DNA of 64,000 nt, from NCBI RefSeq assembly GCF_003669015.1, contig NZ_CP033069.1:2366501-2430500 (forward strand), read 5' to 3'. The translations under genes were made by a program, and so were the position numbers. The notes below the pieces were generated by a model. That model made no database searches. It was not told where the DNA came from and saw only the letters and a program-made list of their open reading frames with translations. Source of the stretch: Acidovorax sp. 1608163. GTDB taxonomy: Bacteria > Pseudomonadota > Gammaproteobacteria > Burkholderiales > Burkholderiaceae_C. This document shows, piece by piece, positions 1-64,000 of this stretch (its first letter is position 1; every line of letters begins with the position of its first letter).

Positions 1-238
1 GTTTCGAGCACCGAAAACCCCAGGACGGCGTGGATCAGCATGTGCAGACAGGGTGGGCAAAGACGTTGCACATGGCGGAGACCTGTTCCTGGGGTTAACG
101 GTGGGGGCTGCGCGCACTGTAAACCAAGTATGCAGGTCGGCCCGCGAATTTCAATGAAATCAAGCACTTGCAGCGCACGATGAGGCTGGCCCAGGTTTCG
201 CAATAGACAGAGCAACCGCCACTCTTTCCGAGCCCGCC
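1..238. other. intergenic leader, possible start of an outward-facing gene
   Basis: No plus-strand gene is supported here. On the minus strand an ATG at 41 opens a frame running off the left edge (begins MLIHAVLGFSV). It has no clear ribosome-binding site and is only 13 codons long inside the window, so it could be the start of a truncated gene or chance. The rest probably holds the promoter for the DUF4166 gene that begins at 239; I see no confident operator. Confidence 0.25.
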
Positions 239-916
239 ATGTTTGCCCTTTTCACCCCTGCGCCCCGCCACAGCGAAGCACCCGCGTTAAGCCCAGCCCG
301 CGATCTGGATTTGCGCGCCTTGGTGGGGACCGCAGCCTGGGCACGCCTGCCCGCTGCCGTGCAGCGCCGCTTTGGCCTGGCACACGCCGATGTGAGCTAC
401 CACGGCCAGATGGAGCTGCGCTGCTCGCGGATCGGCCATGTCTATGCCGCATTGACCCGCCCTTGGGGTGGCCCGCTGACCCACCTCCACACCACCGCCC
501 TGCCCGCCACCGTGCATGTGAGCCACAACGGGCGCGGCGGTGTGGTGTGGGAGCGGTGCTTTCACGCCAACACAGACACCGGCCAACGTACCGAGCGCAC
601 TGTGCGATCTACCAAGGAGCTGGACGCCGATGGCGGCTTGCTCGAGCGCACTGATGGGGGCCTGGCCATGTCGCTGGATGTGCTCGAAGAAGACGGCGCG
701 TTGGTGTTTCGCAGCCGCCGCTTCTGGTGGGTGCTGGGGCGCCTGCGCATCCCTGTGCCCACCCTGCTCGCTCCGGGCACCTGCCGGGTCGCCCACACCG
801 ACCTGGGCGCAGGCCAGTTCCGCTTCACGCTGAGCATGGTGCACCCGCTGTGGGGCGAAACCTTCCACCAGTCTGGCGTATTCACCGACCCCGTGGTCGA
901 TGAGCGCACCGATTGA
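239..916 (+). CDS. DUF4166 domain protein
   Basis: A 225-residue soluble protein of unknown biochemical role. The C-terminal half carries the recognisable DUF4166 pattern: IPVPTLLAPGTCRV, then FRFTLSMVHPLWGETFHQ and SGVF near the end. There is no signal peptide or membrane segment. The ATG at 239 follows a pyrimidine-rich stretch without a strong ribosome-binding site. The next gene starts 37 bp after its stop, so the two are probably one transcription unit. DUF4166 is often found beside or fused to TIGR01777-type SDR epimerases, which matches the neighbour here. The family call is fairly sure; the function is not known. Confidence 0.8.
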   Translation: MFALFTPAPRHSEAPALSPARDLDLRALVGTAAWARLPAAVQRRFGLAHADVSYHGQMELRCSRIGHVYAALTRPWGGPLTHLHTTALPATVHVSHNGRGGVVWERCFHANTDTGQRTERTVRSTKELDADGGLLERTDGGLAMSLDVLEEDGALVFRSRRFWWVLGRLRIPVPTLLAPGTCRVAHTDLGAGQFRFTLSMVHPLWGETFHQSGVFTDPVVDERTD

Positions 917-953
917 CCTCCTACCCATTTTTCTTCTCACTGAGGGCAAAACC

Positions 954-2432
954 ATGAATGCCATGAACACCATTTTTCTGCTGCTGTCCGTGCAGGCCGT
1001 GATGGGCGCGTTTGACAACCTGTGGCACCACGAGCTGGAGGCCCGGCTGCCGCAGCGCACCTCGGCGCGCTACGAGTTGGCACTGCATGCCGCACGCGAG
1101 GCCATCTACGGCATCGTCTTTTTCGGCCTGGCCTGGTTTGAATGGCGCGGCGCCTTTGCCGCGCTGCTAGCTGCCCTGCTGGTGATAGAGCTTGGCATTA
1201 CCCTGGCCGACTTTTTGGAAGAAGACCGCACCCGCCGCCTGCCGCCGTTTGAGCGCTTGCTGCACACGCTGCTGACCATCAGTTACGGCCTGTTCCTGGG
1301 CCTGGTGGCGCCGGTGCTGTGGGGCTGGCTGCAGCAACCGACTGCCATGGTGCTGGCCCCGCACGGCTGGGTGTCTTGGCTGTTCACCGCCTACGCGGTG
1401 GGCGTGTGGGCCTGGAGCGTGCGCAATACGATCGCCACGGTGCACCTGTACCGCGTGGCTGCGTCTGCTCAGACTAGCGCTCCGCTTGCCAGCAGCCTCT
1501 CACCCCAGCCAGCTACTTTGGTCACCGGCGCTACAGGCTTTGTGGGCAGCGCCCTGGTGGCAGACCTGGTGCGCGATGGCCAGCGGGTGATCGTGCTGAC
1601 GCGCGACGCACTGCAGGCCCGTGCCAGCTTTGGCCCGGGAGTGTGGGTGGTGGACACCCTGGACGCCATCCCCTCTGAAACGACCATCGACGCAGTGGTC
1701 AACCTGGCAGGTGCCCGCGTGCTGGGCATGCCCTGGACCCAGGCGCGCAGACGCCAGTTGCTGGCCAGCCGGGTGGACACCACCGTGGCCCTTGTCCACC
1801 TGATGCGCCGCCTGCAAAAGGCTCCGCGTGTACTGGTCAGCGCATCGGCCGTGGGCTTCTACGGCGCATCACCCAATGCGTCGATGGAGCCCTTGGACGA
1901 AACCGCCCCACCCCGCCCGGGCGAGTTCCAGTCCGACCTGTGCGCCGCCATCGAGCACGAGGCGCGGCGGGCAGAAGCGCTGGGCGTGCGGGTGGTGCGC
2001 ATGCGGTTTGGGGTGGTGCTAGGGCACGGTGGTGGCGCGTACCCGATGCAAGCGCTGGCCGCCCGCCTGGGCCTGGGTGCTGTGCTGGGCCATGGGCGCC
2101 AGCCTGCTCCATGGATTCATCTGGCTGACGCGGTGGGGCTGGTGCGGTTTGCGATGGCGCACCACACCCTGCAAGGCCCCGTGAATGCTGTGGCGCCTGA
2201 GGCGGTGACACAGGCGGCGTTTGCGCGGGCCCTGGCCGCATCGTTTGGCCGACGCGCCTGGCTGCGCATGCCTGGGTTGCCGTTGCGGGTCTTGCTGGGG
2301 GAAATGTCCTCCCTCTTGCTGGACGGGCAGAACGCTGTGCCGTGCGAGGCAATTGCCCAGGACTACCGATTTGTGCATGCGCAACTGAGTGGTGCGCTGA
2401 CAGACCTTACGTGGGCCGAAACGCACGCATGA
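954..2432 (+). CDS. membrane-anchored TIGR01777-type SDR epimerase
   Basis: A 492-residue fusion. Roughly the first 165 residues hold several hydrophobic helices (for example around FLLLSVQAVMGAF, AFAALLAALLVIELGI and LLTISYGLFLGLV). After a Ser/Ala/Pro-rich linker comes an NAD(P)-binding Rossmann domain, starting near residue 187 with VTGATGFVGSALV. The motif VSASAVGFYGASP and the C-terminal LGEMSSLLLDGQ region (DUF1731-like) mark the TIGR01777/YfcH epimerase family, whose substrate is unknown. The frame is open back to 900, but ATG 954 has GAGGG just upstream and avoids overlap with the DUF4166 gene, so I chose it. The linker around 1478-1500 resembles the short dispersed palindrome seen elsewhere in the window. 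Confidence 0.82.
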   Translation: MNAMNTIFLLLSVQAVMGAFDNLWHHELEARLPQRTSARYELALHAAREAIYGIVFFGLAWFEWRGAFAALLAALLVIELGITLADFLEEDRTRRLPPFERLLHTLLTISYGLFLGLVAPVLWGWLQQPTAMVLAPHGWVSWLFTAYAVGVWAWSVRNTIATVHLYRVAASAQTSAPLASSLSPQPATLVTGATGFVGSALVADLVRDGQRVIVLTRDALQARASFGPGVWVVDTLDAIPSETTIDAVVNLAGARVLGMPWTQARRRQLLASRVDTTVALVHLMRRLQKAPRVLVSASAVGFYGASPNASMEPLDETAPPRPGEFQSDLCAAIEHEARRAEALGVRVVRMRFGVVLGHGGGAYPMQALAARLGLGAVLGHGRQPAPWIHLADAVGLVRFAMAHHTLQGPVNAVAPEAVTQAAFARALAASFGRRAWLRMPGLPLRVLLGEMSSLLLDGQNAVPCEAIAQDYRFVHAQLSGALTDLTWAETHA

Positions 2433-2464
2433 ACTTCGACCAGCGAAAATATTAGTCAAAACAG

Positions 2465-2505
2465 GCTCTAGCGCTTATTGGCAATCGCTGAAAACTATCA
2501 AAACA
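2465..2505. repeat. decayed short dispersed palindrome
   Basis: Contains ctctagcgcttatt, then a degenerate right arm and ctatcaaaac. It matches the repeat seen in better form at 7306, 24152, 44261, 49346 and 50211. It lies just after the epimerase gene. The remaining sequence to 2665 holds no gene I can support. Confidence 0.6.
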
Positions 2506-2665
2506 GTGGCAATGGACTCTCAGGTTCACCCCGACCTATGCCGAGTTCGGTGCTGCAGCAACCAGCGCCCGTGAGCCACACGCAGGCCTATGAGTTCCCC
2601 AGTTGAGCTATTTACATTCAACCGATAACGGCCAATTTGACGGAATTTTCACATCCAAAAATAGA

Positions 2666-3028
2666 TTATATCGACTGCGCTGCGATGAAATCATCTTCAG
2701 GATCATCTACCAATACACATAATCCAGACGCCAGATCTGCCTCGAATTTTTTATGCTTACCCTCCTTGAGATCACCATTATAAGAGACCCTGACTACTTC
2801 ATTTCGCCCAATTTTTCTCCCAGGTCGTTTCTCAGTCAACAGCTTTGCAGGCCGAGCCAGGGATAAAAGCGCAGTTCGAAGCTGAATAAGGAAGTCACTA
2901 GGGAACCATAGAAGACTAAACTCTTTAGCTGAGTCAAGTCGCTTGCGAAGATCCCTCACAGCTTCCGCAGCGCGGGTCGCTTCACCTCTAAGCAGCCTTT
3001 TTCGAACATCTAAATATTCGCGCAACAA
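2666..3028 (-). CDS. small ORF, probable C-terminal extension of the upstream ATPase
   Basis: A 120-residue frame without a recognised domain. It has helical, charged sequence at first (LREYLDVRKRLL, AEAVRDLRKRLDSAKE) and later KRPGRKIGRNEVVRVSYNG. The only start in frame is TTG at 3028, with no ribosome-binding site. The frame is open upstream through ATA ACT GCA ... directly into a G8 run (3059-3066) at the very end of the ATPase gene. One extra G, or a -1 slip on the G run, would join the two into a protein of about 877 residues. I therefore read this as the ATPase C-terminus, separated by sequencing error or by real slippage, rather than as an independent gene. Base composition is AT-rich like its partner. 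Confidence 0.5.
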   Translation of the reverse strand: MLREYLDVRKRLLRGEATRAAEAVRDLRKRLDSAKEFSLLWFPSDFLIQLRTALLSLARPAKLLTEKRPGRKIGRNEVVRVSYNGDLKEGKHKKFEADLASGLCVLVDDPEDDFIAAQSI

Positions 3029-3054
3029 ACTGATTGATTCAGTTTCAGTTGCAG

Positions 3055-5298
3055 TTATCCCCCCCCTTGTGCAACTGTCATATTGATCGCACGATAGGCT
3101 TTCTCCAAAATTTGATCCGAAAGTCTATTTTTACTTTCCGCTATAATTAAATAAAGGGGTCGAAAATCAGCTAACCCGAGTTCTTGAAGCGACGCACTCT
3201 CAAAGGTCTGAATATAGCGATCACTATATTTAATCAAACTCTCTTCGCCTCCAATAAATAGCACAAGACCGAGAAGTTCTCGCTTCTGATCGACTGGCAG
3301 TGAGTCATCACCGGCCTCAAGGCCTAAACCAAATAGCTTCGCGGCTATCTGTCGACGGCGTGGGAGTTTGAGTCCTAATGAACATATTGAGGTGATCGCC
3401 TCGTTGAGCACCTCTCCTTTTGGCGCGACTTTAAAAACATGCTCAGCGACTCGAAGTGCATCTTCGTGACGATCCGCTTCGATTAGCTTTGTTATTAGCA
3501 CAAGGAACTGGTCTAAACTCAAATCTTCATGGGGGCGCTGAGCTCCACTCGAATTGATATTCGCGCTCATGGCTAGCGCGTGGGCGCGATCAAGAGCATT
3601 GCCATTTGCTCCAACAACAATATATTGAAGCAAGCGAATAGACAAATCTGCCTTCAATCTCTCCTCTTGAAGCTCGATCTCAAGTTCAAGTACCTGTGCG
3701 GCAGCAGCGACATTACCCTCCAGTTTGTAGGCTTGGGCCAAAATTACTGCAGCAAATCCTTTTAACTCGCTACGTTCAAGAGTAATCGGTTCACCACTAA
3801 TGTTTTCTACTGAATTAGCTATCTCCAAACAAATATTTTTCACCCGCTCTGTTTGAGGCGTTTTATCTTGCGTGAGGCACGACGCCAAATAGGCCCGAGC
3901 TTCAACCCTCAGCCAAGGCATGTCGATCTCGTTCCCGCTGAGATTCGCAATATATTCAAAAAACACTACAGCACTTTGATATCGGAATAGCTGCCATGAG
4001 GCAACACCGGTATAAAACACCCGCATTAAAGCTAGGTCAGACCTCAACTCGCCAGAATCCTCCTTCAGATAGTTCAACGCTTCTTCGTAATTACCCATCC
4101 AGAAATAGCAATACCCGGCATAGTACGAGGCCAAACTACGACCAACAGCATCCTCGGCGCTCGTTACGAAAACAAGTAGACCCGGCAGTGCAGCGGCGTA
4201 GTTTTTGGATTCAGCCCTCTCAACCCAACTTGTCAAAGGGTCAGTCTGCTCAGTTACGGATTTCAACAAGTATGATTCCGACAACGCCGTTTCAAGAATT
4301 TGATTCTTGAAACTAATGGTTTTTTCTTTAATATCGTAGCTGGTGATGCCAGCCAGGTAAAGCTTGGTGCGCGTGCTTTGAGGGATCGTAATAGACTTTT
4401 TATAATGAATTGCAATTAAAGAATCTCGAATCTCCCTACTTTCAAGCACCAATTTTTTTATGTGATCAATCGGGGGAACATCCACCTCCCCAAAATAGAG
4501 TTTTTTGACCGCAGAATCAACGTCGTCGATAGTTAGAGTTTGATCGCGATCTTCCAGCTCGGAGCATACATCCCAAGTCATACGCGGATGACCACTTGTC
4601 CAATAGTACACGCGCGAGATAATTTCTTCCGTCATTGGAATACTTGCTCGCTGAACCAGATAACTGACTTCAGCAAGGCTAAAGTCGTTCAGATATATTT
4701 TTTCACCAATATTGAAAGGTGAAACATCTTTATTCTTTATAATATCGGCTGGTTCAGCAACACCTGAAAGCAAATACGTTAAACGATTAAATTCTGGAAA
4801 GTTTAGTCTTCCGCCAAAATATACACTTCTAATAAATGTAAAAACTTGATCAGAATATGCAGATCCAGCAATTGCGTCAATTTCATCAAGGCAGACGATC
4901 AGTCGGCCTGGAATTGATCGCAGTAAGATACGTAACTCACTTTCGTGCTCCCTGTGCGCCAGTCGAGTATTACCATGCCGTCCAATCGCAATATCATTTA
5001 GCGTTTCGGCACTTTGCGGAAACACCTCAGTCGCAACGTCAATAATATTGCGGAAAAATTCTCTAATGTCGGGAATAGGATTCGAGACATCAATGTACAA
5101 AAATACATCTGACTCAGGTTTTAGAAATTGCTTGGCATGCAACAGAAGATTGGTTTTACCCATCTGCCTTGCTACTAACACATATCCGGGCCGCCCCATT
5201 TCTTCGAGAATTTTTGCAACTTGTCGGTCCGCGTCACGCTCGACATACAGGTGCTCAGGTATAACTGTAAGCGAACGTAGAAATTTTGATTTACTCAT
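3055..5298 (-). CDS. AAA-like P-loop ATPase with helical-repeat C-terminus
   Basis: A 747-residue ATPase. Walker A is ARQMGKTNLL (about residues 42-50) and Walker B is LIVCLDEIDAI (about 135-140); the ARQMGKT form is typical of the AAA-like PF14516 group. A winged-helix-like part (SYLVQRASIPMTEEIISRVY) follows. The C-terminal half, with AGYCYFWMGNYEEALNYL and AQAYKLEGNVAAAAQVLELE, is TPR-like. The frame is open to 5319, but ATG 5298 sits in ATGAGTAA, overlapping the stop of the upstream gene by 8 bp, with GGAAATGGAA before it. This points to translational coupling with the hydrolase-NTPase gene. The gene is AT-rich against its surroundings, which suggests transfer. A role in phage defence is an inference from architecture and context only. 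The 3' end is a G8 run, discussed with the downstream ORF. Confidence 0.78.
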   Translation of the reverse strand: MSKSKFLRSLTVIPEHLYVERDADRQVAKILEEMGRPGYVLVARQMGKTNLLLHAKQFLKPESDVFLYIDVSNPIPDIREFFRNIIDVATEVFPQSAETLNDIAIGRHGNTRLAHREHESELRILLRSIPGRLIVCLDEIDAIAGSAYSDQVFTFIRSVYFGGRLNFPEFNRLTYLLSGVAEPADIIKNKDVSPFNIGEKIYLNDFSLAEVSYLVQRASIPMTEEIISRVYYWTSGHPRMTWDVCSELEDRDQTLTIDDVDSAVKKLYFGEVDVPPIDHIKKLVLESREIRDSLIAIHYKKSITIPQSTRTKLYLAGITSYDIKEKTISFKNQILETALSESYLLKSVTEQTDPLTSWVERAESKNYAAALPGLLVFVTSAEDAVGRSLASYYAGYCYFWMGNYEEALNYLKEDSGELRSDLALMRVFYTGVASWQLFRYQSAVVFFEYIANLSGNEIDMPWLRVEARAYLASCLTQDKTPQTERVKNICLEIANSVENISGEPITLERSELKGFAAVILAQAYKLEGNVAAAAQVLELEIELQEERLKADLSIRLLQYIVVGANGNALDRAHALAMSANINSSGAQRPHEDLSLDQFLVLITKLIEADRHEDALRVAEHVFKVAPKGEVLNEAITSICSLGLKLPRRRQIAAKLFGLGLEAGDDSLPVDQKRELLGLVLFIGGEESLIKYSDRYIQTFESASLQELGLADFRPLYLIIAESKNRLSDQILEKAYRAINMTVAQGGG
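3059..3066 (-). other. G8 homopolymer at gene end, possible slippage site
   Basis: Eight consecutive C on the plus strand (G on the coding strand) sit two codons before the ATPase stop (codons CAA GGG GGG GGA TAA). A G9 allele or a -1 slip would replace GGA TAA with GGG ATA ACT and continue into the 120-residue frame. Confidence 0.6.
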
Positions 5299-7000
5299 TT
5301 CCATTTCCATAGAATTCAAATTCGCTTAGTGCAGTTTCAACATTATCTGGAGAGGCTCCACCTAGCGCAACCACTCTACGGAAAAAGTTTTTTATTTTTC
5401 GCGGAGTGCAGAGATCGAGTTCCACAAGTCGTATTCGGAGATCGTCCGCCCCAAGTTGCAGTCCCACTGATTCCTCAATGAGTTTTATGAGACTCATTAA
5501 TTCGTCTTTTGACCACATATCTAACGCATTAACCTGCAAGCTTTCTTGGACTTTATCCGTCATCAAATCATTTGAAGGGGTGTTTATGGAGCAAATAACA
5601 AATCTAATATTCGCTTTTGAGGCGGAATTAACTTTCACTATGAGATTTAAAAGAAATTCCGTTAGCCTAACGCCACTCGAATTATTCAAAGGAATTTCGT
5701 CAAGCAGAATTCTCACTGCAGATTGGGAACTGTGGGCTTTCACGAGAACGCCAACTGCGTCTGCAAAGTTGTAGGAAGGGCGATCTAGGTCGGTTAATCC
5801 AAGTGACCGATACGTCGAGACGATAGCCTCATAACAAGCTTCGATGTTTCCCGCCTCATATGCCAGTCCGAGATCAATTTGGGTAGCAACAGGCTTGCCA
5901 AGAGAAAATACTGCATATCTCGCCAATGATGTTTTACCACAGCCAGATGGGCCGCAAATCCACACGCTTGAATATTTTATTATTTCTTCGAATTCAAGAT
6001 CTGCATCTCTAAGCAAATAATATGGCTTGCATTCTATTTTGTAAATATCAAACAAGGCGTTAGCATCTTGTTTGACTTCCTCAGTCAACACGTTCGCCAT
6101 CTGTTGCTTCGATTTTTCAATACATGCTTTTTCCAAAATTGGCTTAAAGCTTTGATCAAAAAACCTCAGGAAATTTACATAGATAGCGGAATTTACACTT
6201 CCGGGTTTTGCGATGTTGAAGTGATCCGATCCAGGAATTATTGTGGCAACCCCAAAGTACCGTGAGGAAGATGACTTCTCGACGATCGGCTTGGTGCGTA
6301 TAGGCAGCCACTCCGCCCATACAGGTCCATAGTTCTCGCTAACCTCTGCCCCAACCAGCCGCGGAATCGTCTTCTTATGAAGAAGATCTCGGAATCTTCC
6401 ATCCAGATCATTAAGAACCTCACTGCCAGAATTTAATTGCCGCACGACTTTGTTTTTATATAGTCGACCGACAATATCGAACGTTTTGGCGTATTCAGAC
6501 CCTCCAGATGGAGAAGCCACTAAGAATAGGCCTATTGCTTTTTCGATCAGCAAGTGCTTTTGTTGCTCTACAAGTCGTCGCACTAAGATGCCACCAAGAC
6601 TGTGACATACAAATATAATATTTGTAAAATTTAATACAGGCCGGTACTCCGATGATGGTTCAAAGCTAAAGCGGTTGAATAACTCGTTGGTACTTTGCTC
6701 GATGTCATACTCTCCGGAATTGGCGATGGTATGATATTCTGAAACAAATACTGCACACTCCTTGAATTTGGGATCGGCTTTAATAAGATCTGGCCATGAA
6801 TGCCCCGACTTTCCTTTCCAACAATCGGAGGCGTTTGAGAGAAAGCCATGAACGAAAACCACGGCAATTTCAGCGGAATCAGGGTATTGGATCCACCCAT
6901 TAGAGAAAATTGGTGATTTGGGCTTATCCGCTCCTCCGACGTGTTCAACAGGCTTCACCGGTGTCAATTTATTCTCCTTGTAGCTGATCTTGATCCGCAT
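5291..7000 (-). CDS. alpha/beta-hydrolase fused to P-loop NTPase
   Basis: A 569-residue two-domain protein. The N-terminal part is an alpha/beta-hydrolase of the PGAP1/lipase-like type: VVFVHGFLSN (oxyanion region, H near 51), the nucleophile elbow CHSLGG (Ser near 133) and GSDHFNIAKP (probable catalytic His near 258). The second half is an NTPase with Walker A CGPSGCGKTSLA (about 347-356) and an acidic strand VRILLDEIP as Walker B candidate. This layout recalls STAND-type effector proteins in which a hydrolase is switched by an NTPase. The frame is open to 7141; MRIKISYKE at 7000 looks like the natural start, but no start has a good ribosome-binding site (7069 is the alternative). It overlaps the ATPase gene by 8 bp. 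The AT-rich composition suggests horizontal origin. Substrate and trigger are unknown. Confidence 0.75.
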   Translation of the reverse strand: MRIKISYKENKLTPVKPVEHVGGADKPKSPIFSNGWIQYPDSAEIAVVFVHGFLSNASDCWKGKSGHSWPDLIKADPKFKECAVFVSEYHTIANSGEYDIEQSTNELFNRFSFEPSSEYRPVLNFTNIIFVCHSLGGILVRRLVEQQKHLLIEKAIGLFLVASPSGGSEYAKTFDIVGRLYKNKVVRQLNSGSEVLNDLDGRFRDLLHKKTIPRLVGAEVSENYGPVWAEWLPIRTKPIVEKSSSSRYFGVATIIPGSDHFNIAKPGSVNSAIYVNFLRFFDQSFKPILEKACIEKSKQQMANVLTEEVKQDANALFDIYKIECKPYYLLRDADLEFEEIIKYSSVWICGPSGCGKTSLARYAVFSLGKPVATQIDLGLAYEAGNIEACYEAIVSTYRSLGLTDLDRPSYNFADAVGVLVKAHSSQSAVRILLDEIPLNNSSGVRLTEFLLNLIVKVNSASKANIRFVICSINTPSNDLMTDKVQESLQVNALDMWSKDELMSLIKLIEESVGLQLGADDLRIRLVELDLCTPRKIKNFFRRVVALGGASPDNVETALSEFEFYGNGNE

Positions 7001-7244
7001 TGGAATTACGGGGTGTGCATTTAAAGCATGACGATGAACTGGCTGGCACTGTGAAGCGTTTATGCCCATCAAGCCGACTTGGTAGAAGATGAGCATTCCA
7101 TGCCGAAAGAACAAATGTATCCGGCAACGTGGCAGGGACAACCTACGGCAAATTCTCCCGAAAAATTACCTGACTCCGCGTCGTCTCCACCCCACTCGTC
7201 GGCTCCCGCCCATCCCTCAGATTGGCAAAAATCCGCACACGCAC

Positions 7245-7280
7245 GGGCGCTGGGGTCAGGTCTTGCATCTTGCCCCAAGC
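7245..7280. repeat. REP-like sequence
   Basis: The stretch cgctggggtcaggtcttgca followed by tcttgccccaagcg can fold GGGG against CCCC. It resembles sequences I associate with REP elements next to RAYT (IS200-like) transposase genes. No transposase gene is present nearby, so it would be a solo copy or remnant. Identification is from memory only. Confidence 0.3.
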
Positions 7281-7305
7281 GTGTATTTCTCACAATCCAA
7301 ATCAC

Positions 7306-7347
7306 GCTCTAGCGCTTATTCATCAAGCGCTGGCAGCTATCAAAATT
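7306..7347. repeat. short dispersed palindrome
   Basis: The sequence gctctagcgcttatt, catc, aagcgctggcagctatcaaa forms the stem AGCGCTT/AAGCGCT. It is a copy of the family found six times between genes in this window. It lies at the right border of the AT-rich accessory block, before the next minus-strand gene. Confidence 0.7.
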
Positions 7348-7383
7348 GAAGTAGCCTCCAGCCGCTGCAGATCAATGTCTGCC

Positions 7384-8532
7384 TCAACGCTGCAACAACC
7401 GCCGCCGCTCCAGCCACACTTTGCGCACAAACGGGTCGGCCACGGTGTAGATGCCGTGGCCTGGGCGGGCGATCAGGTTGGCGCTGATCATCTTTTCGGC
7501 CAGCTTTTGCACCTGCGATGTGGGCACCTTGCCCCCCGTGCGGGCGGTGTAGCTGGCCATGGCTTCTTCGCCAAACAGGCCCGATACACCGGTCTCGCTG
7601 CCCTGCGCGATGAAGTCAAACACCGCCTGGCCCAGCTCTCCAAACTCTTCAATGGCGCGCAGCTCTACATCGGCAGCGGCTGATGCCAGCGTGGCGCAGA
7701 TGATGGGAAACGCCTGGTCTGCCGGGGCCTGGGCGCTTTGCAGTTGCACCAGGGCCTTGAGCATTTCTTCGGGCCGGTGGCCAAGGGACTGAAAGCCCGC
7801 CCAAGCCATATCAGCACTGGGCAGCACCACGCCTGGGCTGCTGGCAATGCGTTGCAGTTGCCATTGCACAAAGTCTTGCCCCAGTGGTTCGTAGGCCGTG
7901 GTCAGCGCGCCGGTAAAGGGCTGCGAGTGGCGCGTGGCCATGTCGGTGATGAGCGACTTGTGCGAGCCCGTGCCCAAAAATAAGAAGTACCCCGGCGTGC
8001 CGGGCTGGGCGTTGACGGCATCGCGGGCGGCCTTGAGGGCGTGCAGCAGGCTGGTGCCGTCTTCGGTGCCCAGGGCCTGCTGCACTTCGTCCACGATCAG
8101 CACCACATCCACCTTGGCTTTGGCCACCAGCTCTGAAAACGCCTGAGCCAGCGTGGTGCCACCCGGCGTGCCCAAATGCTCCACCTGAAAACCCAGCGTG
8201 ATACCCGCCGCGCCCAGGTTCAGCCCCTTGAAGCGCTGCAGCAAGCCTGAGCCTGGGGTTTGCATTTGCAGCAGCGTGGCGCGCACGGCATCGAGCACCA
8301 GCACGGCTGGGCTTTTGCTGCGGTCAGCCCACAGGTCCACATAGATCACCAGCGCACCCCGCGCCTCCAGCGCAGGCACCAGGTCCTGGCGCAAAAAAGT
8401 GGTTTTGCCCACGCGGCGTATGCCCGACAGCAGCACGCCCGAGCGCACGTTCATGTGCAGGGGCGATGGCTGCAGCAGCTGCTGGGCCATTTGCTCTGCA
8501 TAGGCGGTGCGGTGGAATACGTCGGGGGCCAT
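7384..8532 (-). CDS. AAA-family ATP-binding protein
   Basis: A 382-residue cytosolic ATPase of the AAA_16/archaeal-ATPase-like group. Walker A is SGIRRVGKTTFLRQ (about residues 35-48) and Walker B is VVLIVDEVQQAL; LFLGTGSH follows as a sensor-1-like strand. A C-terminal helical, probably winged-helix part (SGLFGEEAMASYTARTGG) completes it. The frame extends to a GTG at 8544, but GGAG lies inside that extension at the right distance from ATG 8532, so MAPDVF is the start. Unlike the block to its left, the gene is GC-rich and looks resident. It resembles ATPases that read or load DNA ends or act with toxin-like partners, but no partner is visible and the function is unknown. Confidence 0.75.
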   Translation of the reverse strand: MAPDVFHRTAYAEQMAQQLLQPSPLHMNVRSGVLLSGIRRVGKTTFLRQDLVPALEARGALVIYVDLWADRSKSPAVLVLDAVRATLLQMQTPGSGLLQRFKGLNLGAAGITLGFQVEHLGTPGGTTLAQAFSELVAKAKVDVVLIVDEVQQALGTEDGTSLLHALKAARDAVNAQPGTPGYFLFLGTGSHKSLITDMATRHSQPFTGALTTAYEPLGQDFVQWQLQRIASSPGVVLPSADMAWAGFQSLGHRPEEMLKALVQLQSAQAPADQAFPIICATLASAAADVELRAIEEFGELGQAVFDFIAQGSETGVSGLFGEEAMASYTARTGGKVPTSQVQKLAEKMISANLIARPGHGIYTVADPFVRKVWLERRRLLQR

Positions 8533-8640
8533 GGTTATCTCCACTTATCTGAATATGGTTAATTATCTGATTTTGATAAAAAAAGATAAAGGCCTGCAAA
8601 ACACGCTAAGGCCACATCTGGGTGCCCCACCCTGCCCACA

Positions 8641-8667
8641 AAAAAGCCCGCACGGGGCGGGCTTTTT
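8641..8667. terminator. bidirectional rho-independent terminator
   Basis: Arms AAAAAGCCCGC (8641-8651) and GCGGGCTTTTT (8657-8667) with a 5-nt loop and a T-run on each strand. It lies 17 bp beyond the stop of the aspartate kinase gene, which it should terminate. Confidence 0.9.
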
Positions 8668-8683
8668 GAAAGGTGGCTTCGTG

Positions 8684-10105
8684 TCAGACGCGGGGCACAG
8701 GCGTGCCGGAGTTGACGCACAAGGCCATGTTCAGTGCCTTGATGGCGGTCTTGTAGTCTTCGCGCTCGATCACGAATTGCATGTTCACCTGGCGCAAAGT
8801 CTGCGACACGCAGTTCACGTTGACTTGCGCGTCGGCCAGTGCCTGGGCCGCCTTGGCCAGCACACCGGGGATGCCGATGTTGGAGCCAATGGTGCACACG
8901 ATGGCGCTGGGCTTGATGGTGACGACCTGGTAAGCCTCTTGCAGCTCGGCCACCAGATCAGGAGTCACCTGGTTGTCCCACACCAAGTGGGCGATGGAGT
9001 TGGCGTTGGTGGCCTTCAGGATGTAGCTCACGTCGTGCTTGCAGAACACTTCCATTAGCCCTGCATCAAAGCCCACGGTGCCCACCATGCTAGGGTCATG
9101 GATCTCGATCAGGGTGACCTTGTCGGTGCCGGTCACGATCTCCACGCGGGCGCGCTCACCCACAAAGTCCTTCGTGATGAGCGTGCCGGGGTGGTCAGGC
9201 TCAAACGTGTTTTTCAGGCGAATCGGGATGCCCGCCAACTCCATCGGCTTGGCGGCCTTGGGGTGGATGGCTTCCATGCCCACGTCGGCCAGTTGGTCGG
9301 CCACGTCGTAGTTGGTGGCACCCACCACGATGGCGTTTTCCAGGCCCACCAGATTGGGGTCTGCGGACGACAGGTGGAATTCCTTGTGGATCACGGCCTC
9401 GGCGGGGCGCACTTCCACGGCGATCTTGCTGAAGGTGACTTCGGAGTAGCCCCGGTCAAACTCGCGCATGATGCCTTCGGTGCCCTTGGTGTAGCCCGTG
9501 GCCACCACCACTTTGTCGCTCAGGTCGATGCCCTTGAAGCTGTGGGCAATGCGCTCGTCAATCGTCCAGGCTTCGTTGTCATCAAAACCAGCCAGATCCA
9601 TCAGGATGGCATTGACGCCATTGGCCTTGAGGATCTCGACCGAGTTGAACGCGCTGTGCGACTCGCCAATCGATGCCAGCACTTCGCGCGCGGCCAACAG
9701 CACATCCTTGCGGCTCAAGTAGCCGCTGGCCAGTACATGGTGCATGGCGCCCAGGTACTCGCGCGCCTGGCCAATGCGCTGGTCGATAAAGGCATCGGCC
9801 ACAGCCAGCGGCAGGCCGATGTCGGCGTAGCCAGCATTGAGCTTCTTCAGGCTGGCAGCCAGGCCCGTCAAGGCATCCTGGTAACCCTTGCCTTCTGCAA
9901 ACAGGGCATAGATGCCGCGCTCGCCCGTCTTCTTGTGCTCCAGCAACTGGTTCGTCACGCCCGAGTAGGCTGACACCACGTAAATTCGGCCGTAAATGCG
10001 TTTGGGGTCGTGCAGCACGATATGGCGCAGCACATCGCCAAAAGCGGTCATGGAAGTGCCGCCGATTTTCTCGACAGAGATCTTGGAGGAGTTGACGTCT
10101 GACAT
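8684..10105 (-). CDS. aspartate kinase
   Basis: A 473-residue enzyme phosphorylating aspartate, the first step toward lysine, threonine and methionine (or ectoine). The N-terminus VEKIGGTSMTAFGDV holds the kinase Lys/GGTS motif. GYTKGTEGIMREFDRGYSE is the substrate and ATP region, and two ACT-type regulatory segments follow (VTLIEIHDPSMVGT, then AIVCTIGSNIGIPGVLA). The KIGGTSM form is what I recall for the Ask_Ect-type group rather than the common KFGGTS form. No ectoine genes are present in the window. The frame opens at 10192, but ATG 10105 (MSDVNSS) is the usual family start. The gene stands alone and ends at a strong terminator. Confidence 0.85.
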   Translation of the reverse strand: MSDVNSSKISVEKIGGTSMTAFGDVLRHIVLHDPKRIYGRIYVVSAYSGVTNQLLEHKKTGERGIYALFAEGKGYQDALTGLAASLKKLNAGYADIGLPLAVADAFIDQRIGQAREYLGAMHHVLASGYLSRKDVLLAAREVLASIGESHSAFNSVEILKANGVNAILMDLAGFDDNEAWTIDERIAHSFKGIDLSDKVVVATGYTKGTEGIMREFDRGYSEVTFSKIAVEVRPAEAVIHKEFHLSSADPNLVGLENAIVVGATNYDVADQLADVGMEAIHPKAAKPMELAGIPIRLKNTFEPDHPGTLITKDFVGERARVEIVTGTDKVTLIEIHDPSMVGTVGFDAGLMEVFCKHDVSYILKATNANSIAHLVWDNQVTPDLVAELQEAYQVVTIKPSAIVCTIGSNIGIPGVLAKAAQALADAQVNVNCVSQTLRQVNMQFVIEREDYKTAIKALNMALCVNSGTPVPRV

Positions 10106-10257
10106 GGACAGGCTCAGGGGAGCAAAAGGGTTAGAAGGCCAAGTGGGCTTCTTGTCGGGATTGTCGACAGAAAGCCCTCCATTTTCTCTCACTTTGGCGA
10201 TGCCTCGGCTCTGGGACCGATTCTGGTGCGCCAGCGTGATTCAAGGCCGCTTTGGAG

Positions 10258-13200
10258 CTACCCCAGATAGGGGCGTTCAGTGACCAGCAAGGCCCGCTTG
10301 GCAAATTCGCGCCACGCAGGCGGCGCCTGCTTGCCCAGCACGATCAAGCCGACGACGTAGGCTTGCGCGCGACGTTGTGGCGGCTCGTTTTGCAATGCCT
10401 TCTCGGCCTGCGCGGCATTGCGCGTCGTCTGCATGATGGCAACGAATTTGCGCAGCGCAAGGGACTCGTCACTGCTGCTGGCATTGAGCTTGGCCAGCAA
10501 CGGTTCGACATTGCGCTGGTGGCGCAATGCCAACCCCAAGGCGCTCCAATACACGTCGCCGTCGATGCCTTGGTCGGGCAACAGCTTCAAGCTGCGTTCG
10601 ATGATTTCGGCGGGAGCACCATCCGATGCCGCAATCAGTCGCAAGGCACGCTCGCCACCCTTGTTGGCGTTCCAGCGCCTGGCGGCAGACTCCACCTGAC
10701 CCCGATGGAGATCAAAATAGATTTTTGCTTGCGCGCTGTCGGAGATGTCTTTGCCTGTTTCAAGGCTGTAATTGCTGCGCAAAGTCTCTGACTTGGGCAA
10801 CAAGTCTTGCACGTTGGCGTCTACGCCCTGCATCAGGCGCCGCATGCGGGCCATGTCAACCACGACAAACTCTCTCAATGCAGGGTGATTGCTGGCCACA
10901 CCATAGGCGGTGTATGCATTCCCCCATCGGCCCGCCACAGCGGCATCGTAAGCACTGACCAAGGCGAACCAAGGGTTGTTCGGGTGCTTTTTGTACCCTG
11001 CTGCAAATGCGGCATCGCGCGCTGCGCCCTCTTCCATGCAGCGCACAGCCAGGTACTGCATGTCGGGGTTGCTCGCATTCTGGGCGAACAGTGTTGCCTG
11101 CCGTTTGCACACCACCTGCCGGTTAGGGGCCACATCTTGCTCGATGCGCAGTGTCATGACATCCAGCGGGTTGATCTCCAATCGGCGCTGCAAGACCGTC
11201 GGGTACTCCGGCAAATCAGATGCCTGCATCAACCAATCCCTCAGACTTACAGAGTCAGCCGCGTCCCACTGGGCGTGTGCAAGCACTACGGCCTTTCGGG
11301 TGCTGTCTTTTTCAGCCATCCCCAGATTGGATCGCCATGAGTTGGCCTGCGCCGCGCTGAGCACCGACCGCGTGCCGCCGCCACCTTTGGTTTGAATGTT
11401 GGCTGGCGGCTCAGACAGCACATGATCAACCGATGTCGAAACCCACCGACTGCCCGCAACTTCGTGCGGAGGCGATCCATTCTGGTTTCCGTACCCCGCG
11501 CTCCACTCCACCAAGGGGCTGGCCTGGGCGATGTTGTAGATGTACTGGCCGCTGATGACATCCGGCGTTTCCTCAAACGACTCGATCTGTTGGCCTTCCA
11601 CCGTGCGGGCGCCCAGCCGCAACGGCTTGTCGAGGTCCACACCCATGCTCTGCGTTGCGCCCGGCGCGAGGGTGATGGTTTTGCTCCCTACTTGAGAAAC
11701 GACCTTGCGATCCAATCCGTTGTGCACCCACAGCGTGGCGGTGCCCACGGTGGCGCCCATGCCCAAAATGCTTCCGATAATGCCCCGGCCACAACCAATC
11801 GGGCGGCGCCTGGGCCCCACCCATCCGCCACTTGAAAGCGTGACCACCAATCGAGCTTTTTTTGCAGAGGCCGCTCTTGACCTGTTGTGAAGCTGCTGTA
11901 GCTTTTGGGCACATTGGGCGCCGCTGGTGCGTCCCCCATCGCATCCGCATTGCCTGCGGTTTCTCGCAAGCGGCGCTCGGTCTCCAGCAACTGGTCCAGC
12001 GCAGTGCGACGCAGTTGTCCCAGCGCGCCAGCAACGGGCCGCATCCAGCTGTCGATCACATTCAACCAATCGCCAATGTTGCCCAACCCCGGCGCCACCA
12101 GATTGAACTCGCCCAGCAGTGCGCTCCAACTGGCCGATCCCAAGCGCTGCAGCGTCGCGTCGTCCAACGTCAATGATCCGCGCGCAGCATTCACCTCTTG
12201 CAGCAGGCGGTACAGTTCCATCGCGTGGCTTTGCAAGCGGTTGCGCTCGTCGTCATTGACCTTGCGCTTGGCAGTCACCATAGACACCACATTGGCCAGA
12301 GCGCTGTGTGCGTCGGCGATGTTGGCCTGCATGTGCTCGGCGTAGTGAACGAGCGACAGCAAGCCCAGCCAGTAACTCTCCCACCCCGAACGTGCTGTGC
12401 GTGCGAGTGCCAGGGCCGTCGAACGGCAGAGGCGGTCGTGCGCGACGATGCGCGTGTCCAGCGCTTTCATCTCGCTTTCGACCGTCTGCAAGGCGGCCCC
12501 CACGTCTTTGCGCTTCAGCGTGCGACCGCGAAAACGAATGACCCCATCAACGGCCTTGGCCACGCCGTCTTGAATGGCCAGCAGTTGGCTCTTCTCCTCA
12601 CCAAGCCGGTCCATTTGCTGCAGATCGGCACGCAGCGAATCGGGGTACAGCTCTGTGCCTGTCGTTGTTGCATCGGGCGCGCCAGCTTCTGCGGCATAGA
12701 GTTCGCTCGCTACATGTGCGTACCGGGTCACGGGGCGCGCCAGATAGCGGCCCTTGTAAACGCGCTGATAAGACTCCCTGCCGTATTCCGCATCCAGTGC
12801 CGCAAGCGACTCCTCTCGACTCGCCACGGGCAGGGGCGGGTCGATGGCCGCAACCATTTCAGCGCAGGTCTTGAGCTTGAGCGATTCGGCATCCCTGAAC
12901 AATGTCCATGCCGAGCAGGCCTCCAGCGGCACTGGCAGGTAAATCTGCTTGGCGTTGAATTCCCGTTCGTGATTGAGCGGATGGCTCGCCCACATGCGGG
13001 AGGGTTGCACCATCTGCTGCTGGAAAACGCGGTGCTGGCTGGGGTCACCTTGCGGCTGCGCAGGCTCACCGAAGGTAGGGTCATCCAGAATTTCGCGCAA
13101 TTTGGCGATGATCAGCGACTGGATTTCAAACAAGTCGGCCGTCACGCGCCCGGCGCGCACCTCCGCATTGGCAAACGCGAGCGTTCGGTCCCAGGCCATA

Positions 13201-14060
13201 TCGGCGGACTGGCAGCGGTACAGCGCATGGATGAGTGCATCGCTGCCCGTCAAGCTGACAGACACCTTGTCTGCCTGAAACTCCATCTCGCGAGACAGCG
13301 CGCGTTCTGCCGCCAGAACGAGTTTGAAAAACGTGTCCACCACGGACCGGATCGCCCACACCACGAGCGAAAGAATCCAGCCGACCCAGGCAACGCGAAT
13401 ATCGAAAGACGAAAGACTGCGCAGAAACCCGTCCAGGCTGTCGCGTTTGGCGACCACATGCCCCGCGATTTGCTGAGCGACATACACCCACCGCCCCACC
13501 GCCATGGACCGCTGCGCAAAATGCCCGAATTCATGGGCCAGAACGGCCTTGAATTCAGAGGCGTTCAGCACGTTGACGAGGGGTAACCCAATCTCAAGGT
13601 TCTTTCGAGATGGGAATATCAGGTTCAGCAGCGATAAATCATAAAAAACGGCCGCATTCACCCGTGCGGAAAGAAAGACCTTGCGTGGTCGCGGTGCACG
13701 CGCTTCATCGGCCAAGCGGTACAGAAATGCAAAAAGCTCTGGTTGTTCGTCTTTCGTGATCTCGGTGAGATCAGACATATTGCTGCGTTTGACGAACCAA
13801 ATGGCTTTGAGCATGAACAGCGCGACAAAGCCCGACGCCACCCCGCCCAAGAAAAGCCACAGGGCTTGGTGTGGAGCCTGCAAACTTGCGCGTATCAGCG
13901 CATAGGCCTTCCAGGCAAACCAGCCTGACAGCGAAAAGTAAAAAGCGACAAAACCCAGTAGCGCCAACAGCGCAATCCACGCGTGGCGCTTGTAAGACGA
14001 AGTGGCTTTGATCAATTCCTCTGGGTAAGCCTGCGGCCCAGCTGGATACTTCAGCTCCAT
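10258..14060 (-). pseudogene. M48-type metallopeptidase gene interrupted by a one-base frameshift
   Basis: One gene of about 1267 codons split into two frames. The 5' frame (14060 to about 11785) starts with two membrane helices (about residues 27-48 and 68-88). It then has the zinc motif HEFGH (about 175-179) and the probable third ligand in EMEFQADKVS (about 258), followed by a long helical region. The 3' frame (about 11785 to 10258) continues with GIIGSILGMGATVGTATLW, a third hydrophobic stretch, and then a TPR-like C-terminus. Between them the coding strand reads GTG GCC GGG GCA TTA; one more G would give GTG GCC GGG GGC ATT ATC and restore a single frame. The ribosome-binding site GGGAGGATTAC precedes ATG 14060. 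Both halves look intact, so this is either a recent mutation or a homopolymer error. M48 enzymes of this layout are usually membrane proteases; substrate unknown. Confidence 0.8.
11783..11786 (-). other. frameshift position in M48 gene
   Basis: A run of four C on the plus strand (GGGG in the coding strand) where five would keep frame. Upstream the correct frame reads ADGWGPGAARLVVAG, downstream GIIGSILGMG; the frame must change exactly at this run. Confidence 0.75.
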
Positions 14061-14247
14061 GTAATCCTCCCTGAATCTCTCTTAATAAGTATTCAAGGAA
14101 GTTTATCTTCGACGGCCATGGAGATCGGTGCAGATGCAGTCTTTTACCAAAGCTGCACGCCGCCCAATATGGGAGCCTGTTTTGAAGGATGTGGACCGCC
14201 GTTTGTGTCCATTGACCCGCCTCGGGCGGCGCGCCCACGGCCCGGCT

Positions 14248-14475
14248 TCAGGTGTTTGGCTCGCGGGGACTGGCACTGAGGCTATTGGCCGACTTTTCCT
14301 CAGCGTCAGCATCCAGCCCCCACTGATCCCAGTCGTCCCCGAACAATTCCGCAGGGTGTTGCGTGCGGTCGGAGCCATTGCCACAGCGCATGTCTTTGGC
14401 GGGGCAGTAGAGGTTGCAGCCCCAACACACCCGCTCGGGGTGGGCGGGGGCTTTGGGAAACTTCTTGACTGCCAT
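14248..14475 (-). CDS. DUF3079 protein
   Basis: A 75-residue cysteine-containing protein matching the DUF3079 pattern: MAVKKFPKAPAHPERVCW, GCNLYCPAKDM, then CGNGSDRTQHPAELFGDDW. Four conserved Cys (C-W-G-C, Y-C, R-C-G) suggest metal or redox binding, but no function is established. The frame opens at 14511, but ATG 14475 has GGAGACGAGCC directly upstream and is the family start. It lies 57 bp downstream of lpdA on the same strand, so it may be read from the pyruvate dehydrogenase operon. Confidence 0.85.
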   Translation of the reverse strand: MAVKKFPKAPAHPERVCWGCNLYCPAKDMRCGNGSDRTQHPAELFGDDWDQWGLDADAEEKSANSLSASPREPNT

Positions 14476-14531
14476 GGCTCGTCTCCAGACTGGGTACCGG
14501 GCTCCCGCCAAACCTGTGCTGTGTGGGCGCC

Positions 14532-16391
14532 TTACTTGCGTGCGGGCGGCACGTCCGTGCAGCTGCCGTGCGCAATCTCTGCCGCCATGCCGATGCTTTC
14601 GCCCAGCGTGGGGTGCGGGTGGATGGTCTTGCCGATGTCCACCGCGTCGGCGCCCATCTCAATGGCCAGCGCGATTTCGCCGATCATGTCGCCCGCATGG
14701 GTGCCCACGATGCCGCCACCCAGGATCTTGCCGTGGCCGTGGGCCTCGGGCGAGTCGTCGAACAGCAGCTTGGTCACGCCCTCGTCGCGGCCGTTGGCAA
14801 TGGCGCGGCCGGAGGCCGTCCAGGGGAACAGGCCCTTCTTGACCTTGATGCCTTGGGCCTTGGCTTGGTCTTCCGTCAGGCCGACCCATGCCACTTCGGG
14901 GTCGGTATAGGCCACCGACGGAATCACCCGGGCATTGAAGGCAGCGGCTGCCAGTTCCTTGTTGCCCTGCAGTTCACCGGCGATGACTTCAGCCGCCACG
15001 TGCGCTTCATGCACCGCCTTGTGCGCCAGCATGGGCTGGCCCACGATGTCGCCGATGGCGAAGATGTGCGGCACGTTGGTGCGCATCTGGATGTCGACGT
15101 TGATGAAGCCACGGTCTGTGACAGCCACGCCAGCCTTATCGGCGGCGATCTTCTTGCCGTTGGGCGTGCGGCCCACGGCCTGCAGGACCAGGTCGTAGAC
15201 CTGGGGCGCGGGGGCGGTGCCGCCCTCTTCCGCTGCGGCAAACGTCACTTCAATGCCTTCAGGCGTGGCCTTGGCCCCCACCGTCTTGGTCTTGAGCATG
15301 ATGTTGTCGAAGCGCGGGGCGTTCATCTTCTGCCAGATCTTGACGAGGTCGCGGTCGGCACCCTGCATCAGGCCGTCCATCATTTCGACCACGTCCAGGC
15401 GCGCGCCCAGGGTGCTGTACACGGTGCCCATTTCCAGGCCGATGATGCCGCCGCCCAGGATGAGCATGCGCTTGGGGACTTCCTTGAGCGCCAGGGCGCC
15501 GGTGGAGTCGACCACGCGTGGATCGTCGGGCATGAAGGGCAGGCGCACGGCCTGGCTGCCAGCGGCGATGATGGCCTTCTTGAAGGCAATGACCTTCTTG
15601 GTGCCCGTCTTCTCCTGGCCCGTGCCGGTGGTTTCTTCGACCTCGACATGGTTGGCGCCCACAAAGGCCCCGTAGCCGCGCACGGTGGTGACCTTGCGCA
15701 TTTTGGCCATGGCGGCCAGGCCACCGGTCAGCTTGCCGATGACCTTTTCCTTGTGGCCGCGCAGCATGTCGACGTTGACCTTGGGGGCGCCAAAGTCAAT
15801 GCCTGCGGCGGACAGATGGCTGACCTCGTCCATGACGGCGGCCACGTGCAGCAGCGCCTTGGACGGGATGCAGCCCACGTTCAGGCACACGCCACCGAGC
15901 GTTGCGTAACGTTCGACGATGACGACCTTGAGGCCCAGATCGGCCGCGCGGAAGGCTGCGCTGTAGCCGCCAGGGCCACCGCCCAGCACGAGCACGTCGC
16001 ACTCCAGGTCGGCCGCGCCAGCAAAGCTGGATGCTACTGGATTGATAGCTGCTTGCGCTTGTGGGGCGGGCGCTGGAGCCGATTTTGGCTCAGATGCCGC
16101 AGCCACAGGTGCCGCTGGTGCGGGGGCCGCAACAGGGGCTGCAGCGGCAGCGCCCTGCACTTCCAGCGTCAGCACCACGGCGCCTTCGGCGATTTTGTCG
16201 CCCAGCTTCACTTTCAGCTCTTTGACCACGCCAGCGTGGCTGGAGGGGATCTCCATGGAGGCCTTGTCAGACTCCACGGTGATAAGGCTTTGCTCGGCCT
16301 TGATGGTGTCGCCGGGTTTAACCAGCACTTCGATGATGGCCACTTCGGCGAAGTCGCCGATGTCGGGCACCTTGATGTCGATGATTGCCAT
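14532..16391 (-). CDS. lpdA: dihydrolipoyl dehydrogenase (E3) with N-terminal lipoyl domain
   Basis: A 619-residue flavoenzyme that reoxidises dihydrolipoamide of the pyruvate dehydrogenase complex with NAD+. Residues 1-80 form a lipoyl domain ([11 protein letters not shown], lipoylated Lys), followed by an Ala/Pro-rich linker. The FAD domain has [12 protein letters not shown] and the redox disulfide [13 protein letters not shown]; the NAD domain has [11 protein letters not shown]; the C-terminal interface has HPHPTLGES with the catalytic His. E3 carrying its own lipoyl domain is known in some beta- and gammaproteobacteria. The start has GGGAGCGACAC upstream. It follows aceF by 16 bp. The linker segment [10 protein letters not shown] is encoded by a copy of the gctatcaat...gtagc-type dispersed repeat. 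Confidence 0.95.
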
Positions 16392-16407
16392 GTGTCGCTC
16401 CCTCGCG

Positions 16408-18066
16408 TTACATCACGATGCGGCGGAAGTCCGCCAGCAGCGAGGCAAAGTACACATTGAAGCGCGCGGCGCTGGCGCCGTCGATCACGCGGTGGTCCCA
16501 ACTCAGGCTCAGTGGCAGCATGAGACGCGGTGCGAATTGCTTGCCGTCCCACTTGGGCTCCAGGGTGCTCTTGCACACGCCCATGATGGCGACTTCGGGG
16601 GCGTTGATGATGGGCGTGAAGTAACGACCACCAATACCGCCCAGCGAGCTGATGGAGAAGCAGCCACCGGTCATGTCGGCCGGGCCCAGCTTGCCGTCGC
16701 GCGCCTTCTTGGCCAGGTCGCCCATCTCTTGCGAGATTTGGACGATGCCCTTCTTGTCTGCATCGCGGATGACGGGCACAACGAGGCCGTTGGGCGTATC
16801 GGCCGCAAAGCCGATGTGGAAGTAGTTCTTGAGCACCAGTTGGTCGCCGTCGAGCGAGCTGTTGAACTCGGGGAACTTCTTGAGCGCGGCCACGGCGGCC
16901 TTGATCATGAAGGCGAGCATGGTGACCTTGACGCCACTCTTCTCGTTTTCCTTGTTGAACTGCACGCGGAAGGCTTCGAGGTCGGTGATGTCCGCGTCGT
17001 CGTGGTTGGTGACGTGCGGGATGACGACCCAGTTGCGGTGCAGGTTGGCACCGCTGATTTTCTTGATGCGCGAAAGGTCCTTGCGCTCCACCGGGCCGAA
17101 CTTGGCGAAGTCGACCTTGGGCCAGGGCAGCAGGTCCAGACCGACGCCGGAGCCACCGCTGGCAGCGGGTGCCTTGGCGGCCTGGGCCTTGGTTTGCGCA
17201 GCGCCGCTCATCACTTGCTTGGTAAAGCTCTGGATGTCGTCTTGCGTAATGCGACCCTTGGGGCCGGTGCCCTTGACTTCTTCGAGTGGCACACCCAGCT
17301 CGCGAGCGAACTTGCGCACCGAGGGGCTGGCGTGGGGCAGGCCCAGCGTGCCTGCGCCTGGCTGATGCGCCGCTGGCGCAGCCACGGTGGCCACGGCCAC
17401 AGCGGGGGCTGCAGCAGCAATGGCTGGGGCTGCTGCCGGTGCCGCAGCGACGGGCGCGGCAGGGGCTGCCGCCGCAGTGCTGGCCACACCTTCGAGGATG
17501 GCCATCAGATCACCGATGTTCACGGTGTCACCGATCTTGACCTTGAGCTCCTTGAGCACGCCTGCGGCGGGCGAAGGGATCTCCATGGAGGCCTTGTCCG
17601 ATTCGACGGTGAAGAGCGATTGCTCCAGAGCGATGGTGTCGCCCACCTTGACCAGCAACTCAATGACGGCCACGTCCTTGAAATCGCCGATGTCAGGCAC
17701 GCGCACTTCCACGGGGCCTGCAACGGCCGCAGCCACGGGGGCCACAGGTGCTGGGGCCGCCACCGGGGCGGGCGCCGCAGCCGCTGCGGGAGCTGGTGCT
17801 GCAGCCTCAGGGGCGGCCGCTGCCACACCTGCGGCTTCAACCACAGCAATCACCGAGCCTTGTTTGACCTTGTCGCCCAGAACCACCTTGAGTTCCTTGA
17901 CCACGCCAGCGTGGCTGGAGGGGATCTCCATGGAGGCCTTGTCGGACTCCACTGTGATGAGCGATTGCTCGGCCTTGACGGTGTCGCCCACTTTCACGAG
18001 CAACTCGATCACGCCGACTTCATCGAAATCCCCGATGTCCGGGACTTGAATGTTGACCAATGCCAT
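16408..18066 (-). CDS. aceF: pyruvate dehydrogenase E2, dihydrolipoyllysine acetyltransferase
   Basis: A 552-residue core protein of the pyruvate dehydrogenase complex, transferring acetyl groups from lipoyl-Lys to CoA. It has two lipoyl domains (first about residues 1-80, second about 118-195, each with [11 protein letters not shown]), joined by long Ala/Pro linkers. A peripheral subunit-binding domain follows ([16 protein letters not shown]...GRITQDDI). The catalytic domain ends in [13 protein letters not shown], holding the active-site His and Asp. CCGGAGACAACA precedes the ATG. It sits between aceE (18 bp upstream) and lpdA (16 bp downstream) in one operon. Its first lipoyl domain is almost identical in DNA to that of lpdA over part of its length. 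Confidence 0.95.
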
Positions 18067-18084
18067 TGTTGTCTCCGGTAGGGG

Positions 18085-20793
18085 TTACGCGTACAGCGGG
18101 TTGATCTTGTCAGCGTTGATGCCGTACTTGGCAATCGCTTCGGCCACCTTGGCCACGGGCACCACGCCATCGTCTGCCAGTGCCTTCAGGGCGGCGATCA
18201 CGATGTAGTGGCGGTTCACCTCGAAGTGCTCGCGCAGCTTGCTGCGGAAGTCGCTGCGGCCAAAGCCGTCGGTGCCCAGCACGCGGTAGGTGCGGCCCTT
18301 GGGAACGAAGGGGCGAATCTGCTCAGCGTAGGCCTTCATGTAGTCGGTCGACGCCACCATGGGGCCGCTGCGGCTGCCCAGTTGCTGCGTGACGAATGGC
18401 ACGCGTGGGGTTTCCAGCGGGTGCAGCAGGTTCCAGCGGTCAGCGTCCTGGCCTTCGCGGGTCAGCTCGTTGAAGCTTGGGCAGCTCCACACGTCGGCTT
18501 GCACACCCCAGTCGGCGGCCAGCAGGGTCTGGGCTTCCAGCGATTCACGCAGGATGGTGCCCGAGCCCAGCAGTTGCACGCGCTTGTTGCCGTCTGCACC
18601 GGGCTTGCACAGGTACATGCCCTTGATGATCTGCTCTTCCGTGCCGGGCTGCAGGCCAGGCATGGGGTAGTTTTCGTTCAGCAGCGTCAGGTAGTAGAAG
18701 ACGTTTTCCTGGCGCTCGACCATGCGCTTGAGGCCATGGTGCATGATCACGCCGACTTCGTGGGCGAAGGTGGGGTCGTAGCTCACGCAGTTGGGAATGG
18801 TGTTGGCCAGGATGTGGCTGTGACCGTCTTCGTGCTGCAAGCCTTCGCCGTTGAGCGTGGTGCGGCCCGAGGTACCGCCCAGCAAGAAGCCACGCGCCTG
18901 CATGTCGCCCGCTGCCCAGGCCAGATCGCCAATGCGCTGGAAGCCGAACATCGAGTAGTACACGTAGAACGGGATCATGATCCGGTTGTTCGTGCTGTAG
19001 CTGGTGGCTGCGGCAATCCAGCTGGCCATGCCGCCGGCTTCGTTGATGCCTTCTTGCAGGATCTGGCCAGCCTTGTCTTCGCGGTAGTACATCACCTGGT
19101 CGCGGTCCACCGGGGTGTACAGCTGGCCCTTGGGGTTGTAGATACCGATCTGGCGGAACAGGCCTTCCATACCAAACGTGCGGGCTTCGTCCACCAGGAT
19201 GGGCACCACGCGTGGGCCCAGGGCCTGGTCGCGCAGCAGTTGCGTCAGGAAACGCACGTAGGCCTGGGTTGTGGAGATTTCACGGCCTTCGGCGGTGGGC
19301 TCCAGCACGGCCTTGAAGGTGTCCAGCGATGGAACGGTGAAGTGCTCGTCTGCCTTGGGCAGGCGCTTGGGCAGGTAGCCGCCCAGGGCCTTGCGGCGCT
19401 CTTGCAGATAGCGCATTTCCGGCGTGTCGTCAGCCGGCTTGTAGTAAGGGATGTCGGCCAGTTGGCTGTCCGGGATCGGGATCGCGAAGCGGTCGCGGAT
19501 GTACTTGATGTCTTCGTCCGACAGCTTCTTGGTCTGGTGCACGGTGTTCTTGCCTTCACCGGCCTTGCCCATGCCGTAGCCCTTCACGGTCTTGACCAGC
19601 AGCACGGTGGGCTGGTTCTTGTGCGCGTTGGCAGCGTGGAAGGCGGCGTACACCTTGGCGGGCTCATGGCCGCCGCGGCGCAGCTCGAAGATCTCTTCGT
19701 CGGTCATGTGCTCGACGAGCTTGGCGGTCTCGGGGTACTTGCCAAAGAAGTTCTTGCGAACGAAGGCACCGTCGTTGGCCTTCATGGCCTGGTAGTCGCC
19801 GTCCAGGGTTTCCATCATCAGCTGCTTGAGCTTGCCGGTCTTGTCGCGGGCCAGCAAGGTGTCCCAGCCATTGCCCCACAGCAGCTTGATGACGTTCCAG
19901 CCTGCGCCGCGGAATTCGCCTTCGAGCTCTTGCACGATCTTGCCGTTGCCCCGCACCGGGCCGTCCAGGCGCTGCAGGTTGCAGTTGATGACGAACACCA
20001 GGTTGTCGAGGTTTTCACGCGCGGCCAGGCCGATGGCGCCCAGCGATTCGGGTTCGTCCATCTCGCCGTCGCCGCAGAACACCCAGACCTTGCGGTTTTC
20101 GGTGTTGGCAATGCCACGGGCGTGCAGGTACTTGAGGAAGCGGGCCTGGTAGATGGCCATCAGCGGGCCCAAGCCCATGGACACCGTGGGGAACTGCCAG
20201 AACTCGGGCATCAGCTTGGGATGCGGGTAGCTGGACAGGCCCTTGCCGTCCACTTCCTGGCGGAAGCTGTCGAGCTGCTCTTCGCTCAGGCGGCCTTCGA
20301 GGTAGGCGCGGGCATAGATGCCGGGCGCGCTGTGGCCCTGGATGTACAGCAGGTCACCGCCGTGGTCTTCGCTGGCGGCATGCCAGAAGTGGTTGAAGCC
20401 CGCACCGAACATGCTGGCCACCGAGGCGAAGGAGCCGATGTGGCCGCCCAGATCGCCACCGTCGGCGGGGTTCAGGCGGTTGGCGCGCACCACCATGGCC
20501 ATGGCGTTCCAGCGCATGTAGGCGCGCAGGCGCTTTTCGATGGCGATGTTGCCGGGGCAGTGGGCCTCTTTGTCAGGCTCAATGGTGTTCACATAGCCGG
20601 TGTTGGCAGAGAACGGCATGTCAATGCTGCTCTGGCGGGCGTGTTCCAGCAGTTGTTCGAGCAGGGAGTGGGCACGCTCAGCGCCCTCTTTTTCAATGAC
20701 GGCGGACAGGGCATCCATCCATTCGCGGGTTTCCTGCTGGTCTGCGTCGGTGCCGATACCGAGGCCGGCCTTTGGGTCGGGCTGAGCTGACAT
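18085..20793 (-). CDS. aceE: pyruvate dehydrogenase E1, homodimeric
   Basis: A 902-residue thiamine-diphosphate enzyme that decarboxylates pyruvate and acetylates E2 lipoyl groups. The length matches the homodimeric E1 of proteobacteria. The ThDP/Mg motif is FCGDGEMDEPES...NLDNLVFVINCN. Other family blocks are PHPKLMPEFWQFPTVSMGLG and GGTSGRTTLNGEGLQHEDGHS. The frame is open to 20844, but ATG 20793 (MSAQPDPK) has AGGAGACAAAGC in front. It is the first gene of aceE-aceF-lpdA. The promoter must lie in the 163-bp AT-rich gap shared with the divergent histidine kinase gene. Confidence 0.96.
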   Translation of the reverse strand: MSAQPDPKAGLGIGTDADQQETREWMDALSAVIEKEGAERAHSLLEQLLEHARQSSIDMPFSANTGYVNTIEPDKEAHCPGNIAIEKRLRAYMRWNAMAMVVRANRLNPADGGDLGGHIGSFASVASMFGAGFNHFWHAASEDHGGDLLYIQGHSAPGIYARAYLEGRLSEEQLDSFRQEVDGKGLSSYPHPKLMPEFWQFPTVSMGLGPLMAIYQARFLKYLHARGIANTENRKVWVFCGDGEMDEPESLGAIGLAARENLDNLVFVINCNLQRLDGPVRGNGKIVQELEGEFRGAGWNVIKLLWGNGWDTLLARDKTGKLKQLMMETLDGDYQAMKANDGAFVRKNFFGKYPETAKLVEHMTDEEIFELRRGGHEPAKVYAAFHAANAHKNQPTVLLVKTVKGYGMGKAGEGKNTVHQTKKLSDEDIKYIRDRFAIPIPDSQLADIPYYKPADDTPEMRYLQERRKALGGYLPKRLPKADEHFTVPSLDTFKAVLEPTAEGREISTTQAYVRFLTQLLRDQALGPRVVPILVDEARTFGMEGLFRQIGIYNPKGQLYTPVDRDQVMYYREDKAGQILQEGINEAGGMASWIAAATSYSTNNRIMIPFYVYYSMFGFQRIGDLAWAAGDMQARGFLLGGTSGRTTLNGEGLQHEDGHSHILANTIPNCVSYDPTFAHEVGVIMHHGLKRMVERQENVFYYLTLLNENYPMPGLQPGTEEQIIKGMYLCKPGADGNKRVQLLGSGTILRESLEAQTLLAADWGVQADVWSCPSFNELTREGQDADRWNLLHPLETPRVPFVTQQLGSRSGPMVASTDYMKAYAEQIRPFVPKGRTYRVLGTDGFGRSDFRSKLREHFEVNRHYIVIAALKALADDGVVPVAKVAEAIAKYGINADKINPLYA

Positions 20794-20956
20794 GCTTTGT
20801 CTCCTGTGAAGTGCAGCGGGCAAAAATCGGGCGTAGTTTCGCACATTTTTTCATCATTTCAAATCGTGCTTTTGAATTTCATATTAAGAAAAAATGCTGC
20901 AAACGCACATAATTTCAGCTGCTGAAAAGTGCACGCCCGTCCTCTACACTTCGGCC
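20794..20956. promoter_or_regulatory. divergent promoter region, PDH operon and sensor kinase
   Basis: A 163-bp gap between two divergent operons, clearly AT-rich in its centre (about 20844-20915, with aaatcgtgctttt, catattaagaaaaaatg). Promoters for both directions must be here. I cannot fix -35/-10 boxes or an operator with confidence. Confidence 0.5.
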
Positions 20957-23515
20957 ATGGATACAAGCTCAGAGCCCATCGCAGCCCCCTCTGCCATTGC
21001 CGCGCCAGCGCGCTGGTGGCGCAAATGGTGGCGCAGCCTTTCGCCTACGCGACAAGACCGGTTTGCCGCCCTGGCGCCCTTGGCGGCGGTGATGATGTTC
21101 CTGGCCGCCATCGTGGCCGCGTTCTGGTATTTGAGGGCCGAGGAGGCGGAGCGCGAACAAGAAGCCTTGCGCCGCGACGTGGAATATGCCCAGCAGCGGG
21201 TGCGCCTGCGGTTGCTGGAGCGGCAAGAGCAGCTCATGCGCATCGCACGCGACCTGTCCAATCAGGAGCTGGAGCGTGCGGAATTCGTGAACCGGGCTGA
21301 GGCCCTCATCAGCCAGTACCCCGAGCTGCAGGCTATCACCTGGATTGACGAGCGCCGGAAGATCCGTGCCAGCCATGCCGCGCCCACCCTGTCGAGCCCG
21401 CAGCTTCGGGTTGCGGGCGAAGTGCTCAAGCCGGGGGACACGGCCGATACCTATGGCTTGGCGCGCGATCTGCAGCAGCCCGTGTATGCACAGCCCGCAG
21501 CGGCCAAGGGCGATGTGTCGCCCCTGCTGCAGCTGCAGGTGCCATTGAATAACCAGGGCAAATTCGCTGGCGTGGTGCTGGGCGAGTATTCGATTGACAG
21601 CCTGCTGCGCTATGGCACCCCCACCGAGGTGCTGGCGCGCTACGCCGTGACCCTGCTCGATGGGCGCAGCCAGGTGCTGGCGGGCACCCCGCTGCCAGCA
21701 CGCAACCCCGCCAGCCACTTGCTGCCCTGGACGCCCAAGGCCAACGAATACGAAGTGCCCGTATCGCCCGTAGGCAACGGGCTGGTGCTGCGAGCGCAGG
21801 CCTATCGCACATCACTTGGGGTGGTGGGCAGTGGGCTCTTCTGGTTGGTGGGCACCCTGAGCGCCATGACTGCGTGGATGCTGATTGCCACCTGGCGCCA
21901 TACCCGCCGCCGTTTGCAGGCCCAGCAGGCGCTGGTGGCCGAGACCAATTTCCGCCGAGCGATGGAGAACTCCATCCTGACGGGCATGCGCGCCCTGGAC
22001 ATGGAGGGGCGTATTACTTATGTGAACGCCGCGCTGTGCCAGATGACGGGCTGGAGCGAAGCCGAGCTGGTGGGCTTGCTGCCCCCCTACCCTTATTGGC
22101 CCAAGGAAGACCATGAAGCCTTGCACGCCAAGCTGCGGGACGAAATCAGTGGCCGCAGTGTGGCGGGCGGGTTTCAGGTGCGCGTGCAGCGCAAGAACGG
22201 CAGCCTGTTCGATGCACGGTTGTATGTGTCGCCGCTGATCGACGCGCATGGGCAGCAAACCGGCTGGATGACCTCGATGACCGACATCACCGAGCCCAAC
22301 CGTGTGCGCCAGCAGCTGACGGCCGCACATGAGCGCTTCACGATCGTGCTGGAGTCTCTGGATGCATCCGTGTCCGTGGCGCCGCTGGGCAGCCAGGAGC
22401 TGCTGTTTGCCAACAAGCTGTACCGGCAGTGGTTTGGCTCCCAAACAGCAGGCCACCTGCAGCTGGTGGCCCAGGCGGGTGTGTTGCCGGTGGCCAGCAG
22501 CACCAGCAGCGGCGTGGACGATGAAGATGGCCTGATGGGCCTGCCCACCGACCCGTTGACCAGCGCCCGCTCGGAAAACGCCGAGATCTACCTGCCCGAT
22601 CTGGGCAAGTGGCTGGAGGTGCGCTCGCGCTACCTAAACTGGGTGGATGGCCGACTGGCCCAGATGGTGATTGCCACCGACATCACGCCCCGGCGCCTGG
22701 CCGAGGAGCAGGCGGACCGGCAGGCAGAACGGGCGCAGTCGGTCAGCCGCCTCATCACCATGGGCGAGATGGCGTCCAGCGTGGCGCACGAGCTGAACCA
22801 GCCGCTCACCGCCATCAACAACTACTGCAGCGGCATGGTCTCGCGCATTCAAAGCGGCCAACTGACCGAAGAGGCCCTGCTGACGGCCCTGCAAAAGACG
22901 GCCCACCAAGCCCAGCGCGCGGGGCAGATCATTCAGCGCATACGCGCCTTCGTGAAAAAGAGCGAACCCAACCGCACGCTGGCCGACGTGCACCACATGG
23001 TGTCTGAAGCGGTGGAGCTGGCTGACATCGAACTGCGGCGGCACAACGTGCGCCTCACGCACTACATCGCAGCCCGCTTGCCCCCCGTGATGGCCGACAC
23101 CATCCTCATCGAGCAAGTGCTGGTGAACCTCATGAAGAACGGCGCCGAATCGATCCAGCATGCCGAGCGCCCAGCATCGGGCCGCAGTGTGGAGTTGCGC
23201 GTGGTGCCCAAGCAGGTGGATGAGCGCGAGGTGGTGGAGTTCTCGGTGCAAGACACTGGCAAGGGCTTGGCCCCTGAGGTGCTGGAGCGCCTGTTTGAAG
23301 CGTTCTTTTCTACCAAGCAAGAAGGCATGGGCATGGGCCTGAACCTGTGCCGCAGCATCGTCGAGTCGCACCAGGGGCGGATGCAGGCGCAGAACATCTA
23401 CAATGGATCAGAGGTCACGGGCTGCCGATTCTCCTTCTGGCTGCCGCTGGCAAAGCCTGCCGATGACACTACAAACTCTGTAGCAAACGAACAAACTCCA
23501 AGGACCATTGCATGA
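20957..23515 (+). CDS. membrane-anchored PAS sensor histidine kinase
   Basis: An 852-residue sensor. The N-terminus has a membrane helix (VMMFLAAIVAAFWYL, about residues 50-66), then a periplasmic region and a second helix (GLFWLVGTLSAMTAWMLI). At least one clear PAS domain follows (NSILTGMRALDMEGRITYVN...GWMTSMTDIT) and a second PAS-like part. The H-box SSVAHELNQPLTAINNYC has the phosphoacceptor His near residue 611. The ATPase domain shows LVNLMKNGAESI, VQDTGKGL and GMGMGLNLCRSI, resembling the FixL/DctB group. The frame opens at 20894 but ATG 20957 is the likelier start. It overlaps its response regulator by ATGA, so the two are coupled. The signal is unknown; the divergent pyruvate dehydrogenase operon is a possible target. 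Confidence 0.88.
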   Translation: MDTSSEPIAAPSAIAAPARWWRKWWRSLSPTRQDRFAALAPLAAVMMFLAAIVAAFWYLRAEEAEREQEALRRDVEYAQQRVRLRLLERQEQLMRIARDLSNQELERAEFVNRAEALISQYPELQAITWIDERRKIRASHAAPTLSSPQLRVAGEVLKPGDTADTYGLARDLQQPVYAQPAAAKGDVSPLLQLQVPLNNQGKFAGVVLGEYSIDSLLRYGTPTEVLARYAVTLLDGRSQVLAGTPLPARNPASHLLPWTPKANEYEVPVSPVGNGLVLRAQAYRTSLGVVGSGLFWLVGTLSAMTAWMLIATWRHTRRRLQAQQALVAETNFRRAMENSILTGMRALDMEGRITYVNAALCQMTGWSEAELVGLLPPYPYWPKEDHEALHAKLRDEISGRSVAGGFQVRVQRKNGSLFDARLYVSPLIDAHGQQTGWMTSMTDITEPNRVRQQLTAAHERFTIVLESLDASVSVAPLGSQELLFANKLYRQWFGSQTAGHLQLVAQAGVLPVASSTSSGVDDEDGLMGLPTDPLTSARSENAEIYLPDLGKWLEVRSRYLNWVDGRLAQMVIATDITPRRLAEEQADRQAERAQSVSRLITMGEMASSVAHELNQPLTAINNYCSGMVSRIQSGQLTEEALLTALQKTAHQAQRAGQIIQRIRAFVKKSEPNRTLADVHHMVSEAVELADIELRRHNVRLTHYIAARLPPVMADTILIEQVLVNLMKNGAESIQHAERPASGRSVELRVVPKQVDEREVVEFSVQDTGKGLAPEVLERLFEAFFSTKQEGMGMGLNLCRSIVESHQGRMQAQNIYNGSEVTGCRFSFWLPLAKPADDTTNSVANEQTPRTIA

Positions 23516-24138
23516 GCTTGATTCCGAAAAAAGGCACCGTATACGTTGTTGATGATGATGAGGCCGTCCGCGACTCTTTGCAGTGGCTGCTAGAGGGCAA
23601 GGACTATCGGGTGCGCTGCTTTGATTCGGCTGAGACCTTCCTGTCCCGTTATGACCCCCGCGAAGTGGCCTGCCTGATCGTGGACATCCGCATGGGCGGC
23701 ATGACCGGCCTGGAATTGCAAGACCGCTTGATCGAACGCAAGTCCCCCCTGCCCATCGTTTTCATCACCGGCCACGGCGATGTGCCCATGGCGGTGAACA
23801 CCATGAAGAAGGGCGCGCTGGACTTCATCCAGAAACCCTTCAACGAAGAAGAACTGCTGGGCCTGGTGGAGCGCATGCTCGACCATGCCCGTGAGGCCTT
23901 CGCCGGCTTTCAACAGGCCGCCAGCCGTGACGCCCTGCTCTCCAAGCTCACCAGCCGCGAGGCTCAGGTGCTGGAGCGCATCGTGGCCGGCCGCTTGAAC
24001 AAGCAGATTGCCGACGACCTGGGCATCAGCATCAAGACCGTGGAAGCGCACCGCGCCAACATCATGGAAAAGCTCAACGCCAACACCGTGGCCGACCTGC
24101 TGAAGATTGCCCTGGGGCAAAACGCACCCAAGGGCTGA
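23512..24138 (+). CDS. FixJ/TtrR-type response regulator
   Basis: A 208-residue regulator. The receiver domain has the acidic pocket DDDEAVRD, phosphoacceptor Asp58 in [10 protein letters not shown], and the conserved Lys in DFIQKPFNE. The output is a LuxR/FixJ helix-turn-helix ([34 protein letters not shown]). The start overlaps the kinase stop (ATGA), so the pair forms a two-component system with matched stoichiometry. A palindromic terminator-like repeat follows at 24152. Target genes cannot be named from the sequence. Confidence 0.92.
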
Positions 24139-24151
24139 TTGCTCCTTTTTT

Positions 24152-24198
24152 CATAGCTGCTAGCGCTTATCTAACTTGCGCTAGCGGCTGTTTTTATT
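24152..24198. repeat. short dispersed palindrome acting as probable terminator
   Basis: Arms AGCTGCTAGCGC (24155-24166) and GCGCTAGCGGCT (24178-24189) pair with one mismatch, followed by gtttttattt. It lies after the two-component operon and is a member of the repeat family common in this window; the T-run suggests it also ends transcription. Confidence 0.75.
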
Positions 24199-24209
24199 TG
24201 AAGATCAGA

Positions 24210-25061
24210 ATGACTGCTCAACCCATCGACGGCAACGCACTTTCCCGCCAACTGCGCACCGAAGTCGCCGAACGTGCTGCGGCCCTGAAAGCGCGCGGCG
24301 TTACCCCCGGCCTGGCCGTAGTGCTGGTGGGCGATAACCCTGCCAGCCAGGTGTATGTGCGCAACAAGGTCAAGGCCTGCGAAGACAGCGGCCTGCATTC
24401 GGTGCTGGAAAAGTACGACGCCAGCATGAGCGAGGCCGAGCTGCTGGCCCGCGTGGAGGCCCTGAACAACGACCCCAGCATCCACGGCATCCTGGTGCAG
24501 TTGCCCCTGCCAGCCCATATCGACGCCCAAAAAGTGATCGAAGCCATCTCGCCCGCCAAGGACGTGGACGGCTTTCACATCGCCAGCGCCGGGGCACTGA
24601 TGACCGGCATGCCCGGTTTTTGGCCCTGCACACCCTATGGCTGCATGAAAATGCTGGAGAGCATTGGCTACGACCTCAAGGGTAAGCACGCTGTGGTCAT
24701 TGGCCGCAGCAACATCGTGGGCAAACCCATGGCGCTGATGCTGCTGCAAAAGGACGCCACGGTCACCGTTTGCCATTCGCGCACCGCTGACTTGAAAGCA
24801 CTCACCCTGCAGGCCGATGTGATCGTGGCCGCCGTGGGCAAGCGCAACGTGCTCACGGCAGACATGGTCAAACCCGGCGCCGTGGTGCTGGATGTGGGCA
24901 TGAACCGCAACGACGAAGGCAAGCTCTGCGGCGACGTGGACTTTGAAGGCGTCAAGGCCGTGGCCAGCCACATCACCCCCGTGCCAGGCGGCGTGGGCCC
25001 CATGACCATCACCATGCTGCTGGTCAACACCCTGGAGGCCGCTGAACGCGCCGCCGGGTAA
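24210..25061 (+). CDS. folD: bifunctional methylenetetrahydrofolate dehydrogenase/cyclohydrolase
   Basis: A 283-residue cytosolic enzyme interconverting methylene-, methenyl- and formyl-tetrahydrofolate with NADP. The catalytic Lys lies in [16 protein letters not shown]. Family motifs [14 protein letters not shown] and [16 protein letters not shown] (NADP binding), and [15 protein letters not shown] near the end are all present. The frame extends to a TTG at 24198 but ATG 24210 is the natural start. The gene begins directly after the palindrome and is probably transcribed on its own or with prlC, which starts 72 bp later. Confidence 0.95.
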
Positions 25062-25133
25062 ACCTTCGGTAAAAAGCCGCTTGCGGCCGCTTGGCAACTT
25101 GAACCTGCGCACTGCGCCGTTATCTACATCCGC

Positions 25134-27197
25134 ATGAGCAACGCCCTCCTCGACTTCTCCACCCTGCCCGCGTTCGATCGCATCCAACCCGCCGACGTAG
25201 CCCCCGCTGTCGACGCCCTGCTGGAGCGCGCCAACGCCGCACTAGATACGGTGACCGCCGCAGACTTTCCAGCCCGCTGGGATGCAATTGCCAAGGTGCT
25301 GGACGTGGCCACGGAACAACTGGGCATTGCGTGGGGGGCCGTCAGCCACCTCAACAGCGTGGCCGATACCGCCGAGCTGCGCGCCGCCTACAACGCCGCC
25401 CTGCCCCAGGTCACAGAGTTCTGGACCCGTCTGGGTGCCGATGAGCGCCTGTATGCAAAGTACAAGGCCATTGACCCAAGCACCCTGAATGCCGAGCAAC
25501 GCCAGGCGCACCAGAATGCGGTTCGCAACTTTGTGCTCAGCGGTGCTGAGCTGGTTGGGGCGGCCAAGGAACGGTTTGCCAAGATTCAGGAGCGCCAGGC
25601 GGAGCTGAGCCAGAAGTTCAGCGAAAACGCCCTGGATGCCACTGATGCGTTTGCCTACTACGCTACCGAGCCCGAGCTGCAAGGCGTGCCCGCGGATGTG
25701 CAGCAAGCCGCCCTGGCGGCTGCCCAGGCCGAGGGCAAAGAGGGCTACAAGCTCACTCTCAAGATGCCTTGCTACCTGCCGGTGATGCAGTTTGCCGCGC
25801 AGGCTGCGCTGCGCGAAAAGATGTACCGCGCTTACGTGACCCGGGCATCTGACCAAGCCGAGGGGGATGCGCGCAAGTTTGACAACACCGCGCTGATGGG
25901 CGAGATCCTCGCCTTGCGCAAGGAAGAAGCCCAGTTGCTGGGCTATGCCAACTTTGGCGAAGTCTCCGTGGTGCCCAAGATGGCCAAGTCGCCCGCCGAA
26001 GTAACGCACTTTTTGCGCGACTTGGCCCAACGTGCCCGCCCTTACGCAGAGAAAGACGTGGCCGATCTGCGCGAGTTTGCCCGCACCGAGCTGGGTCTGG
26101 CGTCCCCCCAGGCGTGGGACTGGCCCTATGTGGCCGAAAAGCTCAAAGAGGCGCGCTATGCGTTCAGCGAGCAGGAAGTCAAACAGTACTTCACCGCGCC
26201 CAAGGTCCTGGCAGGCCTGTTCAAAATCATCGAAACCCTGTTTGAAGTGGCCATTCGGCGCGACAGCGCCCCAGTCTGGCACCCCTCGGTCGAGTTCTAT
26301 CGCATTGAACGCACACACCCGGAGGGAGCCCACATGGGCACGCAACTGGTCGGCCAGTTCTATCTGGACCAGCCCGCCCGCACCGGCAAGCGTGGCGGCG
26401 CCTGGATGGACGATGTGCGCACCCGCTGGCTGCGCCCGGACACGGGCGCGGTGCAAACGCCGGTGGCCCATCTAGTGTGCAACTTTGCAGACAGCGTGGA
26501 CGGCAAGCCCGCACTGCTCACGCACGACGATGTCATCACCCTCTTCCACGAGTTCGGTCACGGCCTTCACCACATGCTCACCCAGGTGAATGAGCGTGAT
26601 GTGTCCGGCATTGGCGGTGTGGAGTGGGATGCGGTGGAGTTGCCCAGCCAGTTCATGGAGAACTTCTGCTGGGAATGGGACGTGCTCAAGCACATGACCG
26701 CCCATGTGGACACGGGCGAGTCGCTGCCACGTGCATTGTTTGACAAGATGATTGCGGCCAAGAACTTCCAGAGCGGTATGCAAACGCTGCGGCAAATCGA
26801 ATTTGCCTTGTTTGACATGCTGCTCCACACCGAGCACGACCCAGCCAACGACGTGATGCCCCTGCTGACGCAGGTCCGCAATGAAGTGGCTGTGCTGCAG
26901 CCCCCGGAATTCAGCCGCACTGCGCACACCTTCAGCCATATTTTTGCGGGCGGCTACGCAGCGGGTTACTACAGCTACAAATGGGCAGAAGTGCTCAGTG
27001 CCGACGCTTACGCTGCTTTCGAGGAAACCATGGGGGCCGATGGCCTGCCCAGCATCGAAACCGGACGCAAGTACCGCAAGGCCATCCTGGAGGCTGGGGG
27101 CAGCCGCCCTGCCATGGAGTCGTTCAAGGCCTTCCGTGGCCGCGAGCCGCAGCTTGATGCGTTGCTGCGACACCAGGGTATGGCCCAGGCCTCGTAG
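25134..27197 (+). CDS. prlC: oligopeptidase A, M3 family
   Basis: A 687-residue zinc endopeptidase that degrades short peptides, including cleaved signal peptides, in the cytosol. The zinc site is LFHEFGHGLHHML (about residue 470) with the third ligand in WDAVELPSQFMENF just downstream. There is no signal peptide, and the length fits the family (about 680). The C-terminus SHIFAGGYAAGYYSYKWAE is a strongly conserved M3 block. The next gene starts 47 bp after its stop. Confidence 0.94.
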   Translation: MSNALLDFSTLPAFDRIQPADVAPAVDALLERANAALDTVTAADFPARWDAIAKVLDVATEQLGIAWGAVSHLNSVADTAELRAAYNAALPQVTEFWTRLGADERLYAKYKAIDPSTLNAEQRQAHQNAVRNFVLSGAELVGAAKERFAKIQERQAELSQKFSENALDATDAFAYYATEPELQGVPADVQQAALAAAQAEGKEGYKLTLKMPCYLPVMQFAAQAALREKMYRAYVTRASDQAEGDARKFDNTALMGEILALRKEEAQLLGYANFGEVSVVPKMAKSPAEVTHFLRDLAQRARPYAEKDVADLREFARTELGLASPQAWDWPYVAEKLKEARYAFSEQEVKQYFTAPKVLAGLFKIIETLFEVAIRRDSAPVWHPSVEFYRIERTHPEGAHMGTQLVGQFYLDQPARTGKRGGAWMDDVRTRWLRPDTGAVQTPVAHLVCNFADSVDGKPALLTHDDVITLFHEFGHGLHHMLTQVNERDVSGIGGVEWDAVELPSQFMENFCWEWDVLKHMTAHVDTGESLPRALFDKMIAAKNFQSGMQTLRQIEFALFDMLLHTEHDPANDVMPLLTQVRNEVAVLQPPEFSRTAHTFSHIFAGGYAAGYYSYKWAEVLSADAYAAFEETMGADGLPSIETGRKYRKAILEAGGSRPAMESFKAFRGREPQLDALLRHQGMAQAS

Positions 27198-27244
27198 CCT
27201 CTATGATGCGCCGTTGTCCCAAGTACCCCACGAGGAAATTCACC

Positions 27245-27898
27245 ATGCAGCTCAAAGCCCTGACCTTGCCATTGATGTTGGCGCTGCTTGCCGTCGGTGC
27301 ACAGGCCCAGACGGTGTACCGTATTGTTGGCCCAGATGGCAAAGTCACGTTTTCTGACAAGGCCCCAGAGACGCCATCTAAGAACAGTCCGGCAGTTGTC
27401 ACCACTACAGGCGGAGGTGACAGTGCTGGCGCTGGCCTGCCTTACGAGCTGGGCAAAGTGGCCGCACGGTTTCCTGTGACGATTTTCACTGGACAGAATT
27501 GCCCCCCCTGCGACAGTGGAAGGCGCTTGCTGGTGTCCCGTGGTGTTCCGTTTACCGAGCGCACTATCAACACCAACGAAGACCTGCAAGCCCTGACCAA
27601 TCTGGGCAGCGACTCCAGCCTGCCTTTCGCCAAAATCGGAGGCCAAAACCTTTCGGGCTTCTCGGAGTCGGAGTGGACGCAGTACCTGGATGCGGCGGGG
27701 TATCCCAAAACATCGCAGCTCCCTACCAACTATCGGCGTCCAGCGGCAACGCCTTTGACCCAACCCGCCAAGGCCGCGCCAGCCGCCTCGGCATCAGATG
27801 CCGCCACCGCCGAAACTGGGCGCCGCGTACGGCCTCCCGCTCCACCGGCAGACCCCAATGCCCCCAACCCCAACAACCCGGCAGGCTTGAAGTTCTGA
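27245..27898 (+). CDS. exported glutaredoxin-like protein with DUF4124-type N-terminus
   Basis: A 217-residue protein. A cleavable signal peptide is clear (MQLKALTLPLMLALLAVGAQA). The mature part begins with a DUF4124-like strand (VYRIVGPDGKVTFSD). Then comes a glutaredoxin/thioredoxin fold with CPPC in FTGQNCPPCDSG and the cis-Pro region DSSLPFAKIGGQ. The C-terminus is Pro/Ala-rich and low complexity. It should act as a disulfide exchange protein in the periplasm; its partner is unknown. The frame opens at 27203 but ATG 27245 follows GAGGAAATTCACC. It ends at a strong hairpin terminator. Confidence 0.82.
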   Translation: MQLKALTLPLMLALLAVGAQAQTVYRIVGPDGKVTFSDKAPETPSKNSPAVVTTTGGGDSAGAGLPYELGKVAARFPVTIFTGQNCPPCDSGRRLLVSRGVPFTERTINTNEDLQALTNLGSDSSLPFAKIGGQNLSGFSESEWTQYLDAAGYPKTSQLPTNYRRPAATPLTQPAKAAPAASASDAATAETGRRVRPPAPPADPNAPNPNNPAGLKF

Positions 27899-27922
27899 GC
27901 ACCTGCTTGCGGTCTTCCTATC

Positions 27923-27954
27923 AAAAAGGCGCATTCAAGGAATGCGCCTTTTTT
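27923..27954. terminator. bidirectional rho-independent terminator
   Basis: The stem AAGGCGCATTC/GAATGCGCCTT has a 3-nt loop, with A-run and T-run on its two sides, between the convergent glutaredoxin-like and rpiA genes. It should serve both. Confidence 0.92.
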
Positions 27955-27961
27955 GTTTGCC

Positions 27962-28651
27962 TCAATAAACCAGCGTTTTCACACCCTGCGCTGTACCCAG
28001 CAAGCACACCGCCGCCTTCTGGTGTGCAAACACGCCCACGGTTACCACACCGGGCCACTGGTTCACTTCTGACTCGAACTTCAGCGGCTCGGCAATCGAC
28101 AGGCCCGTCACGTCCAGAATGTGCTGGCCGTTGTCGGTCACCAGCGGCTTGCCGTCTTTTTGGCGGACGGTAGCCACACCGCCCATGGCCGCAAAACGGC
28201 GAGCGATGTGCTGGGTCGCCATGGGGATCACCTCCACTGGCAGCGGGAACTTGCCCAGGACTTCGACACGCTTGGTTTCATCTGCAATGCAGACGAAACG
28301 CTGGGCCAGGGCCGCAACGATTTTTTCGCGGGTCAGTGCCGCGCCGCCGCCCTTGACCATGTGGCCCTGGCCATCAATCTCGTCAGCGCCATCGATGTAG
28401 ACCGACAGGGAGTCCACTTCATTGGCATCCAGCACAGGTATGCCCAGCGCCAGCAGGCGTTCGGTGCTGGCCACAGAGCTGGACACTGCGCCTTTGATGT
28501 CGCCCTTGATGCTGGCCAGCGCATCGATGAACTTGTTGACCGTGGAGCCTGTGCCCACGCCCACGATATCGCCGGGCACCACATAGTGCAAAGCGGCCTG
28601 GCCCACCAGGGCTTTGAGTTCGTCTTGGGTCAGTGAGGAAGGTGTCGTCAT
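27962..28651 (-). CDS. rpiA: ribose-5-phosphate isomerase A
   Basis: A 229-residue enzyme of the pentose phosphate pathway that interconverts ribose 5-phosphate and ribulose 5-phosphate. Diagnostic motifs are [13 protein letters not shown] (phosphate binding), [10 protein letters not shown] with the catalytic acids, and [15 protein letters not shown] with the catalytic Lys. The reading frame extends to a TTG at 28678; ATG 28651 (MTTPSS) is preferred. It is divergent from pyrD with only a 37-bp gap, so the promoters overlap. Confidence 0.95.
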
Positions 28652-28688
28652 GAGAGAAAATCGGAGGTAATCCTTCAATTATCGTCCC

Positions 28689-29780
28689 ATGTCCCTCATT
28701 CCCTACGCTCTCACCCGCCCCTTTCTGTTCGGCATGGACCCCGAGGCCGCACACGACCTCACCATGAACCTTCTGGCCAAGGGGCAGCGCACCCCACTGC
28801 AGTGGGCTTGGTGTCAAAGCCGGGTGGAAGACCCCGTGGAGCTGGCTGGACTGCGGTTCCCTAACCGGGTGGGGATGGCTGCGGGCCTGGACAAAAATGC
28901 CCGCTGCATTGATGCCCTGGGCGCCATGGGATTCGGTTTTGTCGAGGTAGGCACCGTGACGCCCAAAGGCCAGCCGGGCAACCCCAAACCGCGCATGTTT
29001 CGCTTGCCGCAAGCCAAGGCCCTGATCAATCGCCTGGGCTTCAACAATGAAGGGCTGGACGCCTTTGTGCGCAATGTGCAGCAAGCGCAATTTCGCCAGG
29101 CTCGTGGTGTCACCCCCATGCTGCTGGGCTTGAACATTGGCAAGAACGCTGCAACACCGATCGAAAATGCCACCAGCGATTACCTGACGTGCCTGGATGG
29201 CGTCTATCCGCATGCGGACTATGTGACGGTGAATATCAGCTCGCCCAACACACAAAACCTGCGCGCACTGCAAAGCGATGAAGCCCTGGACAACTTGCTG
29301 GCGGCCATCGCTGAACGCCGCGAGTGGCTGGCTTCACAAGATGCTCCTTCGGGCAGTGCAACGGCTGCGGGCAAGCGGCGCGTTCCTATCTTCGTAAAAA
29401 TTGCCCCAGACCTGGACGAAGCCCAGGTGGCTGTGATTGCTGCCACCTTGAAGCGACATGGCATGGACGGTGTCATCGCCACCAACACCACCATCGCCCG
29501 CGATGCGGTCCAAGGGCTGGCCCATGCCACTGAGACCGGTGGGCTCAGCGGCTCACCGGTATTGCAGGCCAGCAACCGGGTCATCCGGCAACTGCGGGCT
29601 GAGCTGGGCGCCCAGTTTCCCATCATCGGTGTGGGCGGCATCATGAGCGCCAGCGATGCCGTGAGCAAGATCGAGGCTGGCGCCGATGTGGTGCAAATCT
29701 ACACAGGGCTGATCTACGAAGGGCCAGGCTTGGTGTCCGCTGCAGCGGCAGCGATCAAAGCGGCGGCCGTGCATCGCTGA
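28689..29780 (+). CDS. pyrD: quinone-dependent dihydroorotate dehydrogenase
   Basis: A 363-residue FMN enzyme of pyrimidine synthesis, class 2 and membrane associated. The N-terminal helix ([18 protein letters not shown]) is the membrane-binding element. [19 protein letters not shown] binds [14 protein letters not shown] holds the catalytic Ser typical of class 2, and [20 protein letters not shown] is the C-terminal FMN phosphate site. Length and motifs are complete. A hairpin lies 24 bp beyond the stop. Confidence 0.95.
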
Positions 29781-29796
29781 TGCATGTGAGCTGAAA

Positions 29797-29830
29797 CAAA
29801 AAAGGCCGGGGGTCAAAAAACCACCGGCCC
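29797..29830 (-). terminator. terminator for the yqj-like operon
   Basis: GGCCGG (29804-29809) pairs with CCGGCC (29824-29829); on the minus strand the hairpin is followed by TTTTTTG. It ends the minus-strand trio and lies just beyond pyrD. Confidence 0.75.
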
Positions 29831-29853
29831 TGAGGCAGCCTAGCCATGTGCCA

Positions 29854-30186
29854 CTAACGCCGCAATCGCACAATCCAAGGCAAGGCGACGCCCATCCAGC
29901 GAATGAGACGCCGCGGCCCCAAGGCCATCGCCGCCGCAGCAACGGCCGCCACGGCGGCAGGGTGCTGCTTGGCAAAAGCCACCCCTTGCAGAATCAGTGA
30001 GTCGCCCGCGCCTGGGTTACCGGCATCCAGCGTTTGCTGTTGGGCCAGAAAACGTGCGGCTCGGCGCTCCCGAATGCGTTCGCGTTGCGCGGAGATGCGC
30101 AGCAGCACCTTTTGCTGCTCCAAGGTGGGGACGATGACAGGTACAGCTGTGCGCACCGATTGTCCGTGGCGGCCATCTGGGCTCAT
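29854..30186 (-). CDS. YqjK-like small protein
   Basis: A 110-residue protein with a charged, helical middle (LRISAQRERIRERRAARFL) and a hydrophobic C-terminal segment (AAVAAVAAAAMALGPRR). A longer frame to 30468 is open, but ATG 30186 overlaps the stop of the holin-like gene as ATGA, showing translational coupling. Position after DUF883- and YqjE-like genes makes YqjK the best comparison; sequence similarity itself is weak. Probably membrane associated. Confidence 0.65.
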   Translation of the reverse strand: MSPDGRHGQSVRTAVPVIVPTLEQQKVLLRISAQRERIRERRAARFLAQQQTLDAGNPGAGDSLILQGVAFAKQHPAAVAAVAAAAMALGPRRLIRWMGVALPWIVRLRR

Positions 30187-30578
30187 AGCTGCTCCTTGAT
30201 ATCGCGCCAGTCCTGGGCCAGCTCTTGCCGCGTCAGGGCAAAACCATTGCCCGCCCGCCGCGCCGCGCGCAGCAGCCCAACCAGAGCCAATACCCACAGC
30301 ACCAGCCAAACAGCGCTGACCAGCCAGCCTGCCAGGCCCCGGTGCGGCGTATCCCAAAAATGCACGACCACGGCAATGGAGAGCACCACCATGCTCACCA
30401 CCGTGAGCCCGGTGACAGCCACCGCCAAAATCAGCAGTTGCAGCAGGCTGCGCTTTTGGTCCTGCCATTCCAGGCGCGCCAAATCCAGGCGATCCTCCGC
30501 AGCGATGGCCCCTTCAATGGCGACCACGCGAACGCGCGCCAGCAGGTGGTCCAGTCCGAGCAGGGAGATCCAGTTCAT
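30183..30578 (-). CDS. phage holin-superfamily / YqjE-like membrane protein
   Basis: A 131-residue inner-membrane protein of the Phage_holin_3_6 (YqjE) type. A charged N-terminal amphipathic part (DRLDLARLEWQDQKRSLLQ) is followed by two transmembrane helices (LILAVAVTGLTVVSMVVL and VSAVWLVLWVLALVGLL). It is the middle gene of a three-gene set in the order known from E. coli yqjD-yqjE-yqjK. Despite the family name it is a housekeeping gene, not a sign of prophage. Confidence 0.78.
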   Translation of the reverse strand: MNWISLLGLDHLLARVRVVAIEGAIAAEDRLDLARLEWQDQKRSLLQLLILAVAVTGLTVVSMVVLSIAVVVHFWDTPHRGLAGWLVSAVWLVLWVLALVGLLRAARRAGNGFALTRQELAQDWRDIKEQL

Positions 30579-30617
30579 GCGTGGCCTTGCTGCGCGCCAG
30601 TGGGTGGGTGCACAGCC

Positions 30618-30920
30618 TTAGCGGCGTGCAAGCAAAAAGCCCACCAACGCGCCTACAGCCAGGGCCGCACCGGCAACACGCCAGGGCTCATCGTGGGCAT
30701 AGCGGTCGGCAGCCAGGGCTGCGTCCTTGGCTTGGCGGGCCGCATCTTGCGCGGCACGGATGGCCGATTCGCGGGCCGAATGGATTCCATCGTCCAGGCG
30801 CTGGCGCAGCAGCTTGATCTCTGGCACCGCATCCAGGTCCTTGTTGGCCAGCAGGCCGCGCAGGTCAGACACCAATTTTTCCAGTTCACCTTGGGTGGAG
30901 GAAGTTTCAGAGGCACTCAT
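30618..30920 (-). CDS. DUF883 / ElaB-YqjD family protein
   Basis: A 100-residue protein. Its N-terminal two thirds are helical and charged (ELEKLVSDLRGLLANKD, LRQRLDDGIHSARESAIRAA), ending in DEPWRV and one C-terminal transmembrane helix (AALAVGALVGFLLARR). This matches the DUF883 family, which in E. coli includes membrane-anchored ribosome-binding proteins of stationary phase (YqjD). AAAGGG precedes the ATG. It is the first gene of the yqj-like set. Confidence 0.88.
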   Translation of the reverse strand: MSASETSSTQGELEKLVSDLRGLLANKDLDAVPEIKLLRQRLDDGIHSARESAIRAAQDAARQAKDAALAADRYAHDEPWRVAGAALAVGALVGFLLARR

Positions 30921-31062
30921 ACAAACCCTTTCAAAAACAAGTCAAACCAAAAAGGATGAAACCATGGGGTGGCTGCTGGTGCATCTTAGCGTTGCCATGC
31001 AGCGGCGGGCTGTAGGACACTGACGCATAGGGTTACAACGTCTGCGCTGGCTCAGTGGGGCG

Positions 31063-32187
31063 CTACAAATTGGCAGTGGGCTGCACCAACATTTGCGCCA
31101 CATGTTCGCCAATGGCCAGAGCGCTGGTCAAGCCGGGGGATTCAATGCCAAACAGATTGACCAAGCCTGGGGTGCCGTGGGTGGCTTGCCCTTGGATGCA
31201 GAAGTCGGCTGCAGGATCATGCGGGCCGCTGATTTTGGGGCGCATGCCTGCGTAGCCAGGAGCCAACGCACCATCGGGCAAGGCCGGCCAGTACTTGCGC
31301 ACCTCCGCATAAAAAGCGTCGCCACGGCGTGGATCGACCAGCAGATCTTCAGCAGAGTCCACCCATTGCACATCGGGCCCAAACTTGGCCTGCCCGCCCA
31401 AGTCCAGCGTCAGGTGCACGCCCAGTCCGGCGGCTTCGGGCGCCGGGTAAATCAAATGCTTGAAAGGGGCTTTGCCTGCCAACGTGAAATAGCTGCCTTT
31501 GGCAAAGCGCGCCACAGGAATGTGGGCAGGGTCCAACCCTTCAAAGGCGTGTGCCAGTTGGGGCGCATGAAGCCCTGCGGCATTGATCAAATACTGTGCG
31601 TGGAGCTGGGTGCCATCGGATGCTATCAATTCAATAGCTTCTTGCGCAATGCGTGCGTGCGCCAGAGGCGAATTGAGCACTACAAGACCGCCTGCGTTTT
31701 CAAGATCACCTTGCAGGGCCAGCATGAGCCCGTGGCTGTCAATGATGCCGGTGCTGGGGGAATACAAGGCCGCAATGCACTCCAGTGCGGGCTCCATCGC
31801 TCGGGCTTGGTCGCGGTCAAGCCAGTGCAGGTCCGTGACGCCGTTGGCCTGTGCCCGTTCGTAAATGCTTTGCAGACCCGCGCGTTGCTCCTCTGCCGTG
31901 GCTACCAGCAACTTGCCGCAGCGATGGTGGCCTATGCCCCGTTCACTGGCATAGGCGTAGAGCATGTTGCGCCCCTCCACACACAGGCGGGCCTTGAGTG
32001 AGCCTGGAGGGTAGTACAGGCCTGCGTGTATGACTTCGCTGTTGCGAGAGCTGGTGCTGGTGCCGGTGCCAATGGCATCGGCCGCCTCCAGCACCATCAC
32101 TTCCATTCCCCGCAACGCCAGCGCCCGGGCCACCGCCAAGCCCACGACACCAGCACCCACCACAACGCATTGCACTTGATCCGTCAT
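31063..32187 (-). CDS. FAD-dependent oxidoreductase, L-2-hydroxyglutarate oxidase-like
   Basis: A 374-residue DAO-family flavoprotein. The N-terminal FAD site is [17 protein letters not shown], followed by [21 protein letters not shown], which is typical of the L-2-hydroxyglutarate dehydrogenase/LhgO group. The C-terminus [21 protein letters not shown] is the closing FAD block. It should oxidise a 2-hydroxy acid with a membrane or oxygen acceptor. CAGGAGCAAGGA precedes ATG 32187. It starts 36 bp after the deacetylase-family gene, probably in one operon. The codons for EAIELIA derive from a gctatcaattcaatagc-like repeat copy. Confidence 0.82.
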
Positions 32188-32222
32188 TCCTTGCTCCTGC
32201 GTCTTTTTCATCCGCGCCCAAC

Positions 32223-33266
32223 TTACGACCTAACGGCTTCAAAGCCGCGAATCACCTGCACCGCATTGGCCCCCAGTTCTGAAGCGGCATAACCCCCCTC
32301 AAGCACCAGCGCCGTGGGCAAGTGCAGGGCTGCCAGCCGTTGCCCCATGGTGAAAAAGTCATCGGTGGTCAAGGCGAAATGCGAGATGGGGTCACCCACA
32401 AAGGTGTCCAGGCCGAGGGACACCACCAGGGCATCAGCGCCATACTGCGCGATGCGCGAGCTTGCAGCCTCCAGCGCGGCAAACCAGGCGGCCACCGATG
32501 AACCTGCGGGCAATGGAAGATTGAGGTTGAAGCCCGCGCCATCGCCCTCGCCCTGCTCATCGGCATGGCCCAGGTAAAAGGGGTACTCGGTGAGCGGATC
32601 ACCGTGGATGCTGATGAACAGCACGTCCGAGCGGCCATAAAAAATGCTCTGCGTGCCATTGCCGTGGTGATAGTCCACGTCCAGCACCACCACCCGTTTA
32701 GCCCCCTGGTCCAACAAGGTTTGGGCTGCTACCGCTGCGTTGTTCAAAAAGCAGTATCCCCCCATGAAATCAGGGCCCGCGTGGTGACCCGGGGGGCGGG
32801 TGCAGCAAAACGCCGCGGATGCCCCTTGCGCCACCCGCATGGCAGCACTGGCGGCTGCATCCGCGCCAGCCTTGGCGGCGTCCCAGGTGCCTGCGGCCAT
32901 GGGGGTGCCGTTGTCCATGGAGTACAGCCCCAGTTTGGCGATGAAGTTGACTGGCTCCACATCACTGCGAAGGGTGCGCACAGGCCACACCGACGGGAAC
33001 GGCTGGGTTTGCGCATTCTCTGGCGCCAATTGCACCCACTGCTGCCAGGCCGTCTGCAAAAAAGCCAGGTAGCGGGCATCGTGCACTTTGTGGAGCACGC
33101 TGGCAGAGTCTGTATCGGGCGCCAACAGGGTGTATCCGCACTGCTGCAGCGCCTGCTCCACAAATTCGGCCCGCAAAGGCTTTTCAAAACAATCGACCCG
33201 CGCGCCCCTGAAGAACTCGTGCTGTGGTGCGTGCAAGTGGTGCAATGGGTTGTGGAAGCTGATCAT
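32223..33266 (-). CDS. histone deacetylase-family amidohydrolase
   Basis: A 347-residue zinc deacetylase of the HDAC/acetylpolyamine amidohydrolase superfamily. Key motifs are [18 protein letters not shown] (double His and substrate Tyr region), [13 protein letters not shown] (Asp and His zinc ligands), SIHGDP, and [10 protein letters not shown] with the second Asp ligand; [10 protein letters not shown] is near the end. Length and a start at MISFHNP fit acetylpolyamine amidohydrolase better than AcuC. The frame is open to 33542, but that part runs antisense-free through a tRNA gene and is not real. Substrate (acetylpolyamine or other N-acetyl compound) is inferred. Confidence 0.83.
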
Positions 33267-33410
33267 GGCAATGCAGGTGGATTCTGAGGAGCGGCCCAAC
33301 AGACCGATCTTTTCACGATGGAACGGATGCGGGCCGGACTGATGTAGGCGGGCAGTTGGGAGCCATTGTGCCCTCAGAGAATGAGGCCATGCGCGAGGAG
33401 CGAAGCACGA

Positions 33411-33451
33411 CGCCAAAGAAAAAAGCGCCTTGCATTGCTGCAAGGCGCTTT
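33411..33451 (-). terminator. rho-independent terminator after tRNA-Val genes
   Basis: Arms AAAGCGCCTTGCA (33422-33434) and TGCAAGGCGCTTT (33439-33451) pair perfectly with a 4-nt loop; the minus strand continues TTTTCTTT. It ends the tandem tRNA transcript. Confidence 0.9.
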
Positions 33452-33457
33452 CAAATT

Positions 33458-33532
33458 TGGTGGGTGATACATGGATCGAACATGTGACCCCTGCCGTGTG
33501 AAGGCAGTGCTCTACCGCTGAGCTAATCACCC
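33458..33532 (-). tRNA. tRNA-Val(CAC), copy 2
   Basis: A 75-nt tRNA with the CCA end encoded. Acceptor GGGTGAT/ATCACCC; anticodon stem CTGCC/GGCAG around loop TTCACAC, giving anticodon CAC (reads GUG, Val); T-arm with GTTCGATCC. It is identical to the copy 41 nt upstream in transcription order. Confidence 0.95.
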
Positions 33533-33573
33533 AAAGTGACACCCTGAAATTTGGGCATCGTCATAACAGCAAA

Positions 33574-33648
33574 TGGTGGGTGATACATGGATCGAACATG
33601 TGACCCCTGCCGTGTGAAGGCAGTGCTCTACCGCTGAGCTAATCACCC
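33574..33648 (-). tRNA. tRNA-Val(CAC), copy 1
   Basis: Same 75-nt sequence as the neighbouring gene, with anticodon CAC in loop TTCACAC and an encoded CCA. The spacer between the two (33533-33573) is unrelated 41-nt sequence. Both lie downstream of dnaQ and are followed by one terminator, so they are probably co-transcribed. Confidence 0.95.
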
Positions 33649-33679
33649 CTTTGCGTCAAGCCTTAGATTATGGCACAAA

Positions 33680-34396
33680 TTAAACAGCGGCCTGCAATTT
33701 TCGCCAAATTGTTTTACCGCCGCTCGATTTGTCGATCTGCACCATCACCTCTTCGTGCGTGCCCAGCTCTTGCTCATTGGCAGCCACAACCTGCAGTGCA
33801 AAGCGGCTCAAATCTATCGAAGGGACCACGACACCGTCTGTGTTCTCCTGCGGCTCGTCCGCCATCAGCAAGGCGTCTTGACCACGGGTCAGGTTGATGT
33901 AGACATCCGCCAGCAACTCCGCATCCAGCAAAGCCCCGTGCAGCGTACGGCCTGAGTTGTCCACTTCCAGGCGGTCACACAAAGCGTCCAGAGAATTGCG
34001 CTTGCCCGGGAACATTTCCTTGGCCATCGCCAAGGTGTCGGTCACGCTTTCTACATAGGTTTTGAACGGTGGGCGCCCTGTGAGCTCCAACTCTTTATTC
34101 AAGAAGCCAACGTCAAACGCCGCGTTGTGGATGATGATCTCAGCCCCCTGGAGGTACTCCAGGATCTGGGGCGCCATGTCCGCAAACTTGGGCTTGTCTT
34201 TGAGGAACTCGTTGGTGATGCCGTGGACCTTCAGGGCATCTTCATGGCTGTCGCGCCCTGGGTTGAAGTACAGATGCAGGTTGTTGCCCGTGAGCTTGCG
34301 ATTGAGCAGCTCTACGCAACCCAGCTCAATGATGCGATCCCCACCTTCGGCCGAGAGGCCGGTGGTCTCCGTGTCCAGAACGATCTGACGGGTCAT
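33680..34396 (-). CDS. dnaQ: DNA polymerase III epsilon subunit (proofreading exonuclease)
   Basis: A 238-residue 3'-5' exonuclease of the replicative polymerase. Exo I is DTETTGL, Exo II is HNAAFDVGFLNKE, Exo III is HGALLDAELLADVY, with the DEDDh His. The C-terminal tail should bind the alpha subunit. The ATG overlaps the ferredoxin stop by one base (TGATG), so dnaQ is the last gene coupled to the Fe-S operon. tRNA-Val genes follow 32 bp downstream. Confidence 0.95.
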   Translation of the reverse strand: MTRQIVLDTETTGLSAEGGDRIIELGCVELLNRKLTGNNLHLYFNPGRDSHEDALKVHGITNEFLKDKPKFADMAPQILEYLQGAEIIIHNAAFDVGFLNKELELTGRPPFKTYVESVTDTLAMAKEMFPGKRNSLDALCDRLEVDNSGRTLHGALLDAELLADVYINLTRGQDALLMADEPQENTDGVVVPSIDLSRFALQVVAANEQELGTHEEVMVQIDKSSGGKTIWRKLQAAV

Positions 34397-34734
34397 CAGT
34401 GGTTTTCCTTGGCGTGGTTGATCGTGTATTTTGGAATCTCAATGACCAAGTCCTTTTGGGCGAGGATGGCCTGGCACGACAGGCGCGATTGAGGCTCCAG
34501 GCCCCAGGCGCGGTCCAGCAGGTCTTCCTCCTCCTCCTCCGCCTCGTTCAAAGAAGCCAGCCCCTCGCGCACGATCACATGGCAAGTGGTGCAGGCGCAG
34601 CTCATGTCGCAAGCGTGCTCGATGTTGATGTGATGTTCCAGCAGGGCTTCACACACCGACGTGCCTGCAGGGGCTGTGATTTCCGCGCCAGCGGGGCAAT
34701 ATTCGGGGTGGGGGAGGATTTTGATGACGGGCAT
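34396..34734 (-). CDS. fdx: ISC-type [2Fe-2S] ferredoxin
   Basis: A 112-residue adrenodoxin-type ferredoxin supplying electrons for Fe-S cluster assembly. The cluster ligands are in CDMSCACTTC and the distal Cys in SRLSCQAIL. An unusual acidic run EAEEEEEDLL lies between. The frame extends to 34827, inside hscA, but MPVIKILPH at 34734 is the family start, 47 bp after hscA. It is the penultimate gene of the isc operon. Confidence 0.94.
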   Translation of the reverse strand: MPVIKILPHPEYCPAGAEITAPAGTSVCEALLEHHINIEHACDMSCACTTCHVIVREGLASLNEAEEEEEDLLDRAWGLEPQSRLSCQAILAQKDLVIEIPKYTINHAKENH

Positions 34735-34780
34735 GGCGTCCTGGATTTTGTATCTTGGAAACGGGTAGAAGGGCTTGAAT

Positions 34781-36652
34781 TCAGAGAGACTGGACGTTCT
34801 TGCCTGCCAGCGCCTGCTGAATGCCACGGTTCATGCGCTGGGCGGCAAAGGCCTCTGTGCCCTTGGCAAGTGCCTGAGTGGCAGCTTCGATGGTGGCTGC
34901 CTCATCGGAGCCGCGCTGCTGGCGCAGGGCTTCCATCAGCGCATCAATCGCACTGCGCTCGGTGGCGCTCAGCACGTCGCCATCGGCATCCAGCGCGCTT
35001 TGGGTGGCCAACAGCATCCGGTCGGCATCGACACGGGCTTCGACCACTGCGCGAGCCCGCATGTCTTGCGCAGCGGTGGCAAAGCCGTCTTGCAGCATCT
35101 GGGCAATCTGGTCGTCCGACAAGCCATAGGACGGCTTCACATCAATGCGCGCCTCTACCCCACTGCCCTGCTCTTTGGCACTGACTGACAACAGACCATC
35201 TGCATCCACCGTGAAGGTCACGCGGATACGGGCGGCGCCTGCGGCCATGGCGGGAATGCCGCGCAATTCAAAGCGGGCCAGGCTGCGGCAGTCCGCCACC
35301 AGGTCACGCTCACCTTGCACCACATGGATCGCCAGCGCCGTCTGACCATCCTTGTAGGTGGTGAAGTCCTGCGCTTTGGCCGTGGGTATGGTCTCATTGC
35401 GCGCGACGATGCGCTCCACCAAACCTCCCATGGTTTCGATGCCCAAAGACAGGGGGATCACGTCCAGCAGCAGCAGATCGCCTGCGGTGTCGTTGCCTGC
35501 CAGTTGATTGGCCTGAATGGCGGCTCCGAGCGCGACCACTTCATCGGGGTTGAGGTTGGTGAGGGGGGCACGCCCAAAAAAGTCTGCCACCGCTTGCTGC
35601 ACCTGCGGCATGCGGGTCGAACCACCGACCATGACCACGCCTTGCACTTCGTCCTTGGCGAGTTGGGCGTCGCGCAGGGCGCGGCGTACTGCGGCCATAG
35701 AGCGGGCCGTCAGTGCGGATGTCGCTGCCTCGAAATCGGCACGTTTCACATCAAAAAGCACGCTACCACCCGCCAAATCAGCGGTAAATGCTACTTTTTC
35801 TGTAGCAGTCAACACCTCCTTGCAGGCGCGGGCTGCCATGCGAATGGCTGCTTTGTCGGCGGGTGTTTGCACAGTCGCGCCGGTTTGTTGCAGCACCCAG
35901 TCAGCCAAGGCCGCGTCGTAGTCGTCGCCGCCCAGAGCAGAATCGCCCCCCGTGGCAATGACCTCAAAAACGCCTTGGGTCAGGCGCAGAATGGAGATGT
36001 CAAAAGTGCCCCCGCCCAGGTCATAAACGGCATAGATCCCCTCGCTGGCATTGTCGAGCCCATAGGCAATGGCCGCCGCCGTGGGTTCGTTGATGAGCCG
36101 CAGCAAATGGATACCTGCGAGCTTGGCCGCATCCTTGGTCGCCTGGCGCTGTGCATCGTCAAAGTAGGCGGGCACGGTGATGACGGCGCCATAGAGATCG
36201 TCGTTGAAGGTGTCCTCCGCACGGTAGCGCAGCGTAGCCAAGATTTCAGCACTGACTTCCACAGGTGATTTCACCCCATCGGCCGTGGCCAGGCTCACCA
36301 TGCCACCGGGCACGCCACCAGCAGGCTGGACGAACTCGTAGGGCAGTTGCCCGGCCTGCGCAACGTCGTGCAGCCCGCGCCCCATGAAGCGCTTGACCGA
36401 CGCAATCGTGTTGCGTGCATCGCTGGCCTGTGCAGCCACGGCGTCGTAACCAATTTGGCGCCCGCCCTGCCCCAGGTAACGCACCACCGACGGCAGCAAT
36501 ACACGGCCTTGCGCATCGGGCAGGCATTCGGCAGCGCCGCTGCGCACCGCAGCCACCAGCGAGTGCGTGGTCCCCAGGTCAATGCCAACCGCGATGCGGC
36601 GCTGATGGGGATCGGGGGACTGTCCAGGCTCGGAAATCTGCAAAAGCGCCAT
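34781..36652 (-). CDS. hscA: Hsp70-type Fe-S chaperone
   Basis: A 623-residue Hsp70 paralogue dedicated to IscU. The ATPase domain has [28 protein letters not shown] and [15 protein letters not shown]. The substrate domain has [14 protein letters not shown]. The length fits HscA. It binds the LPPVK motif, which is present in IscU here. It lies between hscB and fdx in the same direction. A short gctac...gtagc repeat copy is inside the codons for ATEKVAFTA. Confidence 0.95.
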
Positions 36653-36720
36653 GAGATTTTGGGGGTCTACGTGAAGAAACCTGGCGCACTGGCCGGGTGT
36701 TCATAAAAAAGAGGCAAACG

Positions 36721-37239
36721 CTATTGTCCCAGTTGCTCGCGGCGGCGCTCGATGTCGTCTGCAAATCGCGCAATGAACATGAGGGCTCTCACCTGTTGCG
36801 CAGCGCTGGCATAGTCTTGCTGCTGGTCTATCAGCACCTCGCACCGCGCCAGCCCCGCTTTGCAGGCCTGCATGACTTCATCGTCCAGGGCATCCATCGC
36901 CGCAGCCGTCTGGGCATCTTCCAGGGCTTCACGCCACTCCATTTGCTGCATCAAGAATGCTGCGGGCATGGCCGTGTTGTCTTCCGCCCGTATGGGCGTG
37001 CCACGCAATTCGCACAAGTAGGCAGCGCGGCGCAGTGGTTCTTTAAGGCGCTGATAGGCCTCATTGATGCGCACCGACCATTGCATGGCCACCCGCTGCG
37101 CAGCGGCGCCTTGGGCTGCGAACTTGTCTGGGTGGGCCTGACGCTGCAGTTCCTTCCAGCGCGCGTCCAGAGCGGGTCGGTCTTGTGCAAAGCGCTCCGC
37201 GATGCCAAAAAGTTCGAAGTCGTTGGACTGCAGGTTCAT
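36721..37239 (-). CDS. hscB: J-domain co-chaperone of HscA
   Basis: A 172-residue J-protein. The N-terminal J domain includes NDFELFGIAERFAQD and the HPDKF signature (QRQAHPDKFAAQG). The C-terminal helical domain (CKAGLARCEVLIDQQQDYA) binds IscU. It stimulates HscA ATPase during cluster transfer. The start is 104 bp after iscA, and a terminator-like hairpin lies in that gap. Confidence 0.92.
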   Translation of the reverse strand: MNLQSNDFELFGIAERFAQDRPALDARWKELQRQAHPDKFAAQGAAAQRVAMQWSVRINEAYQRLKEPLRRAAYLCELRGTPIRAEDNTAMPAAFLMQQMEWREALEDAQTAAAMDALDDEVMQACKAGLARCEVLIDQQQDYASAAQQVRALMFIARFADDIERRREQLGQ

Positions 37240-37274
37240 GCCATGCCTAGGTAGGAAGATCGGTACGCATCAAG

Positions 37275-37309
37275 AAAAAACCGCCAGCACAAAGCGCGGT
37301 GGCGGTTTC
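37275..37309 (-). terminator. internal hairpin between iscA and hscB
   Basis: ACCGCCA (37280-37286) pairs with TGGCGGT (37300-37306); on the minus strand it is followed by TTTTTTCTTG. It has the form of an intrinsic terminator or attenuator that would lower hscB-hscA-fdx-dnaQ expression relative to iscRSUA. Confidence 0.75.
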
Positions 37310-37342
37310 ACACGGAGGGCCTTCGCAAGAAGGCTGCCTGGC

Positions 37343-37666
37343 TCAGACGCGGAAGCTTTCTCCGCAGCCGCACCGGTCGCGCTCGTTGGGGTTGTTGAAC
37401 TTGAAGCCTTCGTTCAGGCCTTCGCGCACAAAATCCAACTCGGTTCCGTCGATGTACGCCAGGCTTTTGGGGTCGATCAAAACCTTGACGCCATGGTTCT
37501 CAAAGACGATGTCTTCTGGCTCGGTGTCGTCCACGTACTCCAGCTTGTAAGCCAAGCCGGAGCAGCCCGTCGTCTTGACGCCCAGGCGCACACCCACGCC
37601 CTTGCCACGGCGGGCAAGGTACCGGCTCACGTGTCGCGCTGCGGCTTCTGTCAGGGTGATAGCCAT
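37343..37666 (-). CDS. iscA: A-type iron-sulfur carrier protein
   Basis: A 107-residue A-type scaffold/carrier for Fe-S clusters. The three conserved Cys are present: [10 protein letters not shown] and, at the end, DRCGCGESF. The frame extends to 37690, but MAITLTEAA at 37666 is the family start, giving a 4-bp gap after iscU. A terminator-like hairpin follows. Confidence 0.94.
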
Positions 37667-37670
37667 CGCG

Positions 37671-38065
37671 TCAGGCTGCGGCACCCGCATGCTTGGCCTT
37701 GTAGTCGTTCACTGCGGCCTTGATGGCGTCTTCCGCCAGGATGGAGCAGTGAATCTTGACCGGAGGCAGTGCCAGCTCTTCGGCAATCACGCTGTTTTTG
37801 AGAGCTGCCGCTTCGTCCAACGTCTTGCCCTTGACCCACTCGGTCACCAGTGACGACGAGGCAATGGCGGAGCCGCAGCCATAGGTTTTGAAGCGTGCGT
37901 CTTCGATCACGCCGGTCTGGGGTTCACCTTGATCTGCAGCTTCATCACGTCACCGCAGGCTGGAGCGCCCACCATGCCGGTGCCCACAGATTCATCACCC
38001 TTGTCGAAAGAGCCCACATTGCGGGGGTTTTCGTAATGGTCAACCACTTTGTCAGAATAAGCCAT
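37671..38065 (-). pseudogene. iscU: iscU scaffold gene with one-base frameshift
   Basis: IscU is the scaffold on which Fe-S clusters are built. The 5' part reads MAYSDKVVDHYENPRNVG ... GAPACGDVMKLQIKVNP, holding the first Cys ligand. It then meets TGA because the coding strand has AACCCCAGACC where AACCCCCAGACC would continue QTGVIEDARFKTYGCGS. The 3' part has the second Cys (YGCGSAIASSS), the HscA-recognition motif LPPVK and the third Cys (KIHCSI). With one C restored the gene is 131 codons plus stop, the normal length. Every active residue is intact, and iscU is close to essential in this type of operon. A base-calling error at a C run is therefore more likely than true loss. It lies 27 bp after iscS. 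Confidence 0.88.
37917..37920 (-). other. frameshift position in iscU
   Basis: The plus strand reads tctggggttcacc. Five G instead of four would join the two halves of iscU in one frame. Confidence 0.85.
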
Positions 38066-38092
38066 GGCAAGTCCTTTGGTCGGTTTGGGCGC

Positions 38093-39307
38093 TCAGTGCG
38101 CGGCCCATTGAATGGTGCTCAGATCCACGCCATCCTTGAACATCTCCCACAGGGGGCTGAGTTCACGCAGCCGGGCCACGTTCTCGCGGATGGTGGAAAT
38201 CGCGTAGTCAATCTCTTCTTCGGTCGTGAAGCGGCCGATGGTCATGCGCAAGCTGCTGTGCGCCAATTCGTCGCTGCGGCCCAGGGCGCGCAACACATAG
38301 CTGGGCTCCAGGCTGGCGGATGTGCAAGCTGAGCCCGACGACACGGCCAAGCCTTTGATGCCCATGATGAGCGATTCGCCTTCGACGAAGTTGAAGCTCA
38401 TGTTGAGGTTTTGCGGCACGCGGCGTTCCATGCTGCCGTTGATGAACACCTGCTCGATGTCCTTCAGGCCGTCCAGCAGGCGCTGCTGCAATGCGCGCGC
38501 CTTGGCATTGCCTTCGATCATTTCTTCCTTGGCAATGCGGAAGGCCTCGCCCATGCCCACGATCTGGTGCGTGGGCAAGGTGCCCGAACGCATGCCGCGC
38601 TCGTGACCGCCGCCATGCATCTGGGCTTCGAGGCGCACGCGGGGCTTGCGGCGCACGTACAAAGCGCCAATGCCTTTGGGGCCGTATGTTTTGTGGGCTG
38701 TCATGCTCATCAGGTCAACCGGCAGCGTGGCCATGTCGATCTCCACACGCCCTGTCGCCTGCGCAGCATCGACATGCAGCAGGATGCCTTTTTCGCGGCA
38801 CAAAGTGCCGATGGCCGGAATATCCTGAATCACGCCGATTTCGTTGTTCACGAACAGGATGCTGATCAGAATAGTGTCTGGGCGGATAGCCGCTTTCAGC
38901 GCGTCCATGTTGACCAGGCCGTCTTCCTGCACATCCAGGTAAGTCACATCAAAGCCTTGGCGCTCCAGCTCACGCATGGTGTCGAGCACGGCTTTGTGTT
39001 CGGTCTTGAGCGTGATGAGGTGCTTGCCCTTGCCTTTGTAGAACTGGGCTGCGCCCTTGAGGGCCAGATTGATCGACTCTGTGGCGCCGCTGGTCCAGAC
39101 GATCTCGCGGGGGTCGGCACCAATCAAGTCGGCCACCTGGACGCGTGCGTTTTCCACGGCCTCTTCCGCTTCCCAGCCCCAGGCATGGCTGCGGGAAGCC
39201 GGGTTGCCGAAATGCTCACGCAACCAGGGAATCATCGCATCCACTACGCGTGGGTCTACAGGGGTGGTCGCACCGTAGTCGAGATAAATAGGAAAGTGAG
39301 GAGTCAT
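38093..39307 (-). CDS. iscS: cysteine desulfurase
   Basis: A 404-residue PLP enzyme that takes sulfur from cysteine for Fe-S clusters and tRNA thiolation. [12 protein letters not shown] opens the protein. The PLP Lys lies in [17 protein letters not shown]. The persulfide Cys lies in [16 protein letters not shown]. The C-terminal [12 protein letters not shown] is typical of IscS. The protein is full length. It follows iscR by 118 bp and precedes iscU by 27 bp. Confidence 0.96.
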
Positions 39308-39425
39308 GTGGATCGCTGGCTCAGTTGGCGTTTCTGGCTGGCAGCAAAAAACGGTTGGCGTTGAGAAAACAGTGAAAAACGTTCAAGGCGCTGCCGGCCC
39401 CAAGGCCCTGTTCAGCGCAGCCCCT

Positions 39426-39962
39426 TCAGGACTTGGCGAAAACGTTGCCGAGTGCAAACACCGAGTTGGGGGCGTTCACACGGATGGGTTTGACCACGGG
39501 CGTGGTGGAAATAGCGCGGCGCACCACCGGCTTGTCTTCAATCTGCACGCCCTTGGCCAGTTGCTCATCAACCAGCTTTTGGAGGGTGACCGAATCCAAA
39601 AACTCCACCATGCGCTGGTTCAGCGATGCCCACAGCTCGTGTGTCATGCAGCGACCGGCTTCGCCCAGGCAGTTTTCTTTGCCGCCGCATTGGGTGGCAT
39701 CAATGGGCTCATCCACCGAGACAATGATGTCGGCGACAGTGATTTCGCCCGCCTTGCGGGCCAGTGTGTATCCACCGCCAGGGCCACGGGTGGATTCCAC
39801 CAATTCATGGCGACGCAGCTTGCCGAACAGCTGTTCAAGGTAAGACAGGGAAATTTGTTGGCGCTGGCTGATGGCTGCCAGTGTGACGGGGCCGTTGTTC
39901 TGGCGCAGGGCCAAGTCGATCATGGCGGTGACTGCAAACCGGCCTTTGGTGGTGAGACGCAT
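39426..39962 (-). CDS. iscR: Rrf2-family Fe-S regulator of the isc operon
   Basis: A 178-residue repressor. The N-terminal winged helix starts MRLTTKGRFAVTAMIDLAL and has the recognition helix SLSYLEQLFGKLRRHELV. The cluster Cys are in CGGKENCLGEAGRC. Holo-IscR represses its own operon; the apo form activates other genes. The frame extends to 40016, but ATG 39962 follows AAGGAGCTTTCC. The promoter region with a probable IscR box lies about 160 bp upstream. Confidence 0.95.
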   Translation of the reverse strand: MRLTTKGRFAVTAMIDLALRQNNGPVTLAAISQRQQISLSYLEQLFGKLRRHELVESTRGPGGGYTLARKAGEITVADIIVSVDEPIDATQCGGKENCLGEAGRCMTHELWASLNQRMVEFLDSVTLQKLVDEQLAKGVQIEDKPVVRRAISTTPVVKPIRVNAPNSVFALGNVFAKS

Positions 39963-40114
39963 GGAAAGCTCCTTGTGCTGAGGCTCGTTCGTTAAAGAAA
40001 CTGCCTGCGCTGGCAAGTGGTCAGCACGGGCACCGTCTCCGCCCCTTACTCCGCACAGCTTTGCCTGCCACGGAGCCCTTCATCGTTGGGCTTTGTTCTT
40101 GAGTATTTTGTAAG

Positions 40115-40148
40115 AGTATACCACAAATCCCTATCGAATTGGTCGGAT
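40115..40148 (-). promoter_or_regulatory. iscR promoter with probable type-1 IscR box
   Basis: On the minus strand ATCCGACCAATTC then GATAGGGATT (40126-40148) matches the half-site pattern of type-1 IscR sites as I remember them from betaproteobacteria (GAC...AATTC...GGGATT). A -10 hexamer TATACT (40115-40120) lies just downstream. This fits autorepression of the isc operon. Confidence 0.5.
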
Positions 40149-40207
40149 TAAGAAACCAATGGGTCACGAATTCGCCAGTCACGTATTGACCTGGACAAGA
40201 CAGCGTT

Positions 40208-42298
40208 TCACAGCGCCACGGAGTCTCCGCCATGCGCCCCGAAAGCGCGGTCCTTCAGTTGGCTCAACTGGTCGCGCACGCGGGCTGCCTGCTCGAACTC
40301 CAGGTTCCGCGCGTGGTCCAGCATCAGCTTTTCCAGGCGCTTGATTTCCTTGGCGATGTCTTTCTCTGACATCTCTTCCACCTGGGCGCGCTGCATGGCT
40401 TCTTGCTCCAGCCGCTCGGCATCCTTGCCCGCTTTTTCACTGTAAACCCCGTCAATCAGGTCTCTTACCCTCTTGACAATGCTGCGCGGCGTAATGCCAT
40501 GGGCTTCGTTGTGCGCAATTTGCTTGATGCGCCGTCGCTCCGTCTCCCCCATTGCCTTTTTCATCGACTCGGTGATGCGGTCGGCATACAGAATGGCCCG
40601 GCCATTCAGGTTCCGCGCCGCCCGGCCAATGGTCTGGATCAGGCTGCGCTCGGCCCGCAAGAAGCCTTCTTTGTCGGCATCCAGAATCGCCACGAGCGAT
40701 ACCTCTGGAATGTCCAACCCCTCGCGCAGCAGATTGATGCCCACCAGCACATCAAAGGCGCCCAGGCGCAAATCGCGGATGATTTCCACCCGCTCCACCG
40801 TGTCCACGTCGCTGTGCAGATAGCGCACCTTCACCCCGTTGTCGGTCAGGTAGTCGGTCAGCTGCTCGGCCATGCGCTTGGTCAGCGTCGTGATGAGCAC
40901 GCGTTCGTGCTTCTCAACGCGGATGCGGATTTCTTGCAGCACATCGTCAACTTGGTGCGTGGCCGGGCGCACCTCCACGATAGGGTCGACCAAGCCCGTG
41001 GGGCGCACGACCTGGTCTACAACCTGGCCGGAGTGCGTCTTTTCATAGTCGGCCGGGGTGGCCGTCACAAAAATCGCCTGCCGCATGCGCTGCTCAAACT
41101 CCTCAAACTTGAGGGGCCGGTTGTCCATCGCTGAAGGCAGGCGAAACCCGTACTCGACCAGCGTGGTCTTGCGCGCCCGGTCGCCGTTGTACATGGCCGA
41201 GAGCTGCCCGATCATCTGGTGGCTCTCGTCCAGAAACATGAGCGAGTCTTTGGGCATGTAGTCGGTCAGCGTGCTCGGTGGATCGCCTGGCGCCGCGCCC
41301 GACAGGTGGCGCGTGTAGTTTTCAATGCCCTTGCAGTGCCCCACTTCGCTGAGCATCTCCAGATCAAACCGGGTGCGCTGCTCCAGGCGCTGGGCCTCCA
41401 CCAGCTTGCCATCGGCCACCAGTTGCTGCAGGCGCTCGGCCAGCTCGATCTTGATGGTCTCCACCGCCGCCAGCACCTTGTCGCGCGGCGTCACGTAGTG
41501 GCTGCTGGGGTACACGGTAAAGCGCGGGATCTTTTGTTTGACTCGCCCCGTGAGCGGGTCGAACAGCTGCAGGCTCTCGATCTCGTCGTCAAACAACTCG
41601 ATGCGGATGGCCAGCTCGGAATGTTCGGCCGGAAACACATCGATGGTGTCGCCCCGCACGCGGAACTTGCCGCGCGAAAAATCCGCCTCATTGCGCTGGT
41701 ACTGCATGCGGATCAGCTGGGCGATCACATCGCGCTGGCCCAGCTTGTCACCGCTGCGCAGCGTCATCACCATGCGGTGGTAACTCTCTGGCTCACCAAT
41801 ACCGTAGATGGCGGACACCGTGGCCACGATGACCACATCCTTGCGCTCCATCAGGCTCTTGGTGCACGACAGGCGCATCTGCTCGATGTGTTCGTTGATG
41901 GCGCTGTCTTTTTCAATGAACAGATCGCGCTGCGGCACATAGGCCTCGGGCTGGTAGTAGTCGTAGTAGCTCACGAAGTACTCGACAGCGTTCTTGGGGA
42001 AGAACTCGCGAAACTCGCTGTACAACTGCGCCGCCAGCGTTTTGTTGGGCGCAAACACAATGGCGGGGCGGCCCATGCGGGCAATGACGTTGGCCATGGT
42101 GAAGGTCTTGCCCGAGCCCGTCACACCCAACAGCGTCTGAAACGCCTCCCCATCCCGCAGCCCCTCCACCAGCTTGGCGATGGCCTCAGGCTGGTCGCCC
42201 GCAGGCGGATACGGCTGAAACAGCTCAAAAGGCGAATCAGGAAAGCGAACGAACTCGCCCTCTTGCGCGGGCGGTATGGATTCAGTCAATTCCAGCAT
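40208..42298 (-). CDS. uvrB: excinuclease ABC subunit B
   Basis: A 696-residue helicase-like subunit of nucleotide excision repair that loads on damaged DNA after UvrA. Walker A is [15 protein letters not shown]. The beta-hairpin region is [15 protein letters not shown]. The DEAH-like box is [12 protein letters not shown], and the helicase motifs [13 protein letters not shown] and [12 protein letters not shown] are present. The C-terminal UVR domain ([19 protein letters not shown]) binds UvrC. The frame extends to a TTG at 42310, but ATG 42298 (MLELTES) is the likelier start. It is divergent from the aminotransferase gene. Confidence 0.96.
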
Positions 42299-42403
42299 GG
42301 ATGTCGTCAACGGTTGGTGTGGGCAGGCCGTTAAAATCGGCGGAACCCGGCACAGTACACCACGCCCGGATTCTTCGCTACTGACAACCTTTCAAGGATT
42401 TTC

Positions 42404-43612
42404 ATGTCTCTGTTCACCGCCGTCGAAATGGCCCCCCGCGACCCCATCCTGGGTCTGAACGAACAATTCAACGCAGACACCAACCCCAACAAGGTCAACC
42501 TGGGCGTGGGCGTGTATTTCGACGACAACGGCAAGCTGCCCCTGCTGCAATGCGTGCAAGCCGCTGAAAAGGCCATGATGGACAAGCCCACCGCCCGTGG
42601 CTACCTGCCCATCGACGGCATTGCTGCCTACGACGCCGCCGTGAAGGGCCTGGTGTTCGGCGCTGAGTCCGACGTCGTCAAGAGCGGCCGCGTGGCCACC
42701 GTGCAAGCCATTGGCGGCACCGGCGGCCTGAAGATCGGCGCCGACTTCCTCAAGAAAATCAGCCCCAACGCCACCGTGCTGATTTCTGACCCCAGCTGGG
42801 AAAACCACCGCGCGCTGTTCACCAACGCCGGCTTCCCGGTGGATACCTACCCCTACTTCGACCAAAGCGCCAACGGCGGCCTGGGCGGCATCAACTTCGA
42901 AGGCATGCTGGCCAAGCTGAAGGCCGCTGCGGCGGGCACCATCGTGCTGCTGCACGCTTGCTGCCACAACCCCACCGGCTACGACATCACCGCCGCCCAA
43001 TGGGAGCAAGTGATTGCCGTGGTGAAGGAACGCAACCTCACTGCCTTCCTGGACATGGCCTACCAAGGCTTTGGCTACGGCATCGCTGAAGACGGTGCTG
43101 TGATCGCCAAGTTTGTGGCCGCTGGCCTGAACATCTTTGTGTCCACCAGCTTCTCCAAGAGCTTCAGCCTGTACGGCGAGCGCGTGGGTGCCCTGAGCGT
43201 GGTCGGCAGCACCAAGGAAGAAACCGACCGCGTGCTTAGCCAGCTCAAGATCGCCATCCGCACCAACTACTCCAACCCACCCACCCACGGTGGCGCCATC
43301 GTGGCTGCCGTGCTGGGCAACCCTGAGTTGCGCACACTGTGGGAAAAAGAACTGGGCGAGATGCGGGTGCGCATCAAGGCCATGCGCCAAAAGCTGGTCG
43401 ATGGCCTGAAGGCCGCTGGCGTGGCCAAGGACATGTCCTTCATCACCACCCAGATCGGCATGTTCAGCTACTCCGGCCTGTCCAAGGACCAGATGGTGCG
43501 CCTGCGCAGCGAGTTCGGCGTGTACGGCACCGACACGGGCCGCATGTGCGTGGCTGCGCTCAACAGCAAGAACATCGACTACGTCTGCCAAGCCATTGCC
43601 AAGGTCATCTGA
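42404..43612 (+). CDS. tyrB: aromatic-amino-acid / aspartate aminotransferase
   Basis: A 402-residue PLP transaminase of class I (AspC/TyrB subgroup). The start MSLFTAVEMAPRDPILG is typical of the group. The PLP Lys is in STSFSKSFSLYGERVGA, YSNPPTHGGAIV is the conserved substrate loop, and the Arg binding the alpha-carboxylate lies near the C-terminus. AAGGATTTTC precedes the ATG. Betaproteobacterial members usually accept both aromatic amino acids and aspartate; the symbol is by family habit rather than proof. Confidence 0.9.
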   Translation: MSLFTAVEMAPRDPILGLNEQFNADTNPNKVNLGVGVYFDDNGKLPLLQCVQAAEKAMMDKPTARGYLPIDGIAAYDAAVKGLVFGAESDVVKSGRVATVQAIGGTGGLKIGADFLKKISPNATVLISDPSWENHRALFTNAGFPVDTYPYFDQSANGGLGGINFEGMLAKLKAAAAGTIVLLHACCHNPTGYDITAAQWEQVIAVVKERNLTAFLDMAYQGFGYGIAEDGAVIAKFVAAGLNIFVSTSFSKSFSLYGERVGALSVVGSTKEETDRVLSQLKIAIRTNYSNPPTHGGAIVAAVLGNPELRTLWEKELGEMRVRIKAMRQKLVDGLKAAGVAKDMSFITTQIGMFSYSGLSKDQMVRLRSEFGVYGTDTGRMCVAALNSKNIDYVCQAIAKVI

Positions 43613-44207
43613 TCTGACTGAAGAAGCGGCGCTGCGGCGCCGATTCACGAGCGAAGCGCTCCAGAACCCGTACAACGCGGCCATTCTGGAGCGTTTGCCG
43701 CTTCTGGGCCTGCCGGATGCCTGGCTGGTGGCCGGCTGCCTCTTTCAGACCGCGTGGAACCTGGACAGCGGCTTTGCACCCACGGCGCATATCAAGGACT
43801 ACGACCTGTTTTTCTTTGATGCGTCAGATATGTCTGAAGCGGCAGAGCAGCAGGTGCAAGCCCGTGTCACCGCCCTCTTTGCCGATCTGCCGATCACCGT
43901 GGAGGCCAAGAACCAGGCCCGCGTGCACCTTTGGTACGAACAGTGGTTTGGCTACCCCTACGAAGCGTTGCAGTCCGCCAGCCAGGGGATTGAGCGGTTT
44001 CTGGTGCCCTGCACCTGCGTAGGCTTGCAACCTGCAGCTCGGGCCGCAGTACCCAACCTTTACGCGCCATATGGCCTGCAAGAGTTGTACCGCGGCATAT
44101 TGCGGCCCAACCCGCAGTGCCCGCACCTGCCGTTGTTCAAGGCCAAGGCACAAAGCTACCGCGAGCGCTGGACCTGGCTGGACATCCAGGAGATGGTGAA
44201 CCAGTGA
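43596..44207 (+). CDS. nucleotidyltransferase-like protein (NTP_transf_6)
   Basis: A 203-residue protein with the NTP_transf_6/COG3575 pattern: DAWLVAGCLFQTAWN, IKDYDLFFFDASD (two acidic residues of the nucleotidyltransferase-fold active site), RVHLWYEQWFGYPY, and YAPYGLQELYRGILRPNP near the end. The TTG at 43596 overlaps the aminotransferase stop by 17 bp and is the only start that keeps the complete domain; a ribosome-binding site is not obvious, so translation may be coupled. Substrate is unknown. Confidence 0.78.
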   Translation: MPRSSDLTEEAALRRRFTSEALQNPYNAAILERLPLLGLPDAWLVAGCLFQTAWNLDSGFAPTAHIKDYDLFFFDASDMSEAAEQQVQARVTALFADLPITVEAKNQARVHLWYEQWFGYPYEALQSASQGIERFLVPCTCVGLQPAARAAVPNLYAPYGLQELYRGILRPNPQCPHLPLFKAKAQSYRERWTWLDIQEMVNQ

Positions 44208-44260
44208 GCGACGCCCGCCGATGACCTGCTCGGTGGGCCGCAGAGTTCTAGCCTTTTAAG

Positions 44261-44300
44261 CCTCTAGCGCTTTAAATAAAAGCGCTGGCAGCTATCAAAA
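44261..44300. repeat. short dispersed palindrome
   Basis: The sequence cctctagcgctttaaataaa continues agcgctggcagctatcaaaa. The stem AGCGCTTT/AAAGCGCT lies between two convergent genes. It is the same family as 7306, 24152 and 50211. Confidence 0.75.
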
Positions 44301-44316
44301 GCAGAGCAATTTGCCA

Positions 44317-45237
44317 CTACCCCCAAAGCACCGACCGCATCGAAATCGACGCCGACTGGTAGCCCGTGTTGAAAAACCGGGGCATCTCCGTGGCCTGCAC
44401 AGCGCCTGCGGCGTACAGCAAGGGCAAGTAATGCTCATGCGTGGGATGCGCCTGCTTGGCGATGGCGCCCAGGCTCAGAAAGTCCTGCAGCGCGCTCAAC
44501 TGGCCCTTCTTGATCTGCTCTTGCACCACGGTGTCGAACTCGGCAGCCCAGTCATAAGCCTCGTTGGCGGCGCTGCCCCGGCGCGTCACGCGCAGGTTGT
44601 GCACGATGTTGCCGCTGCCCACAATCAACACCCCGCGCTCGCGCAAGCGTTGAATCTGCTGGCCCAGCGCGTAATGCTCGGCAGGCGGGCGGCTGTAGTC
44701 CATGCTCAGTTGCAGCACCGGGATGTGCGCCTTGGGGAACATGGGCTTGAGCACCGACCAGGTACCGTGGTCCAGACCCCACTCGCCATCGTCCACGCCC
44801 AGTGCCGCGCCCGTGGACGGAGACTTCAGCTCAGCCGCCAGGCCCCGGGCTACGGCAGGGGCACCGGGGGCTGGGTACTGCTGGTCAAACAATTCCTGAG
44901 GAAAGCCACCAAAATCGTGAATGGTCTTGGGGCTGGCCATGCCCGTGAGCTGCCAGCCGCCGCTTGTGAGCCAGTGGGCCGATACGCACAAGATCAGCTG
45001 AGGCTGCACGGCGCGGGCCAGCAGCTCGCTGCCCACGGCCTGCCAGCTGCGGCGCCACGCGTTGTCTTCAATGGCGTTCATGGGGCTGCCGTGGCCCACA
45101 AACAGCACCGGCATGCGGGGCGATGGCTTGAGGGCTTGCAGCAGCGGCAAGCCCGCTGCGCTGGACAAAGAGGTCATGAAGGCTCCCGAGGAAGCGGCCA
45201 GCCCTGCCAGGGCGGCCAAAGAGGTTCTGCGTTGCAT
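44317..45237 (-). CDS. ygiD: DODA-type extradiol dioxygenase
   Basis: A 306-residue member of the LigB/4,5-DOPA dioxygenase family. Metal-site motifs are VLFVGHGSPMNAIED (His), LILCVSAHWLTSGG (His), HDFGGFPQELFDQQYPAPG and VGSGNIVHNLRV. Unlike E. coli YgiD it has an N-terminal leader MQRRTSLAALAGLAASSGA with paired Arg and a hydrophobic stretch, resembling a twin-arginine signal; export is therefore possible. It should open an aromatic ring next to a diol; the natural substrate is unknown. It is convergent with the gene before it. Confidence 0.83.
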   Translation of the reverse strand: MQRRTSLAALAGLAASSGAFMTSLSSAAGLPLLQALKPSPRMPVLFVGHGSPMNAIEDNAWRRSWQAVGSELLARAVQPQLILCVSAHWLTSGGWQLTGMASPKTIHDFGGFPQELFDQQYPAPGAPAVARGLAAELKSPSTGAALGVDDGEWGLDHGTWSVLKPMFPKAHIPVLQLSMDYSRPPAEHYALGQQIQRLRERGVLIVGSGNIVHNLRVTRRGSAANEAYDWAAEFDTVVQEQIKKGQLSALQDFLSLGAIAKQAHPTHEHYLPLLYAAGAVQATEMPRFFNTGYQSASISMRSVLWG

Positions 45238-45367
45238 AGGGCAAAGGCGAAGGGAGCTACCGTAACAAATTATGTATAACCCGGTGAAGGACGCCGCGCC
45301 CCAGGCAAAGTTCCTTCTTTCAACGGGTTCTCAGCCCCTTCAATCGCCCGCCATTCCCCCATTTGCC

Positions 45368-46258
45368 ATGCCCACCCTGCCCCTCCAGCCGCTGCGCGGC
45401 ACCCGCATCCTGAGCCTGGCGCTTAACCTGCCCGGCCCCGCCGCCTTGCTGCGCTGTGCACGCATGGGCGCCATCTGCACCAAGCTCGAAGCACCCGCCA
45501 CCCCGCCATACCCCAGCGCAGACCCCATGGCGCTGTACAGCCCCCGGGCCTACAGCGACATGCACCAGGGCATCGCCGTGCTGCAAGCCCACCTCAAGAC
45601 GGACGACGGCCAGGCCACGCTGCATGCCGAGCTGGCGCGCACCGACGTGCTGATCACATCCTTTCGCCCGTCGGCCCTGACCAAGCTGGGTCTGGGCTGG
45701 GCGGCATTGCATGCGCGGTACCCCCGCTTGTCGGTGGTGCAGATCGTGGGGGCCGCAGGCACGCGTGCCGAAGAGCCCGGCCACGACCTCACCTACCTGG
45801 CCGACGCAGGCTTGTTGGCAGGCACCGACATGCCCCCCACGCTCTACGCCGACATGGGCGGCGCGCTGATGGCCAGCGAGGCCGTGCTGCAAGCCCTGCT
45901 GGGCCGTGCCCAGACCGGCGAAGGCCAGCAGCTGGAAGTGGCCCTGGCCGCCGCCGCCGCCTGGCTGGCCCAGCCACACCACTGGGGGCTGACCACCCCA
46001 GACGGTGACGTGGGCGGGGCGCACGCGGGCTACCGCATCTACCCCTGCGCCAATGGCCGCGTGGCCGTGGCTGCGCTGGAACCCCACTTCGCCGCCCGCC
46101 TGTGCGCCGCCGCAGGCCTGCCCGCACAGGGCGACGCCGCCACCTTGCGTGCCCCAGCCACCCATGTAGCGGTGGCCGCCTTCATCGCCACCCAGACGCG
46201 CGCGCAGCTGGATGCGCTGGCGCAAGCGCAGGACATTCCGCTGCACACGCTGCCTTGA
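45368..46258 (+). CDS. CaiB/BaiF-type CoA transferase family protein
   Basis: A 296-residue protein of the class III CoA-transferase/alpha-methylacyl-CoA racemase fold. The opening LRGTRILSLALNLPGP, then RMGAICTKLEAP, and later DVLITSFRPSALTKLGLG, GHDLTYLADAGLL and GRAQTGEGQQLEVAL follow the family pattern in order. It is shorter than full CoA transferases (about 400), like racemase-type members. The frame is open to 45272 but ATG 45368 begins the domain. The catalytic Asp/His set cannot be assigned with certainty. It stands alone. Confidence 0.75.
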   Translation: MPTLPLQPLRGTRILSLALNLPGPAALLRCARMGAICTKLEAPATPPYPSADPMALYSPRAYSDMHQGIAVLQAHLKTDDGQATLHAELARTDVLITSFRPSALTKLGLGWAALHARYPRLSVVQIVGAAGTRAEEPGHDLTYLADAGLLAGTDMPPTLYADMGGALMASEAVLQALLGRAQTGEGQQLEVALAAAAAWLAQPHHWGLTTPDGDVGGAHAGYRIYPCANGRVAVAALEPHFAARLCAAAGLPAQGDAATLRAPATHVAVAAFIATQTRAQLDALAQAQDIPLHTLP

Positions 46259-46580
46259 TCATGGAAGTCCTGATGGCAAGTACCTAGCCTTGACTCAGCG
46301 AGGCCTCAAGCAGCTGTCGGTGATATTGCTCGGACAATTTGGAACGCCAATAGAGCGCGATAGGATCACAGCGTCTAACCCAGGAATCCGCTGCGCGAAT
46401 TGAGCGGCAAGTGCGCGCAGCGGATCAGGATGGGCAGCTAGGTGCATGGAAATATGCTGCCTATCTTGATAGGTGATATTTATTTCCTGCCGAAATAAAA
46501 GATATAAAATTATAATAATAGCAACCGAAATCAATGCTTAAAAAGCATTCATCTCCAGTTGTTTTAAATAATCAAAGACC
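46259..46580. other. 322-bp gap with a possible gene remnant
   Basis: Composition shifts from GC-rich to strongly AT-rich at about 46480, the border of the acquired gene to the right. On the minus strand, ending near 46286, a frame reads ALYWRSKLSEQYHRQLL EASLSQG then stop; it looks protein-like but has no start and only about 50 open codons. It may be the 3' stump of a lost gene. No complete gene is supported. Confidence 0.35.
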
Positions 46581-48440
46581 ATGATGAATAACAATTACGA
46601 AGATCAATGCAAAACTGCGGAGCAGCAGTTGGCACAAGGTGATGCAGTGACGGCGATTGAAACGGCGCACCATGCTTGTAGTAGCGCACCCAGCCAAGGT
46701 CGGGCGTATAAAATCATCGCCACGGCGCTCCTCGCCCAAAATGAGTGGCTGAGTGCCCTCGAGACATACGAATTAGCATGGCTTTTGGACCCAATGGATG
46801 CAGATGCAAACATCGGCGTGAGCAAAGCACTGGTTCATTTACGTGCTATCTCAGACGCAACCCATATCGTTAGACCTTTACCGGAGCTTTCCGAATTTGG
46901 CTACTACAGTAAAGCATGCCGTCGATTTCTGCGAATCAAATTACTGGCAGCAGCCCAACGCGCAGGTGATTTGGCGCAAGGTGAAAAAACAGATGTTTTG
47001 CTGAAAACTGCCATCATTGACATTGATGCGGCTTTGTGCAACTGGAGTCACTTCCAAAAACATGTGCATTATTTTTATGAGTATGCACATCCGCAAAAAT
47101 ATCTTCCACCTACATCTCCGTGGCTTTCATTGTGTTTCAAAGATGATCCTGAGCTACATTTGGCTGTTGCTCAAAAATTTGTCAATGACCACGCCGGACA
47201 TCAAGCGGTTACCTCTCGAAAACTGCGCCCTCTTGGCAAACTTAAAAGTCGGCCGCGCGTTGGATATTTGTCTGCTGATTTTCACGATCATGCTACATCA
47301 CGCTTGATGGTCGGAATGCTAGAGGCTCATAACCGCAATGAATGGGAAATAGTGGGCCTTTCTTATGGTCCAGATGACGGCAGTGCCATGCGAAAAAGAG
47401 TGGGAGATGCCTTTGAGAATTTTGTTGACCTGAGAGGCAGTGCCATTGTAGATAACATCAAAAAAATAAAATCGCTTAATTTGGATATATTGGTAGATAC
47501 AAAAGGGTTTACTGGCGACTTTGAAATGGCCTACTCCGCAAGCCGGCCAGCTCCAGTTGTTGTCAATTTTTTGGCATACCCGGGATCGATGGGCAGCACC
47601 GCCTACGATTACATCATTGGTGATCGAATTGTTACCCCATTCAATCATCAAAAATATTTCTCAGAGTGCATTGTGCAAATGCCCCATGCATATCAGCCCA
47701 ATGATCCTCATCGGGTTTTTACAGAAGAAGCCCAAAATCGATCCAAAGAGGGCTTGCCAGAAAATGCATTTGTTTTGGCGGCCTTCAACAATACAAGAAA
47801 AATCACCCCCAGTCTCTTTCAGAGTTGGATGCGAATTCTTCATGACTTACCTCAAGCGGTTTTGTGGCTGTATTGCGATGATATAGCCGCAGCAAATAAT
47901 TTGCATGCTAGCGCTCAGCAATCAGGAATTTCCATTGAGCGAATCGTGTTCGCAAAGCATCTGCCAGAAGTTAAGCATTTGGCACGCCATCAATTGGCGG
48001 ATATTTTTCTGGATACATTTCCCTGTAATGCGCACACAACGGCCAGTGATGCACTATGGATGGGGTTGCCCATAGTAACCATGCAGGGGCAGTGCTTCGC
48101 ATCACGTGTGGCGGGAAGTCTATTGGAAGCGATGAAATTACCGGAATTGATCACACAAAATCAAAGTGAATATGAACAACTCATCAAAAAATTAGCGGCC
48201 GAGCCTGAGCAGCTTAAAGCTTATAGAAATCATTTGAAAAGCTATCGCAAGGACTCAACACTATATAGCGCAGAGGCTTATGCAAAAAATATTGAGCAAG
48301 TATATTCTTTTATGATCGAACGCAGTCGAAAAGGAAAGGCGCCGCACTCATTTGAAGTTCGCGATATCAATGAGGGCGGAGGTTTTAGACTGGCCGGTAG
48401 TACAGAGTTCAAACCTGTTCAAAGCTATGTGAAAGCATAA
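46581..48440 (+). CDS. O-GlcNAc-transferase-like glycosyltransferase (GT41)
   Basis: A 619-residue protein. About 140 N-terminal residues are TPR-like (GDAVTAIETAHHACSSAPS, NEWLSALETYELAWLLDP). The catalytic region has the GT41/SPINDLY pattern: RVGYLSADFHDHATSRLMVG (catalytic His region), LDILVDTKGFTGD, APVVVNFLAYPGSMGSTAYDYIIGD, then FVLAAFNNTRKITPSLFQSW and ADIFLDTFPCNAHTTASDAL. It should transfer a sugar from a nucleotide donor to protein Ser/Thr or Asn; the acceptor is unknown. The gene is AT-rich with codon use unlike its GC-rich neighbours, which suggests acquisition, often linked to surface or flagellar protein glycosylation. Start 46581 or 46584; the ribosome-binding site is weak. Confidence 0.85.
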   Translation: MMNNNYEDQCKTAEQQLAQGDAVTAIETAHHACSSAPSQGRAYKIIATALLAQNEWLSALETYELAWLLDPMDADANIGVSKALVHLRAISDATHIVRPLPELSEFGYYSKACRRFLRIKLLAAAQRAGDLAQGEKTDVLLKTAIIDIDAALCNWSHFQKHVHYFYEYAHPQKYLPPTSPWLSLCFKDDPELHLAVAQKFVNDHAGHQAVTSRKLRPLGKLKSRPRVGYLSADFHDHATSRLMVGMLEAHNRNEWEIVGLSYGPDDGSAMRKRVGDAFENFVDLRGSAIVDNIKKIKSLNLDILVDTKGFTGDFEMAYSASRPAPVVVNFLAYPGSMGSTAYDYIIGDRIVTPFNHQKYFSECIVQMPHAYQPNDPHRVFTEEAQNRSKEGLPENAFVLAAFNNTRKITPSLFQSWMRILHDLPQAVLWLYCDDIAAANNLHASAQQSGISIERIVFAKHLPEVKHLARHQLADIFLDTFPCNAHTTASDALWMGLPIVTMQGQCFASRVAGSLLEAMKLPELITQNQSEYEQLIKKLAAEPEQLKAYRNHLKSYRKDSTLYSAEAYAKNIEQVYSFMIERSRKGKAPHSFEVRDINEGGGFRLAGSTEFKPVQSYVKA

Positions 48441-48564
48441 TTTCAATCTTTCAAAGAAATTGCAAGCGAGTAGTGTCCTTAAGCTTGCTGTCCAACGTTC
48501 GGTATAGATACTGCCTTGAGCACAGATTGCGCCCCCCTTCCACCCTGTTCACCGTATTTTCGGC

Positions 48565-49308
48565 ATGCAAAAGCAAGGCACCATCACCCGCTGGGACAGC
48601 GCCCGCGCATTCGGCTTCATTCGCAGCCCCGGCGTCACGGCCGATGTGTTTTTTCACCTCAAAGACTTTCGCAGCGCCACACCCCCGCGCGAAGGGATGG
48701 CGGTGGTGTATGACGATGTGCATGTGGGCGGCAAAGGCCCGCGTGCCGTGGCGGTGCAGCCCGCAGGGGCTATAGCCACTGCGGCGCCCAGTCCCCGTTC
48801 GCCGGGTGCTCCGCGTAACGGGCAACGCCCACGCCCCGCCGCCAGCAAAGCATTGCCCCACCCCGATACCGCCCGCGCCTCTCGCTCGGCAGCGCGCCCA
48901 TTGCACCCATCGGCCCGGGCCCGTGCGGGCGGCGGCCGACCCGCGGCGGGCGCTGGGCTGGCTTATGCCCTCATGCTGCTGTGGGCGGGCATGCTCGCTT
49001 GGGGACTGTGGACGCAGCGCTTGCCCCTGTGGGTGCTCGGCGCCCTAGTGGCCCTGAATGCGCTGACCCTGTGGGTGTACGCCGTAGACAAAAATGCGGC
49101 CCAGAGCGGCGGCTGGCGCACCTCGGAGAAAAACCTGCACACCCTCAGCCTGTTGGGCGGCTGGCCTGCGGCTTGGCTCGCGCAACAAAGCATGCGCCAC
49201 AAATCCAGCAAGGCGGCGTTCCGCGCCATGTACTGGCTCACCATCGTGCTGCACTGTGCGGCCCTGGGGGCGTGGGTGAGTGGCTGGCTGGGTTCACAGC
49301 TGGGCTAA
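48565..49308 (+). CDS. cold-shock domain - DUF1294 fusion protein
   Basis: A 247-residue protein. An N-terminal cold-shock domain (GTITRWDSARAFGFIRS with RNP1, DVFFHLKDF with RNP2) is followed by a basic Pro/Arg/Ala-rich linker of about 60 residues. A C-terminal DUF1294 membrane domain follows (LAYALMLLWAGMLAWGLW, VLGALVALNALTLWVYAVDK, HTLSLLGGWPAAWLAQQ, HKSSKAAFRAMYWLT). The fusion is known among proteobacteria, but its role is not established. It would tether a nucleic-acid-binding domain to the inner membrane. The start directly precedes the CSD. Confidence 0.87.
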   Translation: MQKQGTITRWDSARAFGFIRSPGVTADVFFHLKDFRSATPPREGMAVVYDDVHVGGKGPRAVAVQPAGAIATAAPSPRSPGAPRNGQRPRPAASKALPHPDTARASRSAARPLHPSARARAGGGRPAAGAGLAYALMLLWAGMLAWGLWTQRLPLWVLGALVALNALTLWVYAVDKNAAQSGGWRTSEKNLHTLSLLGGWPAAWLAQQSMRHKSSKAAFRAMYWLTIVLHCAALGAWVSGWLGSQLG

Positions 49309-49345
49309 GCCGCCACCCCGGCGGCGTGCACTGGGCAGGCCAGCC

Positions 49346-49396
49346 TCTTTTCAAAATTGATAGCTGCCAGCGCTTATTTCATAAGCTATAGAGGAA
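49346..49396. repeat. short dispersed palindrome, partly decayed
   Basis: Contains caaaattgatagctgccagc then gcttatttcataagctatagagg. One arm has lost GCGCT. It lies next to the larger palindromic element at 49437. Confidence 0.65.
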
Positions 49397-49436
49397 ATTA
49401 CTGGCAGTATTTGCCCACATGCAGTGCTGAAGGCGC

Positions 49437-49600
49437 TAGTGTCCTGAGTTGGAGGTTCGTTGATGAAATAAGGAGGTCGAAATCGTCGTCAGGCAAGGCG
49501 CAAACCGCAGCGATAGACGCCGCTATCGCGAGGATTTGCAACGCAGCATGGCGGCGATTCTCGGCATCTTTATGAAACGAATCTCCCACTCAGGACACTA
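49437..49600. repeat. 164-bp palindromic element A with terminal inverted repeats
   Basis: The ends TAGTGTCCTGAGT (49437-49449) and ACTCAGGACACTA (49588-49600) are exact inverted repeats; pairing continues to about 25 bp with two mismatches. The centre has the hairpin GCGATAG/CTATCGC, flanked on the minus strand by CTGCGTTGC and CGCCTTGC. There is no protein gene inside. TA at both outer ends fits a TA-duplicating MITE, though this is inference. It occupies most of the 391-bp gap between the CSD-DUF1294 gene and the next gene. Confidence 0.7.
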
Positions 49601-49699
49601 GGTGCCTGCCGCCGACAAGCGTCCAGCCTCTTGGCCTACATAGCCCGGCGCCCTCCCACGATCCAATCCAAGGTTCTGAAACCTTTACGGGAGACGCCC

Positions 49700-50146
49700 A
49701 TGAAACCCCTCGTCATCGATTCCACCCTGACCCAGGCTGGCGGCATGTTCTACCCCACAGGCCATGTGTTTGCCCTCTTTCCGGACGAAGGCTGTGTGCG
49801 CCAGGTGGCGGCAGAGCTGGAAGCCCTGCCCAACACCGGTGAGACCGCCTACGCCCGCCCAGAAGTCATCTTGCAAGATCTGGTGCGCACCGAGGGGGCA
49901 GCGGGCGGCACCTTGCCCACCACGGGGCTGGAGGGCGAACACCTGCGCCGCATGGGCGCCCTGGCACGCCAGGGGCACCATGGTCTGCTCATCACCGTGA
50001 GCGATGCCGAGGCCGACACCCAGGCCCTGGCCAACGTGCTGCAAGCTGCTGGTGCCACAGCCGCATTCCATTACCTGAGCTTTCGCATTGCCAACCTGCT
50101 AGCCGATGCCAGTGCCGATGCCACCCCGCAGGTAGCGGTGGCCTAA
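49700..50146 (+). CDS. conserved hypothetical protein
   Basis: A 148-residue soluble protein without a family I recognise. It opens MKPLVIDSTLTQAGGMFYP, contains GHVFALFPDEGCVRQVAAEL and GLLITVSDAEADTQALANVL, and has the alternating strand-helix pattern of small ferredoxin-like alpha/beta folds, perhaps a sensor-like domain. There is no signal peptide. GGGAGACGCCC precedes ATG 49700 (the frame itself is open to 49631). It ends before a strong bidirectional hairpin. Confidence 0.7.
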   Translation: MKPLVIDSTLTQAGGMFYPTGHVFALFPDEGCVRQVAAELEALPNTGETAYARPEVILQDLVRTEGAAGGTLPTTGLEGEHLRRMGALARQGHHGLLITVSDAEADTQALANVLQAAGATAAFHYLSFRIANLLADASADATPQVAVA

Positions 50147-50210
50147 ACCGCACGGCGCAGCCCTGTAGCGCGACGCCCCACAAGGCGTTGCCGGCTCAGC
50201 AGGGTTTAAG

Positions 50211-50259
50211 AAAAAGAAGCTGCCAGCGCTTATGAAATAAGCGCTGGCAGCTTCTTTTT
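50211..50259. terminator. perfect dispersed palindrome acting as bidirectional terminator
   Basis: Two 23-nt arms (50211-50233 and 50237-50259) pair perfectly around GAA; the stem core is GCTGCCAGCGCTTAT. An A-run opens and a T-run closes it, so both strands carry a terminator. It lies between convergent genes. It is the best-preserved member of the repeat family. Confidence 0.9.
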
Positions 50260-50283
50260 TGATAGCAAACTCCGCGTGCGCGA

Positions 50284-52689
<2,406 letters not shown>

Positions 52690-52853
52690 GCAAATGGAAA
52701 TGGCCGCCGAAGAAGCTTGGCGGCCACAGTCATATCGTGGGGAGGCCGCGATTTTACGGCGCCCGCCTGTTTTTGTCGCTGTTCAGACCGATGGCCCCTC
52801 AGGTTGGGGGCCTGTTTCTATACTGATGGACCACCCACACTCTGCTGCCCACC

Positions 52854-53354
52854 ATGACACACCCCACGCCCCCTGGCCCCGTCACCCTACGCGCACTGGC
52901 CCCCGGCGACCTGGGCTGGGTGGTGCAGCAGCACGGCGAGGTGTACGCCCGCGAGTACGGCTGGAACGGGCAGTTTGAAGCCCTGGTGGCCGATATCGCT
53001 GCGCAGTTTGTGCGCAAGTTTCAGCCCGAGTGGGAGCACTGCTGGATCGCTGAGCGAGACGGTGAACGCCTGGGCGCCGTGTTTGTAGTGCGCAAAAGCC
53101 GCACGGTGGCCCAACTGCGCATGCTGATCCTGGCGCCGTCGGCACGCGGCCTGGGGCTGGGGTCACGACTCACCGACGAGTGCATTGCCTTCGCCCGCGC
53201 CAAAGGTTACAAAAAAATGGTGCTGTGGACCAACAGCTGCCTGACCACCGCCCGCCACATCTACGCGCGGCGCGGCTTTGTCTTGGTCAAGTCCGAGCCG
53301 TACGATGGTTTCGGTCAGCATTTGGTGGGTGAGACTTGGGCGTTGAAGCTTTAA
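52854..53354 (+). CDS. GNAT-family N-acetyltransferase
   Basis: A 166-residue acetyltransferase. It opens with VTLRALAPGDLGWVVQQHGEV, has the acetyl-CoA loop LAPSARGLGLGSRLTDECI (motif A, R-x-x-G-x-G-like), and ends YARRGFVLVKSEPYDGF. This set resembles the GNAT domains of MarR-GNAT fusions, but no MarR part is present. Substrate unknown. The next GNAT gene starts 6-18 bp after its stop, so the two are co-transcribed. Confidence 0.85.
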   Translation: MTHPTPPGPVTLRALAPGDLGWVVQQHGEVYAREYGWNGQFEALVADIAAQFVRKFQPEWEHCWIAERDGERLGAVFVVRKSRTVAQLRMLILAPSARGLGLGSRLTDECIAFARAKGYKKMVLWTNSCLTTARHIYARRGFVLVKSEPYDGFGQHLVGETWALKL

Positions 53355-53372
53355 CCGTCGGTGCAGACCACC

Positions 53373-53885
53373 ATGCCTTTAGATCCATCTCCGTTGATTC
53401 GCCCCGTCTGCGCTGAAGACGACCTGACTCGCATCACCGCCCTCATCCACGCGGCCTACGCACCTCATGCGGCACAGGGTTTGCGCTACTGGGGCACCCA
53501 CCAAACGGTAGAAGACACGGCCAAACGCTTTGCCATGGGCATTGGGCTGGTGATGCTGGAGGGTGACGACTATGTGGGCACCGCCACCCTGCGGCGGCCC
53601 CAGCCCGAGTCTGCCGTGGTGCTGTACCGCGACCCGCAGGTCTGGTCGCTCAGCCAGTTCTGCATTGCCCCCAGTGCCAAAGGCAAGGGCTACGGCAAGC
53701 TGCTGCACACCCACTTGTTGGACGCAGCGCGGCAAGCAGGCGCCACCACCTTGGCACTGGACACCGCCCAGCCTGCTACCGCGCTGATTGCCATGTACGC
53801 GTCCTGGGGCTACCGCGTGGTGGGTGAGTGTGACTGGAGGCCCTTCACCAACTACCCCAGCGTGGTGATGGCGCAACCGCTGTAA
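53373..53885 (+). CDS. GNAT-family N-acetyltransferase
   Basis: A 170-residue acetyltransferase, second of a tandem pair. RPVCAEDDLTRITALIHAAY opens the fold. The acetyl-CoA binding motif is FCIAPSAKGKGYGKLLHTHLL, and YASWGYRVVGECDWRPF closes it. GTG 53361 in the same frame is an alternative start four codons upstream. Sequence similarity to the preceding GNAT is low, so they are not a recent duplication. Substrate unknown. Confidence 0.83.
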   Translation: MPLDPSPLIRPVCAEDDLTRITALIHAAYAPHAAQGLRYWGTHQTVEDTAKRFAMGIGLVMLEGDDYVGTATLRRPQPESAVVLYRDPQVWSLSQFCIAPSAKGKGYGKLLHTHLLDAARQAGATTLALDTAQPATALIAMYASWGYRVVGECDWRPFTNYPSVVMAQPL

Positions 53886-53931
53886 CGCGGCTGGCTATGC
53901 CACGCCGCTACTGCCAATGGGCATCAGCGGG

Positions 53932-54120
53932 CTACCACTCGCCCACATCCCGCACCCGCTGCGCCAGGTCCGGGGCTTCATCCCCTGCCCGGTCGGCTGC
54001 CACCGCCGCGACGACAGGAACGGGCACTGGCGCCGGGCTGGCGGGCTTCGGGTCTCCACGCCCAAAGGCGTGGTTGGTGAGTGCGTGGTGCAGGGTGTTG
54101 GCAAAAGGCAGGGCGAACAT
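53932..54120 (-). CDS. small hypothetical protein
   Basis: A 62-residue protein: MFALPFANTLHHALTNHAFG, a Pro/Val-rich middle (PASPAPVPVPVVAAVA) and a charged end (DLAQRVRDVGEW). An excellent ribosome-binding site (AAGGAGACGCC) precedes ATG 54120, which is the main reason to believe it. No family is recognised. Its upstream region runs into palindromic element C. Minus strand, converging with the GNAT pair. Confidence 0.55.
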   Translation of the reverse strand: MFALPFANTLHHALTNHAFGRGDPKPASPAPVPVPVVAAVAADRAGDEAPDLAQRVRDVGEW

Positions 54121-54141
54121 GGCGTCTCCTTCGGTGGGGTT

Positions 54142-54307
54142 TGGGATGTCCGGCATCACTCCCTGCGGTCTGTGGCAGCGCGGGCTCGGGCGGTTCGCTG
54201 CGTTGCTTTTCTTGCCAATAGCCCGGCTATTGGCTGCCAAAAGACGCCTTGCACCCCATCCCAACCCGCACTACCAACGCCTCGCGAGGGTGATGCAGGA
54301 CATCCCA
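54142..54307. repeat. 166-bp palindromic element C with terminal inverted repeats
   Basis: The ends TGGGATGTCC (54142-54151) and GGACATCCCA (54298-54307) are exact inverted repeats, and pairing goes on through GCATCAC/GTGATGC with few mismatches. The centre is CCAATAGCC/GGCTATTGG (54214-54233), flanked by CTGCGTTGC on the left and CGCCTTGC on the right. These flanks are the same two words that flank the hairpin of element A, though the outer repeats differ. No gene inside. Confidence 0.7.
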
Positions 54308-54481
54308 GGGCCTTTTCTTTGAACAAGTCCTCAGGCCTTTATCGGCACATGCCACCGCAAACTGCAGCAGGCGCGTGCTGTGGTGAAACTATGAACCGAA
54401 AGCGCCGCCCTGCCTATCACCCAAATGCGTTAGCTCAGCCTGTGTAGCGTTCACGCCAATGCACACCTGCCGCCACCTCTT
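54308..54481. other. non-coding gap
   Basis: Between palindromic elements C and B. No ribosome-binding site with a credible frame, RNA gene or terminator is seen. Confidence 0.5.
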
Positions 54482-54594
54482 AGAGTGGCTAACAAAACTC
54501 AGCGTAGCGGCCCTGGCTAGGCGTTTCGCCGCAGGCAGTACAAGTAGTACGACAAGGCGAGACAACGACGCCAGGGAGTTTTGTTAGCCACTCT
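54482..54594. repeat. 113-bp palindromic element B
   Basis: Perfect 19-bp outer arms: AGAGTGGCTAACAAAACTC (54482-54500) and its inverse (54576-54594). Inside, CCCTGGC and GGCG...CGCC also pair after a bulge of about 10 nt. The centre has AGTAC/GTAC. The right arm touches the stop codon of the CMD-peroxidase gene, so the hairpin lies at the 3' end of that operon. There is no T-run, so it is not a plain terminator. Confidence 0.75.
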
Positions 54595-55799
54595 TAGCCG
54601 CCGGGCACCACCGCCTCGCCCAGGTTCAGCATCAGCCGGTTGGCCCAGGCAAAGATGGCCACGGCGTGGATGAGGTCCAGCACCTCCAGCGCCGACAAGC
54701 CCGCCGCCTGCACAGCTTGCAGCTGGGCTGCGCCGAACTGGCCGGGGTTCAGCGTGAGGTCGATCGATGCCTGCACGATGGCGCGCTCGCGGGCGTTGGT
54801 GCCTGCACCGTGGGGATCGGTGAACACCTGGTAGATCACATCGTTGCGCTTGGCCAGTTGCTCAAACCGCTGGGCGTGGACGGAGGCGCAATACACGCAG
54901 CCGCTGATGCGCGAGACCACGGCGCTGGCCAGCTCGCGCTCGGCCCGCGAGAGCCCACCGGGCGCGTACATGATGGCGTTGAAGGCCACCGAGCGCTCTT
55001 GCAGGATGCGCGGCTGGTGCACCAGCGTCAGGTAGTAGTCCGAGGTCTTGGCGGCTGGGTGGCTGGCTTCTAGCACCGCCAGTTGCTCGGGCGAAGCCTG
55101 CTCCAGCGCCAGCACGGGCAGCCAGGCCTTCCAGCCCAGGGTCTCGCTGGTGTAGCCGTTCACGCGCACGGGCTCGCCGGGCTTGGGCAGATGGGCGGGG
55201 TGCACGAAGGGGGCTTCAGCGGCCGCCGGCGCCGTCTGCGCTGCCTCACCGCCAACGGGCAAGGCAGCCAGCGCCTGCAGGCCCGCCACCACGCGCACCT
55301 GGTAGGCCACAAACGCGATGAGCTGCGCCAGCGCGACCACCTCGGGGGTGGTCAGGCCTGCGGCGGGCAGGCGCAGCAGCGCCGCCTTGTCGCCCTCCAC
55401 CGGGCGCAGGGCCAGGGTGCGGGCAAAGGTCAGGATGGCATGCAGCCGCGTGTCTGCCTGCACGCCATCCTGCGGCTGCCCCTCCAGCGCAGCCTGCTGG
55501 GCAGACGTGAGCGGTGCCGTAGCCGCCAGCGTTTGCAGTTGCGCGCGGTAGTGCGCCACCAGCACCGCACTGCCCGAGAGCTCGGCAATGCTCAGAGCCA
55601 CCAACAGCCGCTCGGCCAGGCTGGGGCCGGGCAGCGCCGCATCGAACAGCCCGTCGTAACTGCCCTGCGTGGCCACCACCACCTTGTCGCGCTGGTGCCG
55701 AACGGCCAGGGTGGCGTGGCCTGCGGGCCACTGCAGCAAGCGGTCAATCACGTCCTCAGAAGTCTGTGCCTGTGTGGTGAAAGGGGCAGCGGTAGGCAT
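54594..55799 (-). CDS. CMD domain - alkylhydroperoxidase-like fusion protein
   Basis: A 401-residue protein with two AhpD/carboxymuconolactone-decarboxylase-like halves. The N-terminal half (AERLLVALSIAELSGSAVLVAHYRA) lacks the redox Cys pair. The C-terminal half has SRISGCVYCASVHAQRF with CxxC and the conserved His, plus ARERAIVQASIDLTLNP. It matches the paired families I recall as Avi_7170 (CMD) and Avi_7169 (alkylhydroperoxidase), here in one chain. TTGGAGACCGAACCC precedes ATG 55799. It is the last gene of the ABC-importer operon. It may reduce a peroxide formed by the monooxygenase in the same operon (inference). Confidence 0.82.
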   Translation of the reverse strand: MPTAAPFTTQAQTSEDVIDRLLQWPAGHATLAVRHQRDKVVVATQGSYDGLFDAALPGPSLAERLLVALSIAELSGSAVLVAHYRAQLQTLAATAPLTSAQQAALEGQPQDGVQADTRLHAILTFARTLALRPVEGDKAALLRLPAAGLTTPEVVALAQLIAFVAYQVRVVAGLQALAALPVGGEAAQTAPAAAEAPFVHPAHLPKPGEPVRVNGYTSETLGWKAWLPVLALEQASPEQLAVLEASHPAAKTSDYYLTLVHQPRILQERSVAFNAIMYAPGGLSRAERELASAVVSRISGCVYCASVHAQRFEQLAKRNDVIYQVFTDPHGAGTNARERAIVQASIDLTLNPGQFGAAQLQAVQAAGLSALEVLDLIHAVAIFAWANRLMLNLGEAVVPGG

Positions 55800-55857
55800 G
55801 GGTTCGGTCTCCAAAATCAATCAAAAAAATTCAAACAAAATCAGGCCCCAGCGCAAG

Positions 55858-57177
55858 TCAGACGCCGAAAGATTGCTTCAAAAACGAGAGCACCCCAGTC
55901 CACGACTGCTGGTCGGCCAGGGCATTGGGCGCGGGCGAGCCGCCCGTGGTGCTGAGCCGCCTCGACACCGGATGGGCATACACCAGCTGCGTAGTGGGCA
56001 CAAACGGGAACAGGATGGAGTGCCCTGCCCCCTCAAAGTCCAGGTGCTGCACGGCATGGGGGTGCGCGTGGCGGGCCAGCCGGTCAGCCACCATGCGGCA
56101 GTACAGGCTCGATGGCCAAGAACCGTCGTCGCTGGCCGACAGCAGCAGCACCGGGCCTGCAATGCGTTCCACCGCGATGGCAGCACGCTCCACCGCATCG
56201 GCATCCTGCAGGGCCGTGAGCAAGGCGTTTGCATGGCGGCGCGGCTCGGGGCCTTCGTCCCATGGCTGCCAGGTGGCCGTGCGGTTGGCTTGCCACAGGT
56301 GCGGCAGGGGCTGGCCCCGGTACAGCCAGGCGGGGCCGTTGCGGCTGTCGGGCCCCAGGGCTGGGTCGCAGGCGTTTTGTGCGCTGTGCACCACCGCGCC
56401 GGGCACGTAGGCAATGACGGCAGACACCCATTGCGGAAACATCGATCCCAGCAGCAGCACCAGCTCGCCACCGCGCGACTGCCCGCTGAGCGCCACCTGC
56501 CCCCGGTGGGGTCGCAGATGCCTATGCACCCATTGCAGGGCGTTTTCAAAATACTCCAGCGGTGTGTTGGAGATGTAGTCGGGCAAGCCCGGCGCCTTGA
56601 AGTAGCCCAGCGCCAGGGCTGCGTAGCCGTGCGATGCGTACAGCGCAGCACGCGGCTCGTTGAGCCCGCCCCCCGATCCGTTGAGCACCACGATCACTGG
56701 CGGCGCTAGGCCATCCACACGCGGTGCGGGGGTGAACAGCGTGGCCACCAAGCCGTCCTCGCGCACCTCGCGCCGCGTCACGCCCTCGCCTGCCAGCTGT
56801 TGCACTAGGTCAGCTTCAACGATTGAACCTGCGTCAGCGCCTTGGCGTGTGACGCTGATGGTGGTGGTCAGTGCAGCCGAAGGCTCGGCGGCAAACAGCT
56901 CGCGCGGGGCGCGGCCCCCCTCTGGCACTTGCGACCACACCAGCCCCATGGGCGATACGCCCTCGTAGCTACCTTCCACAGGCGCATCGCGCTGCAGGTC
57001 TACCTGACCCTGCGCATCGGCCACAAAGTCGGCCTGGGCGCGCCAGTGCACGCCAGGGCCGCGCACCGTGGTGCTGTGCAGGGTGATGCGCTCGCCGGGC
57101 GCCAGGCCCTGCACGGTGATGTGGCGCGGCACGTCGATCAAGGCGTGCTGCGGCGTGATGGTGAGCAAAGCCGTCAT
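55858..57177 (-). CDS. acyl-CoA thioesterase/BAAT-like hydrolase
   Basis: A 439-residue protein. The N-terminal beta-sandwich (LIDVPRHITVQGLAPGERI, GSYEGVSPMGLVWSQV) is the acyl-CoA thioester hydrolase/bile-acid-CoA amino acid N-acyltransferase N domain. The C-terminal alpha/beta-hydrolase domain has PPVIVVLNGSGGGLNEPRA, YASHGYAALALGYF and the nucleophile elbow SGQSRGGELVLLL (Ser), with a late His in GAGHSILFPF. It should cleave or transfer an acyl group. It lies between the substrate-binding protein and the CMD fusion in one operon; the substrate is presumably derived from the imported compound (inference). Confidence 0.85.
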   Translation of the reverse strand: MTALLTITPQHALIDVPRHITVQGLAPGERITLHSTTVRGPGVHWRAQADFVADAQGQVDLQRDAPVEGSYEGVSPMGLVWSQVPEGGRAPRELFAAEPSAALTTTISVTRQGADAGSIVEADLVQQLAGEGVTRREVREDGLVATLFTPAPRVDGLAPPVIVVLNGSGGGLNEPRAALYASHGYAALALGYFKAPGLPDYISNTPLEYFENALQWVHRHLRPHRGQVALSGQSRGGELVLLLGSMFPQWVSAVIAYVPGAVVHSAQNACDPALGPDSRNGPAWLYRGQPLPHLWQANRTATWQPWDEGPEPRRHANALLTALQDADAVERAAIAVERIAGPVLLLSASDDGSWPSSLYCRMVADRLARHAHPHAVQHLDFEGAGHSILFPFVPTTQLVYAHPVSRRLSTTGGSPAPNALADQQSWTGVLSFLKQSFGV

Positions 57178-57217
57178 ACGGGGTGCCGCCTTGGTGCTGT
57201 TCTGTGATGTGGGCCGA

Positions 57218-58786
57218 TTACTTGGCCGCGCGCGTGACCTGCAGCGCCGTGGTGCGGTCGCTCAGCAGCGGGGTAACCTTCAGCCCCTTTTTGGCGGCCC
57301 AGATGTTCTGGTAGTGGAACAACGGGATATGGCCCACGTCGTCCGTCACCAGCTTGGCCGCGTGGCGGAAAATGGCGGAGCGGCGGTCGGCCGAGAACTC
57401 CACCGTGGCAGCATCCAGCGCCTTGTCCACCGATTCATTGTTGTAACGCCCCCAGTTGTTGGCGCCCCGGCCGCGTTTGGCGTCGGTGGTGGCCAGGGTT
57501 TGCAGCAGGCCATAGCCCGCCTCGCCCGTGCCATTGCCCCAGGCGATCACGCTCACGGCGTAGTCGTTTTTGTTGGCGCGGCTGGAGTACGCGGCCCATG
57601 GCACCACCTCCACCTTGGTCTTCACGCCCACACGGCTCCAGAACTGGGCCACAGCCTGCACCGTCTCAGGTGCCTGGGGGTAGCGGTCGCCGGGCACGTG
57701 GATGGTGATCTGAAAGCCCTGGGCAAACCCCGCATCGGCCAGCAGCTTCTTGGCCTGCTCGGGGTTGTAGGCAATGTCTTTGACCTCGGGGTTGTAGCCA
57801 AAGCTGCCCTTGGGCATCCACTGGTTGGCTTCGGTCACGGTGCCTTGCAGCACGCGGTCGGCCAACGCCTTGCGGTTGATGGCCACCGACAGGGCCTGGC
57901 GCACGCGCTGGTCGCGCAGTGGGTTCTCGGCCAGCGGCTTGCCCGCGTTGTCGGTGATGAATTCGTTGGCACCGGGCTTGAAGCTGGGCTGCAGCAGCAG
58001 CACACGCAGGCCGGGGTAGGTATACACGCTCACGGTGGGCGTCTTGCGCAGCTTCTCCACATCGGTCACGGCCACCTTGTCGATCACGTCTACATCGCCC
58101 GCCAGAAGTGCGGCAGTTCGGGCGGCACCGTTGTTGATGAAGCGGTAGGTGACCTTCTCCCACTCGGGCTTGGGGCCGTAGTAGCCAGGGTTGCGCTCAA
58201 ACACGGTGCGGTCGCCCGGCGTGAACGAGACAAACTTGTATGGGCCCGTGCCCACCACGGCGCGGCCTGCGTTGTAGTCCTCGGTCTTGCTCTTCTCGCC
58301 CACATGCTTGCTCACGATGTAGATGGAGGCGATCTCCAGCGGCAGCATGGGGTTGGGGGTGTTGGTCTTGACGATGACGGTGTGGGCGTCTTTGGCGGTG
58401 ACAGATTCCACCGTGCGCAGCGCACCGGCATACGACGCGACGGAGCCCGGCACGTTGCGCGCCCGGGTGAACGAATACACGATGTCGTCGGCCGAGAAGG
58501 CCTTGCCGTCTTGCCACTGGATGTCGCTGCGCAGCTTGAACTCCCAGGTTTTTTCATCGAGCGATTTCCAGCTCGAAGCCAGCGCGGGCTCCAGCTTGCC
58601 GCCGTCGCGCGAGTTGATGATCGAATCCCAGAAGTGCAGCGCCAACGAGCGGTCGCCCGCATGGTTGTTGAGCTGCGGGTCCACCGACGAGATGGGGTCG
58701 GCAAAGGCGATAGACAGGTTCTGGGCCTGGGCGCTGGCGGCCAGCAAGGCGGCCGCAGCGATCACGGCAAGGCGCAAGGGGGTCAT
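57218..58786 (-). CDS. ABC importer substrate-binding protein, family 5
   Basis: A 522-residue periplasmic binding protein of the dipeptide/oligopeptide/nickel class (SBP_bac_5). The signal peptide is MTPLRLAVIAAAALLAASAQA. Domain blocks include LEPALASSWKSLDEKTWEFK, FSADDIVYSFTRARN and GTGPYKFVSFTPGDR. It resembles the KPN_01854 family I recall in association with CMD/peroxidase and monooxygenase genes. CCGGAGATTGACCCC precedes ATG 58786; the frame upstream to 59092 is antisense to nothing useful and overlaps the ATPase gene. The ligand is unknown. Confidence 0.88.
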   Translation of the reverse strand: MTPLRLAVIAAAALLAASAQAQNLSIAFADPISSVDPQLNNHAGDRSLALHFWDSIINSRDGGKLEPALASSWKSLDEKTWEFKLRSDIQWQDGKAFSADDIVYSFTRARNVPGSVASYAGALRTVESVTAKDAHTVIVKTNTPNPMLPLEIASIYIVSKHVGEKSKTEDYNAGRAVVGTGPYKFVSFTPGDRTVFERNPGYYGPKPEWEKVTYRFINNGAARTAALLAGDVDVIDKVAVTDVEKLRKTPTVSVYTYPGLRVLLLQPSFKPGANEFITDNAGKPLAENPLRDQRVRQALSVAINRKALADRVLQGTVTEANQWMPKGSFGYNPEVKDIAYNPEQAKKLLADAGFAQGFQITIHVPGDRYPQAPETVQAVAQFWSRVGVKTKVEVVPWAAYSSRANKNDYAVSVIAWGNGTGEAGYGLLQTLATTDAKRGRGANNWGRYNNESVDKALDAATVEFSADRRSAIFRHAAKLVTDDVGHIPLFHYQNIWAAKKGLKVTPLLSDRTTALQVTRAAK

Positions 58787-58850
58787 GGGGTCAATCTCCG
58801 GTTGAATGCGGTCAAGGGCGAAAACGGTGTGGAAGCGGTTTGAAAAATGC

Positions 58851-59857
58851 TCAGGCGCCGTCATTGAGGTGGCAAGCGCTGGCGTGCTGGATGGCAATGC
58901 CGCGCAGCGTGGGCACCTCGGTGGCGCAGCGCGGCATGGCCTGCGGGCAGCGCGGATGAAAGTGGCAGCCCGAGGGCGGGTGGATGGGGCTGGGAATCTC
59001 GCCCCGAATCGCGCCAAAGTGCGTGCCCCGGTTGCCAATGCGCGGGATTTCTGCCAGCAGGGCACGGGTGTAGGGGTGGTTGGGGCGGGCAAACAGCTCT
59101 TCGACCGGCGCGGTTTCCACCACGCGGCCCAGGTACATCACGACCACCCGGTCGCTCAGGTGCTCGATCACGCCCAGGTCATGGCTGATGAACAGGTAGG
59201 CCAGGCCCAACTGGTCGCGCAGGTCCATGAACAGGTTCAGGATTTGCGCCTGAATGGACACGTCGAGTGCTGCTACGGCCTCGTCGCATACCAGCAGCGT
59301 GGGCTGCACCGCCAGCGCCCGGGCAATGCCAATGCGCTGGCGCTGGCCGCCGCTGAACTGGTGCGGGTAGCGAAAGCGCAGCGATGGGTCCAGCCCCGCA
59401 CGTGCAAGCTGGGCGCACACGTAGTCGTCCTCGCCCGCTGCATCGGTCAGGCCGTGCAGCCGGGCGGCCTCGCCCACTATGCGCGCCACGCGCAGGCGGG
59501 GGTTCAGGCTGCCAAACGGGTCTTGAAACACCATTTGCGTGGCCAGGCGCGCCGCGGTGCGCTCTGGCCCTTGCAGGCTATGCAGCGCACGGCCTTGGGC
59601 CAGCACCTCGCCCTCGGTGGGCTGCAGCAGGCCTACGGCAATGCGCCCCAGGGTGGACTTGCCACAGCCGGACTCGCCCACGAGCCCCACGACTTCGCCA
59701 GGGTTTACTTGCAGGTCCACACCGTCTACCGCGTGCGTCACCACGGGTGCCTTCGCCAGACCCAGGCGCTGCAGGGCCTGGCTCACCGGGCCTTTAGGCG
59801 CCTGCTTGCCAAAACGCTGCGCGACGCCGCGCAGCTCAATCAAAGGGGTGGTTGCGT

Positions 59858-59861
<4 letters not shown>
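58851..59861 (-). CDS. ABC importer ATP-binding protein (DppF-like)
   Basis: A 336-residue ATPase. Walker A GLVGESGCGKSTLGR, signature FSGGQRQRIGIARAL, Walker B LLVCDEAVAALDVS, H-loop FISHDLGV; the C-terminal oligopeptide-type extension has CHFHPRCPQAMPRC with Cys typical of DppF/OppF. MNATTPLIEL at 59861 overlaps the previous ATPase stop by ATGA. It works as the second nucleotide-binding subunit of the importer. Confidence 0.92.
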
Positions 59862-60873
<1,012 letters not shown>

Positions 60874-60877
<4 letters not shown>

Positions 60878-61782
60878 TTTTCTAGCCTTGGGTTCAGCAC
60901 ATCGCGCAATTGGTCACCCACCAGATTGATGGCCACGATGGTGCCCAGCAGCGCCAGGCCCGGGAAGAAGCTGATCCAGTACTCGTGGGACAGCAGATAT
61001 TGGTAGCCGTTGGAGATAAGCAGCCCGAGCGATGGCTCGGTGATGGGCACGCCCAGACCCAGGAAGGACAGCGTGGCCTCCAGCGTGATGGCGCGTGCCA
61101 CCTGCAGCGCACCAATGACCAGCAGCGGCGGCAGGCAGTTGGGCAGGATGTGCCCGGTGACAATGCGCCAGGGCCCAATGCCCTGCCCCCGAGCTGCTTC
61201 GACGTATTCGCGCCGCGCCTCCACCAGGGCCTGGCCCCGGGCGGTGCGGGCGTAGTAGGCCCATTCCAGCAGCACCAGCGTGAGCACCACGTTGCCAATG
61301 CCCTTGCCCATGTAGGCCAGGATCATCAACGCCATGAGGATGGTGGGAAACGACAGCAGCAAGTCCACCAACCGCATCAGCGCCGCATCGACCTTGCCTC
61401 CAGCGTAGGCGGCCAGCAGGCCCAACAGGGTGCCCAGCACCGCCGCAATCAGGGCCGATCCCACGCCCACCAGCAAGCTGATGCGCAGGCCGTAAATGAT
61501 GGCCGAATACAGGTCACGCCCCTGCCCGTCGGTGCCCAGCACGTAGCGGTAGCCGCCCTCTGCACTGGTGCTGCCGGGGGGCAGGCGCGCGTCCATCACA
61601 TCCAGCTGCATGAGGTCGTAGGGGTTTTGCGGCGTGATCCAGGGCGCGCACAGGGCGGCGATGGCCACCAGGGCCAGCACCACCAAGCCGCCAAGGGCCA
61701 CGCGCGATTGCACAAAGTCCGTGCCCACGCGCCACCAGATCGAGCGGTCTCTGACCGCAGGGGTAGGTGTTGCCCCGCTCAT
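60874..61782 (-). CDS. ABC importer permease (DppC-like)
   Basis: A 302-residue inner-membrane permease. The first helix is near residue 30 (LGGLVVLALVAIAALCAPW); further helices include LVGVGSALIAAVLGTLLGLL and LSFPTILMALMIL. The EAA-type coupling loop is YVEAARGQGIGPWRIVTGHIL. It pairs with the DppB-like permease, whose stop it overlaps by ATGA. Confidence 0.92.
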
Positions 61783-62756
61783 GCTGCGCCCTCCAGCCGC
61801 ACGCGCGGGTCAAGCAGGCGGTAGAGCACGTCCACCAGCAAATTGAGTGTCACAAAGATCACAACCACCACCATGAGATAAGCAACCACCACGGGGCGGT
61901 CCAGCGAATTGATGCTGTCCAAAATGAGCTTGCCCGCGCCCGGCCAGGCAAAGATGGACTCGGTGACCACTGCGTAAGCGATGGTCGATCCCAGCTCCAG
62001 GCCCAGCACCGTGACCAGTGGAATCAGCGTGTTGCGTAGCACATGCATGAGCACCACGCGCAGGGGCGAGAGGCCCTTGGCGCGCGCAAACTTCACAAAG
62101 TCTTGCGGCAGCACCTCACGCACCCCGGCGCGTGTGAGCCGCAGCACCAGCGAAATCTTGAACAGCGCCAGATTGAACGCGGGCAGCACCAGGTGCTGCA
62201 GCCCGTCCCACGTCAGCCAGGACCATTGCACGCCCAGCAGAGAGCGTGTCTCGCCCCGGCCACTGGCGGGCAGCCAGCCCAGTTGCACGCTGAACACCAT
62301 GATGAGCATCAGCGCCACCCAAAACGCAGGCAACGAGAACCCCACAATGCTGCCCGCCATAAGCCCTTTGGACAGCGGATGCTCGGGCCGCATACCCGCC
62401 CACAGCCCCAGCGGCACACCCAGCACCACCGCCAGCAGCAAAGCGGCCACGGCCAGCTCTAGCGTGGCGGGCAAACGGTGCAGGATGAGACGCACAGCGT
62501 CTTCTTGGTAGACGAAACTCTTGCCTAGCTCACCACGCACGGCACCCTCGACAAACGCAAGGTATTGCTGCCACGGGGGCTTGTCCAGCCCCAGGCGGGC
62601 AATGGCCGCCAGGCGTTCGGCCTGGTTCATGTCGTCGCCCACCAGGATGTCCACCGGGTTGCCAATGGAGTGCAGGCCCACAAAGACGATCATCGTCATC
62701 ACCCACACCACCAGCGCGGCCTGGGCCAAGCGGCGCAGCAGCCAGCCCAGCGTCAT
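61779..62756 (-). CDS. ABC importer permease (DppB-like)
   Basis: A 325-residue inner-membrane permease. It opens with LLRRLAQAALVVWVMTMIVF and GNPVDILVGDDMN. The helices LAVAALLLAVVLGVPLGLW and FWVALMLIMVFSVQLGWL follow, and the coupling loop is FVKFARAKGLSPLRVVLMHVL. The ATG overlaps the stop of the monooxygenase gene by ATGA. It forms the membrane pore with the DppC-like subunit. Confidence 0.93.
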   Translation of the reverse strand: MTLGWLLRRLAQAALVVWVMTMIVFVGLHSIGNPVDILVGDDMNQAERLAAIARLGLDKPPWQQYLAFVEGAVRGELGKSFVYQEDAVRLILHRLPATLELAVAALLLAVVLGVPLGLWAGMRPEHPLSKGLMAGSIVGFSLPAFWVALMLIMVFSVQLGWLPASGRGETRSLLGVQWSWLTWDGLQHLVLPAFNLALFKISLVLRLTRAGVREVLPQDFVKFARAKGLSPLRVVLMHVLRNTLIPLVTVLGLELGSTIAYAVVTESIFAWPGAGKLILDSINSLDRPVVVAYLMVVVVIFVTLNLLVDVLYRLLDPRVRLEGAA

Positions 62757-64000
62757 GCCTGTGCCACCGGTTCAGCCGCACCGGCTGGCACGGCTTCGTC
62801 GTAGGGCGGAAACTCAGCGGGTGTCCATTCCGTGCCGTCCAGCTCGGGCTCGGCATAGGCCTGCATGGCGCTGTAATGGGTTTGCACGTCCTGCGCCAGC
62901 AGGCCTGCCGCCAGCCCACGGGCCAGGCGCTGCGCACCATCGCTGATTTGCGGAATGTCGCCAGCGCCCGCGCCTTGCGACAACGCTGCGGCGTAGTTGA
63001 AGCAATGCACGCGCTCCAGCCCCGGCAAGGCCCCCGGCGTGCGCGGCTGGAACTCAAACACCGGCCCCAGGTCGGGCGAGCCCGCCAGCTCAGCATCGGG
63101 CACACCATCGGCTGGCGCGAACCGATCACCCCAGGTGCGCACATGGGGAGCCAGCCGCGCAAACTCAGGCCGCTGGCCCCAGTCGGTGCGAAAGCCGGTG
63201 CAGAAAATCACAAAGTCGGCGGCCAGTGGGCCTTTGCCGGTGTCGATGCGCAGCACGCCATCGCTGCGCTGCTGCACGCCGGTCACGGGGGTGTTCAGGT
63301 GGAAATGCGCGTTGGTATGGCGCGATACCCGCAGTGTGCTGCCATGGGGTGGCGGCACTTGCGAGATGTTGATGTACCGCCGAAAGCGCCACTTCCACTC
63401 GTCAGGCAGGGCCCAGAAGCCCTGGGACATGCCGGGGTTGCCTGCCCCCTTGCCTTTGTTGACGCGCGGCAGCTCGGCGCGGCGGATCAGCAAATCCACG
63501 CGTGCAGCGCCATGCTCCAGCGCCGTTGCGGCGGCGTCCATGGCCGACGAGCCACCGCCAATCACGGCCACACGCAGGCCGCGCAGTGCTTCCCCATCCC
63601 ACTCGTGTGAGGAATGCACCCAGCGCTCACGCGGCACCTGGGTGGCCCAGTCGGGCAGCCAAGGGCCACCCAGGCCGTCGCGCCCGGTGGCCAGCACGGC
63701 ATGGCGGGCCAGCACGGTGTAGGGCCGGGGCGCTGCGCCCGGGGTTTCGTCCCGCAGGCTCAGTTGCACCACGCCGTCGCCACGCGGTTGCACATCTTGC
63801 AAATGCTGGTGGTTGCGCACATCCAGGCCCAGCACCTGGCGGTACCAGCGAAGGTAGTCGGCCCATTGCAGGCGCGGAATTTTGTCGAGTGCTTGCCACT
63901 GCTCCAGGCCAAACTGGGCCTCGAACCAGGCGCGGAAGGTCAGCGCGGGCAGGCCCAGCGCGGGGCCCGTGAGCTCTTTGGGGCTGCGCAGGGTTTCCAT
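62753..64000 (-). CDS. flavin-containing monooxygenase-like protein, 5' end missing
   Basis: At least 415 residues; the N-terminal FAD-binding GxGxxG motif is absent, so the gene starts beyond the right edge. The visible part has LQWADYLRWYRQVLGLDV, ATGRDGLGGPWLPDW, the NADPH Rossmann site VAVIGGGSSAMDAAATAL, and the closing FAD block DFVIFCTGFRTD and FNYAAALSQGAGAGDIPQ. This fits flavin monooxygenases acting on soft nucleophiles. It is translationally coupled (ATGA) to the importer permease, which suggests the importer brings in its substrate. Confidence 0.85.
   Translation of the reverse strand: METLRSPKELTGPALGLPALTFRAWFEAQFGLEQWQALDKIPRLQWADYLRWYRQVLGLDVRNHQHLQDVQPRGDGVVQLSLRDETPGAAPRPYTVLARHAVLATGRDGLGGPWLPDWATQVPRERWVHSSHEWDGEALRGLRVAVIGGGSSAMDAAATALEHGAARVDLLIRRAELPRVNKGKGAGNPGMSQGFWALPDEWKWRFRRYINISQVPPPHGSTLRVSRHTNAHFHLNTPVTGVQQRSDGVLRIDTGKGPLAADFVIFCTGFRTDWGQRPEFARLAPHVRTWGDRFAPADGVPDAELAGSPDLGPVFEFQPRTPGALPGLERVHCFNYAAALSQGAGAGDIPQISDGAQRLARGLAAGLLAQDVQTHYSAMQAYAEPELDGTEWTPAEFPPYDEAVPAGAAEPVAQA

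Follow-up and report, generated by a model that had tools for sequence, protein, structure and literature searches.

A candidate two-gene, effector-swapping STAND-type defence system with a copy in an AT-rich cassette of Acidovorax sp. 1608163

Introduction

What purpose might be served by two overlapping genes, one coding for a lipase-like hydrolase joined to an NTPase and the other for a second NTPase with helical repeats, in an AT-rich block of the chromosome of Acidovorax sp. 1608163? The genes lie within a stretch of 64,000 nucleotides, the whole of which we call the window, and a first-pass annotation made from its letters had proposed them as a candidate defence module. Following the pair, its surroundings and its homologues through other genomes, we consider it quite probable, on the basis of sequence comparison, that the two genes are one variant of a candidate two-gene, effector-swapping STAND-type defence system.

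Results and Discussion

An acquired cassette in a variable slot

The pair is contained in a cassette delimited by its GC profile and by the limits of similarity to the nearest relative:

2513..7141, no strand: AT-rich cassette, ~4.6 kb
7142..7238, no strand: right edge of the slot, a remnant of 97 bp that matches a lacI-type regulator gene at its 3' end

GC content is 0.42-0.46 inside (positions 2501-7000) against about 0.56-0.68 in the flanks, in keeping with the first-pass impression of a block more AT-rich than both sides. Similarity to the nearest relative stops at 2512 on the left and resumes at 7142 on the right, where the edge is sharp and abuts the 97-bp stretch that relatives retain; an epimerase gene flanks the cassette on one side and the regulator remnant on the other. 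Among ten slots compared from same-genus genomes, seven share this 97-bp right edge (L119, L120 and L121 lack it). One same-genus genome (G001) holds a divergent copy of the gene pair in the same slot, in opposite orientation and with identities of 28% and 38%, and four slots carry defence-like cargo of other kinds: L125 has a D12 methylase with DndB, L116 GNAT-EVE and HNH genes, L123 a Fic protein, and L118 an AT-rich protein of 787 aa that weakly matches nucleoside deoxyribosyltransferase (E 0.0025). With edges at 2513 and 7141 and other cargo in the slot of relatives, the block, which had looked acquired at first pass, is by these comparisons acquired DNA in a variable slot.

An exact 14-base sequence stands on the same strand on both sides of the cassette (2466-2479 and 7307-7320). 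It has 14 copies genome-wide and is by that count a dispersed repeat; even if one mismatch is tolerated, about 0.01 matches would be expected in the window. An ATPase_2 gene at 7384-8544 was considered as a member of the system and rejected; it is GC-rich and adjoins an aspartokinase-like gene, an adjacency that recurs in G033 and G035, neither of which belongs to the three kin-set genomes, described below, where the sensor was matched.

The two genes and their domains

Both genes had been placed on the minus strand with an overlap, and the ATG of gene 2 indeed overlaps the stop codon of gene 1:

5291..7096, minus strand: gene 1, alpha/beta-hydrolase fused to a C-terminal P-loop NTPase, 601 aa (database entry P0121)
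6122..6904, minus strand: hydrolase (lipase/phospholipase-like) domain
5303..6070, minus strand: partner NTPase domain, Cdc6/Orc-like fold, the constant part of the effector protein
3055..5298, minus strand: gene 2, AAA_35 NTPase, winged helix and TPR-like repeats, sensor candidate, 747 aa (P0001)
4519..5298, minus strand: AAA_35 NTPase domain (ARQMGKT, CLDEID, GHPRMTWD)
3067..4263, minus strand: TPR-like helical repeats, fast-evolving

Gene 1 starts at the same ATG as P0121, with a second in-frame ATG at 7000; our queries of window positions 5291-7009 start at an internal GTA codon of the gene, which shifts no domain. Its profile matches are to DUF676, DUF7379 and Abhydrolase_6, all weak, and to a P-loop. 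A Ser-His-acid triad is carried on an alpha/beta-hydrolase fold, with the nucleophile Ser at codon 6599-6601 and the His at codon 6221-6223. Neither the Ser of CHSLGG nor the His of GSDH varies among the aligned homologues (26 of 26, a count that omits rows P0156 and P0177 of alignment A2). The initial description of a lipase-like hydrolase (CHSLGG, GSDHFN) followed by a P-loop NTPase is upheld. The NTPase half displays a Walker A motif, GPSGCGKT (Lys codon 5933-5935), and a Walker B motif, LLDEIP.

Gene 2, described at first pass as an AAA-like ATPase with TPR-like repeats and referred to PF14516 for checking, does match that profile (AAA_35, E 3.2e-15), the TPR matches being weak. It unites the features by which STAND proteins are recognised, namely a P-loop NTPase, a GxP-type motif, a winged helix and superhelical repeats, and the predicted sensor structure resembles Avs3 and CED-4. 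The predicted structures thus lend support to the proposed STAND logic of effector, NTPase switch and repeat-bearing sensor. Within the sensors, mean pairwise identity is 18.6% in the repeats and 58% in the NTPase (P0001 left out).

The hydrolase query matched 108 proteins, 35 of which, besides its own entry, cover at least 87% of it. The similarity of the gene pair to other proteins is not due to chance, since P0002 is 46% identical to gene 2 and P0122 60% identical to gene 1, each over 97% of the query.

Conservation of the pair

Had homologues of the two genes been scattered without regard to one another, the first-pass reading would have lost its footing. A scan of one genome per species returned 68 loci, from which ten distant AAA_35 loci (L063-L071, L073) were excluded to leave 58 family loci in named genomes. 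An NTPase partner lies directly upstream of the sensor in 57 of these, and the 58th (L033) begins at a contig edge; the unpaired scatter was thus not encountered. A co-directional ORF is immediately upstream in 55 of the 58, at nominal gaps of -77 to +10, and the partner NTPase profile recognises both the partner in two pieces at L017 and that cut by the contig at L018. Apart from the window, 55 loci divide by phylum into 37 from Bacteroidota, 15 from Pseudomonadota, and one each from Chlorobiota, Planctomycetota and Mycoplasmatota, the last being a 4.6-kb MAG contig.

Occurrence is patchy. In 398 genomes of the phylum, our own included, the sensor was found in four (E <= 1e-60) and the partner in the same four (E <= 1e-25), with a fifth partner match spanning the hydrolase half only. 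The kin set of 148 genomes yielded a strong sensor match in two, our own included, and one genome with weak matches to AAA_35 only.

Both proteins have kept their P-loops: of 56 partners, 55 show the Walker A pattern, the exception in its strict form being L046, and the Walker A Lys is present in all 56 sensors. Distances between the two NTPases correlate across 55 loci (rho 0.65, reached by none of 1000 permutations), a correlation that also reflects shared ancestry, which the permutation control does not remove. One genome, Hymenobacter lucidus BT178 (G175), holds two copies of the system (L051 and L062), with Mrr and PNP effectors.

Exchangeable effectors

We compared 56 partners, those of the window and of 55 loci (L017, L018 and L033 left out). 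Effector classes were set by a motif script, or by eye for L019, L024, L037 and L054, where the script returned none or two, and on this basis the N-termini comprise 26 PNP/nucleosidase-like domains, 14 hydrolases, eight Mrr endonucleases, seven trypsins and one short, unassigned case. Counted by profile at E <= 0.01, there are 22 matches to PNP_UDP_1, 13 to Abhydrolase_6, seven to Mrr_cat and six to Trypsin_2. A profile of the C-terminal NTPase from the 14 hydrolase-type partners matches all 42 other partners at E <= 4.2e-35, and none of 360 control proteins at E <= 10. As far as sequence can tell, the partner NTPase is constant and its N-terminal effector is swapped among four unrelated domains, each known from defence systems. 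The sensor tree demands at least five effector changes (L046 was excluded from the partner tree). The clearest swap is between two Hymenobacter species (L051 and L054): their sensors are 62% and their partner NTPases 59% identical, and their N-termini, Mrr in one and trypsin in the other, show 27% over 159 residues without meaningful alignment.

This substitution bears on the most mundane reading of the window pair, that of a metabolic enzyme, a regulated lipase of the ordinary kind assisted by an ATPase. The hydrolase fold is, admittedly, the common lipase fold; that unrelated effector domains take the place of the hydrolase on the same NTPase, and that strong sensor matches are confined to two of the 148 kin-set and four of the 398 phylum genomes, makes a metabolic role highly improbable. 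A defence role is better served by the models matched: the PADLOC 'PN-superfamily' effector model, which we take to be of CBASS type, recognises 26 of the 56 partners, and partners also match the models LmuA, Avs1b and Avs2.

Trypsin-type loci have a further component. A metallo-beta-lactamase (MBL) gene is directly upstream of the partner in six of the seven (L046, L049, L052, L053, L055 and L056), and both of the MBL genes scanned by name match the LmuA, RTasMBL and Avs1a models, as do three members of the neighbour set introduced below. The window locus, of hydrolase type, is without an MBL gene. Separately, the short partner at L036 (6683-8004; 301 aa) consists of the NTPase without a recognised effector, with an ORF of 137 aa just upstream, and may represent a further effector type.

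Genomic neighbourhood and mobility

Enrichment beside known defence genes had been put forward at first pass as a test of the defence reading, and a difference in that direction is seen. Neighbours were taken within 3 kb on each side of the 23 loci whose contigs measure 250 kb or more, giving 111 proteins, or 109 once partner fragments of L017 and L036 were removed. These match 36 PADLOC families at E <= 1e-15, against nine for 114 control proteins from regions 100 kb away, the counts being per family rather than per protein and inclusive of the MBL gene of the trypsin type. The 25 families listed out of the 36 include type I REase, SoFic, AriA, PtuA and GajA. Since a single protein can be hit by several families, and the MBL gene accounts for three members, we regard the difference as supportive and not quantitative.

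A scan of viral contigs returned two loci, both on phage-like contigs. The first (L149), of hydrolase type, shares its contig with integrase, repressor, primase and terminase genes; the second (L150) has MBL, trypsin and sensor genes adjoining an integrase, the MBL-trypsin arrangement being judged from ORF order and sequence. At the thresholds used, 50,697 phage records gave no match and 72,556 plasmid records gave one, so that mobility rests on few cases.

The two copies in prophage-like contigs invite another view, namely that the module acts in conflict with a threat other than phage (plasmids, rival toxins, or stress-triggered cell death) or stabilises a mobile element. We judge this unlikely, as anti-phage systems draw on the same pool of effectors and show the same MBL-trypsin arrangement.

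Comparison with known systems

Effector domains matching LmuA, Avs1a, Avs1b, Avs2 and CBASS effector models raise the question of whether the pair is a variant of an already named system (AVAST, Lamassu or the nSTAND2 two-gene operon) that escapes current profiles. For the core, we used the models of PADLOC 2.0.0 (2023). Matches of the sensors are weak (best PDC-S27, E 0.0025, in three of 25; among three trypsin-type sensors, PDC-S01 in one, E 2e-4), as are those of gene 1 of the window (best E 4e-6).

AVAST (Avs1-Avs5) senses terminase or portal. It offers a likeness in architecture, with a STAND NTPase, a repeat sensor and an exchangeable N-terminal effector; the predicted fold resembles Avs3 and, in the trypsin type, the MBL gene matches Avs1a and the trypsin part Avs1b and Avs2. 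Differences are found in the core. Firstly, the effector is borne here by a separate second NTPase gene instead of one polypeptide; it lies upstream in the window and in the 57 loci, out of 58, that were assessable, L036 having no recognised effector domain. Secondly, the sensor is about 860 aa, compared with 1498-1924 positions in the Avs models listed. Thirdly, no Avs model was matched by 25 sensors at E <= 0.1 or by the three trypsin-type sensors at E <= 0.01. On the separate effector gene found here and the lack of an Avs profile match in the sensors scanned, we rejected membership of AVAST.

LmuA models likewise match MBL, trypsin and Mrr-type proteins here, which recalls Lamassu. The second gene of Lamassu, LmuB, is SMC-like, whereas the core found here is AAA_35-TPR: AAA_35 is matched by 25 of 25 sensors and LmuB by none of them at E <= 0.1, and Lamassu membership was rejected on this ground.

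The closest published analogue, yet a different one, is the nSTAND2 two-gene operon, in which, according to Kaur et al. (2021, PMC8195603), two STAND NTPases are paired; one of them has eroded NTP-binding motifs and bears an effector, in most cases GT4 or HEPN. Two adjacent STAND-type NTPase genes with a variable effector on one are thus common to both. In contrast to that operon (PMC8195603), Walker A is kept in both proteins here, and the effectors are PNP, hydrolase, Mrr and trypsin rather than mostly GT4 or HEPN. The families also differ, being AAA_35 and AAA_22-like here. The nSTAND2 profile (PF20702) does match four of 25 sensor homologues, at best with 4.1e-5; AAA_35 matches all 25, P0001 has no nSTAND2 match at E <= 0.1, and for the partners nSTAND2 was not among the best 25 of 42 families. 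With PF20702 absent from P0001 and no eroded NTPase, membership of this operon was also rejected on the core.

Taken with the likenesses, these differences make a disguised variant of a named system an unlikely reading, to be rated marginally below that of a non-phage conflict module. The first-pass remark that no named system was known to have exactly this pair stands, with the nSTAND2 operon conceptually close, and our literature search, chiefly of open-access journals without bioRxiv, found no description of the gene pair.

The MBL-trypsin arrangement has its own precedent. Nuclease-protease pairs are reported in AVAST, Lamassu, Hachiman and DRT, with canu named as well (Tuck et al. 2025, Science, PMC12799240). 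There, as in six of the seven trypsin loci here, the MBL gene immediately precedes a trypsin that is joined to a core enzyme; the trypsin here is fused to the partner NTPase, a core not named in the part of that study on such pairs.

A predicted mechanism

The preferred reading of the pair as a candidate effector-swapping system is best expressed, in our opinion, as STAND-type abortive infection predicted to be split over two NTPases. Gene 2 would be the sensor, its fast-evolving repeats binding an invader-derived trigger, and nucleotide exchange in its NTPase would release autoinhibition. The activated sensor would next draw in the second NTPase, that of gene 1, or assemble jointly with it; gathering of the gene 1 NTPases would cluster the N-terminal effectors and switch them on. 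In the window, the putative effector is a lipase/phospholipase-like hydrolase that may damage the host membrane or act on another ester substrate, such that growth would stop before phage release. In other lineages, a PNP-family nucleosidase or an Mrr nuclease takes this place, or else a trypsin accompanied by a metallo-beta-lactamase partner. The pairing, the constant NTPase cores, the effector swaps, the STAND-like predicted fold and the neighbourhood are observations, while the trigger, the complex, the membrane target and the abortive outcome are inferred; the two NTPases might instead work independently of each other.

Parallels exist in eukaryotes. Plant sensor/helper NLR pairs divide sensing and execution between two NTPases, and fungal hydrolase-NLRs such as sesB use an alpha/beta-hydrolase as effector; one homologue found with the hydrolase query (P0223) is named sesB-related by its source.

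State of the window copy

Towards its 3' end, gene 2 is irregular:

3059..3066, no strand: run of eight G on the minus strand, where the frame of gene 2 changes
2666..3028, minus strand: ORF encoding, in another frame, the conserved C-terminal tail of gene-2 homologues (found by blastp)

The homologues of gene 2 listed (120 of 1694) are 832-896 aa long, save its own entry and one of 459 aa. Gene 2 ends about 110 residues short of them, the missing end lying in another frame beyond the G run. By blastp, the ORF at 2666-3028 has at least 40 matches (e.g. P0002 at 52% and P0003 at 49%), aligning at 52% to residues 757-863 of the 864 in P0002; against Pfam it had no match at E <= 1. We rejected it as a third, separate gene, as it equals the C-terminal tail of gene-2 homologues. 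Because the tail sits in this ORF and homologues are longer, gene 2 changes frame at the run. The tail is conserved, reading about GRNxxVxVxYxxGxxxxxKYKKxExDIxxGxC in the ORF and in the sensors of L006-L062, and bears some resemblance to a SEC-C motif that has lost the cysteines.

The evidence does not favour a programmed frameshift at the run: each of the 24 other rows in alignment A1 carries the annotation of one single protein, and P0053 and P0065 among them are without the tail. Decay, phase variation or a sequencing slip may each account for the frame change. With the conserved tail of the sensor gene cut off at the G run, the window copy is, on its sequence, probably impaired. What this means for the value of the window is evenly balanced in our estimation: there is about an even chance that the pair consists of decaying pseudogenes and is little informative, or else that the break is a sequencing or assembly slip in an intact gene. 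The position of the frame change in a homopolymer is in line with this, as are the five G/C runs of at least eight found in 464 kb of the genome, each within 151 nt of the end of a called ORF, and an M48-like gene with another possible frame change at about 11.7-12.1 kb. Weighing against it, both genes are otherwise intact with their motifs kept, and another G/C run (L171), aligned with two relatives, shows substitutions and unchanged length. A search with a second G/C run gave short repeat matches only, and a search for the M48-like region found nothing. In that region (10258-14060), two long ORFs, assigned by eye to the M48 peptidase family, overlap in different frames.

Significance

In its widest form, the candidate system would divide the roles of sensor and executor in bacteria between two STAND-like NTPases: a TPR sensor that has no effector of its own would activate a second, separate NTPase whose N-terminus accepts at least four unrelated killers. 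The pair occurs in Pseudomonadota and Bacteroidota with single loci in three other phyla. We lean towards this view, under which the pair would be a prokaryotic counterpart of paired sensor/helper NLRs, and the MBL-trypsin pro-nuclease cassette would have one more home in it. The 2023 PADLOC models miss the core, and such loci would consequently be noticed at best through their effector domains. If the reading is true, a widespread defence family divides sensing and killing between two ATPases, a division by which effector exchange becomes visible as clean domain swaps (as between L051 and L054) and the transfer of activation between two NTPases becomes genetically testable. The nuclease-protease pair would also be borrowed by a wider set of systems than before, and a lipid-hydrolysing branch is suggested, to which the Acidovorax pair would belong.
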